A stretch of 64,000 nt of DNA from Xylona heveae TC161 (lineage: Eukaryota; Ascomycota; Xylonomycetes; Xylonales; Xylonaceae), in assembly GCF_001619985.1 (NCBI RefSeq), contig NW_017264201.1, forward strand, positions 992,001-1,056,000, given 5' to 3'. The notes under the pieces are model-generated. The model ran no database searches, was not told the DNA's origin, and saw only the letters and a list, made by a program, of their open reading frames with translations. Positions 1 through 64,000 of the stretch are shown here, one piece after another (position 1 is the first letter of the stretch; every line of letters starts with the position of its first letter). The position numbers and the translations under genes were made by a program.

Positions 1-957
1 AAGGGCACACAAAAGAGGCTAAATTCCGTTTAGCTTGTTACTGAGGGGAGAGAGGGAGAGAGCAAGATCGAGGAGAAAGACCAAACCAGGGTAGGAGAGT
101 AAGCTATCGGACTAACTGCTACGGCTGCCGAAAGTTTGGGTGGGAAAGGAAAAGGATTGGGAAAAGGGCGTAGGCAAGTGGGTGGAGTAGAGTGGGTTTC
201 GTCGCGCGTGCTTCGGGGGATTGTGCGTGTGTACGGAGTATGTGTGGGCACGAATGAACCAACGGCAGAAAGTCATACAGGTCAGTCATAGCCGAAACTG
301 ATGAGAAGCCAGACAAATAAGTTACTTATTGTCCGCCTGTTCTGTCCTGGTGGGCGCCAACTGGTGTGGGGAAGTGGAGAAACTACAATTTTTTGTCGAG
401 GGCGAACGGGCGAAGGGCTCATCACGGACGTAATGATTGACAGGGGGCCGAGTTGTGATTGCAGGTACAGTACAGTTATGTTACTCTTCCGAGTTTAGTT
501 GAAATTAGTTATTCCTTGTCCCCTCTGCTAAACTGGACATGTCGCCGAGCAACTGTCATTCCCTTGCTGCATTGCAGTTAAAGATACCCGGTCAATCAAT
601 AATTCCCAGTTAATCCCTACAAAGTACGTCTCGGTGTACTCTACCACTGCTTTCCTCCTCATTGTAGTCGAATCTTGTCAGTTTGAACAGGCAGACGAAA
701 GCTCTTTAACAGATAAACTCACACTATCTACCCCATTTCCCACTCAACTTCCAGGTACAAATAATATTCATCGAACTTATCGGAGTTAAAATCACGACAG
801 TCACTACGAACGCCGTACAGCGTTAGCGGCCCGGACTTGGCTATCTCCGATCGGATTACGACAGGCCGGCTAAGCTCCGATTCTCTTCACCTCAATTGGC
901 CAGGGTTTGGTCATAGGATCTACTGTGGAAATGACAGACATCGACGAGGACGAGGAC

Positions 958-1002
<45 letters not shown>

Positions 1003-1925
1003 GGGAGCGTGACTGACTTTTCAGTTCCACTGCAACCGACTGGCCAGCTACCAACTATACAGATCCCGCGACATCCGGTACATTGCTAACGTGGCAATGA
1101 CGACGATGTCGATGCTTTTTCATGACAGGTCTCTCTACAGGCGCAACTTTAATTGTGTTTTTGCTTTTGAGAATATCATTAGCACTCGTGGTTATTTTTT
1201 TACATGCCTTGTCGGCACTTCTTCCGAATGACACAATAATCTCCTGACAGTTTACTTTATTTTTCTCTTTTCTCATCTGTCACCGTACAGCTTACTATCC
1301 AGGCGTAAAGCCCACTTGTGACTGCGATTGCAAAACAGAAACAAAATGATTCGACACATTCCATGTCATTCCCTTCTTCCTCTGCCAACTCGCCGTCGGC
1401 GACTCGGCAACCCCAGGGCTTTTCTGGGACTTTGCTGATGAGTAAAGTAGTGCCAAAGTATTTTTTCGCCCGTCAAACTCGACCAGACTACCGCGCCGGT
1501 ACCGGCAGCTAGGCAACTTACTCTTACGCGAAGTTTGATTCGTTGAACTCCAGCTCCGATTCTCTGCCACAATATACATGGAACATGCCGCAAGAATTAT
1601 GCACATCTATGCACAATATCTTATGCACCAAATTATGCATTGATGGGGAAGACCCAAACTGACCAGTACCAATACTAACCGTAAAGGGCAAGTTTCCGCT
1701 CTCACCCCATATTCCTGGGGTTATTCGGGCAGGTGGAGTTGTTATGTGGGTTGTTAGTCGTTGTACGTAGTTGAGGTGCTATTGTAGCTCCGCATTGCTT
1801 CTGACATTCAGCCCAATCTATTCCTCGTCGTTCCAATCTACTACATACTTCTTTCTTATCCAACTCAAATCCTAGCCTCTAGCCATCATTACTACCAATT
1901 GTCTCTCCCTAGTCTACCGTGCAGC
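1..1925. other. Intergenic, no supported gene
   Basis: No reading frame here resembles a known protein or carries convincing splice sites. It holds a TACGGAGTA motif at 232-240, a GAT microsatellite near 958-1000, and a small cluster of TATGCAC/T words at about 1598-1640. The part nearest 1926 is probably the promoter and leader of the NDUFA2 gene. Confidence 0.6.
958..1000. repeat. GAT trinucleotide microsatellite
   Basis: About 14 uninterrupted GAT units. On the plus strand they give an Asp run inside a 60-codon frame that has no other sign of being a gene. Confidence 0.9.
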
Positions 1926-2546
1926 ATGTCCGGGAAATACGTATTTGTCAAAGGCCTCAAAGAGCTGCGGTTCCACTTTTGCCAGACCTCTGAGCACAGT
2001 GCTAACACGCGGTATGTCCTTTACATCCCAGCATTCTTTCCATTGTATCCTTCTTTTCGCGGATGCTATTATTTACGAGGTCCCTCTTCTTGGCAATCCA
2101 CCACATCCTAAGCAAGACTTGATACGATCCATAAAAGCTAACATACATGTACGATAGGGCATTCCTCCTCCGCGCGTATCCCACAATGAAGCATCACAAT
2201 CCCCATACGCCAATCATGTTGCGCGAGGCGCTTGGTGTAGAGCCCAGAGTGTTTGCACGATACGGTGCGTTGTGCATTTCAATATCTACCTTTTTCTCCG
2301 TCATACCTACCTACCTAGGACATTGATCCTTATCATGTCAAGCACAGCAACCGCAAATGAGCCAAAAAGACTCAGCGCAGAAGTTAAAGCAATGGCGAGA
2401 ATAAGTCAAGTCAGACGATGCTAACATATTGGCGTACAGAATTCGGCAAAGAAAAGAAAGAAGCACTGATAGGACTCACGGACAAGGAAATTGAAGAAAA
2501 AGTCAAAGGACTCGTCAAGACCGAGCTGCCGCCACTAACATCATGA
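1926..2546 (+). CDS. NADH:ubiquinone oxidoreductase subunit NDUFA2/B8
   Basis: Three exons, 1926-2011, 2158-2264 and 2440-2546, join in phase into a 99-residue protein, the normal size for this accessory subunit of mitochondrial complex I. It starts MSGKYVFVKGLKELRFHFCQ and continues through a segment with Tyr-Pro-Thr and LREALGVEPRVFARYEFGKE, which is the thioredoxin-like L51/S25/CI-B8 domain. The first two introns begin GTATGT and GTGCGT and end in AG. The two Cys of the vertebrate protein are not both obvious; one Cys is seen at residue 19. The role (structural subunit on the matrix arm) is from family knowledge. It is convergent with the dioxygenase gene on the other strand. Confidence 0.9.
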
Positions 2547-2920
2547 GAAAGTCAATCATGCATATCGGAGTATTTTCCACACTTCTCCTGTCAATTGACG
2601 ACGACGCGTCATGAGGTTTTTTTGTGCGACTGGCATGACTCGGATCGAATCGTCTGGCTAGGCATTCGCGTCTGGTTTAGCATTCTACGTTTCCTTTTTT
2701 ATGTGCATGATTGGGTTCCTGTGATGAACGAGACATTTTCATTTTAACATTTCTCATTATTCTGAAGATTCTACTAGACTTAGCGACAGCAATATATCAT
2801 GCATCTGCAGAAATTTAAACTTCAAACGGGAGATTAGAAACTTTGAGGCTATCCTCATTATACTAACTTTACTAATAATCTGATGCATTTCCGCTCAGAC
2901 AAGCTGATATCTAGCTTTCT
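2547..2920. other. Convergent 3' intergenic
   Basis: A 374-bp AT-rich gap between two convergent genes. It presumably carries both 3' UTRs. I see no gene or strong structure. Confidence 0.6.
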
Positions 2921-4496
2921 CTACGCTACCTCTCCAAACTTATACATGCCCCAGCTCATACTTCCCTCCGTCAGGGTCCAGACTCGCTTTCCTTGATCAT
3001 GTCCTGCAGCGCCAGCACCGACGTAGAGGGGCAGTAAATGGTCAAAAGTCGGATGCGCCTGTCGAGCATCCGTCCTGCGAAGCAATCGTTTCATACGGTC
3101 TTCGCGTGCAGTCACCATTTCGTCCGTCATCATCTCCGTACTTCCTTCCGTGACTTCTTGCCCACTCGCATGTTTCAACGACTTCTCGCTGGCTTTTCGT
3201 CCTTCGACAGCCTCGCGAACCGCCTCATCGAAACTAGACGTATACGGCAGCGGCGTGGGATCGCCCCATGTAAGTCTCAGATCACGCAGATTATGCACCG
3301 CCATGCCTGAAACAATAACCACAACGCCCTCTTCACGGAGCGCCGAGACCGCACGCCCCAACGCGACATGGCTGGCCGGATCTTCCGAGCCGAACAGCGA
3401 GACTTGCACAATGGGGACATTCAGCGGGTTCTTTTGCGGATTGAATGCTATACCGTTGAGATGATTAGCATATTAGCCATTGCGTATGATCCAGTGTTCA
3501 ACGAAGGTGGAGTCCAAGAGTAATCGAGAATTGTGCCAAAACTACTCAGATTCATCCGGAGTCAACTGGGGACATACCACATTTGAAACTCGCCCAGACG
3601 CCATGATCTAACCCTCTGGTTACGCCTCGGGCTCTGATCCCGGCGTCGCGAAGACGATTCAAGATGTTTTCTGCGAGCGATTTGCTGCCGACGTTGGGAA
3701 ACTTTTCGTCGTAATAATGTGCAGGGAAGCCGTAGAAACTGTGACACATCAGTCAGTATAGTAGAGATACAGTGTCGTTATTGTACAGAAAATAAAGAGA
3801 AGAGAAAAATATCTGGGTGGATATGTAGATAATAGATGTATCATGCAGTCAAGCGTAATGACAACAAAGGCATATAGACATACTCATAAATCAAATCAGT
3901 CATCTCAGCGGTATTAACAAGGACCGTGTCCGGCTCGCCTTGCCAATGCGCAGAAAAGACGACGACGGCTTTTGGTTGCACTTTGGAAGTAATCTCCTTG
4001 CCAATCTCGCCCAGCTTGCCATAGGCGGGATGGTCTGTCTGGTATATGACGTTGGGCTGTCGTATATTTCTGCAAGTTAGCTAACTTATCCGGCGAAGCA
4101 TCTTGCAAAATACCAAGGTGGACTTCAATGCGAGAAAGCACGTGGACGACCAATATGGACGACATGCGCAAAGACGAAACAGAATCGACTCACCCCGCCA
4201 TGACTCAGAAAATATACCGGCGTTCTCGTCCCTCCCATATCTGATCCGTTCAACGTGATCCTCGAATTCCTTGCGATAGCCTCTCCCGTCACAACACGAC
4301 TGGATAGACTGCTCAATGCACCACTTCGCCCAACGCGTTCTGCTACACCACCGAGGACTCTCCCCAGCTGACTCTGCACCTTTGCAGAAGAGACCGATAT
4401 GTTCAATGCTCGAGCAGCGAGCCACGACAAAACCGCAACAGCAACAGCGAGAACCGATATAATCGTCAACTGCGCCCCAAACGTCCTGACGCGCAT
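2921..4496 (-). CDS. LigB/DODA-type extradiol dioxygenase with N-terminal membrane anchor
   Basis: Four exons on the minus strand (4496-4194, 4056-3884, 3738-3578, 3447-2921) give 387 residues. After a hydrophobic stretch at about residues 11-30 the protein has the class III extradiol dioxygenase core: SHGG followed by Pro, a conserved FSAHW, DLIYDFYGFPAHYY, LDHGVWASFK, and HPTFDHLLPLYVGAGAAG near the C-terminus. The His residues in these motifs are the usual Zn/Fe ligands and acid-base residues of 4,5-DOPA dioxygenase-like enzymes, so the active site looks complete. The substrate cannot be told from sequence; aromatic ring-diol cleavage is the family reaction. The start is the first ATG of the frame; an upstream in-frame TTG was not used. 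The extra N-terminal helix suggests membrane attachment or secretion, which is inference. Confidence 0.85.
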
Positions 4497-4751
4497 CAAC
4501 GATACCGTAGATGATACACGACCGCTGAATAAGGCAATCAGAGCAATGTAACGTTGCAGTAAACAAAAAAGGGTAGCTTTAGTAGCGGCTGGACAAAGAG
4601 AAAAATTGTATGAAATATAAAAAATATCAGGCGCACAACGCGGTACGTGACTAGTATATGCCAGAAAGTCAAACCATATGACCCACCGCGAAGGACAGCA
4701 AACGCAGGTGATATATCCAGTTTACACTGGAATCGACAATTAAAGAACAGC

Positions 4752-4786
4752 TCGTGAGTCGTGAGTCGTGAGTCGTGAGTCGTGAT
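4752..4786. repeat. 7-bp tandem repeat, unit GTCGTGA
   Basis: Five near-perfect head-to-tail copies read directly from the sequence. No coding or regulatory role is evident. Confidence 0.85.
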
Positions 4787-5198
4787 GATTTTATATCCAA
4801 CGCATAAGCACAATCATATATTTGCCAGGACGACCGACGACCGACTGCCCCTCGTAAAAAATGTTATTTAAGAAAGAAAATCTAAAGCGCTAATACTATA
4901 ATAAGCATGACAAAACTCCGGCCTCCGGCAGAAGGATGTTCTGGGTGTCCTCTTACTCCGTACGATGCTCATCTAAACTCACGTAAACAGTTGTGTTTTC
5001 GTCCCCGAGATCTATCCCCGAAATCTATCCCCGAAATCTAAGCGGAAGACAGGACACAGGACACAGGACACAGGACACAGTACCGGTCAGGACGGGTCTC
5101 AGCTGACAAAGCGCTTATTGCTTATTAGGGGGAATGAAAAAAAAGAGCGGCTCCAAATGCTTAGCAAACGCTTAGCAAGGCTTTCGTAAGAAGAAACC

Positions 5199-5228
5199 NN
5201 NNNNNNNNNNNNNNNNNNNNNNNNNNNN
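5199..5228. other. Assembly gap (N run)
   Basis: Thirty undetermined bases. Its true length may differ from the number of Ns. Confidence 0.95.
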
Positions 5229-5887
5229 AAGAACGAAATTCGATGACATGATTTAGAGCGCTGGATTTGGGGATTTGCTTTGGAGGAAAGGGTCCGCTCG
5301 GAGGGCGGTGAGCGGTGGCAGATTACTTGAGCAGTTTGCCCCTTCCCCCCTCCCCCCTCCCCCCCCCATCTTGGCAACAGCGGAATTGCATCCGCGGTGT
5401 GGGGGAGTTGGATCCACGTACAGAGTACTGCCGCCTGACCATACAATGACGCTTTGACGGATATGAAATTCGGGAATTATTGATCATTGATTTTCAATTA
5501 GCGCTTGGAATGCATTCTTGGAGGGAACAAGTGGTGACAAGTGATGGAGGGTGCCAAAAAATCGGGGTTTGGCCAGGGAGCCTTCTGTCAGCATTGGATG
5601 AAGAAAGAGCGGAAGAGCCTTACATCGAGACATTCAATGTGATTAAGCACAAGATCAGTCAAACCGAGGCAATCATTTTCTTTTAATACAGGTACCAAAA
5701 GTCATAATGCATGAATTTTTGTAGGACTTGTACAATACACTGGTCAACGTGGTAGGTATAGAATATAGACACTGGAAAGAGATGGTATATCCTGCCCGTG
5801 TGAAGCAAAAAAAGAAAAAGAAAAAGATATAATACAGATTGTCCAGTGAACGGCGAGAAAAAATTATTTGACATTTAGTAACAAGGA

Positions 5888-7618
5888 TTAATACTTTTGA
5901 TCGGCTCGCCTTCGAACCTCCTCGTCTTCTCGAAGTCCGAGCTCTCTTAGCTCTCTCCGGGCTTTTCTGGCTTCTGCAAGAATGGCATTCACGTTCAGCT
6001 TTGGCAGCCTGCTCAAGAGGGCTCGAATTTCCGACAATTCTAGCTCCTCGAGCTCGTCCTTGCACGCTTTCAAGAGAGCAACACAGACATAAGTATGCCA
6101 GTCCGCCGGAGTGTATGCCTCGCCGGCCAGAGGCTTATTTTCGTCCTCTTGCCCAAGCGGGTTCGGTCGTGCAGGGGCTTCTTCCTCACCGTTCCCATCA
6201 GAAACATCAATAGAGGCGCGAGGCTCCGGTGGTGCGGGCGACGCTGGCGACGTAGTATTGCTGCTGCTTCTGCTTGCCTCTGAAGAGTACACTGAAGGGC
6301 GATACCCAAGATAAAAATCCCAGAGACGACCTTTTTGTTCGCCGGGCAGCTCTCGAGCGCACCACCACTTGATCCAGGAATGCACCCACTCTTCTGCAAA
6401 CCCGTTGACCTCCTCTTCATCAAAGTAAGCTGTCAGCTCGGGAAGCAAACGGCGGGATACAGCGAGAAAATGTGTGATGCGTCGTGTTAGGGCTCCCTCG
6501 CATTGGTGCTCCATGGAATCCTTGGATGCGCTGGAAGGCGGGTACCAGAGCATTATAGCCATAATTTGGTCAAAGGTTCGACATAAGAGCTCATGCTGCG
6601 TGTAGTGAGCATTGGGATCAAAGGAGGAGCAGCCAAGAGGAGCAAAGATCCAGTCGGCCAATGTGAAACAGACATGAATCATGCCCGGTGCGTAAGGCAA
6701 TTGATCGTTGCGCTCAAGGAATCCGATGACTGCAGCTTCAACAGCCGTGTCGAGCGCTAGCTGCTCAAGGGCATCCCTGTCGGGAGCAATAGCAGATGAA
6801 GAAGTTGCGCTAGTGGTTGTCAAAGGAGTGGTGGCACCAGCAGCAGGCGAAACTGAAAGCGATGACGAGGTGTTACGCGTGCTTAGGTTGGTTTTTCGGC
6901 GTTTATGGAAACGAGCAATTTCGCCCCGTATCCTCCGGATAGGCATGTCCTTGGCCGGTTCCATATGTTGCATACTGAGTACGGGGCCTCGAATGTGGGC
7001 CCCCGTAAGCCTAATAGGGTGCGTTTCAAGAAGTATTGGCCATGCTTGCCGCCGCAAGTCTCCAGGAATGCCATTCGAGCGAGCAATCTCAGCAATAGCA
7101 TCAGCTGCTACAGAATCCCCGCTGTTGTATGCACGGAATAACTCTTCAAGTCTCGCTCTTTGAAAGAGAACTGCTTCGGCATCGTGACTTTGACTTGAAC
7201 GGACAGAAGATGCACCATTGCGTATCTGTTTGCGATATCGCGGGACCACATCCTGTTGTAACCTCGCATTATCGTTTGCATTCAGATTTTCAGATGTCAG
7301 CTGAGAAAAGGCGGTCACAGGCTTAGAGACATCTTTATTGATCTCCTCGGGACTAGCCGTTCGAAAATCATCTTCATTCACGGCCGGCTCTGACGAAGGT
7401 GAAATTAAAGTCGGAGGGACGGATATTGAAGAGCCATGCTGTGTATGATAGTGTTTATGATGATGCCCACCCCCGCCATTCCCTGATGGTGATACCTCCT
7501 GATTCGCCAGCGTGCATCCTGGCGCTTGACAAGCCTTCGATTGATCTCCTCGAGGCAAATCGTTTGACGAGTTTGGAGAGCCTTGGCCGCCATTGGACAC
7601 GTCGGTACCTTGAGACAT
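5888..7618 (-). CDS. TBC (Rab-GAP) domain protein, Oca5-like
   Basis: A single-exon gene of 576 residues from ATG at 7618. The TBC domain runs from about residue 183 (IPGDLRRQAWPILL) to about 460, with the region ALTRRITHFLAVSRRLLPEL and EEWVHSWIKWWCARELPGE typical of the fungal Oca5 branch. The N-terminal 150 residues are low complexity and include a His-rich patch at about 50-62. Yeast Oca5 is a TBC protein linked to oxidant-induced cell-cycle arrest; the exact Rab target is unknown. The classical IxxDxxR arginine finger and YxQ glutamine finger are not obvious, so catalytic GAP activity is doubtful. The frame stays open for another 191 codons upstream to 8191, but that part reads like leader sequence; I chose the ATG just before the low-complexity region. 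Confidence 0.8.
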   Translation of the reverse strand: MSQGTDVSNGGQGSPNSSNDLPRGDQSKACQAPGCTLANQEVSPSGNGGGGHHHKHYHTQHGSSISVPPTLISPSSEPAVNEDDFRTASPEEINKDVSKPVTAFSQLTSENLNANDNARLQQDVVPRYRKQIRNGASSVRSSQSHDAEAVLFQRARLEELFRAYNSGDSVAADAIAEIARSNGIPGDLRRQAWPILLETHPIRLTGAHIRGPVLSMQHMEPAKDMPIRRIRGEIARFHKRRKTNLSTRNTSSSLSVSPAAGATTPLTTTSATSSSAIAPDRDALEQLALDTAVEAAVIGFLERNDQLPYAPGMIHVCFTLADWIFAPLGCSSFDPNAHYTQHELLCRTFDQIMAIMLWYPPSSASKDSMEHQCEGALTRRITHFLAVSRRLLPELTAYFDEEEVNGFAEEWVHSWIKWWCARELPGEQKGRLWDFYLGYRPSVYSSEASRSSSNTTSPASPAPPEPRASIDVSDGNGEEEAPARPNPLGQEDENKPLAGEAYTPADWHTYVCVALLKACKDELEELELSEIRALLSRLPKLNVNAILAEARKARRELRELGLREDEEVRRRADQKY

Positions 7619-9066
7619 TATTATTTCCTCCGCGAAAGGCCCAACTCTCAATTGCTTCTGCCGGCTAATTGTTCCGTAAGAGAAATGAGCGTATCCAGAG
7701 GGGTCCTCGAAAAACCGATCAACAAGCCGCCGTGTAAACTTATTGCTTTCGAAGAGCTTATGACAAATGTGTCGGCATAAGCAGGTAGAATAGAATAGAA
7801 AGTTGAAAGAACGCGGCAGCCGATGGTCGTAAGAGATCTGGCGGCGACAGACTGGCGAAGACAAAAGATTCAGTCCAGAAAAGAAGCCGCACCAGGTGGC
7901 ATGCACTGGCGGAATATGAAGGAGAGGCGGAGAGAATAAGAAAAGAGCAAGGAAACGGACACGATCTCCCAGAGGAGATCTAGAAACTAATTCATTTTGA
8001 CAAATGGGAATTCCGCGAGGGCTTGTGTAAATGTCCTCGTGAGACTCGGGGTAGAGTCCGTGATATTGAGTAGGCACAAATAAGAATGCGAAAGAATTGG
8101 CGCAAGGTAATGAGGCCTTCAGAAGAAGTTGGCCACAAAAATTGCTACAGATAACAATGCCTCTCTCGGATTGGTATCCTGCTCTCCACAAGGAAGAAGT
8201 CCAAAAAGGTGTCCTCGTGCCCTGAACGTTGTATTTCGCTGACGGCCGGCGCCGGAAAGAGTCAAACGTGGGTTTCGCTACTCAGGTCTGTGTCGCCAAA
8301 CGAATCGTGACCGCCCGAGACCCGTTGCGCCAAAGTGGTTCGACAGTCACAGTTCGATCGCCTCACTTAACCCGAAAAGAATACCCAGAGAGTTTCAGAC
8401 GGTTGAGTTAATAGTTGATGAATGCAACAATATAATATCTGATATTGTCTACTGCTAGGGGGAAAAAAGGGCTCAGTCTCTTGGCGGCGATGCTGCGGAC
8501 TGATGCACATCAATGTTACTCTATCCCAAAGGCAGCGCCGAGATTGATTTTGGGTAGTGTTTTTGACCTTTGCCAGTGCCGCCGAAGCCTAGACTGACAC
8601 CTTATTCATGGACATGATCTCCAAAGATATATCCACAATCAAATCACCTTTTACGGACATTTATGAGGAAGGCTTAGAGAACCCGATTTCAAGCACGTGA
8701 GCTTCTTGAGCCCAGACCTTCCCCGTCAAAATTCACATAATCCCCATGAAAGGTAAAGCAAAGTAAAAGGAGAATGCCATGATATCACTGTTTGGAGGGG
8801 TCGTGGTCTAGATTTCACCAGTGCATCCATTGTGCGCTAGGAGAGCTCCAGGCCGTAGCATATAAGCTACTGGGGCCATCAAATTCTCATCATCGCCTGT
8901 CAGGGTTCATTGATTTGGTAGCAGAAGAGAAACAGTAGATTATTGTGAAATCGCTATCTGCTATCCTTGCCCAGCCCGGATGCAAAAGTACAGGTAAATT
9001 TTTTTGGAAAAGGGTGGCAGAGTATCGACAACATTAGACATTCATCAAGAAGTTACGAAAACAAGT
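7619..9066. other. Leader of the TBC gene and intergenic
   Basis: The first 570 bases are the probable long 5' leader of the minus-strand TBC gene, open in its frame. From about 8200 to 9066 I see no gene; the last part is the 3' flank of egd1. Confidence 0.5.
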
Positions 9067-10014
9067 TTACTCGACCTTGCTCTCGAAGTTCTCGCCGGCA
9101 ACAAGGTCGGGGATGTCATCGTCGTCGTCGGCCTCCTTCTTATCGCCCTCCTCGCCTTCCTTCTTCTGCAGAGACTGGTAGCTCTCGGCGAGCTTGCGGA
9201 GAGAGGCAAGGGAGTCGGGGCCGAGCTGGTTGAGGATACCGGGAACGAGCTCGGTGAGCTCCTTCTCCTCACCGTTGCCGTAGATGGCGAAGGTGTTGGC
9301 GGGGACGGAAGCGTGAACTGTAAAGGGAGACGGTCAGCCAATGTTGCAATTTCCCGACAATCTATGCTCCGCATCCAGACGCCGTCATATCCTCCTCCTC
9401 AACTGTGCAAGGAAGCTTCCCCTCATTTGAAAGAGAAAGCTGCCCTCCTTTCCACAATAACACCGTCCAATTGACCTTTCATCTAGAAGTGGATATGCGG
9501 GGTAGACGTACCCTTGGGGGCGGCGAAGTGGATGACGTTTCCATCCTCCTTGAACATGTTGACCTCCTCAATGGCCTGGATGGGCTGAACGTTGAGCTTC
9601 TTGAGCGAAGCTTGGAGCTTCTTGTCGTCGGTGCCAGAGTTCTTGTGGACCTTCTTTATCTTTCTTCTCGGGGTACCCTTGCCGCTATAGGATGACTAAT
9701 TGTCAGCATTCTGATCGTACGTGATGTGTATTCTTGTCGGCAAAGTTGAGTTGTTTATTCCAGTGACGGAGACAGCAGGTGATATGAAGTGAATAGAAGG
9801 TGTTTCAAAAAGGAGGAAGCGTACCCTACAGGGCAGAAGTTCAAAAGTTAGCTTCATCTTCTTCATCTAGATCCGACCTCTCCCCCAATGTTTGGCCCAG
9901 CCAAAAGTCTCCTCCAGCTGTCCTGCTCTGGCCCAGCCTTCAAATCCACTCAAATTGGCGTCACTCACCGATTCGCACCGACTGCTGCATTCTAGCAAGC
10001 TTTGCGTGATCCAT
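9067..10014 (-). CDS. egd1: Nascent polypeptide-associated complex subunit beta
   Basis: The model has four exons: 10014-9969, a single base at 9825, 9684-9512 and 9317-9067, giving 156 residues. It reads [15 protein letters not shown], then [20 protein letters not shown], the NAC domain with [20 protein letters not shown] and [20 protein letters not shown], and an acidic tail. It binds ribosomes with NAC alpha and shields nascent chains in the cytosol. Exon 1 ends ATC-G before GTGAGT, while the next long exon starts C-GGC-AAG, so one base is missing from the universally conserved RIGGKGT. A TGTAG-G-GTACGC site with a GCTAAC branch site 24 bases before it supplies exactly that G. The alternative donor GTGACG at 9964 would give RIGDGKGT, adding a residue. 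Conserved domain identity is certain; the one-base exon is a strong inference. Confidence 0.88.
9825..9825 (-). other. Predicted one-nucleotide exon of egd1
   Basis: On the minus strand the sequence is TGTAG, then G, then GTACGC. It is preceded by a perfect branch site (GCTAAC) and followed by a 140-base intron with its own branch site (GCTGAC) and TATAG acceptor. The single G restores the reading frame and the conserved Gly-Gly pair. Confidence 0.7.
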
Positions 10015-11071
10015 GATTGCTGTTGGCCGACGAAGGACAGGCCGATTTCTTTTTCGAACAGAGGTCTATAGATGCGCAGTTCGGCAAACCAATTGTCAGC
10101 CCCACCTCCACAAAGAGATTCCAGCAACAAAAAAATTTCGAGTAATCTGACCGAGCGAACGGAATCGACAGAGGACGAAACTGACGGCGATGAGTCGGGG
10201 AAAAGCGTACCTGTTGCGATGAAGGGTCAAAGGGGTGTGACGGATCTCGAATAGACTCTCTGACCGGCGTTGTCGTGCCCGAGTTTCTCCAGAGCCTCAA
10301 AGTTCGGTTGTGCCCTCGCAAGCGAGGTGCTTGGTGGGCGTTGTGGGCTGGCGCCGATACACCTAGGGCAGTCACGCATTTCTCATCTTCATGCAGCTTT
10401 TACAATTTACCAGTGCCTACTACGCTCTACAGAATTATAATCATATCAATTGGTGTCACTCAATTACTTATACTGATATTCGTGGAATCAGTTGATCACT
10501 GAACCATCCGGCAGTAGTTGTGCGTGCTTTGGATTAGAAAATGGAACAAAAATCTCTCCGCCAGCCCGGCGCCACTGTTCCCGATTAGTAGCAGCCCCCG
10601 GTATTTTCCAGCACGCACTACGGCCGAGGCAAGAGACCAACATTTGCATAATCATGGCCTTTCGCCTACCGGAGTCCCTTTGGATCTTCCCTTTCGTTTC
10701 CAGGCGGGATGGGGAAATGTTGATTCCGCTCCGCTGCTCTCTACGGCCGAGACGAGACGAGCCAGACCCACTAAGCCCGGTCGGCTCAAGGTGGTGATTT
10801 CATCCAAACACATGCCAAACCAGGGTCCTTTTTACATGCAGCTTATACAAAAGAATTTGAAATCGAGAGGCAACGTCTATATAAGAAGAGCAGCCTGACC
10901 CTGTGAGCTTGCTCTGTATTTCGGATCATATCACAACTCCAGCGTCTACTCCAATTGACCCGCTCAAAGCTTCTCATCATTTCTGTTGAGCGCAACAAAT
11001 CCTCACCACACTGTTTACTATATACTCTTACCATATCAACATAATTATTTCACTGGATATCCAACTCCAAG
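10015..11071. other. Divergent promoter region between egd1 and the SDR gene
   Basis: About 1 kb with no supported gene. It should hold the promoters of egd1 (leftward) and the short-chain dehydrogenase (rightward). No clear regulatory motif was identified. Confidence 0.55.
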
Positions 11072-12079
11072 ATGTTCGGGAGCAGCAAATATCACCCTGA
11101 GACCGACATTCCAGACTTATCTGGAAAAGTCATCCTCATCACAGGCGGTACGTAATTAATCTCCTCCTATAATTACCTCTAAATAAACCTAACCATCCAT
11201 ACCACAGGCAACACAGGCTTAGGCAAAGAAACCATCCTGCAACTCGCCAAACACAACCCATCAGCCATCTACCTCGCCGCGCGGACGCAATCCAAAGCTG
11301 AGGGCGCCATCGAGTTCATCCGCTCCGCCGTGCCCGAGCTGAACCAGGACCACCCCCAAACCAAGCTCATCTACCTACCCCTCGACCTCACCTCATTCGG
11401 CTCCATCAAAGCCGCCGCCGAGTCCTTTAATGCCTCTTCCACGCGTCTCGACATCCTGATCAACAACGCCGGCATCATGGCCACGCCCATGGGCACGACG
11501 ACGGAAGGCTACGAGATCCAGTTCGGCACCAACCACGTCGGCCACGCCCTATTCACCAAGCTCCTTCTCCCCACGCTGTTGCGCACAAGCGAGGAATCCA
11601 ATTCCGACGTGCGCATCATCAACGTTTCGTCTGAAGGCCATCGCCTAGCTCCGTCGGCGGCAGTGGTCACCGACACTACGGTCCTCGGAAAGAGCAATAC
11701 CTGGAGACGCTATGGCAATTCGAAACTCGCAAATATCTATTTCGCGAAAGAACTTGCACGGCGGTACCCCAGTATCAAGTCCGTTGCGGTGCATCCGGGT
11801 GTCATTTATACCAATCTCTACGCCTCCACGACTTCGGCGTTTGGCTTTGTCTCGAAGATTGCGCTGACTGTTGCCTCGTGGTTCATGAGCAGCGTGCCCC
11901 AGGGCGCAAGGAATCAGCTCTGGGCCGCGACGACAAAGCCGGCGAAGGAAGTCGAGACGGGCGCGTTTTATGTCCCTGTTGGACGCAAGTCAGGTGGGTC
12001 GGGTCTCGCGCGGAACGATGACAGGGCGAGGAAGTTGTGGGATTGGACAGAGGCTGAGTTTGCAAAGCATGGATTTTGA
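11072..12079 (+). CDS. Short-chain dehydrogenase/reductase, retinol dehydrogenase-like
   Basis: Two exons, 11072-11147 and 11208-12079, give 315 residues. The Rossmann dinucleotide site ITGGNTGLGKET lies at about residues 23-34, NNAG at 111-114, NVSSEGH near 164-170 and the catalytic Tyr-Lys pair YGNSK at 194-198. This is the classical SDR arrangement close to the fungal retinol dehydrogenase/WW-domain oxidoreductase-like group; AAR after the second strand suggests NADP preference by family analogy. There is no targeting signal or membrane helix clear enough to call, and the substrate is unknown. The intron is 60 bases with GTACGT and CACAG ends. A long T-rich tract follows the stop codon directly. 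Confidence 0.88.
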
Positions 12080-13373
12080 TCGCTTTTTTTGCCCCGCCGG
12101 GGGGGCCGGGGGGGGGCGCGTTGGTGTTTATTTAAATTTGATCATTTCTTGGTTTTTTTTCTTCTCTTTTTATCCTTTCTTTTGTTTTCTTTTCTTTTCT
12201 TTTTATCCTTTCTTTGCTTTTCCTTTCTTTATTTAATTTTCATTCTTATTCTTATTTTTCTTATTCTTATTTTTCTTCTTTTTTTTTTCTTCTTTTTTTT
12301 TTCTTCTTTTTTATTTCATTCTATTTTGTTTTCTTCCATATCTTATGTCTTATATCCTAATCTCAATTAATTTTATTCTTCTCATTCTTCTCTCATTCTT
12401 CTCTCATTCTTTTCTTTCGTTGTTTTTCTTTTTTTTTTGTTCCCCCTCCCTTTTCTTTTAATTTCTCTTCCCTGTCTTTAATCATCTTTACCCAATTCTC
12501 TCACCCCCCTTATTTTCTTTTCTTTTCTTTTCTTCCACCGCTTTCACCTCTTTTCTTTAACCTCTTCTCTTAGCCTTCACGAATATCTCGGTTCTGTTCT
12601 GTTTCAAACTTTCAATGTAGCGTTTCAACCCACCCCCTCAAGCGAACCAGCTGGTGCTGTGCGTTTAATATACGACAACGTTTTGGTCCTACAGAGGACA
12701 TAGCTGCGCTGTACTTGTTACATAACACATATGATGGTAATGCAGGGTACTTGTAATGGTAATGCAGGATACCTAGGTAGTTGTGATAGTAATAAAGATA
12801 GACAGCAGGTATATCATTGGCGAGGTAGAAATGCAGACTACAGTATATGAATCACTGCAAGATCATGTAGCATGGAAATATAAAAAGGGATGAATACTAA
12901 TGACTTGTCTGAACAAATTTAATATTCCTCATATCTATCGAGATATCAAATATGCATTGGCCTAGGAAAGAATATCCGATATAGAAAGTTCGAAAAAGAA
13001 GAGAATAACCGATAAAGAAGAGAACAACCGAAAGAATGAGGATAATCTATCTCGGTGCATAATGTCGAAAAGGCATCAGCCATTGCACAAGACCGGCTTC
13101 CTGGTAGCAATGCAGAATATAAGAAACCATGAGGTGATAAAATAAGAAAACATCTGGTGATGAAATTCAGGTGATAAAAATGAACGCTCCGTTCATGACC
13201 AACATCTAGAAACCCCAAACCCAACCGAGCCTTGAAAATGCAACTGCAAGGTATCATTGTATCATTATAATCATAAGAGGGTTGAAGAAGTAACACGAAA
13301 GGATACTTCTAATTCAGGGTATAAATGAAAAAGAAAAAAAAGAGGGGGACAAAAAAGGCCGAATTGAGAAACT
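12080..13373. other. Intergenic with long T-rich low-complexity tract
   Basis: From 12130 to about 12560 the plus strand is almost pure T and C with many CTTTT and TTCTT units. The rest is AT-rich and without a gene; small frames read as composition artefacts. A perfect palindrome-like GGTAATGCAGG pair recurs near 12735-12770. Confidence 0.6.
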
Positions 13374-15767
13374 TTAATAGCCAAAAGCTTCTGTATGCAA
13401 ATAGATACCCTGAGCACCGGAGCCCTTGTGTACGGCCCGTTCATCGCTCAAGCTGACGACGCTGTGGCGCACATCGTCGACAAGCCCGCATGGTCCACAT
13501 ACCACGACGGCGCTCTCGCCAAAGGCTTGCTCGAGGGATTTGCGGATAATAGTGCGCGGGGAGGGACGGCCGCTGAAGAGCGGGATAGATGTAGGTGACG
13601 TAGGTGATGCAAGGGAGGACGAAGCAGAGTCTGGACGGGGTCCAATCTCCTTTGCGAGCTGCGCCTTTTCGAAATCTTGGACTGCAGCTGTTCCGTCAGA
13701 TGATGGCGAGAGTGGTGGTGGGGAGGAGGAATGGGGTTTGTCGGTCCCTGATGACGAGGGAGGCGCTGGGCCAGTAGGTTCAGGCAAGCTTGCCGCAGCA
13801 GCACCACAATTGCAGGTGCAGACAGGGGCATCGGCATTGTCGATGGCGTCTTCGTCTTCGATAGTTGCGGTGCAGCAGCATGTGCCGTTGGGTCCACACG
13901 TGGGACGGCCAGATGATGGCCCCTGGTGTGACGAAGCCATTGAAAGGGAATCGAGCTCCCGTACTTCGGCCTTTTCCGCACTGCCAAACATTGGGTCCGA
14001 CTTTTTCTCGTCCTTCTCAGGCTTTGCGGTGTGTACTTCTTCTACAACGCCATAAGGTGGCGGAAGCGAGTTCCGGGCAGAAGCCGGAGGAAGTACGCCG
14101 CCTTGTTGGTCTGAAGTGAGACTGTCGTCGCAAGTAATGTAAATGCTCATGTCAAGCTCGACATCGATGCCCTGGTGGCGGAGCTGGCGAACGTCGTCAA
14201 TTGCCGTGATGAGCTGCTTCCAGAGCCAGTCAAGTTGGTCGCGCGCTTTGATGACCCAGACGAAGCGGATGTGCCGAGTAACGATGCCGTCTGGAAGCAA
14301 GAATCCCCTTTTTTGGCGGCTGGAATCAGAAGAGTCGCTGTTGTTGTTGTTGTTGCGGCGCCATGCGGAGACAATTTCCCGCATCAGTGGAACAGTAAAG
14401 GTCGCACCGGTACTTCCGGCTAAAAGGACAACGGTGTCAAACTGGCGGAGAGGCCGAATGCGACCGTACGGTCCTTCAATAGCAACGGATTTGTGCTTGG
14501 GCATGGAGATTTCAGCTTCAGTAGTGGGGAGTTGCTGGTGGTGCTTTTCAGCATGATGGAAGAATGCCTTTGTTCCTCCATTACCGGCACGAATCAGAAA
14601 CTCCATCTTTCCGTCTTCAGGAAGAGAGGCGACGGTGAATGGGTGACTTTGCAGGGGCACAATAGAGTGACAAGAAAGGAAGACATGTTGTCCTGCTTTC
14701 CACTGAATCGGAGGATTCTGAATAGTCACGCGCGTTGTCCGCTGAGACACGGGGGTAAAACTGGCTTTGCAAGCCCAGAAACGTGATTGATTTCCCTCAC
14801 GGCGTGCCTTTGGATGAAAGATGGCGAGATTGGTGTATAGGACGTATAGAGCTCGCGTGATACGATCGAAGAAGAAGAGTCCGACAGGAATCCAGATGTA
14901 GACGTGCACATCGGCGTCGGCATGAAGCATGACCATGGTGATAAAGGCAACAAAGGAGATGAGATGTTGCAGCACAAAAAGTTCGTAGCTTAAGCCCCGA
15001 ATCGGCGCAAACGAGCTGAGAACGATCCAGACGAGAATTGCCCATGCAGAGATGCCAGTTTGTGTCATAGAGTCTGTTCGAAGTTTGATCAAGATGTAAT
15101 CGTAACGGGCCCAATCAGTAAAGAAGTAGCCCATGTGGAGGGTGGTGGTAAACAGGAGGCAGCGGGCAACCCATCGGTGTAACCAATTGATCCTTTCATA
15201 ACTGAGGCCGGTCATCCACCCAACAATGTTATTTTTGCCAGCCAGAAGGAAGATGAGCGGCAATTGAGCCACACTGATGTAGGCGCAACGGTATGCCACA
15301 TCCTCATACTGCCAGGGGTTGCTAGGTTGGAGGCGGTAGAAACATAGTACGACAAGTAGGACAAAGTAGGCGAGTACGAGACAGATTCGACCAAGCGGAG
15401 CACTGCGGAAAGTCCGACCACGAATTTTGAACATGGCCATGGTAGCATTTGAGATTTCGCGGATAATTGCCGTAGCCGTTGCAACCGCGACCAGCGCGGG
15501 AGACCTTGGCTTTGCAGGTGTTGGATCCTGCTTGCTCGCAGCATGAAGTCTGTAATTACGTTCAGCGTCATTTCCACCAAGTTTCACTGGTGATAATGGA
15601 ATCTCCTACCTCTGCCAGCAGAGCGCCTTTTCACCCATATGGACCAGAGTCGCAAAGCCAATGGTCGCGCCTATGAACGCCCAATACATCTTCTGCATGT
15701 GGAAGAGCGTGGGCACGCCGTCGCCCATGGACATGCCGCCCGACATGTCGCCCATATCCATATCCAT
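13374..15767 (-). CDS. Ferric/cupric reductase transmembrane component (FRE family)
   Basis: Two exons, 15767-15610 and 15549-13374, give 777 residues. The extreme N-terminus is Met-rich (MDMDMGDMSGGMSMGDG), followed by about seven membrane helices. Two heme-ligating His pairs with 13 residues between them are seen (HRWVARCLLFTTTLH and HLISFVAFITMVMLH). The cytosolic part has the FAD motif HPFTVAS, the NAD(P)H motif with GSTGATFTVP, and VVVCGPCG near the end. A Cys-rich insertion lies in the NAD domain (plus coordinates about 13795-13900). FRE enzymes pass electrons from NADPH across the plasma membrane to Fe(III) or Cu(II). The divergent copper transporter next door and the Met-rich start favour a role in copper reduction, which is inference. 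Confidence 0.92.
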
Positions 15768-16995
15768 GACTGTTTTGATGGTTTCTTGCCAGGGAGAAAA
15801 AGACCAAATTAAGACTGAGCAAGGGAAATCTCAGTTTGATTAAAGTCTGTTTAAACAAACTGATCCATCGAAAATGCTGAAAATGGTTGCTTTGACACTT
15901 GGCCGCAACAATGAGCGTGGACACGTAGGTCAAAAGAAAAGATGAACAAAGATGAAAGAGCAGATCAACTCGAAGAGCGGCAACAATCGGCAAATTGGGT
16001 CTATCACGCTCATCACGGACTGATTATCAGACCCCTCGCCCCCATCGACCCTCACCAAAGTGTCCACTTTCGCCCCTCCCTCCATCGTTTCTTCGGGGAA
16101 AATTAAGACATGAGCACGTTTTTTCGCGGCACGTCAGGCTCAATGGCGTTTGGTGTCCGCAGCAAATACCCATGGACAGATGGGGAGATGGTTCCCGCTA
16201 GGGCTGCACGGTCTCCTAAAGCCACACCGCGAGAGCCGCATCGGAGTTTCTTCCTCAGTCATACTACGATAGACCACAACAACAGCAGAACCGTGTTTCA
16301 CCAAGACAATCCGATTGGAGTGTTATGACTCTACAATTATTCATTACTTATTCCCCCTCGTATCTTTTCAATTCCCTTCCTTGACTCTATTCGTCATCTC
16401 TCATTGAATGAAAAAAGGGCACCTTTGTGGCCTGTACGAGTATACCGTGAGGATCAAACGTGAAAACCACGCCAAGCCTAAACGGGAAGAACTTGCTCAA
16501 ACATGCTCAGGAACCGACAGGGGTCTCCCCTCTGGCCCCTGGTCTCTTTGGGAGGCGAACAAGGATGACATAAGAATCTTCGCAACCACCTTCTTTTTCT
16601 TTCTTAACACTAGACATTCATGTGTCCGCACAGACCAGCATTCCCATAACGCAATCAAGTAGGAGATTCCATTCCGATACCCATGATCCCACACTGCCTG
16701 AGGTACTCAAGCCTTAGCGGTCACCCAATTGCTGAATTCCCCGTCACCGCCTGGACAACAACTCACTACATCCATGCTCTTCCCACAACGATAAACCACG
16801 ATAGACCCCGCTGCGAGAACGTTTGTCACAACGTGGGAGGATCTCCTTCGCAGGACACGGTATCCTTGACTTTGGTCTGAAATCTGTTATCTGATCGAAC
16901 TTTTCCACATCAAAGAAGGCACGAGGTCGACCCAAAGCTTCTGGACAGGAAAAACCATTGAAAAGTTCTGTTGAATTCTTTTACTTAATATCAAG
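15768..16995. promoter_or_regulatory. Bidirectional promoter of reductase and copper transporter
   Basis: A 1.2-kb region between divergent genes. It carries CTTGCTCA at 16492-16499 with ATGCTCA eight bases on (16503-16509), TGAGCACG at 16111-16118 and TGAGCAAG at 15816-15823. These share the TGCTCA core of Mac1-type copper-response elements (yeast TTTGCTCA, A. fumigatus MacA TGTGCTCA). Function is inferred from the motif and the genes. Confidence 0.5.
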
Positions 16996-17613
16996 ATGGA
17001 CATGTCATCGCATTCTTCCTCGTCGTCGGGCATGTCGGGCATGTCCCACATGCAAATGACCTTTTTCAGCGACGAGACTACTCCGCTCTACTCGACCGGC
17101 TGGACTCCTTCAGGAACAGGATCCTACGCAGGCACCTGTATCTTTCTTATCCTGCTGGCCGTCATCTTTCGAGCTCTGTTTGCTTTCAAGCATGTCCTCG
17201 AAAAGCGGTGGCTCGATCAAGCTCTCAATCGTCGATATATTGTTGTTGCGGGCGAGGTGCCCGAGGCCGAGCGGTCCTTGAACGACCCGGATGCGAAGAC
17301 GGGGACGCTCGTTTCGAGCAAAGGTCTGGAGGAGCGCGTGCGGGTCGTGCGCCGCCATGCTCGAGGAATTTCGCCATGGCGGCTCTCAGTCGACGTACCC
17401 CGCGCTGGTATTGCGACGGTCATTGCTGGTGTCGGGTATCTGCTGTAAGTAGATGAGAGCAAAATTCCTTTTTCTGGGAGCCGTGGAGCTGACTTATTCT
17501 CCAGCATGTTAGCTGTCATGACCATGAATGTGGGCTACTTTTTGTCCGTGCTCGGAGGCACATTTCTTGGCGAGCTCGCATTCGGACGATATGCCCAACT
17601 GGAAGAGCATTAA
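16996..17613 (+). CDS. Ctr-family high-affinity copper transporter
   Basis: Two exons, 16996-17444 and 17505-17613, give 185 residues. The extracellular N-terminus has Met motifs (MDMSSHSSSSSGMSGMSHMQ). TM1 lies near residues 37-56 (GTCIFLILLAVIFRALFAFK), then a cytosolic loop, then TM2 with the key MxxxM (MLAVM) and TM3 with GxxxG (GTFLG). This is the complete trimeric Cu(I) channel signature. The protein ends without an obvious His/Cys tail. It shares a promoter region with the FRE reductase, which would supply Cu(I). Expression is likely raised by copper starvation through the TGCTCA elements upstream. Confidence 0.93.
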
Positions 17614-19332
17614 ACAACTCAGAAGGGAGATTTGAAACCTCTTTCTGATCGGGATACATTGTGGATATTTGCATATGGAGTTCTGGCATGGAATACTGCA
17701 ACGACACTTGATGGCTGCATAGGCGTGTTAGTGGGTTGTCTATACCCAATTTGCATTTCTTTTCATTAAAGTGCTGGCATCACTTTGCACGCATAGAATT
17801 GATGACATCAATCATGACTTTTTTATTTTATTCTTCTTTTTAAAAGTAGTATTTTGAACCAATTGAGATGTCACATTGACGGAAAAGACTACATTCTTTT
17901 TGCATACAATATAGCCGAAAAAGGCCAACATTTACAATTCGAGGACTGGCGGAGTTTCTCTCCAAGAATCCCAAGAAATGTCTCAATTGAATATCCCGCT
18001 CGTCCGATGGCGGTTATCGTCGAATTGAAAAGAAACGACATGTGGATGTGGGGCTGGCAAGGATCAACAAGTGACTACTCCGTATGAATGTAAAAACGAC
18101 AAATAACAAGGGAGCTTTTTCCTCATGGCTTGCAGAAACTTGCTCACCTGCAATTGAAAAAGCTTTGATGATTTCAAAACGCCACAATGGAAAACCCTCT
18201 GCTTATCCATAGGCCCATAGGCCCATAAGCCCATCAGCCCGGTGGTGCTTGGCGTCGCGCGTACGGAGTACTCCTAGGGGGTAGGGATGCAGTGTGCCCC
18301 GAAGTCGTGTCACCATTTGCTTTCCATCGTGGCCAGCAGTTATGCACCCTGCAGCAGATCCCCACCCTCGACCCAGATGAGCAAGTTTTCTGCATCATGA
18401 TTGATTCCCCTCGCTTTGTCACGTCTTCCGCCCTGGAAACCTTTCCGCACATGTCCTCTCTCCCTGCCCTTTGTCCCGCCATGAATACTAAGCTATTGGA
18501 AAAGAATTCCAGGCGTTAGCGTCCCTCGGGTCAAGACAAGAGGCTTTAGTCCTGACTGACTGAATGACTGACTCGGCTCCGGTTAAGGACACGCATCGGA
18601 CTAACACCCCGTGCCTTTTGCTAGTCAAGGTAGTTAGGTAGGTCTTGTCTAGCTTCCCACTGTAACTGTATACTCCGTACAGATAGATATGATGTGATGA
18701 AACAAGATGTGAGCGGAGATTTGCACACACACTACAACAACGCCCCAGACAAATGCTTGGCCGCACCGGCAATGATAATTAACTAATCCAGCTACACAGC
18801 ATACGTTAACAACCGCAGCATTGACTGACTCCTCTTGGCCCTGGATCCATAGGAGTGGGTGGGACCATATGCATGTGGATACCAAGTGCAATCATGTATG
18901 GAGTACGACACGGGAAAATAAAAAATCATGGCAGAGCTTTGACGGAAACATCATGCCCAGGAGCGTGGATCGTATCAATCCCTAGGTTTAGGCCAAGGCC
19001 AAGAGCCAATTCTTATATTATAGCCCTTGTCTCCCTAGTTCACCTTTCTTTTCCTTTTTGCTTTTCTCTCTCTATTTTTCCAAGTTCTTGATACCCTTTT
19101 GATGTTTCAGTAGCTCATCTCTAGCCACTTGGTGTTATTCACTTTACTTCACTTCATTCGATCTGTCACGCCAATTACCACGGCATTCAAAATCCCCCCA
19201 GAACTCATCAAGTCATCACAAACTGAGATACCTCTTCTCTTCTCTCATCCAACACCACCTTCTCACGTTCCCAACCCCATCCCCACAACACTTCACGCAA
19301 TCCAAACAATTCAAAAAATCCAAACGATCAAG
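17614..19332. other. Intergenic, promoter of the BIM1-like gene
   Basis: No supported gene. It carries CTTGCTCA at 18139-18146 and its reverse TGAGCAAG at 18378-18385, the same words as in the copper promoter to the left. Three TACTCCGTA motifs lie at 18076, 18262 (reverse) and 18671. A 77-codon frame at 17854-18087 has no recognisable family. Confidence 0.5.
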
Positions 19333-20205
19333 ATGCGTTCAACGTCCCTCACGTCCCTCTTCCTCCTCTCGCTCAGCAGCCTGAGCACCCTCGCCGCCGC
19401 CCACTTCAAGCTCGACTTCCCTGCCGCCCGCGGCTTCGATGAGGACAACCTCGTCAAGTTCCCCTGCGGCGGCCAGAACACCGTCAGCTCCAACCGCACC
19501 GCGTGGCCACTGAGCGGCGGCTCGATTCAGCTGACCATGGGCCACTCGCAGGCCAAAGTGCAGGTGCTGCTTGCAGTTGGCAACGATCCCAGCGACAACT
19601 TCAACGTCGTCTTGCGTCCGACGTTTCAAGAGATGGGGCTGGGAAACTTTTGCATGGGCGATGTCAATGTCCCTGCTGGGCTGAATATCAGCGAGGGCAC
19701 CAACGCTACCATCCAGGTCGTGACCAATGGTGATCCCAACGGTGGATTGTATAATGTATTCTCCCTTCTTCTCCTTTCCCCCCCGTCCAATCCCTTCTCT
19801 TCCTCGCCTTCCCTCTCTTTGATTCTCTCATTCCTATTTCTATTTCTTTTTTTTTTGTTATATAATTTTCTCGTCTTCCCAGGCCCTTACCACATCCAAC
19901 CAACCTAGTCGAAACAAACACTAACATTACCAACAAAACAGTGCGCCGACATCACATTCACCTCCACCGACAAGGCCTCTCCTTCGCAATGCCTCAACGG
20001 CACGGGCGTGACCTCGACGCCTCTGTCCGGCGCCAACATCAATGCCAACGGCTCCTCGTCCTCGTCCTCGGGGTCTACAACCAGCACCGGCACCGGCACC
20101 AGCACCAGCGCCACGGCCTCGCCTACTAATGCCGCTGGCCGCATCATGTGGGAGGGCTGGGGCATCATCGCAGGCGCGGCTGTCGGCGCGGCGGTCTTGC
20201 TTTAA
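19333..20205 (+). CDS. BIM1/X325-type LPMO-like copper-binding GPI protein
   Basis: Two exons, 19333-19755 and 19942-20205, give 228 residues. A signal peptide of about 20 residues ends in Ala-Ala-Ala, and cleavage before HFKLDFPAARGF would expose the N-terminal His that, with a second His (MGHSQAKV), forms the LPMO-like copper site of this family. Conserved Cys residues (FPCGGQN, NFCMGD, CADITF, SQCLNG) match the family. A Ser/Thr-rich stretch leads to a hydrophobic C-terminus typical of a GPI signal. Family members such as Cryptococcus Bim1 help copper uptake with Ctr transporters and do not cleave polysaccharide. The frame passes through the intron for a while, but the Cys-containing second exon fits the family much better. 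Confidence 0.88.
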
Positions 20206-22319
20206 TTGCATTCAATTAAACGCTCCCGATTGCCTGAGGGTTCCCATCTCTTTCCCTGCCCTCCCCGACCCTGGGGAGCCCAGGCGTCAGACTTGCAACT
20301 CGCAAGTGGGAATGTGCCTGTTAGCATTTTAGCTTTATCTTCATCTTTCCTTTTACCTTCCTTTCTTTTTCGGTCTGCTAAAACGGCCAAATGGCCAAAC
20401 GGGCATGTCATCGTTGAATGAGCAACGAGCAATGGAAAAAACACGGGCATGGCAGACGACACTGTATTTAAGACTTAACTATTACGAAGCTATGCATATC
20501 AAAATACTACTTTCTACAAACATGCTATGAATATCAAAAGCTATCATCCTGACATGATCCCATTATGCCAACGCGTGAAATCTTACGACTAGTTCATAAC
20601 TCATTACATCACCACGTAAAAGCCCATCACATCGTCACATAACAGGCATAGCCACAAATATTAAAGAATTGAAAGGTTGTTTTAGAATCTAAACCTTGAG
20701 ACAAATCTGAAAAGCCTTGCGATTTAGGTAAAAGAATAGAGGCTGCTATGAAAATAAAGAACAACATAGGTTGGTCGCTGATTGCTAAAAGTGCAAATGA
20801 AATATGCTTCCGACAGTCAAGACGAATAAACGCTTGACCTGAAGCCGAGAGAATGCAACCATTGTTCCTTGGAAATGCACCCAAAATAAACCCGAGTGAT
20901 GAAACCATAATAAGAAAAGAAAACTAGAAAAGAAAAAGAAAACCCGATTTGAACCGTAACCCATGACCCAACGAAGAAAAAGAGGAATCGAAATAAGAGA
21001 AAAGTGAAAAAGGTGGACAATAAAAAAAGTAGACAACAGAAAAGTAGGCACGAGAAAGCCGAAGCAGTGCCGTCTGTTAGAAAAAAGATTCAGCCAAGGC
21101 CGAATGCCGAATGATAAATCTCCATCGTACTAGACGAAGAGTCTTTGCAGGCTTTAAAAGCGCAATGCGGCGATTGGTAAACCGGACTCTGCCGGAGTGA
21201 TTGGAAGATAGAGGGTCATATCCGTGTCGAAAGAAGACAAGCTGAATGCTTTGGAAAGCATATAGGATAGACGTGTTGTCGGTAATATGGACATCGATTC
21301 GAAGAGTAGATAAATGATTTCGACGAATGTAGAAAAGGATTTGATGACATGTAAAGATCCTTGCTCGCTCGATCCGTATTTTCTTTCGTAAACGACGACC
21401 GTATTTTCTTCGGGATGTCGACATCGAGACGAGAACAAAGGCGAGAGATGTGAGAGAGAGATGTGACGGAGAGAGTGAGAGATGAAGAATGACATATTCT
21501 TGGTCTGTGACCCGACCAATAGCGAGAGGCTCAACTCTTCGTTCCATATTTTCTTTTGTCAACGACACTCATATTTTCTTTTGAGGTCGAAAATCAAGAG
21601 TTTTCTGGAGCCTAGCGAGTTCATACTCGAAGATAAAAAAGGAAGATCTGTTTAAAACACCCTGACCTGGAAAGCATATCTCAAAAGATTTTGCATAGCA
21701 AAGAGCTTCGACTCATATTTTCATTTGTAAACGACAACCATATTTTCTTTTGATGACGACGTCGAGAGCGACCGATGCGGCGGGGAATGTTGAGATGTTT
21801 CCATGGAAATTGAGGGAACGGATATCTGCAATATGGCGACCAAATAATGTAAAAATTAGACAACTCCATGGCGTTTTATCGTATTTTCTTCTGACAAAAA
21901 GCATGTGCGTCGAATGTGATGCCGTTTCTTGTACCCATATTTTCTTCTGGGTATTGTGTCTAAGAAAAGGGTCATCGTCATCTTCGAGTTTCTCATAGTT
22001 TCTTTTGAGACAATTCAAGATGCGTATCGATGGTCGGTGATGTGAGCGAGAACGAGCAACGAGTTTCGAATGAAAAGAGAGGAGCAACGCTTCGGTAGTG
22101 GTGAGAGAAGGATGAAACGAGAATGCAATCACGCAAAAGTGAGTAAACAGCTGTGTGACCTCAGCGTCAAGACTAAAGCGCTCTGGCTAGTCGAGTATGT
22201 CGTGATGCGAAAAGAATAAGGCGTTGTGAGAAATAAGCGCATTGTGCTCCTATGAATGTACGACAGTTGGTACATTGTACAATTCTCTAATTGTACTTTT
22301 AACGCTGCATCTGTGGCAG
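20206..22319. other. Gene-free region with regular diverged repeats
   Basis: 2.1 kb without a supported gene. The frames on the minus strand (for example 21077-21568 and 21713-22132) look like products of composition. The notable content is the repeat array at 21374-21950. Confidence 0.6.
21374..21950. repeat. Diverged array of paired CRTATTTTCTT elements
   Basis: Three pairs of the word YCRTATTTTCTTTYG lie at 21374/21399, 21544/21569 and 21713/21738. Within each pair the starts are exactly 25 bases apart with a conserved AACGAC between; the pairs themselves are 169-170 bases apart. Two further single copies start at 21879 and 21935. The second member is followed by a GACG-TCGAG-like segment. 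Confidence 0.75.
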
Positions 22320-23840
22320 CTACTCGTTGCGGTCGTCTCGCAGACCGCAGAGGTCCGTTCCGAAATGTAGGTCAATCCAGTAGCAGATGCGCCACCAAAA
22401 GCTCGCTCGAACCCAATCGAATTCGCCATTGTCCAATCTCGGGACGGCGGTGCCAATTACCTCGCCAGAAAACCATCCGAGAATCGGGATTTGTGACATC
22501 AAGCGCTGAGTGCGTGATGGCTGAGGCAAAAGAGCTTGCTCCGCTGGAAGAAGTACCGCGCGTCTGACGCCAGGAATGCGACGGGACATTTCACCGTTCG
22601 AAGTACTGGTCGCCAAAGCACCGCTCGAGAAAACGGGCTGGGATGTGCTGCGTGGAAGCTTTGTAGCTGCGGCGGGTACAGCGGGAGCGACTGGGAAGTC
22701 GGTGACAGTGCCAGAAGAGGCTGTCGAGCTAGAAGAGGGTGGTGGCGGTGCTTGTGATGGAAGAGAAAGGGTGTTGGTTGTGAATGACCTTGGAAGGCCA
22801 GAGATATTGGAATTGGAATTGGAATTCGATCGCTGTGCTGCCGCGCCAAATGACAAGTTTGTCCGAGAGTTGTTACGGTTAGGACGAGGAGTTCCGAGAA
22901 GAGTGTCTGGAGCATCTGCCTCTGTGACGGGTAAAGGAACGTCCTCTTTGGGACCGACACCGCGATAGGGTTCTGCATACACCCAGCATCCGCCGCAACT
23001 CTGAGGTGAAAAGTGACAAGCTCGGTCTGCCGCTTCTTGCGAGTCAAATGTGACCTTGATCCAGCTTTCTCCGCCAGCATATCTGCGTGCTCTCTTAGTC
23101 TCTTCCCGCGTCAGCGGTCGAGGAAGCACTGCTTGAATGTTCTGGAAGCTCGACTTATACTTGATGCGTTCGGGCGGAGGGAGACGTGGGTAGTCCTCGC
23201 AGATCATACCAGCTGAGATGCGTTCATAGAGCTCAATTGCACGCCACTGAGTGTCAGGAAAGTATCCGTAAAGTATAACTTCAGTTGGCTGTCGAGCTGC
23301 AGCTGGAATTGAAGAGGGTATCGAAGTCACTGCACTAGCAGACGTAGTCGTCGTACCATCAACCGCTGATGCGCTCAAAGCTACATCGGATTTGGTACGG
23401 GTTGAGGTCGAGAAGGATGTAGAAGGATGAGACTGTTGCTCGGAAGCTTGCTTTTGTTCCTTGTCCTTCTGTTGTTGAGCGGCCCATATCATTCCAAATT
23501 CCACAACGGTGGGATCTTCCTTTTTGGCCGGTGTGGCCGTCTTCGAGCGAGATTTGTTTCGGCGAAGAGGGGTGCCGAAAGGCCCCTTCTCTTCAGGAGG
23601 GCGACGTGGGTTTAGAGAGTCACTAAAGGTGATCAAGATATACCAAGTTAGTGATGAAAATAAAATGGCATCCTCAGTTAGGCTATCAAGGCCCGTTGTG
23701 TCGAACTGCCCATGTTTGTTGATTTTCACTTACTCCGCGTAGAGATAGCCCCATGGTAACCGATTCCCGTGGGAATCGAATGCTCGCTCCTCCTCTGGTA
23801 CTCCATGTACCTGCATGCGGGCCAGATTAGGGACCGACAT
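22320..23840 (-). CDS. Nup53/Nup35-like nucleoporin (MPPN RRM domain)
   Basis: The conservative model has exons 23840-23734 and 23622-22320 and 469 residues. The MPPN domain, an atypical RRM, covers TEVILYGYFPDTQWRAIELY through SWIKVTFDSQEAADRACHFS and WVYAEPYRG. A C-terminal FDWVRASFWWRICYWIDLHF segment resembles the membrane-binding amphipathic tail. Nup53 scaffolds the inner ring of the nuclear pore and binds Nup170/Nic96. The start is uncertain: the frame is open upstream of MSVPNLARM to a good acceptor at 23955 with a GCTAAC branch site, so the protein likely begins further upstream, possibly in the 25473-24290 frame. Confidence 0.75.
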
Positions 23841-24289
23841 TTTTACTTTCTTGGCCCCCCTGGCGACGTTGTCGTCGTTGTCGTTGTTGTCGAGAGCGTC
23901 CAGCGCTCTCTTCGGAGACAAGTGTGGGCGGTCTAAGGAAATTCCCCAGTCCGTCCTAGCGCAGAAAAATAATTCGGTTAGCTTCTTCCCACCTTCTGAT
24001 TGGTTCGCGAGATATCCCTGCGGCAACGACGTCCAACTACTCCAGAATCCATCGGCGACGAGCTCAAATGGCGAAGGCAAAAAAAGATCAAGAAATCGAG
24101 AGAAACAGGAAAGAGATAACCAAAAAAAAAAAAGGAGAAAAGAAAGAAACTAGGTAGGGAAACAATAAAAAGAGTCAGGTTTTTTTTTTTTGGTTGAGAG
24201 ATATCAAAAATTGTGAACGGAAGCAACGATGAAACAGTGAGAAAAGAAAAGGTGTTGAAAAAAAGGGAGGGAAATAAAAGACCACTTAC

Positions 24290-25473
24290 AGCCGGCACGA
24301 CTCGTCTCCGATCAGTTTGCTGAACAGTCGGGGCCAAAACTGTCTCAAATGCAACAGCTTCCGATTCTTGAAGGGACCCGGCTCCATCCCTTTGGCTGCT
24401 GCAATTGCGCGGAAGGCCCAGCCGCCAATGAGGTCTCCGTACTGGATCCAGCCAGCACGACGGAGGATCTCCGTGAAAGGGTTTGTCTTGTGCAAAAACC
24501 CTTTGTCGTGGTACAAAGCGTTGTCAGCAAAACGCCGGATCGCAACGCAGAATTCTCCTGCGTTGCTCTGGCACCAATCGATGAGGTGCCACATAAGTGA
24601 GTCGTCTGGGCTGAAGCTCCAGACTTGCCCACTGTATGCCCCCGCCTCCAATTCGTCGACCCGTTGCAGGTCGATCCGGAAAAGTCCAGACCGATAGCCC
24701 GGGCCAACGATGGCATTGGGGTCGTTTCCAGCTTGGAAGAAGAGCCCCATAAGGAGCTCAAACCTCCTTGGGTCCAAGTGAACCCAATGCTGGAACGAGG
24801 TCGCCACAGGATAAAACTGTGGTTCTATCCGCTCAGGTCTCTCAGGCAAGGGACCAAGCCTCATGCTTGAAGAGACCTTCACGGGAAGAAACACAGCCGG
24901 TGTCTGTTCCAGGAGTTTGACTCCTGGCAGCGTGCTGATGACGCTTTGCGTCACGACAGGGGTAATTTGCGGTTGACTTACCGCTTCCTGGAGGTCCTCC
25001 GTGACCACCTTGGCAGCCTTTTGAGACCTTCCGACATCAGTCTTTGGCCCTGGCTGTTCAGGCCCCTCTCCGCCAGCTGGACTTTGGGCGGGTTCGGGAT
25101 CCACAGGGAGGGAGACCGGAGCAGGGAGTGGCAATTCAACCACTCCCGTTCTTGCCTCACGACGAGAGTGGATTTTCCTTGCCGCAAGGACCTCCGGCGA
25201 TGCCCGAATCGCCGGGTCCTCGAGCAAGTCATCCCCTCCATCTTGCGTTTGCTCCTCCTCCCTTCGACCCTGTTGTCCCCCTCCCCGCTTTCTAGGTCCA
25301 CTGGCGGTTATTTCCCCCTGAGCAGAATCCTCGGGAGAGGCGGCCCTCATCTGCTGGGGGTTGTCCGACTCGGGCGTCGGACCGTCGAACCGGACCTTTT
25401 TAAAGTCCGGTCGACCACTTCTGGTGACCATCCTGTTGTTTTCATCAGTTTTCCGTCTTGCGGAGTGTGGCAT
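24290..25473 (-). CDS. Unknown protein region, possibly first exon of the Nup53-like gene
   Basis: An open frame of about 394 residues that I do not recognise. The first half is charged and Pro/Gln-rich (RSGRPDFKKVRFDGPTPESD is near the start); the second half is ordered, with FELLMGLFFQAGND, VWSFSPDDSLMWHLIDWCQS and IGGWAFRAIAAAKG. It is more GC-rich than its surroundings. The frame ends at CTG-TAA where the stop overlaps a perfect GTAAGT donor, and that phase matches the acceptor at 23955 that leads into the Nup53 frame. So it is either an independent gene ending at 24286 or, as I think slightly more likely, the 5' exon of one larger gene. Confidence 0.5.
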
Positions 25474-26535
25474 GAATCAGGTTGGACTCAAGGTGATACT
25501 TTACTTTAGTGTTTGTTGACGTGAACGGATTGGAAGGTACACGAAAATTGAGGGCTGGCTTTGGGAAACTGCCAACTCCGTCAGTTTTTAGAGGTGGGAA
25601 GAAACGCTGATATCGAGATCTGAAGACTAACGTATGCAATTGAATATGAATGACAAGAGGCTTCTGAACAGAAGTTGGTGATAGCTTCTTTTTTTCAAAG
25701 GATCGAAAGAAGTTTTCAGATTGTTTTGTTTTCAGATGGCTGGGAGTTTGTGGGAGACCCTCGCTTCTCGGCATCCTCGCCTCCAGCATTCACTGATGAT
25801 TGACTCACATAGAAGACAATAGGATTCGCTCCTTCTTTTCAAGCTCCTGATTGGCTCTGGGCTCAATACAACTTTCGCTATTGTGAAATCAGAAACACGA
25901 ATCCATCATATTGATGCCTTGGACTAAAGGACAATATGATCATTTATCAATGGGGTCCTAGATCGCAAACGAAGCACTATTTAGGCAACTGAGGTATTGT
26001 CGCCAACTACCTATACAGAATATGACTTTTCTGGGGCTTTTGCACCAATAACTAAATGGATGTCTCTCAAATCGTGTTTCGTTGTTTCCCGCTATCCTCG
26101 GTCACTCTGTAAATCATTCACATCTTGCATATCTATTGTAGCAACTCATCAAATGACGCGTGAATGAAGCCTATTATCTACAATGCAGTAGCTTCATCAT
26201 ACTCAATCTCCACCGCTCTATTCATTTTCAGAGGCGTGTTTTGTTCCTCTAGGGCCTAGGTAGGTAAGCGCGAGTTAAAGTCAGTTCGTCAAAAACATGT
26301 GGTCCGTGCACCCCCAGGGCTGGCGGCAACGCGGGAAGAACCAAATGCTAAGCCGACTCTGGAAACGAGCTCCCTGTGGTATTGCATTTGTACTACGTCA
26401 TTCCGCAACCAGCCAAATATCCGACAACTCAATCCTGACGTCGCAACGACAACTTCTTCCTCTGACACATAAGAAGAGCTTCAATCTCAAATTCAATTAC
26501 CGTTAGTTCCAGCCGAGTTTGCTCAACATATCACA
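25474..26535. other. Intergenic between divergent genes
   Basis: About 1 kb, no supported gene. A CCTAGGTAGGTAAG word, common in related fungi, is near 26255. Promoters of both flanking genes should lie here. Confidence 0.55.
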
Positions 26536-27133
26536 ATGTTCCGTTTTGTAAGGACCAATATCGACGAAGACAATACTGGCAACAGTAGCTAACTCAGAGA
26601 AAGCACAAATCTCTCGATATTATAACCCTCTTCCATAAGCCATCCTCCGCCGCTTCTACTCGCGTCCTTACTCTGTTGAAACAAGCCTCTGCTGAAGCCA
26701 GCTCAGGAGCAACAGGGGACCAGGCTAGTGATCATGCGCAGCAAAACAAGTCTCAGAGAACAGAATTCCAACTGGACGTAACCGAAGAAACACCCACCAG
26801 TGACCAGCTTAGAAGCATTTTGGAATATCTCGGACCAAACAAGGCGGGTACTTTAGTAAAAGGAGCCACTAATGAGGCGGATGCAAAGAAGATACTCTCA
26901 CAAACTCCTGACAGTTTTATAAGACCTTTGGTAAGTTACCGCTATTCAAGTGGCGCCTTTCGAGTGCTAACGAAATAAATCTAGACTGTCGATTGGGACA
27001 ATGGCAGAGCAGGTATGTTCCAGGGAGAAAACAAAATTCGAAAAATTTGCTGACTCGAAAAGTGGCCGGTGATAACGAGTCAGAGATACTGAGAATGCTC
27101 CGCTCACTTCCAAAAGAAACGAATACTGTATAA
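26536..27133 (+). CDS. Fmp46-like mitochondrial redox protein (DUF1687)
   Basis: Four exons, 26536-26547, 26598-26930, 26985-27012 and 27063-27133, give 147 residues. The first exon codes only MFRF. The protein continues RKHKSLDIITLFHKPSS, then LDVTEETPTSDQLRSILEYL, and ends with TVDWDNGRAVAGDNESEILR. This is the thioredoxin-like fold of yeast Fmp46, a putative mitochondrial redox protein of unknown substrate. No CxxC is present, as in the family, whose redox role rests on fold similarity. All introns are short with GT-AG ends; the first has CTAAC immediately before its acceptor. Confidence 0.85.
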
Positions 27134-28201
27134 TATTAAAATAGGCAGTCGCTCCCATGGGACCAAAATCTTTTGTGTGTTTAAATATACGGAGAATTTT
27201 ATTGAATGACACTCGAACCTTTTTGCTGATGTCGTGCCCCACCCCACAAATATAAGCATTTGGTAACATGCCGTGCTTGACTTGGACTATACATGGAACA
27301 TTATGCCCTTACCACGATTTTCTGCTCTGATTTTTTCACGTTTATTTGATATGATTCTTTTTACTTTTCTGTTTTAATTACATTGGGAATATTATTGTTG
27401 TGCGTTTCTTGTCATTGGAACATTACTCTGGTGGTTGATATCCTGATAGAAAAGAGGAAGCGGCGCTGTTGCGACAACAAAATGCACCTCCAAAAATAAT
27501 CGATTGGGATTAGTTCATGTCGTGATGGAGGAATCCCAATAATTTCAAGGCGATCGGTTGTTGATGGATCGAAGGCTCCCAACGTTTATCGACATGGACG
27601 AGTCAAACGATAATGGGGCTTGAATTTTGTTCCCCCTCGTTTTCACGAATTTGCGCCTTCTAAAGCCTTGCGCTTATGTTTCTGATCTTTCGATCCGGTC
27701 AGCAAATAATAAAACAAGGTCGCTCTGCACTCAGCATCTTGAAAGGTTACTTGTGTTGCCGTTGTGGTCTATAGTGAATCTAGGCTGAAGGAATTCCTTT
27801 TGAACCGGGCCATTCACTCATGCACTTGTCACTGCCTTTTCCTTGGATATGGTTGACCAGGGGACCTTTATTCCCAAGGTCTCGCCTACGCATTCACTGG
27901 CCTTTGGGTATTGAATCTTTGGCAAGTCGTTGGTTCCTTCCTTTTCTGGGCCCGTGTTGTCTCCCTAGCTGCTTGGTTTCTCTTTCCTTCTTTGGCTGCT
28001 CACTGACACGCTTTGCCTTGCAGAAAGCCTGAGCCAAAGCAGCACCCACAACACTTTCATCGCTCCTTACCTGTCATCTGCTTGTTATATTGCTTGCCAG
28101 TCTTCTCCCCCTGTACCATTTCACTTCTTCACTATTGCTTCCAGCACGCTCTCATAGCCTTCCACTCTGTAAAAGCTAGCTGAAGAGCTACATTGGTGAA
28201 C
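27134..28201. other. Intergenic
   Basis: About 1 kb between two co-directional genes. No gene or clear structural element seen. Confidence 0.55.
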
Positions 28202-31200
28202 ATGTTTTCGACGCAGTTGGGCAGATTTGCCCCTCGAGCGCTGAGATACCCCTTTCCCCAGATTGTTGTTTGCTCAGATCCTGCAGTTGATCGCAAGATC
28301 CACGCCTCGCGGCTGAGGGATGACTTTCCGGAGCAGTGCAAAGCCGTAAACTTTGGCTCTCACTTGTGCGACTATTTTGATGAGTACGATCTGTACCTTC
28401 AGGGTACAGATTACCTCTTGTCAGTTTTAGGAGAGATAGCCTCTTATAATTTCGTTCGAGCTGGGCACGTGTGCCAGTTTGCCGCTGTATGGGCCGTCGA
28501 TAATATGGATAGATTTTTGGCCATCGGACCCTCTACAGAAAAGGTCTTCACCGATGCCGAGATTAGTCTTCATGGAGAGGAGTTTTGCGTTGATGCTCTG
28601 GCACAGCTCAAGTTTTTGAAGGCGTATAAGGAGCTTCCGCGTTAGTTCAACCGTCAAAATATTTGGATACCTTGAGCTAATTTACTCTATAGCGCCGGTC
28701 TTAATTCATCATCTCGGTCCTTGGGTCAGCCAGGAGCTTGGAGCGAATGCTCCTGCCATCTATCCATATGACACCCCCATGGTTTCATATGCTCAGTATC
28801 CCCAAATCCAGACGCCTCTCCCCCACTCACCGGCGCTGGCAATGTCTAGCACCACTTCGCCAGTAAGCGTAGTAGCTATGCCGCCTTCGCTCCCCAACAA
28901 CTGGGTTCAGCCCTTTGGATACATGCCCCGCAACACGTCGGCACCCGAGCTTAGTGCGAATTTATTTCCGCTGGACCAAATTCGAACTCCGCTCCGACCT
29001 CATACAACTCCCGGGATGTTGGAAACTTACAGAGGACTCCCCTTGGTGAACTTTGGAATACATCAAGGAAATAGACGCATCTCCGAAAATGCGCCCATAA
29101 CCCAAAACCATGTCTTCGTCAAGACAACTTCTCCTCCTCGAGGACCAGATCCTCTACCAGTTGTCTTTCACCAGCAAATTCCTGTTGATTCGTCAGATTA
29201 TAGAGCTACCAGTAAACAGGTTCAAGCACGGAAATTTAGCCGGGAATACTACGGTCAACGACTCCATCAGCGAGAGTCGACCAATGATCCCAACCGACCT
29301 GCCGCTCATGGTGGCCGAATGTCATCATATCAATCCGGCATTGGGAGACGCATTTCCGGAGATAATAAGATGGTAACTCCTACTGTCTCGCCCCCAACGA
29401 CGGTCTATGTTGGCAACATCCCAGATGGGATCGATCAGAATTACCTCACGTGGTTTTTTCGAGATTTTGGCCCGGTTTTAGAAGTGTTCATACCGAGGAG
29501 ATACCAATATTCTCGGTATGCTTTTGTGACGTGAGTTTTCATTCTCTGGAACCATCCGAATAATTCTAAGCAGTTGCAGTTTCAAATTCAGAGAGGGCGC
29601 CATCAGAGCTGTAAATCACAATTCCGGAGTATTCCTCCACGGCTACCGTCTTAAGATTGAAATGGGAAGACCCCCTGGGGCTTACATTCCCAAGAAGCAA
29701 CATGCGGATTCGGCCATTAAGGCTGGCACGCCGGAGAAGCTGGTGTCGCATACCGAGTCGCCTGTGAAGGTCATTTATAGTCCGCAAGACGTTAGAAGCA
29801 GCTTGCCTGATGCGGACGAATTGGCCCTTCCAAGTGACGACAGCAAATCTACCGAGCAGACTCAAACTGACCAACCGGATCAGGAGGCGCTCGCGGCACC
29901 GACTAACCAGTAAGTCATTCAATTCTATATCCAGGCTGTATCCAAAGCTAATCACGTCGACAGAGATTTGGAGGAATTAGTGAAGAATTTTGCGGAATGC
30001 CGTCTCGAAATTTCTTCCACGACTTCTGAATTGGATCCTCCATCCCCATCTCCTTTCCAGACGAGCGTCCAGGCATCTGCCTCTGAGACGATACCACACG
30101 AAGCCATCGAAGGCAGCATCTGTGTTGAAGTTGATAATGTCTTGGCAGTACAAGACTCAGAAGTGCTCACATCAGGTGATCAGGTCGAAGAATCGGTAGA
30201 AAAAACGGCCGATGATGTAGAGAGCCATGCGCCATTCGAGGACAACAATACAACTCCAGCATCCCAAGGTATTGAAGATCAGAGTAGCAGTCCTCTTCAG
30301 AGTGACTCTGAAGGGCTTGTGCTTAATGTCTCCACAATGTCAGTGGAAAGCACCCCTGAACCTTCTGTCGCCAATGGCGGGCTCGAACCTGCTGCAGATG
30401 CAGCTGTTGATGGAATGCATACTTTTTCTCACTCCGAGAGCCGCGATCAGGATTCAAGCTCAAGATATCGCAACATGCATTCCCAAGAACCGTTTCATTT
30501 TACGCTATCCGAGGCCTCTCCGCCACTTTCGGAAAGCAAGCCGAGCGCTGAAACTACGGACTTGATCGATAGCAAGCCGATTGCAGCTGCTAAAAAGTCT
30601 ATCAAGACCCCTCCCCCAAAGAGGGAAAAGGCGAAGAAGACAAAGCGCAGGAACAAGGCTTGGTTTGGCCCATCGCCTGAAGACGTGGTCTCTACGGAGT
30701 CCACTGACTCTAAGAAAGATGTCTTCTCTGAAGGCTCTGATGAAGCGGGTTCATCCCAATACAATGAGTCTGAAGCCAACGAACCAGCCAAATCTACATC
30801 AACGGATCTCGGAAATTCTTCTGCCGAGGACGAATGTTCACAGGAAGATCGCGCCGACCCTCAAGTTCTGCCAGGGTCCTCGGTGCATTCAGTATCGGAG
30901 AGTGATGGATTGGCGCTCAGCGAGAAGAGCGCATTGAGGAATGAGGACGCTGCCGAGAAGGAACTCGTTAAGGAGGCAGAGCATTCACCAACCTATACAC
31001 TGCAAACCGTTTCTCCAAAAATAGCAGCAGGTGGATTAGTCCAGCTTGAGCTGACCGAAGACAACGCTGGCCAGAACAAGTCTCTGATGCAGATCGATAT
31101 CAATGTTGCCAAAAGCAATACCCAATTCCGCCAAAATAGTTTTACCACTACGAAGGATTCTCCTGCAACTCAAAAGTCAGTTCCCAAAAGGAAGAAGAAT

Positions 31201-32241
31201 AAGGGAAAGCGAAGAAATTTCTCTCGGCGAGACCTGAAAAACGATGAATCCAACGAATTCAGTCCGAAAACGAACACTCCCATCGCATCAGGTCCGAAAA
31301 CGAACACATCTATCACATCGGGTCAGGAAAACAATACACCTATCCCATCGAGTCCGGAAAACAACACTCCCATCGCACAGGGTCCGGAAGACAATACACC
31401 TATCCCATCGAGTCCGGAAGACAATACACAAATAAAGTTGAACACTGAGGCTACGACAACTGAATGTATCTCATGCGTACCGCTCCCCTACGCTGGGAAT
31501 TTTGACGAGTGGGCGAAGCCTCGAGAGAGAGTGCCTTCCGTCGCTTCGGATAAACACGAGACGGAGTCCACTGATGTGGCTTCATCCGCAAGCACAACCA
31601 GTTGGTCTCAAGTAGCTGCTCGATCTAATCCCTCCTCTGATAGCATTCAATTACGCACCAAGGAATCTCCATCGGTGGAGCGCGATCCCTGGGCTGTCGA
31701 CTCATCCGCATCGGACAAGTCGCAAAGTTTAGCTCCGGAACACTCTGAGCAGAAACTTGATGAACCTGATTTTGCCGCCCCTCCAAAGACTATCATGACA
31801 ATTCAGTTTGGATCTTTGTCCGCAGTAATTGTTAGAAGCGTTGCGGGATCCATCAATTCTGATGACTCATCTCGCCAGCGAGCGTTGAGTCAGGGGTCAG
31901 TTTCCTCGAATACTACCGCCAAATCAGCGTCATCTTCTGTCCGGATTTCCGACAAGGACGATTTCCCTGACCTTGTCAAATCTGCTTCAAACAAGAGTGT
32001 CGACACTCCTCCGCCCAAGGCACCAGTGTTAACGCCCGCCGTGAGGGCCAAGTCATCGATTGACGGCAAGAAGACTCGGCCCCTTGAGGAAAAGAAGCCT
32101 CTAAACGCCGCAAAGGAGAACAAGCTCCCCAACCAACCAAGTAGCGACACTACTACGAATGATAAAAAGAAGAACTTTCCGAAACGTCGCGGCGGCCATC
32201 ATCGCCAGTTCCGAGAGCGAACGAATAATGCTCAACATTAG
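28202..32241 (+). CDS. Large RRM-containing RNA-binding protein
   Basis: Four exons, 28202-28640, 28693-29530, 29580-29909 and 29964-32241, give 1294 residues. One RRM sits at about residues 380-455, with RNP2-like VYVGNI and RNP1-like SRYAFVTFKF split by the second intron. The N-terminal 150 residues (FSTQLGRFAPRALRYPFPQI onward) are ordered but not recognised. The last two thirds are disordered, acidic and Ser/Thr-rich with basic Lys/Arg clusters (KREKAKKTKRRNKAWFG; PKRKKNKGKRRNFSRR) and a basic C-terminus. A 10-residue repeat lies at 31261-31440. An mRNA-binding regulatory role is inferred from the RRM alone; no ortholog name is given because I cannot support one. Confidence 0.8.
31261..31440 (+). 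repeat. 30-bp coding minisatellite, about six units
   Basis: Six head-to-tail units encode variants of SPENNTPIPS. Units differ by a few substitutions that keep the frame, so length variation between strains would add or remove ten residues at a time. Confidence 0.9.
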
Positions 32242-33352
32242 TCTGTGATCGATGAGAATGGTGTTTGATCTTTTGTTTTTCAGACGGGGTGTTACCGAAC
32301 AGTAAGGTACTTGGAGCTAGGTTTACTGGATTGAACTGTTTAGGATCTTTATTTGGTCATGTTCTTGTTTGGTAGAACGGCATTTTGAAGGCGATGAGAT
32401 GGCGATGAGACGTTGTTCCTTTTCGCGCATGGCAGAGATACCAGACCCGCGCTTTATGGTTTTCAGATTGTCCTGTTTCTCCTGTTTACTTGCTTGCCTA
32501 TTTGTTTGCTTGATTGATTGTTTGTTTTTCTGGGATCTTTCCAAGCACTTTTACTCAGCGCGCGCGCAGAAGCGTCGTTTGATCCGTCGAGCTAAACTGT
32601 ATTTGTTTTTAACCCCTGCTGCTGCATAGCAAGATCTGTTGACGGAAGCAAGCAAGCACCGTCCTGCGAAGAGCGCCTCTTTTATCTTTTACATAAGCCT
32701 AGAGCTTTAGTCGGAGTTGGCGTTGGTTATCGTATTAGTTACATTAGTTACATCATCAGAGCAGTCTTCATTGGAACTTTTTCTCACTCTGCGAGTCGCG
32801 ATACAGTGATTGATTATAACATCTACTATGATTTGTTTATTTCGTTCATGTGCTAACATGCTAAAGTCCTAATGTGCTAAAGGCTTAATGTGCTTGTGCT
32901 CCTTGAAAGCCGACTATTGGCTAGTGACTATTGGCTACTGCGATTAAAAAAATTGTATCTAGCTACCTTGACGGATCAGCCATACGGAACTGAAAAGCCA
33001 AAGCAATGGGAAAAGTACCAGGAAACGAGAAACACCCAGATGGACGAGGGGGAAAACAAAAAAATGAAAAGTGGAAGTAAAGGGGGAAAACACAAAAGCA
33101 CAATAGCCCATCAAAGACCGAAAAAAAAAGCTGAGACGTGCACAACGCGTTGCCTATCCCGACCGGACCATCCCCACCACCAGGATCAAGAAAATACAAT
33201 TTGGCACCGAGAATAATGGAGAAAGAAAAGAAAAAAGAAAGAAAAAAAAAGGTTGAAAAGTCTGGGGGGATATAATAGTTATGGGGATCAATAATGTCGT
33301 GTACGAGGCCATTGAGTAGCGAAATCGTATTTTCATGATAAGTAGTGACACT

Positions 33353-33397
<45 letters not shown>

Positions 33398-33617
33398 GGC
33401 GAAAGGAGACGTTCATGATGAAGAAAAGAATCGGGGGAAAAGTGGAAACAAACGGGAAAAAGTGGCAACAGAGAGAAAAGAAAAGAAAGAAAGAAAGAAA
33501 GTGGGGGAAAAGAAGATATGAAAAGGACGAAAAGCAAAGGGAGAAAAAAAAAGATACCATATCGCCTATGCCGTGACCCTGATAATTGGTAAAGCTGATT
33601 GGAGGAAACAGCTAAGA
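32242..33617. other. Convergent intergenic with poly(A) tract
   Basis: No supported gene. It carries the 3' flanks of two convergent genes and a run of 35 A at 33361-33395 followed by A/G-rich sequence. Confidence 0.6.
33361..33395. repeat. Homopolymer run of 35 A
   Basis: Uninterrupted A on the plus strand, T on the strand of the kinase gene about 220 bases downstream of its stop codon. Its exact length may be affected by sequencing. Confidence 0.9.
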
Positions 33618-35800
33618 CTAGAACATGGTACCAAAAGAGCCGTCTGTTGGAATGGCCTTTCGGGGACTACCCTCGCCGTCTGTAGCGGGTTTGCGATGCC
33701 TGGTGTATAAAGTCAGTTTCCTCACCAGTCTTGAATTGTCATATGTTTGTTCACGGCGCAAACGAACCTAAATGTAAACCCAACAAACAAGCCCTTATTC
33801 ATCTTCTCGTCGCGGTCCGCCAGGCTTTCTATTGCCGCCTGCTTGTCATGCACCTCCTTGTATTTCGCCATGTCGGCCTCGCTGCTAAAGTCGTCGAAAT
33901 AGCCCGCATCAGTCTCGGAATCGAGCTCTGGCACAAACGGCGCACGTTGCGCTCGCAGTCTGTTCCAGTCGACTTCTGAAAAGTATGCATGCGAATGAAT
34001 CTCCTGGATACCTCGGAAACGAGAGGTTTTGGAGGCGACAAGCCGCGTGATGAGATCCCAGGTTCGGGGACTGAGAAAGTACGTAGGATCTTCGTACTCG
34101 GGTTTCCTGAGCACTTTGCGCCAGTGCTTGAGATTCTGCCACGTCTCGTCCACGGTAGCACCGGCAAAGGGAGGGTAGCCGGCAAGCGCCTCAAAGAGCA
34201 TACATCCCAGACTCCAATAATCCACGGTGAAATCATACTCCTCGCCTTTGAGCACCTCGGGAGCCATATAGTCGGGGGAACCGACAATGGATTTGGCATA
34301 ATTGACATCGCGCTCGCGGAGCGATCGGTAGCCTTCTCGTCGCTCGGCCGCGGAACGTTCCTCCATCGGTCTGCCAAAAGGCGCAGATAGGTTGCCCACT
34401 TCCTCGAGCTTAATGCGCATAGATTCAATCTTGACGGGGCTCAACATGCCCGCCGACAGACCAAAATCTGTGAGCTTGACATGCCCAGTGGAGTCGATAA
34501 GGAAGTTCTCGGGTTTGAGGTCGCGATGAATGTAGCCCAGTTGGTGCAGTGCGTCCACGCATGAGAACATTTCAGCAGTGTAGAAACGAGCATGACGGTT
34601 GTGAAGGACGCCAGTGTTGTTGAGAAGGGTACGGAAATCGCCTCCAGGCACGTATTCCTAGATGCTAATATTAGCATAAAACGTTCACCTGGGCCGGTAG
34701 GGGGCATTGCTTACCATAGCCAAGTAGATGCTCTTTTCGTCTTGAAAAGCGTAGAGGAGCTTTACGAGCCAGTCACTCTTGGCTGCGGTCAAGATATCTC
34801 GTTCCGTCAACACATGGCGAATTTCATCTAATTTAAAAAGCAGCTTTTTGCTCATCACTTTCAACGCGCACACTTCCTTGGTATCCTTCTTCTGCGCCAA
34901 AAAGACCTGACCGTATCCACCTTGACCGACCTGTGTAAGGATCTGGAAGTCGCCATGCCGAAGTCTAGTGCGCCGCTTCCGCAGAAAAGCTCTTTCTCTG
35001 CCAAGATATTTGTGTAACGCAGGTTCGTACTCTCCCGATGGAGTCGCCGGAGGGGCCGGATATTGTGCTTTAAATTGACCAAGTCGGTTCTGACGTGTGT
35101 GGACGTAGCTAAGGAGATCAAAGTAATAATCAAGGAAATCTGGTTTTTTACATGTTAGGGACGCTTCAAATTAGGTTAATTAGATCAATTAAAACTCACA
35201 TAACTGCGCAACGTTTGCCAAACGTTTCACAGAAGGTTTGTTCAGTTTCTCCAAGTCTTCCATAGAAATGCCACGCTGCGTCCCAAACCCTTTCCGAATA
35301 CTAGGGTCCGATTGCTCTCGAGGATGGTATAATTCCTGACGAGTAGCTGCGGCCTGACTCATTGCATAATTGTTATCCTTCCCTGACCTTGCTGTCTGAG
35401 GGGCGTTCTCCTTGTTCGATTTACGCGTCGGGCTATTTGGTGCCAGCTGGTAATCTCTCTGCAAAATGCTGTTCTCTCCGGCTCCATAGCCATTCTGTGG
35501 AACCGGAATGGCTGATTTCCCGGGCGAGCCTGGACGCACCAGCTTCGTTGGGCTTGACGGGGCACTGGGCATGAGCTTAAGCGCGCTGTCGAAGACGTGA
35601 GGCAGATCGTGAGCGCCGGGGGGCAGTGTGCTCTTGCTGGGACTCCCCTGCGGAGTCTGGGTCGGTGAAGTAAAGCCATGTGTCGGCGTATGTGGTCGAT
35701 CATACAACTGATTTCCGGAACGTGTATGAAGTAGAGGCGGAGGGGTTGGGAGGGCGAGATTGGGATTCAAGCCCAGTGGGGGCGGGGCATTGGCGGCCAT
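33618..35800 (-). CDS. sidB: NDR-family Ser/Thr kinase Dbf2/SidB
   Basis: Four exons, 35800-35200, 35139-34715, 34657-33768 and 33699-33618, give 665 residues. A Pro/Ser-rich N-terminus precedes the Mob-binding region (YFLDYYFDLLSYVHTRQNRL). The kinase domain shows GQGGYGQVF, the catalytic Lys in CALKVM, HRDLKPEN, DFGLS, an NDR-type insertion before the activation loop, SIVGSPDYMAPEVL, and the C-terminal extension with FVGFTFRHRKP. In the septation initiation/mitotic exit network this kinase with its Mob partner triggers cytokinesis and septum formation, and in Aspergillus conidiation. The start is the first ATG of the frame; an upstream in-frame TTG was ignored. The name follows the Aspergillus ortholog by family resemblance. 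Confidence 0.92.
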
Positions 35801-36999
35801 GATGACCTCGTCTTTAGGATGCTCCGGTCGACACGCCAACTCGGTCTCCAATCGTGTATAATATCAATCGTCAGTCGCTGTGATAGCAGGGATCGACGCG
35901 AAAACTCAAGAAAGATTGACAAGGCGAGGACTGATATTTGAAGAGTCGCCGAGTCTGTGGTATTGTTTAGAAGGATGGACCAAGCGCGGGTGGATGCAGG
36001 TACTGTGCAGGACTAGGACCTGGCCTTGCTCTTGGGGGATTTAATTTTAGTCTTGTGCGGCTGTGGGAGATGATCTGCGGGATCGGGATGCAGGTGGAGA
36101 CGTGAGATTTGAGACTTGTTGGCCTTGGATCGAAGCCAGCGGGGGTCCCATGGGATGGTGTGCATGTACCATGTCGCAGTCACTAATGGCCAGTAGTCAA
36201 CCATTAAGTCACTCTGAGAACACGTCGCCAGGGATTTCGTTGCCACAGCAACACAACAAACCCCACCACCAGACGACACGAGCATCCACATTTCTCCCCT
36301 TTTCTTTGACAACCCAAGCTGATCGTATCATACTAACGCAACTCATCTAGCCTCCCCGAGCGATGCCAAATGAGCCATCTACTTGGAGTAAGCTGACGAC
36401 ACAAAACAAGGTAATCCATTCCAGGCCAACTGTCGTCTGTGTAGCATGATTCGTCCGTGGGCATTCTCGTCTAAAATGATCGTCATCAGGGATGTATAAC
36501 GACTCAGGCTTCAGGTCACAGATCTCATAGTTACCCAAAGTAAGATTACTCATCTATCGCCAGAAAGTCCATCAGACAGAACGGAAACGTTTGAATGGCA
36601 ACTATGCAGATGCAGCGATAGAGAATAATATCGTATATCAAAGATGGAATCTTTCCGTAAGACAAAAATTCAAACGCGGAGATATCGATGCATGTATGAA
36701 ACAAAGGAAACGTCATATCAAGTGTGCTGCCTCAATTTGTAGGGGAATCGGACATATATTATTCAATGCATTTTCTTAATAGCATCCTCAGCCTTGTCCA
36801 AATTGCCTCGGCTTCACGATGATTCGGTGTGAACGCGTCGCGCGTATAGTAGAACGCGCTGGTGTGATCGTATTGCCACTGGCCATTCTGAGCATCATGT
36901 TCCTTCAAAGCCAATGTCTTCAAAGCAGCAAATGCTCATGTTACAGACGTGAAAAATATCTACTATTATACCGGCCAGTAGGGCCTTAGACTGGACGGA
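35801..36999. other. Divergent intergenic between kinase and rec8
   Basis: 1.2 kb with no complete gene. A coding-like fragment lies on the minus strand at about 36770-36938 and is listed separately. A 68-codon frame at 36347-36553 has no recognisable family. Confidence 0.5.
36770..36938 (-). other. Coding-like fragment, unassigned
   Basis: Read on the minus strand, about 52 codons give ordered protein-like sequence including EHDAQNGQWQYDHTSAFYYT and RDAFTPNHREAEAIW, up to a stop codon. There is no start codon; an AG acceptor-like site lies at its 5' side. It could be the last exon of a small gene overlapping the rec8 leader, or a relic. I do not recognise a family. Confidence 0.35.
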
Positions 37000-39581
37000 A
37001 TGTTTTACAGTCACGAGAGTAAGCTGCGGGCGTTGCCATCTTTACAATTGACCTGCCATCCAGAATGCCTCAGTACTGACTACACAAGTCCTGACCTCGC
37101 GGAAGCACGGCGTCGCCACAGTCTGGTAAGTATCATCATGGCAGAGGAGCCGAAGCCAATAGGTCTGCTGATAGTTCAAGGCTTGTGGCCACACTCGGGT
37201 CAAAATCCGTATCCAAGAAGGTCAATCGAAAGGCCATTCTAGAGGTCAACGTGAGCAAAGCATGCGAGACGATCCTTGCACCAGAGGCCCCGATGGCACT
37301 GCGGCTGCAGAGCCACCTGATGTACGTTGGAAGATCATGCCTGGTGTCTACCTAGTCTCCATCCGGTTTCAGCTTTCCACTCACTGCTTGCAGGTACGGA
37401 GTGTCTCGGGTCTATTCCCAGCAATGCGGCTACGTGCTTGCGGATGCACAAAATGCTCAGAACAATATGCGAACCATGTTTCGCGTGTTCAAGACAGCTC
37501 AGTTGGATCCTGATGCTGGAAAGGCCAGGTAGAATGGCGTGCGATGAGATAAGGATAAAAACTAATCGGATAATCCTAGACCAGATCAGTTGACCCTGCA
37601 AGACGATCCGGCATTTCTGCCTGATCTCCTCTTGCCAGAATTCGATCTTGATCTCTCCAGATTGGACATTACATCCTCTCTAGCATCGCAGTCTTTGAGC
37701 TCTGCATCGCCTCATTCGCGCCTTTCCAGCCAATCGAGCATTGCGGACAATGGACTCCCAGCTTTAGTTATTCCGACTTCTGACACAGCCGACGTGGCTG
37801 GTGGCATCGGAGGTTTTATTCATGCAGATATTATTGCCGATAACATAGAAGGCAGGGCTGGAAGGGGCATGGACCAGCTGTCTCGTCTAGACGAGGACAC
37901 CGGATTTCTACCCGATGTCGATTTTGAATTTGACGCCGAAGGTAATGTAGTAGAGCTTGGCGGTGGCGGAAGAGCATCTGCACCACAAACACCTCAGCGT
38001 CAAAGGACACTAGCTCCAGTCTCGACTGGTGCGAGCAGCCGCGTGAGACGTGAACATTTAGAGGGCCAGCTACAGGCTGCTCAGGTAGTGAGTTTGACTC
38101 CGTCATCCCCCAGGTGCAAATGGATTTATGACTGACATCCCAAAGCTCGGTGGTCCAATGGAGCTTGATTACGGTATTCAGACTGGCGATGAACTTTTTC
38201 TCCCTGAAGATGTCGAGCCATTTCCACCTCTGCTCACCGCTGACGAGGCCGCTGACGAGGCCGCCGCAGAAGGCGAGCTAAATCAATTACAAGTCGCCGA
38301 ACCAGAGGAAGCAGCTGCACCCAACGCGCGCAGACCGTCTATGCGCAGAGGAAGGCAGAGAAAGGCATTCAGGATGGATGAAGCCATTGAAATTCGCAAC
38401 GCAGAGCTTGCATGCTGGAACGATGAATACATTCCAAACATGGCTGCCGCAAATACACACAAGCAGAACCGGAGAGATCATGTTCAAGCAAGACTGAACG
38501 CATCGTTCTGGGTGTTTGGCTGCGGACTTGGCGGTATCGGGCATATTCTCGATTTATCAAACACCCGGGGATCACGAGATCTTTTCGCCGGCGATTATCT
38601 TCGAGAAGCTTTGTTAGGAGAGCGCTCTGCTTCAACAAGTCGGAAACGTCCTTGGGAGCGGGACGACGAGACACAATCAGAAGACGAGCACCGGCGGTCC
38701 CGTCTTCGTCAGGATATTGATGACCAAGTAGGGCGTGCAGGGGAGCCTCTTCTCGATGAAGACGGTATGCTTGCTCTTGGCGATCAAGAGGTAAGATTGC
38801 ACTTCTCAAATGCAGAAGACATTCATTAATGAGGGGCTTTTCTTTTCAGGGAATTGAGCTTGGTCGTGAGGCATTCCCTGTCGAAGAAGGGCACTCCTCA
38901 ATGATGCCTTGGAACATCGGCTCTTCCCTTCCCGGTTCGCGCCAGGGTTCGACTCGTGGTCAAGGCGGTTCGAGCATGATTGGTGGCTTCAGAACCAGTG
39001 GGCCAAGCTCCATTGGCGGATTCGAGATGGGGTTTGCTGGATCACGAGGATCATTCTCAAGAGGCCTGACTAGGAGAGGGAGCAGACTCCCCAGCGCTAG
39101 CCCTCTGCTCGGTCGTGGCCGTCATGGTGGACTTGAACGATTATCCAGTCTTGAGCTTCCAGAGATCGATCCAGAAGTGGAAGGCGACCTCACTCTCGGC
39201 GGTCCAGAACCTATGGACTTGGATCTCAACGAGGCCCAAAGAGGATTTGAGCTGGAGATGCCAGTTGCGACACAGTCGCAATGGCTTGCAGAGACGCTTG
39301 ACAATGAGAGTTTTAATTTTCTCGATTTTGTCAAAGAGAAACTGCGCAACACGAGAGAGGCGACTCATGATGAAGAGGAAGACGAGCTATCTGAGGACTT
39401 TCGACCGCCCGGGGTCAACCATGTTGCGTTTGACGAATTACTTCCACCTGCCGAACATACCAAGGTCGTTGCAGCACAAGCTTTGCTGCACACGCTCTCG
39501 CTGGCAACCAGGAATCTTATTTCCTTAAGGCAGGACACGGGATACGGCGAGATTAGAATCTCCATTATTGGGAATAATTAG
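37000..39581 (+). CDS. rec8: Meiotic cohesin kleisin Rec8
   Basis: Seven exons: 37000-37018, 37089-37125, 37181-37321, 37394-37528, 37580-38087, 38146-38790 and 38850-39581, about 732 residues. The N-terminus MFYSHEILTSRKHGVATVWL with LVATLGSK is the Smc3-binding Rad21/Rec8 domain, extended by GVSRVYSQQCGYVLADAQNA. The middle is disordered and acidic; the C-terminus (VVAAQALLHTLSLATRNLIS) is the winged-helix Smc1-binding domain. Rec8 replaces Rad21 in meiosis and holds sister chromatids at centromeres. Exons 1 and 2 are only 19 and 37 bases, so an automatic gene model could easily miss them. The fifth exon could end at 38084 or 38087; GTGAGT at 38088 is the better donor. All frames are intact. 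Confidence 0.88.
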
Positions 39582-39935
39582 ACTCGTCCATTTCGCCATC
39601 AACGACCCATGCCAGTTTGACTGCTTGGAAGAAGAAGCCCAGTCTTTTAATTGCTCTCCATGCCATTTGAGGCCCGGCAAAGACGATACATTGGCATATT
39701 GCGCCGAGGTCTGAATCCAGGCTCCAACTTTTAGCTTTATGCATATCCTTTGAACGTTTTAGTCTCGAAACGGGATCCCGAATGACAACAACTGACGCCA
39801 GAATATAAAATAACGCTTTACGGGCAACGAAAACATACCTTTATCAAATTTCGCTATATATTGGCTTATACCCAGAAGTTATCTTGCGCTATATCTTTGT
39901 CTCGTTTCTTTTGCTATATTCGGCTTTTTTCTTCT

Positions 39936-39936
<1 letters not shown>

Positions 39937-39975
<39 letters not shown>

Positions 39976-39977
39976 TC
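39937..39977. repeat. CTTT microsatellite
   Basis: About ten uninterrupted CTTT units. Confidence 0.9.
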
Positions 39978-40693
39978 CGTTTCCTCTTCACTGAGCATCA
40001 CCACTTCGTTCGATATACCCAACGGTACTTTTGGCCATATTTTCGCAATTTGCATAGACTCGAAAATCCATAAAAGCGATGGCGTTGAAAGATGTAGGAT
40101 CTTTGTGATTTAGCTGCACTGTATAGCTTTTGAATAGAGCTCGGATTTCTTTTTTCCGGGCGTCTTTGGATTGGGCGTTCGCTGTGATAAATGATGGATG
40201 ATTGAACAGTGCACGCTTTGCTTGCTTGCTTTCAAATTCGGAGAAAAATGGATAATAATTGCAATGAGACATGAGACAGTCAGAGGGTATCAACAATACT
40301 TGAACAATGAGGAACAAAACAAACAAACAAACTCAACAAACGGGCTGAAAGAAATATAAGGGGAAATAAAGCAGAAGAAAAAGAAAGTGCCGCGTGGCTC
40401 AACCGTCTAAAGTTACTCTCGTATCGCATTTACACCCGCTTCGTCTCAAACGTAACATGGAATTCGTAAAGTCATAGACCCGTAAACCTGTAAATCCGCA
40501 GATCCGTAAACCGTAAATCCTTAGATCCATAGATCCGTAAATCAAATAAAATGCCGTACTTCGTACTGACTTTCAAACGTCAAATCCGCTTTCGCTGTCG
40601 TGAAACCTTGCATAGAATGTAGCCGCGAGACTAAACCGTTTTCGACGGGGGGAAAAACCAAAAAAAAATAAATAAATAAAATAAAATGAAATG

Positions 40694-40726
<33 letters not shown>
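40694..40726. repeat. Homopolymer run of 33 A
   Basis: Uninterrupted A on the plus strand, lying 34 bases past the stop codon of the minus-strand CNL1-like gene, where it reads as T. Confidence 0.9.
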
Positions 40727-40729
<3 letters not shown>

Positions 40730-40759
40730 TGTCGTGGTCGCACTTCTGCTGAAGACGCA

Positions 40760-41390
40760 TTACCTGCCGACTCTCCTATCCAGCGCCTCGACTCGGGAGC
40801 GAAACCCCTTGACAATGTCGCGGATATGTCGCACTTTATCGAACTCGACCTCGAGCTCGTCAATCTGGCGGAGGATATCGCGGAACCGCGCGATTTCGGC
40901 GTCCGCGTGGGCCATGGCATTCGATGCGCGGCCGTATTGCGCTTGTGTGGCGATTTGTGTTTGGGCTGTTAACTATATCGTATATCAAAGGTTTATTGTT
41001 AGCCTTGAGTGATACACTCTGCGAGTAGGGTCGGGGACCGGAGGGGTGTAAAAGAAAGAAGGATAAATAAACAAAGAAACAATGACAAGAAATAAGAGAA
41101 AGAAGAGTAATAACCATTTGCACTCTTGCTTGAATCGCAGCCATGAGTCGATCAAAATGCGCCGCGAGCACGCTGAGACTGCCTGGGTCTAAAAGCAATC
41201 TCCCGCCTCCGCCGCTGGACGCGTTACTGGTTGTTGCGCGCGACGACGATGTCGACGATGCGCGACCTCGCCCCGCTCCAGCTTGTGAAAGCGCAATTTG
41301 TTGATGGCGTCGGAGGATTTGGACCTCGTCTGGGGACAGGCCGAGACGGTTATCCGGGATCGAGGATGGCGCGGGCGGCGCGGGCGGCAT
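40760..41390 (-). CDS. BLOC-1 complex subunit CNL1-like
   Basis: Two exons, 41390-41115 and 40972-40760, give 162 residues. The start is fixed by an in-frame stop 16 codons upstream. A Pro/Ser-rich N-terminus with LSPDEVQILRRHQQIALSQ is followed by a long helix (LSVLAAHFDRLMAAIQARV) and a coiled coil containing ADAEIARFRDILRQIDELEV and RHIRDIVKGFRSRVEAL. This matches the fungal CNL1 subunit of the BLOC-1 complex, which acts on endosomes in Rab5/Vps21 turnover. The acceptor at 40973 rather than 40967 keeps the frame. GTAATG at the stop codon could be another donor, so a short further exon is possible. Confidence 0.68.
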
Positions 41391-43460
41391 TGCGGCTGTT
41401 GCTGCTGTTGCTGCTGTTGCTGCTGCTCGCAGCGGTCAGGTTGTCTCGTGGAGTGTACGAGTAACGCATGCTAGGAGTCTGAATTGAGAGCGTCGACGCC
41501 TGAAATGGACGCGACGAGTTATGTTTGGTTTTTCCGTTGGTTTTATTTGGGTTGGTGTAGGTGTTATTTGAGGGATTCGCGCGACGGGTTGTCTGCTGCG
41601 CTCATGGTGGTTCGAGGAGTTTGGCTTTTTATCTTGATTGAGTTGCCGGTCCGGAGATGGCCCTGTCGTGAGGCAGGTAATACTGGGTTGATGATCTAAC
41701 GCTGCGTCGCGCGTTACTGTCGTAACTTGGTGCTTGCGAAGAGATGGATAGAAAAAAGAAAATGTAGCTGCAGACAGACGGGCAGACGGTATGCAAAAAT
41801 GATTGTGATTTGAGTAGAGCGGTAGCGTGGTAGCGTGATAGCGTGGGGTTCGCGGGCGATCTGCAAGGAAGCTAATATAGCTCTAGACGCGCTCTGAGGG
41901 GGGAAGTCTATATGCCAGGCGTTTGTGTATATATGTCTAGCTCTTTAAAGAAACGAGTGAACTGAAGAGAAAGCCAAGAAGGCGGGGAAAAGTGTTTCGT
42001 GACCGTGGTTCGCGTTGTACGATGGGGTGTTGTGTGTGCTTCTGTTTCTGTGTTTGCTTCTTTCTCGGCGCAATGAGTGAGAAAGTGGATGTTGTGTCGG
42101 GGATGGTTGAAATGGTGGTGTGCATGAAAGATGTCCTCCCGTAGTCAGGTTCCCTTGTCTTCCACTTTCACTCCCCCATTGTCGGGTGTCCCGTGCAATG
42201 CGCGTGTCAATAGTTTGGGTTTGCCTTGCATATCAAGACTGCATAAAGATTTATCTGGCATTCTGCATGTTTGGAATTCTTTTCTCAATAGCGCTGTTTC
42301 ATTCATTTGCTTTATTGCTGAAGCATAAGATCTAGGAAATGACTTGTTGGGATTCCATTAGAATTGTTTCGGTTTACATGGTATTTTGTCAGTTATCTGA
42401 TTATTCACATGAATGCATAATTCCTGCACAAACATAGATGTTCAAACCTATGCTCTTCTCGACTGGAAAGATATGTTTGCAATTGCCCTTGGATCCACAA
42501 AAAAAGGACTCAAAGGGGGATTATTTCCAAAGTAGATTTGCTCTGAGGATATTGAACTGCATTTGTGTTCTACACTTGGGGGGAAATAGCAAGTCAGTAT
42601 ACCTTAAATCCTATTGTACAGAAAGGCTCTTTAAGAGTCTGACCCGGCTAGATTGCTTTTGTGGGGTGTCATCCTCAATGGGGAAGGTGCTTCACGGGAA
42701 AGAAAGTCACGAGGAGTCATAGTAGGCATTTCTTCTGTCTTTGAGCATCTGCGGCCAGAAGCTGAGACAAACTGTGGCACAGCATATCTACCTACCTGAG
42801 GTAGGATGACTTTGCTAGAAGACCTTCCCAAAAACTTACTTTGCGATGATTGCTCCAACGTAGCCTGGCGGATACCCCACTGACGGAGACAAGCGGAGAA
42901 AAGGGCTCGGCCGAGGTCCATCAGCCCAACCTAATGATAATGTTGCCCAATATATCCTATGTAACGTCGATGCCAATAAGATAAATGATTTATGGTCAGG
43001 GGCATTCGGATCTCGGAAAATCTAGGGTTCCTCCGGACATATGGATGATTTCATACGGGAAACCGACCGAGATGGGAAAAGTGCATGAAAGCTCCATCAT
43101 GACGATGATGGGGAAAGTTTGAACGCTGACAATCGATAAGATTAGATAAATCCCGAAAGCAAACGGATCAAACGGCAGCGGCAATGCAAGTCGGCAAGGG
43201 TTCCTAGACGAAATAAAAACGTCATAATCTGTCCAATGGCTCAATAGTAGGGAGGTAATGCATCATGGTGGCAGAAGTTCCAATCGACGATGAGCTCGGA
43301 GTTTTTCCGGACAGGGCTGTGTCCGATGGTGATATCAGTCCTTTTAGAAATGAATTGGTGAACAACTCTATTTCAAGTGCCATTGCCCTCGTAATTCATT
43401 CCCATTTCATATAGTTCATTTTCTTTTTGATACGCAATTGAAACTCCTCAACTTTCCAAT
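41391..43460. other. Divergent intergenic
   Basis: About 2 kb without a supported gene. It begins with CAG/CAA-type repeats of the CNL1-like leader (plus-strand CTG runs near 41397-41432). Small frames here lack family resemblance. Confidence 0.55.
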
Positions 43461-44935
43461 ATGAGTGCCACGCAGAGAGTCCAAGACCCGCATCCAGTCG
43501 CCCGCAACTATGGTGCCTATCAGAATGAAATTTATGCGCGGGGCACGTTAGACAATATCAAGCCCACCGTGACTACAGATCCGAATAAATTAGAAGAGCA
43601 GGCGAAGAAGCATCTGCCAGCGACAAGCTACAATTATGTTGCGGGCGGAGCGGGCGAGCGGGCCACGATGGATGCTAACCGCCTAGCATTCAGACAATGG
43701 AAGGTAATTTCTCGTCTTTTCCCCCGTTCAACCCCTCGCCGTCCATCAATTGCACATTTCAAATCCTTGAAGCTCCGTGCACGACAAATCTAACGCTGTA
43801 GTAATAGCTCGTCCCCCGTATGCTCCGCGACACGACTCACCGAGATGTGACCGTGGAGCTGTTCGGCAAGAAATATGATAGCCCGCTCCTGGTGGCACCT
43901 GTAGGTGTGCAAGTCATCTTCAATGAAGACAAGGAGACTGGTGTCGCCGAGGTGGCTTCGCAGCTCGGCGTGCCATACATTACTAGTTCCGCATCGAGCT
44001 CGAGCATGGAGGAGATTGCACAAGCAAACGGTGCAGGGCCACGATGGTATCAACTTTACTGGCCACAAGACAACGACATTACTATTTCTGTCAGTCATTC
44101 ACTTCAAATCTTTTATCCAATTGAACACATAAACTGATCCCAACCCAGCTCCTGAACCGCGCTAAGAAAGCCGGCTACGAAGTCCTCGTCGTGACGCTCG
44201 ATACATGGGCACTCTCGTGGCGTCCATGGGACCTGGATGAAGCATATGTGCCCTTTCTCAAGGGCATCGGCGACCAGGCCGGCTTCACCGACCCGGTATT
44301 CCGCAAGAAATTTGCCGAAAAGCACGGCAAGGAGATTGAGGACGACATTCTGACCGCGTCGAAGGAATGGGCGGGCCATATCTTCTCCGGCGCAGCGCAC
44401 ACGTGGGATCAGATTGATCTGCTGAAGAAACACTGGGACGGTCCCATTGTCCTCAAGGGTATTCAGCATGTCGACGATGCCCGTCTGGCTGTGGAAAAGG
44501 GCGTGGACGGTATCGTCGTCAGCAACCACGGCGGCCGGCAGCTTGATGGCGCAGTCGGCAGTCTCGATGTGCTCCCCGAGATTGTGGATGCCGTGGGCGA
44601 CAAACTGACAGTACTGTTCGATTCGGGCATTCGTACCGGTGTCGACATCATCAAGGCCCTTTCGCTCGGCGCTAAAGGTGTCTTGATTGGCAGGCCATGG
44701 GTCTATGGTCTTGCCGTGGGTGGAAAGCTAGGCGCAAAGGACGCTCTCCGCGGATTGTTGGCGGTAAGTGTGCACTCGTGGTCCCAAAAGCTTTACAATC
44801 TAATCATTTTTCTCTTTTTCTTCGTAGGATCTCGACCAAAGTATGGGTCTCGCTGGCATCCAAAACATTTCTGAATGCAAGAGGTCCATGGTCCGCCGCG
44901 TGCAGTATCCCGGCGATGTCAAATCAAGCAATTAG
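43461..44935 (+). CDS. FMN-dependent 2-hydroxy-acid dehydrogenase (lactate monooxygenase/oxidase-like)
   Basis: Four exons, 43461-43703, 43808-44089, 44149-44763 and 44828-44935, give 415 residues. All joins are phase 0. It shows the TIM-barrel family features: YNYVAGGAGERATMDANRLAF, LVAPVGVQVIFNEDKETG, YITSSASSSSMEEIA, WYQLYWPQD, ALSWRPWDLDEAYVPFLKGI, the FMN Lys in GPIVLKGIQ, the catalytic base SNHGGRQLDG, and DSGIRTGVDIIKALSLGAKG. It oxidises an L-2-hydroxy acid to the oxo acid, or decarboxylates lactate to acetate in the monooxygenase group; its closer likeness seems to be to lactate 2-monooxygenase. No heme b2 domain is present, so it is not a flavocytochrome b2. Confidence 0.88.
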
Positions 44936-45626
44936 ATTTACGATATCCAATAAGTTAGATTTATAATATTACTTTTTTCTTTTTTCTTCATCTTCTAAAT
45001 TGATTCAATCCATCTTCTTACAAGGAGCTTTTGGTGCCACTATATAGCAGTTACCGGAGGGTTTTAAATTGGCTGAGGCCAATCGGCCCAACCGACCACC
45101 ATATATATGAAGGGGCGGGGGGGTTTTGAACTTAATGCTGTAGATGATTATTTTGTTAACATTATTCAGATATAACATGAAGCACGCTAGCCATGGCTTT
45201 TGTGAGATCAAATTGCAAGATTTCTGGTGAAAACACAAGTTTTTGCACACAAAGTACATAACTGCGCTAGTTTGATAGTATTTGCCCTTCTTCTAACAAC
45301 GATTAAAGACGTCTTCTTTATTTCTAGAACGCTTTATATCCCTCGCCGGGGGTACTCATGCTCGATATGGCAAAAAAAGAAGAAGAAGAATTAACTAAAT
45401 GGGTGTATACAAATGCCAGGAGTCAAAGGACCTCATAATGAAATAGCGGTAAGCAACCCAGAAACCCCACATTCTGTGCCGGACTCTACCACAAAAGAAA
45501 AAAGGTAGTATATTCAAAATGCATGGTATTTATGCAGCCGTCGTAAAAATGGACTCATAAAATAGACCAAAAAGAAAATAACATAACAAAAAAAGAAACA
45601 AGCTTCTAGGGTCTAGAGTCTACAGT
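44936..45626. other. Convergent intergenic
   Basis: About 690 bases, AT-rich, no supported gene. It holds the 3' flanks of the flavoprotein and permease genes. Confidence 0.6.
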
Positions 45627-47509
45627 CTAGACGGCAAGCGCAACAGCGCGTTTCCACAGCTTTTTGGAAACGCCTTCCTCTTCATTGGTTTCTCCCTCGG
45701 GGAGACGGCCAGACCACAAATCAATTTCAGAAGCGCGAACAAACTATAATAGTGTTAGTATCATGTTTGGCAATACATAGGACCGTAGGACAAGGACTTA
45801 CTCTTGTGCGCTTTATAATCTTCCAGATGATAATTGGGACAATGAAAATGGGGATTCCAACGTATGAAGCGACAAAGTTCGATGTGTTCCAATTACCCCG
45901 GAGAAAAACGGAGAAGCCGTTGATGAGGGTGATGACGGTGGAGCCGATAAGGCCGACCCACGCGGCGTATGGCTGCAGAGGGCCCTTCCACGGCAGCGTG
46001 TCGCGGCTGATACCCTGAGCCTTTAGCGCGGCGTGGAAACGGAGATAGCACAGGGAAAGCGTGGCCCAGGCGATAAGACCGGCGACGGTGCTCAAATTGA
46101 GGAGCCAGTTAAATGCTTGCGCGGGGCCGCCACTTCCGAGACCTAACGATTTGATTCCATGTTAGCAGATATTTTGTATGGTCGATACAGATTACTACAT
46201 ACTCAGATAGGCAAGCGGGCCAAATAACCAGGCGGCGATGACCGCAACGTAAGGCACTCCATTTGACGTGGTGCGTCCGAAGATCTGTGGCAATTGACGA
46301 TCGGTGGTCATGGCCACAATGATACGTGAGCCGACCCAGCAGTACGAGTTGGCAGCAGACCAGGAGGAAACGAGAATGCAAGCATTGACGATAGACGGCA
46401 GAACGCTGATGCCTGCTTCTTTGATGGCAATGACAAACGGCGAGCTATTGGCATTGCCGGTGCCCGAGACTAGGTTTGGGTTGTTCGAGGCCACAATTAT
46501 CCCGATGAGAAAGGCGCCAAGGATGTAGAAGAAGCCAATGCGGAAAGTGACGCGCTTGGCAGCTTTGGGGATGCTTCGGTGAGGATCAATGGCCTCGGCG
46601 GCAGTAATGACAACGGTTTCAACGCCAATGAAGCTGAATGACGCATTGACAAAAGCAGCCACGAAACCACAGAAATGTCCTGAAGGCCCAGTAATGCCGT
46701 TGAAATTGGTCCATGCGCCCGGGTTATTCCAGTAGTGAAAGCCGATGGCATGATGGTTAGGTGCGCCGCCAGCCGAGATGACAATCGAAACAATGATGAG
46801 ACCAAGGAAGCAAAGCACCTTGACAGCGCCAGAGAAGACCTCGACATCGCCAAAGAAGCGCACGCTGGCCAAGTTGGCGAGCAGGATGAGGACCAAAGCA
46901 ATACTGATCACCACGGCAGGGGTGAGATCGGTCCAATACGACACAAGCACTGCCGAGGCCGACGTTTCTGAAGCAATTGCTATCGTATAGCAGTAGCCAT
47001 ATGAGATGGCGAGCGAGAAACCGACAGAGGGATCAATAAAGCGAGTGGCCCAATGTGGGAAGGATCCAGCGACTGGAAACTGTTTTCCCCAGAACCCCGT
47101 TCGTTAGCAGGAGAAACAGAATATGGGAGACATGGAAGGCCATGTATCGAGCCAATTGATTTGCAAAAAAAGTTCTCAAATGACTTACCAATGTTGCCAG
47201 TTCAGAAATGCTCTGCATGACGCACCAAAGAATGAAACCAACGATAATGTACGCCAAGAGAAGACCTGCCGGGCCCGCCTTTGCATATGCAGATCCCGTA
47301 CCAATGAATAAACCTGTCCCCAGACCACTGCAAATTCCAATCATCGTGACTTGGTAATTTCGCAGACGCCGCTGCGTGGCGCCTTGGCCGCCATGATTGA
47401 GCTGCAGCTCATCTTTGTCCGTATAGGTTTGAGTCGCATCGCCGCCAGATGGCTTAACGTCATGCTGGACTTTATTGTCGGCGGATGTGAAGCTTGGAGA
47501 GGTATTCAT
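45627..47509 (-). CDS. Amino-acid permease (APC superfamily, YAT type)
   Basis: Four exons, 47509-47189, 47079-46203, 46142-45802 and 45743-45627, give 551 residues with about 12 membrane helices. TM1 has IGICSGLGTGLFIGTGSAYA, the glycine motif that binds the substrate amino group; it is followed by SELATLFPVAGSF and later FSFIGVETVVITAAEAIDPH and SSWSAANSYCWVGSRI, all typical of fungal general or basic amino-acid permeases. The cytosolic N-terminus has Lys residues that could be ubiquitinated. It likely imports amino acids across the plasma membrane with protons; specificity is unknown. The C-terminal tail is short and acidic-basic mixed. Confidence 0.9.
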
Positions 47510-49070
47510 CGTGCTTTCGAACCTCGCATAAGGATTCCTGGTATGTCATGAGAAGGGCGCGCTCTTCTGAAACGAAATGTATATGGAGACATTTTGTATG
47601 ACAAATTAGTGCTGAAGATTCTGTGGGGGATCGATTGCACCATCGCACACGGTAAGGATCCATGGATGTTGCCATCAAGACTATTTTGCAGTCAGAGGTT
47701 TCCTTTACTTAATGACAGACCACTATTTTAGCGTAGCCGCAAAACCACAGGCACCTTTGCCTAGTTGGGTAACGTGGGGTTACTTCCTAAGGTACCATGT
47801 GTGCCTCTGCTCTCCATACCAAAAGATTACTGGTATATATTCAGCTTTGTAGACCTTTCCTTCCATAACGAAGTGGGGAATTTTTCATGCAGCTATGAGG
47901 TCTAGAAGGCACAGTATATGCTAACGATACTCAAAGTAGTGTTGAGATGCAGTTTCGTTCAGTACGAGATTTTCCATGACGGAGAACAAGTCTAAGCGCG
48001 AAGAGAGGTACCTCGGATGTCTGGACTTTTCTAGAAAACGCACTTGAAGTTAAGTAGTGCCCAATTTGGAATATAGCTTGATATTTTTTCACCCTAACAA
48101 TTACTCGTTAATATAAAGTTCCGGTTTTCGGAAGAATAATCTGGAGTTTGCAAGAGACGGTCCAGCCACAAATTGCTTGGACTATCTAAGCTTTGTATTA
48201 TACTTCATGTGGTTAATATCTTCGTTCTGGTGCCCCCGAAGAAGAGAACTACCCGGGTGGCATTTGCCCCTCGCCCCGAAGACGGAGTATATATTCGCTT
48301 AGTCATCTATTAGCCATACAGTGTTTGCACAGACGTACTTGTCCTACGAGCGAGGAGACTGGAGATGGATTTTAAGAAAAACTTATCAATTATTCTCATA
48401 TAGAAGCTTCCCTTCCCGACGGCTTATCAGTCTATAATTATTATATAGTATACTCTGTCAAGACAATTTGTGCTTGGAGTATACAGCAATCGACTTGAGC
48501 CTACCTGTAATTATGTGGGTTTTTACTCCATACCGTATGTGTCATAAAATACAACAACTACAGCAAGCATTGGTAAATATTCTGGGGCCAATCTGATATG
48601 GGTAGTTTTTGACTAAAAATTGTTGTTTTTCCCGGAAGCACTCATTATTATCTTCTTTTAATGCTATGGAAGAATATATGTGTCTATGTAACAAAAGCTA
48701 AATGGATGCCTATCAAAAGTCCGACTCATATGTTGAATTGACAGGTGTACCCTAGGTAGACAACGAATATAAGTTGACGCATTGGCTTATAATGGAGAAT
48801 AGGCTCGGTTTAACTGTATTCGTATCTGCAGCTCTTGTAGACCCCTGCCGGATGCCAGGGATGCATGGGTATAATTCCACTGGAACTTCTCATTACGCGC
48901 ACCATGACGTTCGAATTCCATTCTACCACCGAGCCACGAAATCTCGAGGCTGGACCTCAAGTTCATCTTCTACACATTCTTGTGTGCAATACTCCATCTG
49001 ATACAATTTTTCCTTTTTCCACTTATCAAGTTACATCGGCCGGCCTGCAAGCCAGCACTTGACGTTCACC
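47510..49070. other. Divergent intergenic, AT-rich
   Basis: 1.56 kb between permease and phosphatidylinositol synthase. No supported gene; promoter sequences for both should lie here. The middle part (48050-48700) is AT-rich. Confidence 0.55.
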
Positions 49071-50135
49071 ATGGCAGAACTCCAAAATGCCGGTAACTCC
49101 AGGCAGCAAATTAATAGTGACTCCCTGGGACATCATAGGTGGACCACAACCTCAACCTCAGAAAATATATTCCTTTTTGTCCCAAACCTAATCGGTGCTT
49201 TCCTTCTGAGCAATGACCGCGCGAGGCGCAATATGCATACTAATTGAAATCTGCTCTAGGATACGGTCGCGTTTTGTCCGTCGTTACCTCTCTCTACTTC
49301 ATGCCCCTTCATCCCCGAACCTGCATTCTCTTCTATGGCCTTTCATGCATTCTTGATGCGTTCGACGGAGCCGCGGCAAGGAGATTCGACCAATCAACCC
49401 AATTTGGGGCCGTCCTCGACATGATTATCGACCGGTGTACCACTTCATGTCTATTGGTTTTTCTTGCCAGCGTATTTCCGGCGTGGAGTATGGTCTTTCA
49501 ATGTCTGATCAGCTTGGACCTGGCCAGCCATTACGCCCACATGTACGCGACGCTGGCCATGGGCACCACTGGCCAGAGTCATAAGGAGATTGATGAAAAC
49601 CGGCCAAAGGTATTAAGGATATACTATTCCAACCCGGTAAGTTGGGTCGTTGACAACCGTAGCTCAACGGGATTTAATATGTAACGTATGAATTAGAAGG
49701 TACTTTTTACTGTTTGCGCATTTAACGAGTTGTTCTTTATTGCACTTTATCTCCTTTCCTTCTCCTTTCAATCGCCTACTCTTGACGGCAACCTCCTATT
49801 CCGCCAGGCAAACGACATGGAAACGGCGACATACAAAAATACACCTACCTCTTCAAGAGATTCTATCGCCCCATGGAGCGCTGCTGCTATGGAGGTAGCT
49901 AGGTAAACCCTACAGGATGAACACCGGCGTTATGTTTTATTGACATCTGGGGGCCAGGGCAAATAAAGTTGACAGCACGGGGCCATGGATCCTCCTTGCT
50001 CTTTCCACCGTCTTTATGGTTTTCAAACAATATGTAAATGTTATCCAGTTAATCGAGGCAACCAAATGGCTTGCAACCGGCGATCTCAATTCAAGGAAAA
50101 AGGCTCGCCTTTCTCGGAACCAAAAGCTAGATTAA
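49071..50135 (+). CDS. pis1: Phosphatidylinositol synthase (CDP-alcohol phosphatidyltransferase)
   Basis: Four exons, 49071-49194, 49260-49636, 49697-49902 and 49958-50135, give 294 residues. The N-terminal ENIFLFVPNLIGYGRVLSVV leads into the catalytic motif DGAAAR-x8-G-AVL-D-MII-D, in which every key Asp is present. CTTSCLLVFLASVFPAWSMV and SHYAHMYATLAMG are typical of Pis1, as is the late KQYVNVIQLIEATKWLATGD. The enzyme joins CDP-diacylglycerol and myo-inositol in the ER membrane and is essential in yeast. The first intron uses a weak GTGCTT donor; the acceptor before AAG GTA at 49697 keeps a Lys that the family conserves. Confidence 0.92.
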
Positions 50136-50784
50136 TGGAGGCTCCGAGGGATATCAGAAAATTTTATAGTATGAAAGGGAATAGAGTGACTTTCTTCACC
50201 TGCTCGAGCAAAATTCGTATAGTACCCTTGGAGTCCTGGACTGCTGTCAATCAAGTTCTTGTGTTGAGGTAAATTATTTTTGGTTATTGAATATTTTCCA
50301 CCTATATACCTTAAATATGGCTAACTATTTCGTAGATAAGATAGTTCAACATCTATAATCTAACTAGGACTAGTAAATCCATTTTATAGTACTCGTACTA
50401 ATTTCAGTCTATTTCCCACTATAGTATAGATTTCTAGATTGGATTAGTTAATTGATTAGAGCACGGAAGCTAAGCAATATAGTTGGCTGTTAACTAAAAA
50501 TTAGTATAACTATAAACATTTAATAACTAACTTATTGAATTACAACACTCTCTAATAATGTATAAAATGTAGTACTAATATGGTCAAAATGCAGGCACAC
50601 TACTGACTTGGAGAATTGGCCAAAAGTACCTCTTGTAGTATAAGGAGTTAAATTCAGCCGATCGCTTGAGTCATAGAAGGCTTGTAGATCCCCCATGATA
50701 CAGGACTTACAAAACAGCCATTGTCCTAACCCAAGCCCAATGTCCTTCTGTCGCAGAACACACTTTCTTACAGAAGACGACGCC
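50136..50784. other. AT-rich intergenic
   Basis: About 650 bases; 50280-50620 is strongly AT-rich with many TA steps, which might reflect old repeat-induced point mutation, but no repeat family could be identified. Promoter of the following gene. Confidence 0.5.
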
Positions 50785-52963
50785 ATGGCTACACTGGATG
50801 TCGCTGCTAATGCTGAGATGGCACTTGTGCTGCCAAGTCTGGTGCTGGCAAGATATCTCAATCGTGCTGAGCTTCTGCCCGGTCTCACGACCAGGTTCCA
50901 CGCCGTCAGCAATTTTGGAGACACCTCATCGGTACAATTGACACAAATGGAAGGAGAGACGGTGACTGATATGGCTGTCATACGCTGCCTTGCAGATCTC
51001 TCTGAGAAGAAAAGAGGCGTACAGGTATGTCATGACACTACTGGCTCTCTATAAACAAAGGCTCATTATCCTTCTCTTCTCTTAGGCGGGCAAGTGGATT
51101 AAAAAAATGGAGGCCTTTGCGAGCAAGAATCGCCGAGACTTGGAAACCGCCTTGATTGATCTGGATGCCCATCTCACCCTGCGCACGTACCTGATCGACC
51201 ATGAAATCAGCATCGCTGACCTTGCAATATGGACAACTTTGAGAAGCAATCATATCGCTCTGTCATTGATGAAAAAGGCCGTAGGGAACGTCTTTCGGTG
51301 GTACAATTACATCGATTCTTCAAATCCCTGGCTATCCGAGTTGATTGAAGAGCTCACAGCTCCCGCCGCCAAGGAGCGTGCTAAGGTGCGCGCGGCAGCC
51401 TCATCAGCCGGCGCTAGCTATGACATTGACTTGCCGACACTGGAAGGCCATATCGTCACAAGGTTTCCTCCTGAGCCTTCCGGATATCTTCATATTGGAC
51501 ACGCGAAGGCAGCCCTGCTCAACGACTACTTCGCCCATGTACGACCTGGCGGAAGATTACTTTGCCGCTTTGACGATACAAACCCCTCAAAGGAGTCGAT
51601 GGAATTCCAAGATGCCATCATAAAGGATTTGGAACTCATGGATATCGTTCCTGATGCGACCAGTTATTCCAGCGATTATTTCCAGCAAATGTATGAGCTT
51701 GCCGTCCAACTCATTAAGGAAGGGAAGGCCTTCGCCGACGATTCGGAATTAGGCAAAGGCGACCAGGAGCGCAAGAATCGATTGCCTTCAAAGCGTCGTA
51801 ACCTTGGCATCGAGGAGACATTGGCACGGTTTGAGGAGATGACGACCGGATCGATTGAGGGTCAGCGCTGGTGTATCCGTGCGAGGATTGCCTACGATAG
51901 CCCCAATGGCACGCTCAGGGATCCGGTCATCTATCGCTGTAATCTCACCCCGCACCATCGCACCGGGACGAGCTGGAAAGTCTATCCGACTTACGACTTT
52001 TGTGCTCCAATTCTCGACTCCATTGAGGGCGTGACGCTTGCCCTAAGAACAAACGAGTATCGCGACCGTAACGCTCAGTACGAGTGGTTCCAGGATGCTC
52101 TTGGCCTCCGCAAGGTGCCCATATACGACTTCTCGCGAATGAACTTTGTCCGGACTCTACTTTCCAAGAGAAAATTGACCCAGATTGTAGAGGAAGGCAA
52201 AGTGTGGGGTTGGGATGATCCTCGTATGCCAACCATCAGAGGCATTTTAAGGCGCGGCATGACCGTGGCGGCTTTGCGAGAGTTTGTCCTTAAGCAAGGA
52301 CCTAGTCGGAATACGCTCAACCTGGAGTGGAATGCATTCTGGGCATTTAATAAAAAGTACATTGACCCTGTCGCGCCTCGACACACAGCCATTCTTCAAG
52401 AAGACGCAGTATACTGTACCGTTCACGGCGTTGACAATCTGGAAGAGTTGACAAAGCCGAAGTATATCAAAAAGCCGGAGCTTGGTACAAAGAAGGTACT
52501 GGTCGGCAAGACGATTGTGCTCGAGCAAGTCGACGCCCAATCGTTCACCGCGAACGAGGAAATTACGCTGATGAACTGGGGAAACGCATTTGTTAGGCAG
52601 ATCACCAAGGACACAGACGGGAAGAGAATCGCCGCGCTCGACCTCGAGTTTCGCCAGGGCGGTGACGTGAAGAAGACCAAGAAAATCACTTGGCTCGCAG
52701 CTGTGGATGGGAACCTGGTCAACGTTGATCTCGTGTCGTTCGACTACCTCATCTCGAAGGATAAGCTGGAGAAAACGGACGAAGTCGGCGATTTCCTTAC
52801 GCCTGTTACCGAATTCAGAAAGCAGGCATTTGCGGACATTAACGTAAAGGATCTTGAGCATAGCGCCATTGTACAGTTCGAACGCAAAGGTTACTTCAGG
52901 CTCGACGCCGCCTTCCAAAAAGACCAGCCTAGGATGGTGTTCTTTGACATTCCCACCCGGTAG
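50785..52963 (+). CDS. gus1: Cytosolic glutamyl-tRNA synthetase
   Basis: Two exons, 50785-51024 and 51086-52963, give 705 residues. ATG at 50785 lies in a good context (CGCCATGG). The first 180 residues form a GST-like domain used to bind the Arc1-type cofactor. The class I catalytic core begins at VTRFPPEPSGYLHIGHAKAA with the HIGH motif and continues through LLCRFDDTNPSKESMEFQDA, CIRARIAYDSPNGTLRDPVI, and the KMSKS equivalent LLSKRKL, followed by VWGWDDPRMPTIRGILRRGM. The anticodon-binding beta-barrels occupy the C-terminus. It charges tRNA-Glu in the cytosol. The length and motifs fit the eukaryotic GluRS, not the GlnRS. Confidence 0.95.
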
Positions 52964-53634
52964 TCTGCACACCGGAGAGCTTTCTTTTCACAATTATATT
53001 GAGGCCAGTCGCCCGAAGCTCGATCGCCGACAATTCTCGATGGGCTTTGTCCCTCTCCAAATGTCTTGATTCAGTGACTGTCAGTCTCTACCGGAGGACC
53101 TGGAAGTACTAGAGTGCATAATCCCAGTCCCACAACTCTGTGCGCTACTGGCAACCCCATCTCTGAAAATATTGAAGCGTAGTGGCCACAGGAAAAGCCC
53201 AAAAAATCTGTATGAGGATCCAACAGCCTCATTCTGCACCAAGCCCCTGCTCCATGGGCGACATGTTGAAGATGGTGAGGGAGAATTACAATCCTGGCCG
53301 TTGCTTTCACGTAGCCCCCAGCCAATTGCTCTGTAGAGTCACAGGCTTTGAGCTCGTTGTTTCCTTGATTGACCGCGCATCTCTGAAAATAATGCGTGGT
53401 GCAGGCTTGCAGCTTAAAAATAAAGCAGACGAACCCCAAGCCAAAGGCCTTTTGCAAAAGTATTGTGCCACGAAGATACAAGCAATCTGGAAACATTATA
53501 CGAGCTAAGGTATACCAGCCCAAGGTTCGGAAATGGAAGGTACTATAACTTACTACCATGCTACAAAACTTACATGCAACAAAAAATAATACAGCAATAA
53601 GAAAACCACGATCATACAAGAACAATTTCCATAA
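52964..53634. other. Intergenic left of the MITE
   Basis: No supported gene. Overlapping frames at 53182-53508 (plus) and 53071-53625 (minus) have no family resemblance. Confidence 0.5.
53626..53634. repeat. Left target-site duplication of the MITE
   Basis: TTTCCATAA, identical to 54181-54189. Confidence 0.85.
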
Positions 53635-54180
53635 GGGCAGTGGTGCGGACAGGATGAATCCAGCTTAATGACAGGACGCTAGTCGATGTATACATGCTAA
53701 GGAAGACAAGGTATCTAAGGTAACTACTGTACGAAGTATTTGAATCACCATAGTATGGCTTCTAGAGCTCCTCTAATTGACCCTGTTATCAATTAAGTAG
53801 TAAAAATCCCTAGAACCTTCTCGAGGAAGAGTCCTTAAAAAATTGCTAGAATTTATTAAAATATAACTGAAATAATAGTTCTTGCTTGTCTACTACATAA
53901 AACATAATATTAGAGGCTCCTTTGTTAACTAAAACAATGATAAATACCTTAGACTAGGTAGCTAAGATAGTTGAGGAGAGCATAGAGATAATTAGAAGTA
54001 TCACTAAAAGATAGTTAAATGTATAACTAGACAAGTAACTAAGACTAAAATACAAGAATACCTAAGAACACTCGAAGGTACTTGCAAGTCTTGCTTAGAA
54101 TACTGCTTTGAGAAAGAGTACTTTACTTAGCGTGAGAGTCCTGTCATTAAGCTAGATTCGTCCTGTCCGCACCACGGCCC
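53635..54180. mobile_element. MITE with 43-bp terminal inverted repeats and 9-bp target duplication
   Basis: A 546-bp non-coding element. Its ends, 53635-53677 and 54138-54180, are inverted copies with 40 of 43 positions matching; both start GGGC and contain GTGGTGCGGACAGGA. It is flanked by the perfect direct repeat TTTCCATAA (53626-53634 and 54181-54189). Nine-base duplications and long TIRs point to the Mutator-like group; a hAT-type element would give eight bases. The interior is AT-rich with no transposase, so it would depend on an enzyme supplied elsewhere. Two of the three TIR differences are C/T changes. It lies 82 bases upstream of a tRNA gene. Confidence 0.85.
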
Positions 54181-54189
54181 TTTCCATAA
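54181..54189. repeat. Right target-site duplication of the MITE
   Basis: TTTCCATAA, identical to 53626-53634. Confidence 0.85.
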
Positions 54190-54261
54190 AATGGAAGTGG
54201 AAAAGTTTCAATGGCACTCATAAGATACATAAGTGAGTTAACACATGGCCAATCATGTGAG

Positions 54262-54332
54262 GCGTTGTTGGTTTAATGGTAAAATTCGTCGTTGCCATCG
54301 ACGAGCTCCGGGTTCGATTCCCGGACGACGCA
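54262..54332 (+). tRNA. tRNA-Gly (anticodon GCC)
   Basis: Seventy-one bases fold as a cloverleaf: acceptor GCGTTGT with ACGACGC and discriminator A; anticodon arm CGTCG-TTGCCAT-CGACG with anticodon GCC; T arm CCGGG-TTCGATT-CCCGG containing the B box. There is no intron. A long T run begins four bases after the 3' end and serves as the Pol III terminator. Confidence 0.95.
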
Positions 54333-54334
54333 TC

Positions 54335-54364
54335 TTTTTTGCTTTTTTTTTTTTTTTTTTTTTT
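54335..54364 (+). terminator. Pol III terminator T-runs after tRNA-Gly
   Basis: Six T, then a GC, then about 18 T directly behind the tRNA, as expected for RNA polymerase III termination. Confidence 0.8.
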
Positions 54365-54583
54365 GAATCTTGTCACTGTTCTTGTCATTGCGTGCAAAGC
54401 AAGTGGCTTCAGAAACATCATTTATTATTGCCCGTTTCCGTATGGCGCAAGTCTGGCTGGACAATGTCACTAGAACTTTTAATACTCTTTCTTGAACAAT
54501 TGAGTAATGCTAAAGGGATTATGCCATGCTGCAAAGGTTTTATACATGTCCCAAGTTGGACAGACATTTTGTATATCAACATG

Positions 54584-56493
54584 CTATTGGTGCAAAAAGG
54601 TGATGCGATCAGGCGCATCTTTTCCAAGTCCACACTTTTCACGGAAATCACCAACTTCTTCGCCGCGACGCCGAACAAGCTCGAGGAAATCGTCTAGCGG
54701 ACAACTGTATCCAGGTCCAGAGTCGCAAGAAGGAATGGGCACGATCCCGTCGTTAATGTTGAGCCGGACATAAATTTCGTCATTGGCATCTATAAAAAAT
54801 CCTTATTAGACAAGACATTACACGGAATTCAAGGTCGCTGGAAAAAGTAGAGAATTGAAAAACATGGGTAGTGACTAGTGGAGCACGAACCAGAGGATCT
54901 CTTCTTCGCTTTCAGTTCAAAGTCATTGGAAGAGTCATCGCCCGCCGAGCAGCGCAGCCGCTCGAGAATTATTCGACCGCCCATGGGGGTGACTTGAGAG
55001 GTACGCCACGTGCGGTGCTTCGCGACACGGTGCAGAGGCAGATGATGCTTATCAGGAAAAATGTTAAATGCCGCAAGCATGGGAACTATATCGCCATCAT
55101 GGACGCTGCTTTGAGTCAGTGTCTGTTGTAGGAATAGGGAGAGACATCGTTTCTTGGGCTCACAAGCTAAAATACAATGGACCGGCAGAGGGGCCAGCAT
55201 GTAAAAGATTAGCTGTAGCGTTCAACCACAGCCAACCCATTGTGGGGCCAAAGGGATTTCCCGGCCCTCCGCGGTAATAATGGAGGATATCCCGAGCGTA
55301 CTCAAAGTTGCGCCATTCACGATGAGTGAACACATCACACCACGGACTGCTGCCACGGACGAGGAGCTCGAACCCACACATCTCCTGCATACTGTAGATC
55401 TCCTCCTCGGTGAAGTGAATTTCCGGGTTCTGCCGGTGAAACCGGTCCGATATTGCTGGTAAGTAAGTGTGGGTAAACTCAAACAATTGTCGCTTGCCTT
55501 GGTCATGGCCACTTTGGGTGTCATTGACATAATCGAAGCAAGTGACACCGGGTGTCAATGTGTCTGCGCCAAGGTCATCTGTCTCTGGAATAACGATAAG
55601 AGTTGTCGAGTTTTGCGCCTGCCGTGTAAAGAAACCTTCACTAAAGTAGCTAGCTGTGTCAATGATGCGCTGAGAGCCCGCCGCAAAGACTCGAGTCACA
55701 TTGGAACCGGATGATGACTTGAGAAGGTGCTCATAGCGAGTTCGCAGTTTGACACCAGTCGTGAATGTCTCCAAAGTTCCGGCATACTGGCCAGTAGAGG
55801 TGAGCTGCTCGAAGTTGCTGTCGGTATCTAATCATAATTGTTAGCTGAGGTTCATCCAGAGCGGGATCCAAGGCAGATACACCATCAGAAAAGAATTTCC
55901 AGTCATTGACAAAACCCAGATCGCCTTTTAATTTAACACCTGAAGCCTTTATTCGATCCAACAGTTTGATCATTTCTGGAAGAAACTTTAGCGACCAAAT
56001 GTAAATTGCCCTGCACGTATCTGCGTATTTTGATGCTTACTCGTCCCTGCGCCCTTGGTAGGATATCTCTCGCCGTGTCTTGACATCTGTGTTGAGCATT
56101 TCTGATCAGCTATACAAGCTTCTTAAAATATTGTCCGTAGAAGAAACTCACCATGTGGACTTGCTCTACTTCACAACTTTCGGGAGCTGCGATATTCCTA
56201 CTAATCACCCCATCTTTCTTCTGAATCCAGGGTCCATTGCCACCAAGATGGTAGAGAACATTCCATGGCTGTTGATCGAACGGCCACCACCAGGACCCAA
56301 CATCTGAGGGGGAGGAGAACTCGGCCTGTGAGACAGGGAAGGAGACAGACGTATCATAGCGCGTGGGCCAAAACGGCTGTGCCCAGCATGGACTGCGGGC
56401 AATGGCGAGGAGGAACGCTCCGAGAAAGAAAACAAATGCTGAGACCGCCATGATGGGTCGGGAAAGGAGAGCGGTTTCTTGAGGCATCGTCAT
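54584..56493 (-). CDS. Histidine acid phosphatase (PhoA/phytase family)
   Basis: Six exons, 56493-56152, 56101-56041, 55975-55883, 55827-55164, 55108-54891 and 54789-54584, give 527 residues; every junction keeps frame. The N-terminus is a signal anchor (IMAVSAFVFFLGAFLLAIAR). The catalytic RHGERYP motif sits across the second exon in CSTQMSRHGERYPTKGAG, and the proton-donor motif HDGD follows in FSVHDGDIVPML. Other family markers are FEQLTSTGQYAGTLETFTTG, VTRVFAAGSQRIIDTASYFS and MCGFELLVRGSSPWCDVF. C-terminal Cys residues (PSCDSGPGYSCPLDDFL) fit the disulphides of the family. It should release phosphate from organic esters outside the cell or at a membrane; whether it is a phytase cannot be told. 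Confidence 0.92.
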
Positions 56494-56923
56494 ACGGGTA
56501 GATACCCCATCTTAAAGCAAATCTAAAGCCTCACGCGTGCGGGGCGCTTTGGTGATCAGTTACTGAGTTTGGGCTTCCCTGCCTTCACTTAGGTTGCACA
56601 ACCTTCACAAGCGTGAGGACCTCTCTGGTAGGCGGTAATTCGCGGCAGTATGTTGCTAGTGTAAGGGTAGGCGAGTGGTACACTGACAGCCAGTCAGTCA
56701 GCCTCGTGGCTCTCTGCGCGTCATTCCATGTCAAGAAGTCACACATGTCCAAACTTATCATGCCATCGTCAATTTAGGAAAAAATTAATTCGCTCTAAAA
56801 AGCTTTCATATAGCATGATGGCAACAGCCATAAACCATAAGGCGAAGAAAAACTTCAACAGATTCACGCTCAAAATATCTCTCCCAACGCCCGACGTCTT
56901 GGAAATAATAACCCCATGTTGTC
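56494..56923. other. Intergenic between phosphatase and CREG-like gene
   Basis: About 430 bases, no supported gene. It contains the upstream region of the phosphatase and the 3' flank of the CREG-like gene. Confidence 0.55.
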
Positions 56924-57676
56924 TCATAGCTCAAATCCACCAACCAGCCAGTCTGGCCAAGACCAGTGTCGTGACTTCTCGCCGGGCAGGCGACAGTCAT
57001 TGATCTCCTTTGCCGTTACACTCTTCCAGTCATCCGCAGTGATCCAACCAATGTACGCCCGATCGCCGAATCCTCCAACCCAATAGATGTCCTTTACAAC
57101 TAAACGAACCCAATGGCTCTTGTGGATACGATTACCAGGCATCCAGGCGATCGAATCGGGGTGATAGCGGGCGAAACATTCTCTCAAGCCAAGGTCCTTG
57201 GCTTTGGACTCAGGAATGTCCTCAAGAGTGCCAATCAAGGCAAAGCGAGGAAGAGCCGTTGGGGAGTATCGATGGCTTGAGCTTGGCGGATGCCAACGCA
57301 ACGATAACGTGATGTTGCTTCCAGCCGCAACGTTCCTGAAACTCGTCGCAATATCAATTGCAAGGAGAGTCGGGTCCGCCGTATCGGGCTCACAGTCGGC
57401 GAAATATTCCATAAGCCCGATAGGCGCCCCGGCAACATCGCTTGGGTTGCTCTGGATAGATGATTCGTCTGCTGATGGATACACAGTGGAAAGCGTTCCA
57501 ATAGAGCCAAGGCGAAAGATCCGGCGAGCCATGATTGCCGACTCATGTACAGTAGGGATCCTGAAATCGGAGAGGCTGTTGCCCCCAGGATTAGAGAAGA
57601 TGTGTTCTGGAGATGGAAGAATGTTCGCCGCCACGCAACTGGCCAGCATGGCCAGCAAGCTCGATGAAAGCTGCAT
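56924..57676 (-). CDS. Secreted CREG-like flavin-fold protein
   Basis: A single exon gives 250 residues from ATG at 57676 (the TTG two codons upstream was not used). The first 18 residues form a signal peptide (MQLSSSLLAMLASCVAAN). The rest matches the CREG group with its FMN-binding split-barrel fold: ESAIMARRIFRLGSIGTLST, GAPIGLMEYFADCEPDTADP, RFALIGTLEDIP and HKSHWVRLVVKDIYWVGGFG with a DRAYIGWI segment. Animal CREG is a glycoprotein of lysosomes or secretions that does not bind flavin; the fungal function is unknown. Potential N-glycosylation at NITLS. It sits just behind the phosphatase promoter, also encoding a secreted product. Confidence 0.85.
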   Translation of the reverse strand: MQLSSSLLAMLASCVAANILPSPEHIFSNPGGNSLSDFRIPTVHESAIMARRIFRLGSIGTLSTVYPSADESSIQSNPSDVAGAPIGLMEYFADCEPDTADPTLLAIDIATSFRNVAAGSNITLSLRWHPPSSSHRYSPTALPRFALIGTLEDIPESKAKDLGLRECFARYHPDSIAWMPGNRIHKSHWVRLVVKDIYWVGGFGDRAYIGWITADDWKSVTAKEINDCRLPGEKSRHWSWPDWLVGGFEL

Positions 57677-58427
57677 GGTCAAGGTGATACGTATGAAAGG
57701 ATGAATAATATTAAGAATGTACTTCGGTGTTATTGCACCTATTTATGCTCTGAAAGAGCTGAGATAGAGCAAAGAGGGCAGCAGTGGGCGTTGTTTACAA
57801 CGTAAAGTGCTAAGGAGGGGGTGCGTATCAGATGATCTGATTAGACGCCACATACGCATACCATGTGTACCTCGGCAACCGTAAAAGAGGATGAATCACC
57901 TCTATAGCCAGTCTACCGCCAGTCTACCGCCAGCCCAATGATAGCAATGATTTGAACGTCTCCATAATTTAAGGAATCGAATTCAAATAATCATTATATA
58001 TATCCCTATTTGTAGCGTTATCTTTAATAGACATTCGTTCGATTTGCTCATGTTTCCTCAGTCAGGTTGTAGCAGCCGCGACTCCGTTCTGATAGGGCAC
58101 GGTTAGGGCTTGACACCCCGCTTACTCACCGCTTCGCTTAGCGATGGCACACCCAGGAAAGGAATTGGAGAGTCGAATCGCCCAGCCAGCCCCCGATCAT
58201 CACGTCGACAACCACCAAGAGAGAGAGCTTCGGTGAGTCTCCATCCACGTCTATCGCATCAATTTTCCACCTCGAAGAATCCGGAATCTATTTCAGAAAC
58301 TCTTCGGCTCTCATTTCCCGCGCCGTATATCGATATTCAGACCGTATTTGGATTGGGAACACTCGGGACTGACGTTTATCGCGGCATTTTGCCACTCATC
58401 AGATCTTAACTTCGAAACTCTGCAACC
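57677..58427. other. Divergent promoter region of CREG-like and eS30 genes
   Basis: No supported gene. Two copies of CAGTCTACCGC are in tandem near 57908-57932. The segment close to 58427 should be the leader of the ribosomal protein gene. Confidence 0.55.
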
Positions 58428-58974
58428 ATGGGTAAAGTTCACGGATCCCTCGCTCGTGCCGGTAAGGTCAAGGCCGCCACTCCTAAGGTACGATAAAAAG
58501 AACCCGCTCTACGCAATTTATATTGTCTTTCGAGGACCCTTCCGATGTCATCCATCTTTTCGGTCGCCACCGATATCGCCAGCTTCGACCGTCCCCCCCC
58601 CCCCAAAAAAAAGATCGCAAAGGAAGCAGGAGGGAAATATTACAATCAGGCGATATGGAAAGACTGGGACATCTGGAAGGCGTTTGGAGACTTCTGAAGA
58701 TGGGACAAGGGCTAATGGACGTTTGTCACAATAGGTTGAGCCCCAGGAGAAGAGAAAGCAGCCCAAGGGCCGTGCCAAGAAGAGAATAGTCTACACCCGC
58801 CGTTTCGTCAACGTCACCATGACCGGCGGTAAGAGAAAGGTACGGCGGGAATTCTAATAGCTGGGGAACCCATTTGCGTGGTCAACGACATGATCATCTG
58901 TCAAATGGTCTCTCCATCTTTTTTGATATGAGTACTGATGATGAATCCAGATGAACCCCAACCCCGGCTCATAA
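58428..58974 (+). CDS. rps30: 40S ribosomal protein eS30
   Basis: Three exons, 58428-58487, 58735-58839 and 58951-58974, give 62 residues, the exact family length without the ubiquitin-like fusion found in animals. It reads [20 protein letters not shown], then [20 protein letters not shown] and [15 protein letters not shown], and ends MNPNPGS. The last exon is only 24 bases. It is a structural protein of the small subunit near the decoding centre. The first intron is 247 bases, long for this window, and has a run of ten C followed by A. Confidence 0.96.
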
Positions 58975-60764
58975 ACGGCTCGCTCCTGCAATATCTGAAA
59001 TCGTCGCGATATGTTGATCGATGGAGGAGAATGATGGCGGTTATGATGTGCATGGTGACTTGATATCGGGGGCGGAAATACCGGAGTCCGGAAATACTCC
59101 ATTTTTCTCTTTTCCTTGTTGTTTGTTCTCCGGAGGGTGAAGCAGCAATAGAGTTACATGAATGCTTTTTTTATTTGATGGACATCTATTCGCTTTTCAC
59201 TCTGGGATGGGACTGCCGGCCGTTCTCGTAAGAATGAGAATGAAATGGTGGAATGCAAGCAATCCATAGGCGTCATTGTACATCAATTTGGCCCCGTCTA
59301 GCGTGAAATCGTTATGGCTCATTGGGATTATGCTGTTCATGATATATCTTGGAATATGTTCATCGCCGTGTGCCCGTGCTATTCTCGCGACCATTCCTCA
59401 AAGCTTCACTCGCCGATTACTGGTGCTTGATATCAAGCTGCCTGTGCGTCGTAACTGATGTGAAAGCATTTGATACCTTCTCCAGCCCTATCCTCCCGGA
59501 CCTCAGACTTCATCTTGCCCCGAATCAGATGTAATAGAAGCCGGATGATACACGTACATGATACACAACACCAACAAGCAATAGAAGCTTACAACTTCTC
59601 TCGTCCCACAAAATCCACAAAGTCGACCAGAATCAAATCCATTATGGTGTGAGAAAATGAATTAAAAAAATCTTTCCTTTAAAAAAAGTAATGTACATTA
59701 TCATTTCTCCCATGCCGAAGGGGAGGAAGATTCAAAGTGAAGAAAGAGAAAACCGGTGTTTATGATGGTAAGAGATCCATTTGATCCAACATCGATAAGG
59801 CAAAGTACACAAATGTTTTTATGTGCTTTGCATCAGAAAAAAGCAATCTCAATCTCTCAATCTCGAATTTCGAGACAAAGGAGACACGAGGACATGTTTG
59901 CTTTTCAAAGACCGGAGATTCGTGGCCACAAGAGAAAAAAAAATGTGAATCGTGACGCCAGGAAGTAATTGTGAGAGAGAAAAAGGGAGAGAAGGAAAAA
60001 GGGAAAAAGAAGAGGTTGAAAAAAAGAAGAAATAGAAAAAGAAAAAGAAGAACAGAGAGAAAAGGGAAAGCGGAGAAGTTTTAGTTAATGCAATGAGGCA
60101 AAGGTTAATTACAATCCCTTCATAGCGCGAAAAGGCACAAAAGAAAAGGGAAAAGGAAAGAAAAAAAAGTATGAATAGAAAGATGAGATGAGCGCCATTC
60201 ACACCATTCGCGCCATTCGGGGCCGTTTAGAGTTGCTTGCTGGTTGTCATTTTCCAAGTCCGAGAACGAGAGAAAGAGCTTTGGAAAAACTTTGGGAAAA
60301 GTAGAGGAAGAAAAAGGCCAATGTGGAAAAAGAGAAGAGAGGAGGGAAGAGGGGGGAAAAAAAGAAAAAGAAAAAGAAAGAGCGAGGTGAAAACGGCCAG
60401 ATTTCCCCTAAGATCGCTGAAATGCAGTATGAGAGAAATAGCAAAGGTGAAGCAGTCTTCGCGTTTCACCGTCGAGACGGAGTGGCGAGAGGAGAGTTAA
60501 GGCTCCAGTGGATGGAGACGATGACGATGTGGAGCCTCCGGCCGCAATTCGGAGAGTATTCTGAAAGTTCAAGCATGATTGAAGGAGCGACATGGGGAAA
60601 ATACAGAAGAGAGAAACGCCATGCTCCATATCCATAGCAATTATCAACGCCAGAATATCATTCCCGGTCCTTATTCCTTGTTCGCGTCAAGTTGATTTTA
60701 GCCACTATCTGGGAGTGACTCGGTGCTGGAAGCACACAGGGCTTTTTCCAGCTGGAAAGGAATA
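58975..60764. other. Convergent intergenic with purine-rich tracts
   Basis: About 1.8 kb with no supported gene. From 59950 to 60100 and 60260 to 60400 the plus strand is nearly all A and G; frames through these tracts are composition artefacts. Confidence 0.6.
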
Positions 60765-63167
60765 CTAAGCTTTTCGAAGGGCTGCAGCGCCAAAAGCTGA
60801 TTGCCTTACTCCTCGTTTCAGAAATGGGCTGGGCATATCGTCCCTCTCAGGGTCCCAGACAGCAACTTCTTTGTCTTTATCCGCCATTTTCGTTGCGTAT
60901 TTGACATCTAGGCCAGGGCCGGACAGCGTCGTGGGTCGATTCGCCTTCTTTTCGCCATTTGCAATGGCCTCCTCTGCGCTTCTACCGCCAGCTCTTGCCT
61001 GAGCAAGTTCGACGAGCGTCCTTCCGCCCATGTTGCGATGCATGGCAGCTTTGCGCATCTCCTCGCCGCCATGACCAGACGGTTTGCTGCCCACAGCGCT
61101 GGGAATTCCGCTTTTGAGTTTGCCCTGCTGGACTCGATGGCTGATAGGTGATCCAGAACCATTGACACGGCCGGCTCCAGTGGGCGCAGAGATCTTGGTC
61201 TGACGGCGACTAGGTGACAATGGGATAGATTTCTCTCCGCCGTACACAGATTGACGAGAGGGCGAATCGGAAAGCGTCTTGGCAAACAGGCTGGGCTGAG
61301 GCGCACCGATATTTCGCATTGGGGCGGTCTTCTGGCGGAGCATCGCTGGTCGGGAAGCACCCGAGGAAGGAACTTTGAATGGATCGTTTCGTCCCTGGGA
61401 TTTGTGCGCAACTGGAGAATTAAGTGCTGGAACTTCGTCGTCTTCATCATCATCATCCTCGTCGTCAGAATATGTCATTGGTTCCCATTTCTTCTCTGCA
61501 GCTGCAGCAAAAATATTCCGGCCCTTGCCATTGCCAGTTGTTCGGCGGGGGGATAGTGACAAAGATGCGATGGAGATCGGAGACGGATCAGCCATTGCCA
61601 CATCGGCAGGCGATCCGACAAACATGGTTCGCGACCGTGAGAAGGGAGTTCTGGAGTTGCTCTTCTTATTTGCGTCCGACTTAGATGCATTTGGTGACTC
61701 CAGAGATAATTCGCTGAGATCAGTCATGGATGGGAAATCAACGTCGCTATTTGTGCTAACAGAGGACTGCGGAATGGACTCGGGAAGGACTTCAGCTGCT
61801 GTATTTGTTGCGTCGTTGCTGGTCTGCGTCATGGCCTGCAACCGTGCGGAGAGCTCTGATTCAACTCGTTCGGAAACTTCCTGACCAAAGGCTTTACGCA
61901 GTCTCTCCAGTTCCAACTGAACTTGTCGGTCGATTTCGAGCCTCGCTCGAACCTCCCATTCCCGGCGGAGGCTCGCTTCGATGTCAGCCTTGAACTGGTC
62001 TTGATCTTGTTGCAATCGCGCAACCCTGTCTTCCGCCTCTTTCAACTTCTGTCCAGCGCTCTCTTCCTTTGTCTTAAGTATCTTCCCAAGATCGACAATT
62101 TCTCTTTCCTTTCGAATGATTTTGACCATGGGTAGATCGAGCAGCTGCCACGTGTCGGGCCGTCGCAAGGGATTAACTTGAAGGCAGTCGCGGATGACTG
62201 ATTGAAGTTCCTTGGAATAGATTGGTGGCAATGACTCGATCTTGCCGATTTTGATTTTTTGAACCAAGTCAAAATGTGTCTTGGCGTTGAACGGAGGTTC
62301 TCGAGCACAAAGTTCATAAATGATGCATCCAAGTGACCATAAGTCGGAGTGGAGTGTGTATCGCTCTGCTGCACATATCTCGGGCGACATGTAGAACGGG
62401 GTGCCAACATACGTGGATGCGAAATCATGCGAAGCAAGGATTTTGGAGAGACCAAAATCGCCGAGTTTGACCGAGTTGTTTTCGCCGAGAAAGACTGCAA
62501 ATCGTTAGCTCCATCCAGTTTTTCTGCGAGTGCAAATGTCTTACCATTCTCTGGCTTGAGATCTCGATGGAGGATCATGATTTGCCCTGCTTTGCTTTTC
62601 AATGCGGTGGGTTTTGAGCTACTCGGACCAAGGACGTTCTTTGCAACCTCGGGGGGATCAATGCCATAGTGGCATCGGTAGAGAGCCGTGACAAGCTGCG
62701 TAAAGATACTCCAGACGAAGGGTTCCTCCGCAAATTGGTTATTTGCTTTGAGCGTCTTGATGACTCTGCCCAGATCGCCATTGCCGCAGTATTCCATGTA
62801 CAGATGAAGGTCTTGACTGGATTTGAGATGCTCCCGGTGATAGTAGGCGACGATGTTCGGATGACGAAGAGAACTCAAAATGGAAAACTCTGCATGAAGC
62901 TGTTCTCGCTCCTTCTGGGACATGCGTGTGTAGCTGATCTCTTTTCGGCAGAGGACCTGTGACGAAGTGTGAGTTGGGTCTTCGTTTTGGATTAAAGCTT
63001 GCTATAACATACGTAGCCATCCGTTTTTCGCTTGACCTTTCTGATGATCCCAAAAGAGCCATGGCCTTGCGAGAAGTCAATATCTGTTTCATTCATGTAT
63101 ATATATGCATACGGAAGCACCACTTACCGATTTTCTCGAGAATCTCATACTGATCGCTGTCACCCAT
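60765..63167 (-). CDS. nimA: NIMA-family mitotic Ser/Thr kinase
   Basis: Four exons, 63167-63128, 63065-63013, 62956-62545 and 62494-60765, give 744 residues. The kinase domain fills residues 8-300: MGDSDQYEILEKI then GHGSFGIIRKVKRKTDGYVL, the catalytic Lys in CRKEISY, the fungal-specific insertion before HRDLKPEN, DFGLSK, and STYVGTPFYMSPEI, with LLDLPMVKII at its end. A coiled coil follows (KTKEESAGQKLKEAEDRVAR and more), then a long basic tail with many Ser-Pro sites and acidic patch YSDDEDDDDEDDE. NIMA promotes mitotic entry and opens nuclear pores in Aspergillus; its tail controls degradation. Intron positions interrupt the P-loop and HRDLKPEN region. The kinase motifs are all present. 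Confidence 0.92.
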
Positions 63168-63692
63168 GGTGACCTCTGAGCTTCCTTGTGCCTGGACAAG
63201 GAACCGACGTTACTCTTATCAATTTGCAGAGCAAGTATTGTCTATTCCATGAACAGACCAACTGAAAGGAGGTGGATTGATGAATTGAAGCTGTTAGGTT
63301 AGTAGCAAGTCGACTGTCGTGTTGCAAATACGGTAAGTTACGTTAACCAGATGAGATCAACAAGTGAGCCGAAAGTGAACGGGACCCCAGCTATTTTCAT
63401 GCCGCCTCGTTGACACGGCAACTACATCTATCCCGTCATAGCGAGAAAATTAAGTCACGTGCAGTTATCGATAAGACAAGCGAATCCGCCACTTGCCTGA
63501 CGACTTCAGAGAGCATGACTTACCTTACGTACATGGAGGAACATCATATGCCGGGTCAATTGACCAGCTATTACATTGTTTCGCTATCTTCAAGTCATAT
63601 TTTTATTCGGCATTATTGATTTATTTAATTTTTTCTGTTGAAATATTGCATTTGACTTTCGCTGCGGGTCAGCGTGTCAAAGTTCAGTCTAA
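63168..63692. other. Divergent promoter between nimA and ankyrin gene
   Basis: 525 bases with no gene, shared upstream region of two divergent genes. No motif could be assigned. Confidence 0.55.
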
Positions 63693-64000
63693 ATGGTCCT
63701 CAAGAAATATGAATTAGAGGCCACTCTCCATGCGGAGAAACGCGAGATTTCCAATGGCCGATTAAAAGATGAGAATCCGCTCGATGTCAGCAAAGGGTTC
63801 CAGGAAATGTGTGGAGCTTGTCGGCGTGGAGACCTCAAGCGCTGCCAAGAACTCATCACAGATGGTGTAAATATAAATGCGAGGGATGAATATGATTATT
63901 CCCCCCTAATTCTCGTAAGTGCGGGCCATAATGCCGTATTTTCTGTAATGTTTGCACCATTTTGCAGCACCGTCTGTAAGGCAGTCAGATGCCCATCACG
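63693..64000 (+). CDS. Ankyrin-repeat protein (partial, runs off the window)
   Basis: Exon 1 at 63693-63914 codes MVLKKYELEATLHAEKREIS and, after a linker, FQEMCGACRRGDLKRCQELI-TDGVNINARDEYDYSPLIL, which is the start of an ankyrin repeat. It ends with a GTAAGT donor. Related fungal proteins continue with more ankyrin repeats and a BTB/POZ domain, but the rest lies beyond position 64000. The TTTGCAG at 63967 leads straight into a stop codon, so the true acceptor is probably outside the window or in a later position. Confidence 0.7.
   Translation, partial: MVLKKYELEATLHAEKREISNGRLKDENPLDVSKGFQEMCGACRRGDLKRCQELITDGVNINARDEYDYSPLILVSAGHNAVFSVMFAPFCSTVCKAVRCPS

Follow-up and report, generated by a model that had tools for sequence, protein, structure and literature searches.

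A single G at position 9825 is very probably a constitutive one-nucleotide coding exon of a NAC-beta gene, predicted here on computational grounds to lie between two ordinary U2-type introns. It was identified within a window of 64 kb (the whole stretch of DNA that was analysed), and its inclusion restores a reading frame that is otherwise lost within a conserved motif. One-base exons are a very rare gene structure and are easily missed by automatic annotation.

Gene architecture and reading frame around position 9825

The NAC-beta gene lies on the minus strand (10014-9067) and begins with an ATG at 10014, as found both by direct reading and by our script (Table 1). Exon 1 codes for 15 residues and contributes one base to the codon that follows. 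It is separated from exon 3 by an interval of 284 nt, which extends from the GTGAGT starting at 9968 to the acceptor G of CTATAG at 9685. Joining exon 1 straight to the exon that starts with C-GGC-AAG leads to the loss of the frame and a stop after 24 codons. Within the interval, however, TGTAG-G-GTACGC places an acceptor (its G at 9826) and a donor (its G at 9824) on either side of the single G at 9825, and the inclusion of this base yields the full NAC-beta protein of 156 amino acids with the motif RIGGKGT. A script scan of the interval revealed no further AG-N-GT and just 2 matches to the branch-site pattern YTRAY, one for each acceptor, 23 and 19 nt upstream. The base at 9825 thus shows the sequence properties of a spliceosomal single-nucleotide exon: an AG on its 5' side and a GT on its 3' side, the usual donor, branch site and acceptor in both flanking introns, with those of intron 2 being marginal, and no other good canonical junction that keeps the frame without it.

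Much of this anatomy had been proposed in an earlier note on this DNA, and it holds up on re-examination. The note had described an exon ending in ATC-G before GTGAGT and a next exon starting with C-GGC-AAG, which are read at 9969/9968 and 9684, respectively, as well as a shift of one base upon direct joining. It had further described an acceptor and a donor with a single G between them, downstream of GCTAAC, dividing the interval into introns of about 143 and 140 bases with a branch site each; the lengths and branch points are those given in Table 1.

Table 1. Predicted features of the NAC-beta gene, in order of transcription.
Feature	Position	Strand	Description
Coding exon 1	9969..10014	-	46 nt; phase 1, last bases ATC-G; N-terminal part aligns with BTF3
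Intron 1	9826..9968	-	143 nt; GTGAGT...AGCTAAC (branch A 9848)...TGTAG
Predicted one-nucleotide exon, G	9825..9825	-	Middle base of glycine codon GGC
Intron 2	9685..9824	-	140 nt; GTACGC...TGCTGAC (branch A 9703)...CTATAG
Coding exon 3	9512..9684	-	173 nt; starts C-GGC-AAG
Intron 3	9318..9511	-	194 nt; GTACGT...GGCTGAC...TTTACAG
Coding exon 4 including stop codon	9067..9317	-	Pfam NAC domain in joined protein

The identity of the encoded protein is well supported. Residues 1-152 align with BTF3 of solved structures (E 5e-47), which we take to be the human protein, and the RIGGKGT motif, predicted in the earlier note to emerge once 9825 is included and called conserved from yeast to man there, is present in all 4 displayed BTF3 alignments that cover it (7 sequences were matched overall). 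The Pfam NAC domain (PF01849) spans residues 36-92 of the joined protein (E 3.3e-24), and this domain together with the conserved N-terminal region identifies the protein as a NAC beta subunit (BTF3/EGD1), NAC being the nascent polypeptide-associated complex, a chaperone bound to the ribosome. Searches of viral and prokaryotic contig collections with the whole protein, and of the viral collection with a 108-residue piece, found no relative, an outcome that given the content of these collections has no bearing on the conservation of the exon. Soon after RIGGKGT, the predicted protein contains RRKIKK. For yeast beta-NAC, the available part of a published study describes a conserved RRK-(X)2-KK near the N-terminus that is needed for ribosome binding (PMC4664479). 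An extra residue or a frameshift next to RRKIKK would presumably not be neutral.

Splice-site strength and alternative explanations

Splice sites were scored with models derived from the window itself. Our own homology-free gene finder script predicted 14 genes with 21 introns in the 64 kb, 18 of these introns being located outside the NAC-beta gene. The four that exceed 160 nt (222, 300, 325, and 334 nt) were dropped, and the donor, branch, and acceptor models were trained on the remaining 14 script-predicted introns, leaving the NAC-beta gene out. The donors at 9968 and 9824 score 6.07 and 4.10 (4.096), respectively, compared to -1.02 for the GT at 9964 and a training range of 3.9-8.0, while acceptor plus branch reach 11.05 before 9825 and 7.90 before 9684 (training range 7.8-13.2). 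All four sites of the one-base exon model are therefore inside the training range, with donor 9824 and acceptor 9684 barely above the lowest values. Generic consensus models rank the best three donors of the interval in the same way (9968, 9824, 9720) and place 9964 far lower.

The window holds 375 AGNGT sites, counting both strands, and only the one at 9825 combines a donor score of at least 3.9 with an acceptor plus branch score of at least 7.8 (0 of the other 374); looser cut-offs of 2.0 and 6.0 are passed by 5 of the 375. Cut-offs of 4.1 and 11.0 yield a count of zero, 9825 included, since its donor scores 4.096, whereas the exact values of the site yield a count of one. The resulting density of 0.0022 per 284 nt is contributed by 9825 itself, since no other site passes. 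Furthermore, the interval was subjected to 5000 dinucleotide shuffles, counting sites no closer than 40 nt to either end. Any AGNGT was found in 1548 shuffles and AGGGT in 710, whereas an AGNGT reaching the training minimum at both ends was found in 2, and one passing the loosest cut-off in 28. The bare pentamer is thus common, but its combination with a good acceptor, branch site, and donor is uncommon. Moreover, the site falls where exactly one base is missing, and this base yields a glycine.

The gene finder selected the arrangement of 143 + 1 + 140 nt unprompted. With 10 further settings, employing either training without the NAC-beta gene or generic splice models, the gene was found in 5 cases, all of which include 9825, and not in the other 5; among the former, one setting adds false upstream introns and two start the coding sequence at 9990 instead of 10014. 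A full-model score, with its coding part trained on a set including the NAC-beta gene and its splice part on one without it, puts the one-base exon first with 67.1, ahead of a donor at 9964 (58.5), a TG-AG intron (51.1), and skipping (-24.5). Alternative structures were also enumerated systematically. Allowing introns of at least 35 nt with AG acceptors and GT or GC donors, 30 single-intron models (12 GT, 18 GC) keep the frame free of stops; none of them has two strong sites and none retains RIGGKGT, and both sites reach the training minimum in none of the 12 GT models. The best-scoring single-intron model, with a donor at 9982 (2.48), loses QSVRIG. Among 37 two-intron models (all scores at least 0, middle exon of at most 90 nt), the top rank goes to the one-base exon, which is also the sole model whose four sites all reach about the training minimum. 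The runner-up, with a 58-nt exon at 9825-9768, has a sum of 26.1 compared to 29.1, a second donor of only 1.0, and a broken RIGGKGT. Therefore, the one-nucleotide exon suggested in the earlier note is, by these computational measures, the only frame-keeping model examined that has four in-range splice sites as well as RIGGKGT.

It should be noted that the prior probability of a one-base exon is very low. An assembly or sequencing error is the most serious alternative, as a G dropped from a GGG run would create exactly the observed frame problem: the true border would be ATCGG/GTGAGT, followed by one ordinary phase-2 intron of 284 nt, and TGTAG-G-GTACGC would be coincidental. A run of 30 N at 5199-5228 is an assembly gap and marks the window as part of a draft assembly, and the length of 284 nt is no obstacle, since long introns occur in the window. 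However, such a coincidence would have to match what none of the 374 other AGNGT sites and only 2 of 5000 shuffles achieve. Two long conserved-domain ORFs, one with tRNA synthetase domains (625 codons) and one with ferric reductase domains (743 codons), are unbroken, which represents a small check rather than an error rate. On balance, we consider an error at this border improbable. A single intron from the in-frame donor GTGACG at 9964 to the acceptor at 9685 would likewise keep the frame with GT-AG sites, resulting in RIGDGKGT with an extra Asp. Yet the donor score is far below the training range, the full-model score is lower by 8.6, and the added residue lies inside a motif that is unbroken in the displayed BTF3 alignments, which makes this junction very improbable. 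The Pfam NAC score is uninformative in this respect, because the model stops short of RIGGKGT and the RIGDGKGT and RIGGKGT proteins score alike.

The same mRNA and RIGGKGT protein could be obtained without a micro-exon from a non-canonical single intron, either GT-TA (9968-9686) or TG-AG (9967-9685). We regard this as highly unlikely, as it demands a non-canonical end although canonical sites yield an identical mRNA, and it leaves the well-placed AGCTAAC-TGTAG-G-GTACGC unexplained. Finally, nested or ratcheting introns that keep no exon base, i.e., a stwintron or a zero-base recursive splice site, have to be weighed. Stwintrons are known from Aspergillus and further Pezizomycotina and, according to the available part of the report, resemble the predicted NAC-beta arrangement in that two U2 introns are removed by consecutive reactions at one apparent intron position (PMC5639578). 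In a stwintron, however, a splice element of one intron is broken up by the other, with no base left between them, whereas the donor, branch site, and acceptor of both NAC-beta introns are uninterrupted in the pre-mRNA and one base is kept. A zero-base recursive site is a misfit as well, since the sequence is AG-G-GT rather than AG directly before GT and the frame needs one base to be retained. This renders both arrangements extremely unlikely. The earlier note's suggestion of a relic of recursive splicing thus fails with regard to a zero-base site, while the successive removal of two introns that it implied agrees with the likely route.

Predicted splicing route, origin, and precedents

Each of the introns flanking the predicted one-base exon has its own donor, branch site, and acceptor and would be recognised by intron definition, a mode described for Pezizomycotina in the available part of the stwintron work (PMC5639578). 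As these elements are complete and separate, neither intron needs the prior removal of the other, and the two are most likely removed successively, in either order. If intron 1 left first, the G would be joined to the end of exon 1 to form GG/GTACGC; if intron 2 left first, TGTAG/GCGGC would represent an ordinary acceptor. The mRNA would then read ATC-GGC-GGC-AAG, with a single glycine codon drawn from three exons. The sequence itself shows the anatomy, the frame's need for one base, and the uniqueness and strength of the sites, whereas the splicing of 9825 into the mRNA, its constitutive use, and the order of intron removal are inferences. Guo and Liu similarly suggested that introns flanking a single base leave one after another (PMC4674806, as far as its available text goes).

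With respect to its origin, the exon likely arose through the loss of a G at a former phase-2 exon border, after which a cryptic AG-G-GT would have rescued the frame. Indeed, ATC-G-GTGAGT lacks just one G to be a phase-2 border, which fits the origin proposed for CYP621A of Fusarium, where the loss of an exon-border base and rescue by a cryptic AGGGT are put forward in the accessible text (PMC12940212). Since skipping 9825 would result in a frameshift and an early stop, a role in quality control or regulation is possible. We consider it unlikely, nevertheless, that a whole fungal class shares the one-base exon and that it acts as a splicing checkpoint, with the balance of inclusion and skipping setting the amount of NAC-beta via mRNA decay. 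As RNA, the interval does not fold more strongly than its shuffles do (z +1.54; 97 of 100 are at least as well folded), and thus no looping structure is proposed. No match was seen among introns 1, 2, and 3, and only three matches of 12-13 bases were found elsewhere in the window; therefore, no recent duplication is seen.

According to the portions of the literature available, one-base spliceosomal exons have been described in APC11 (PMC4674806), in APC11 and VPS55 of land plants (PMC8831610), and in CYP621A of Fusarium, which its authors presented in February 2026 as the first one-nucleotide exon in a fungal gene (PMC12940212). The latter is strikingly similar to the NAC-beta case: both have an AG-G-GT in which the G supplies the second position of a glycine codon, this codon belongs to a conserved motif, and the G is essential for the frame. 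CYP621A is, however, a different and unrelated gene, its intervening stretch measures 139 nt in F. graminearum compared to 284 nt in NAC-beta, and its description draws on a comparison of 20 orthologues and on 18 sequence reads, whereas the NAC-beta exon is predicted here from the sequence of one genome. APC11 and VPS55 share with NAC-beta a one-base exon between two introns of a conserved gene that was missed by annotation. They differ in that the plant exons have been shown by cDNA, base substitution, RNA-seq, and RT-PCR, while that of NAC-beta is a prediction (PMC4674806, PMC8831610); moreover, the base is an A in Arabidopsis APC11 (PMC4674806) and a G in NAC-beta. In a fungal mitochondrial rnl gene, one base likewise lies between two introns, but these are group II introns and not spliceosomal (PMC12308204, in its available part). 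Among the matches listed from the open-licence literature, there was no prior report of a one-base exon in NAC-beta.

If the prediction is correct, this would be a second fungal one-base exon. Its location in a housekeeping gene unrelated to CYP621A, with AG-G-GT once more within a conserved glycine codon, would be a sign that exons of this kind have arisen repeatedly in fungi and are overlooked by annotation. Furthermore, it would provide a compact natural substrate for studying the minimum exon size under intron definition and the order in which flanking introns are removed.

Intron lengths and further features of the window

The majority of predicted introns in the window (12 of 21) measure 50-64 nt, and the 143 and 140 nt of NAC-beta introns 1 and 2 are long by comparison. 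The gene content and this intron style suggest that the DNA is fungal. As there are also introns of 194 nt and, probably, of 334 nt, length by itself is no evidence for a split interval. The predicted 334-nt intron (23956-24289, minus strand) contains runs of T and A as well as a good branch site and acceptor, and is located in a predicted gene (22320-25473) with a main ORF lacking a Pfam match; it is an indication that this genome has long introns. The 300-nt intron that the finder called at 35230-34931, within a predicted protein kinase gene (33725-35863), looks miscalled. By eye, a 60-nt intron (35199-35140, minus strand; GTGAGT...CCAG) would instead join a reading of QL-YFLDYYFDLL, a stretch that is presumably conserved in such protein kinases.

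Ten further stretches of the window were searched against Pfam, 7 of which match a family at 1e-5 and 3 of which do not. Rfam, at its gathering threshold, and ARAGORN agree on a tRNA-Gly (anticodon gcc) at 54262-54332 (plus strand) and found nothing besides it. In addition, an ORF at 19114-19905 (plus strand) encodes a BIM1-like copper acquisition domain (PF20238, E 8.8e-31).
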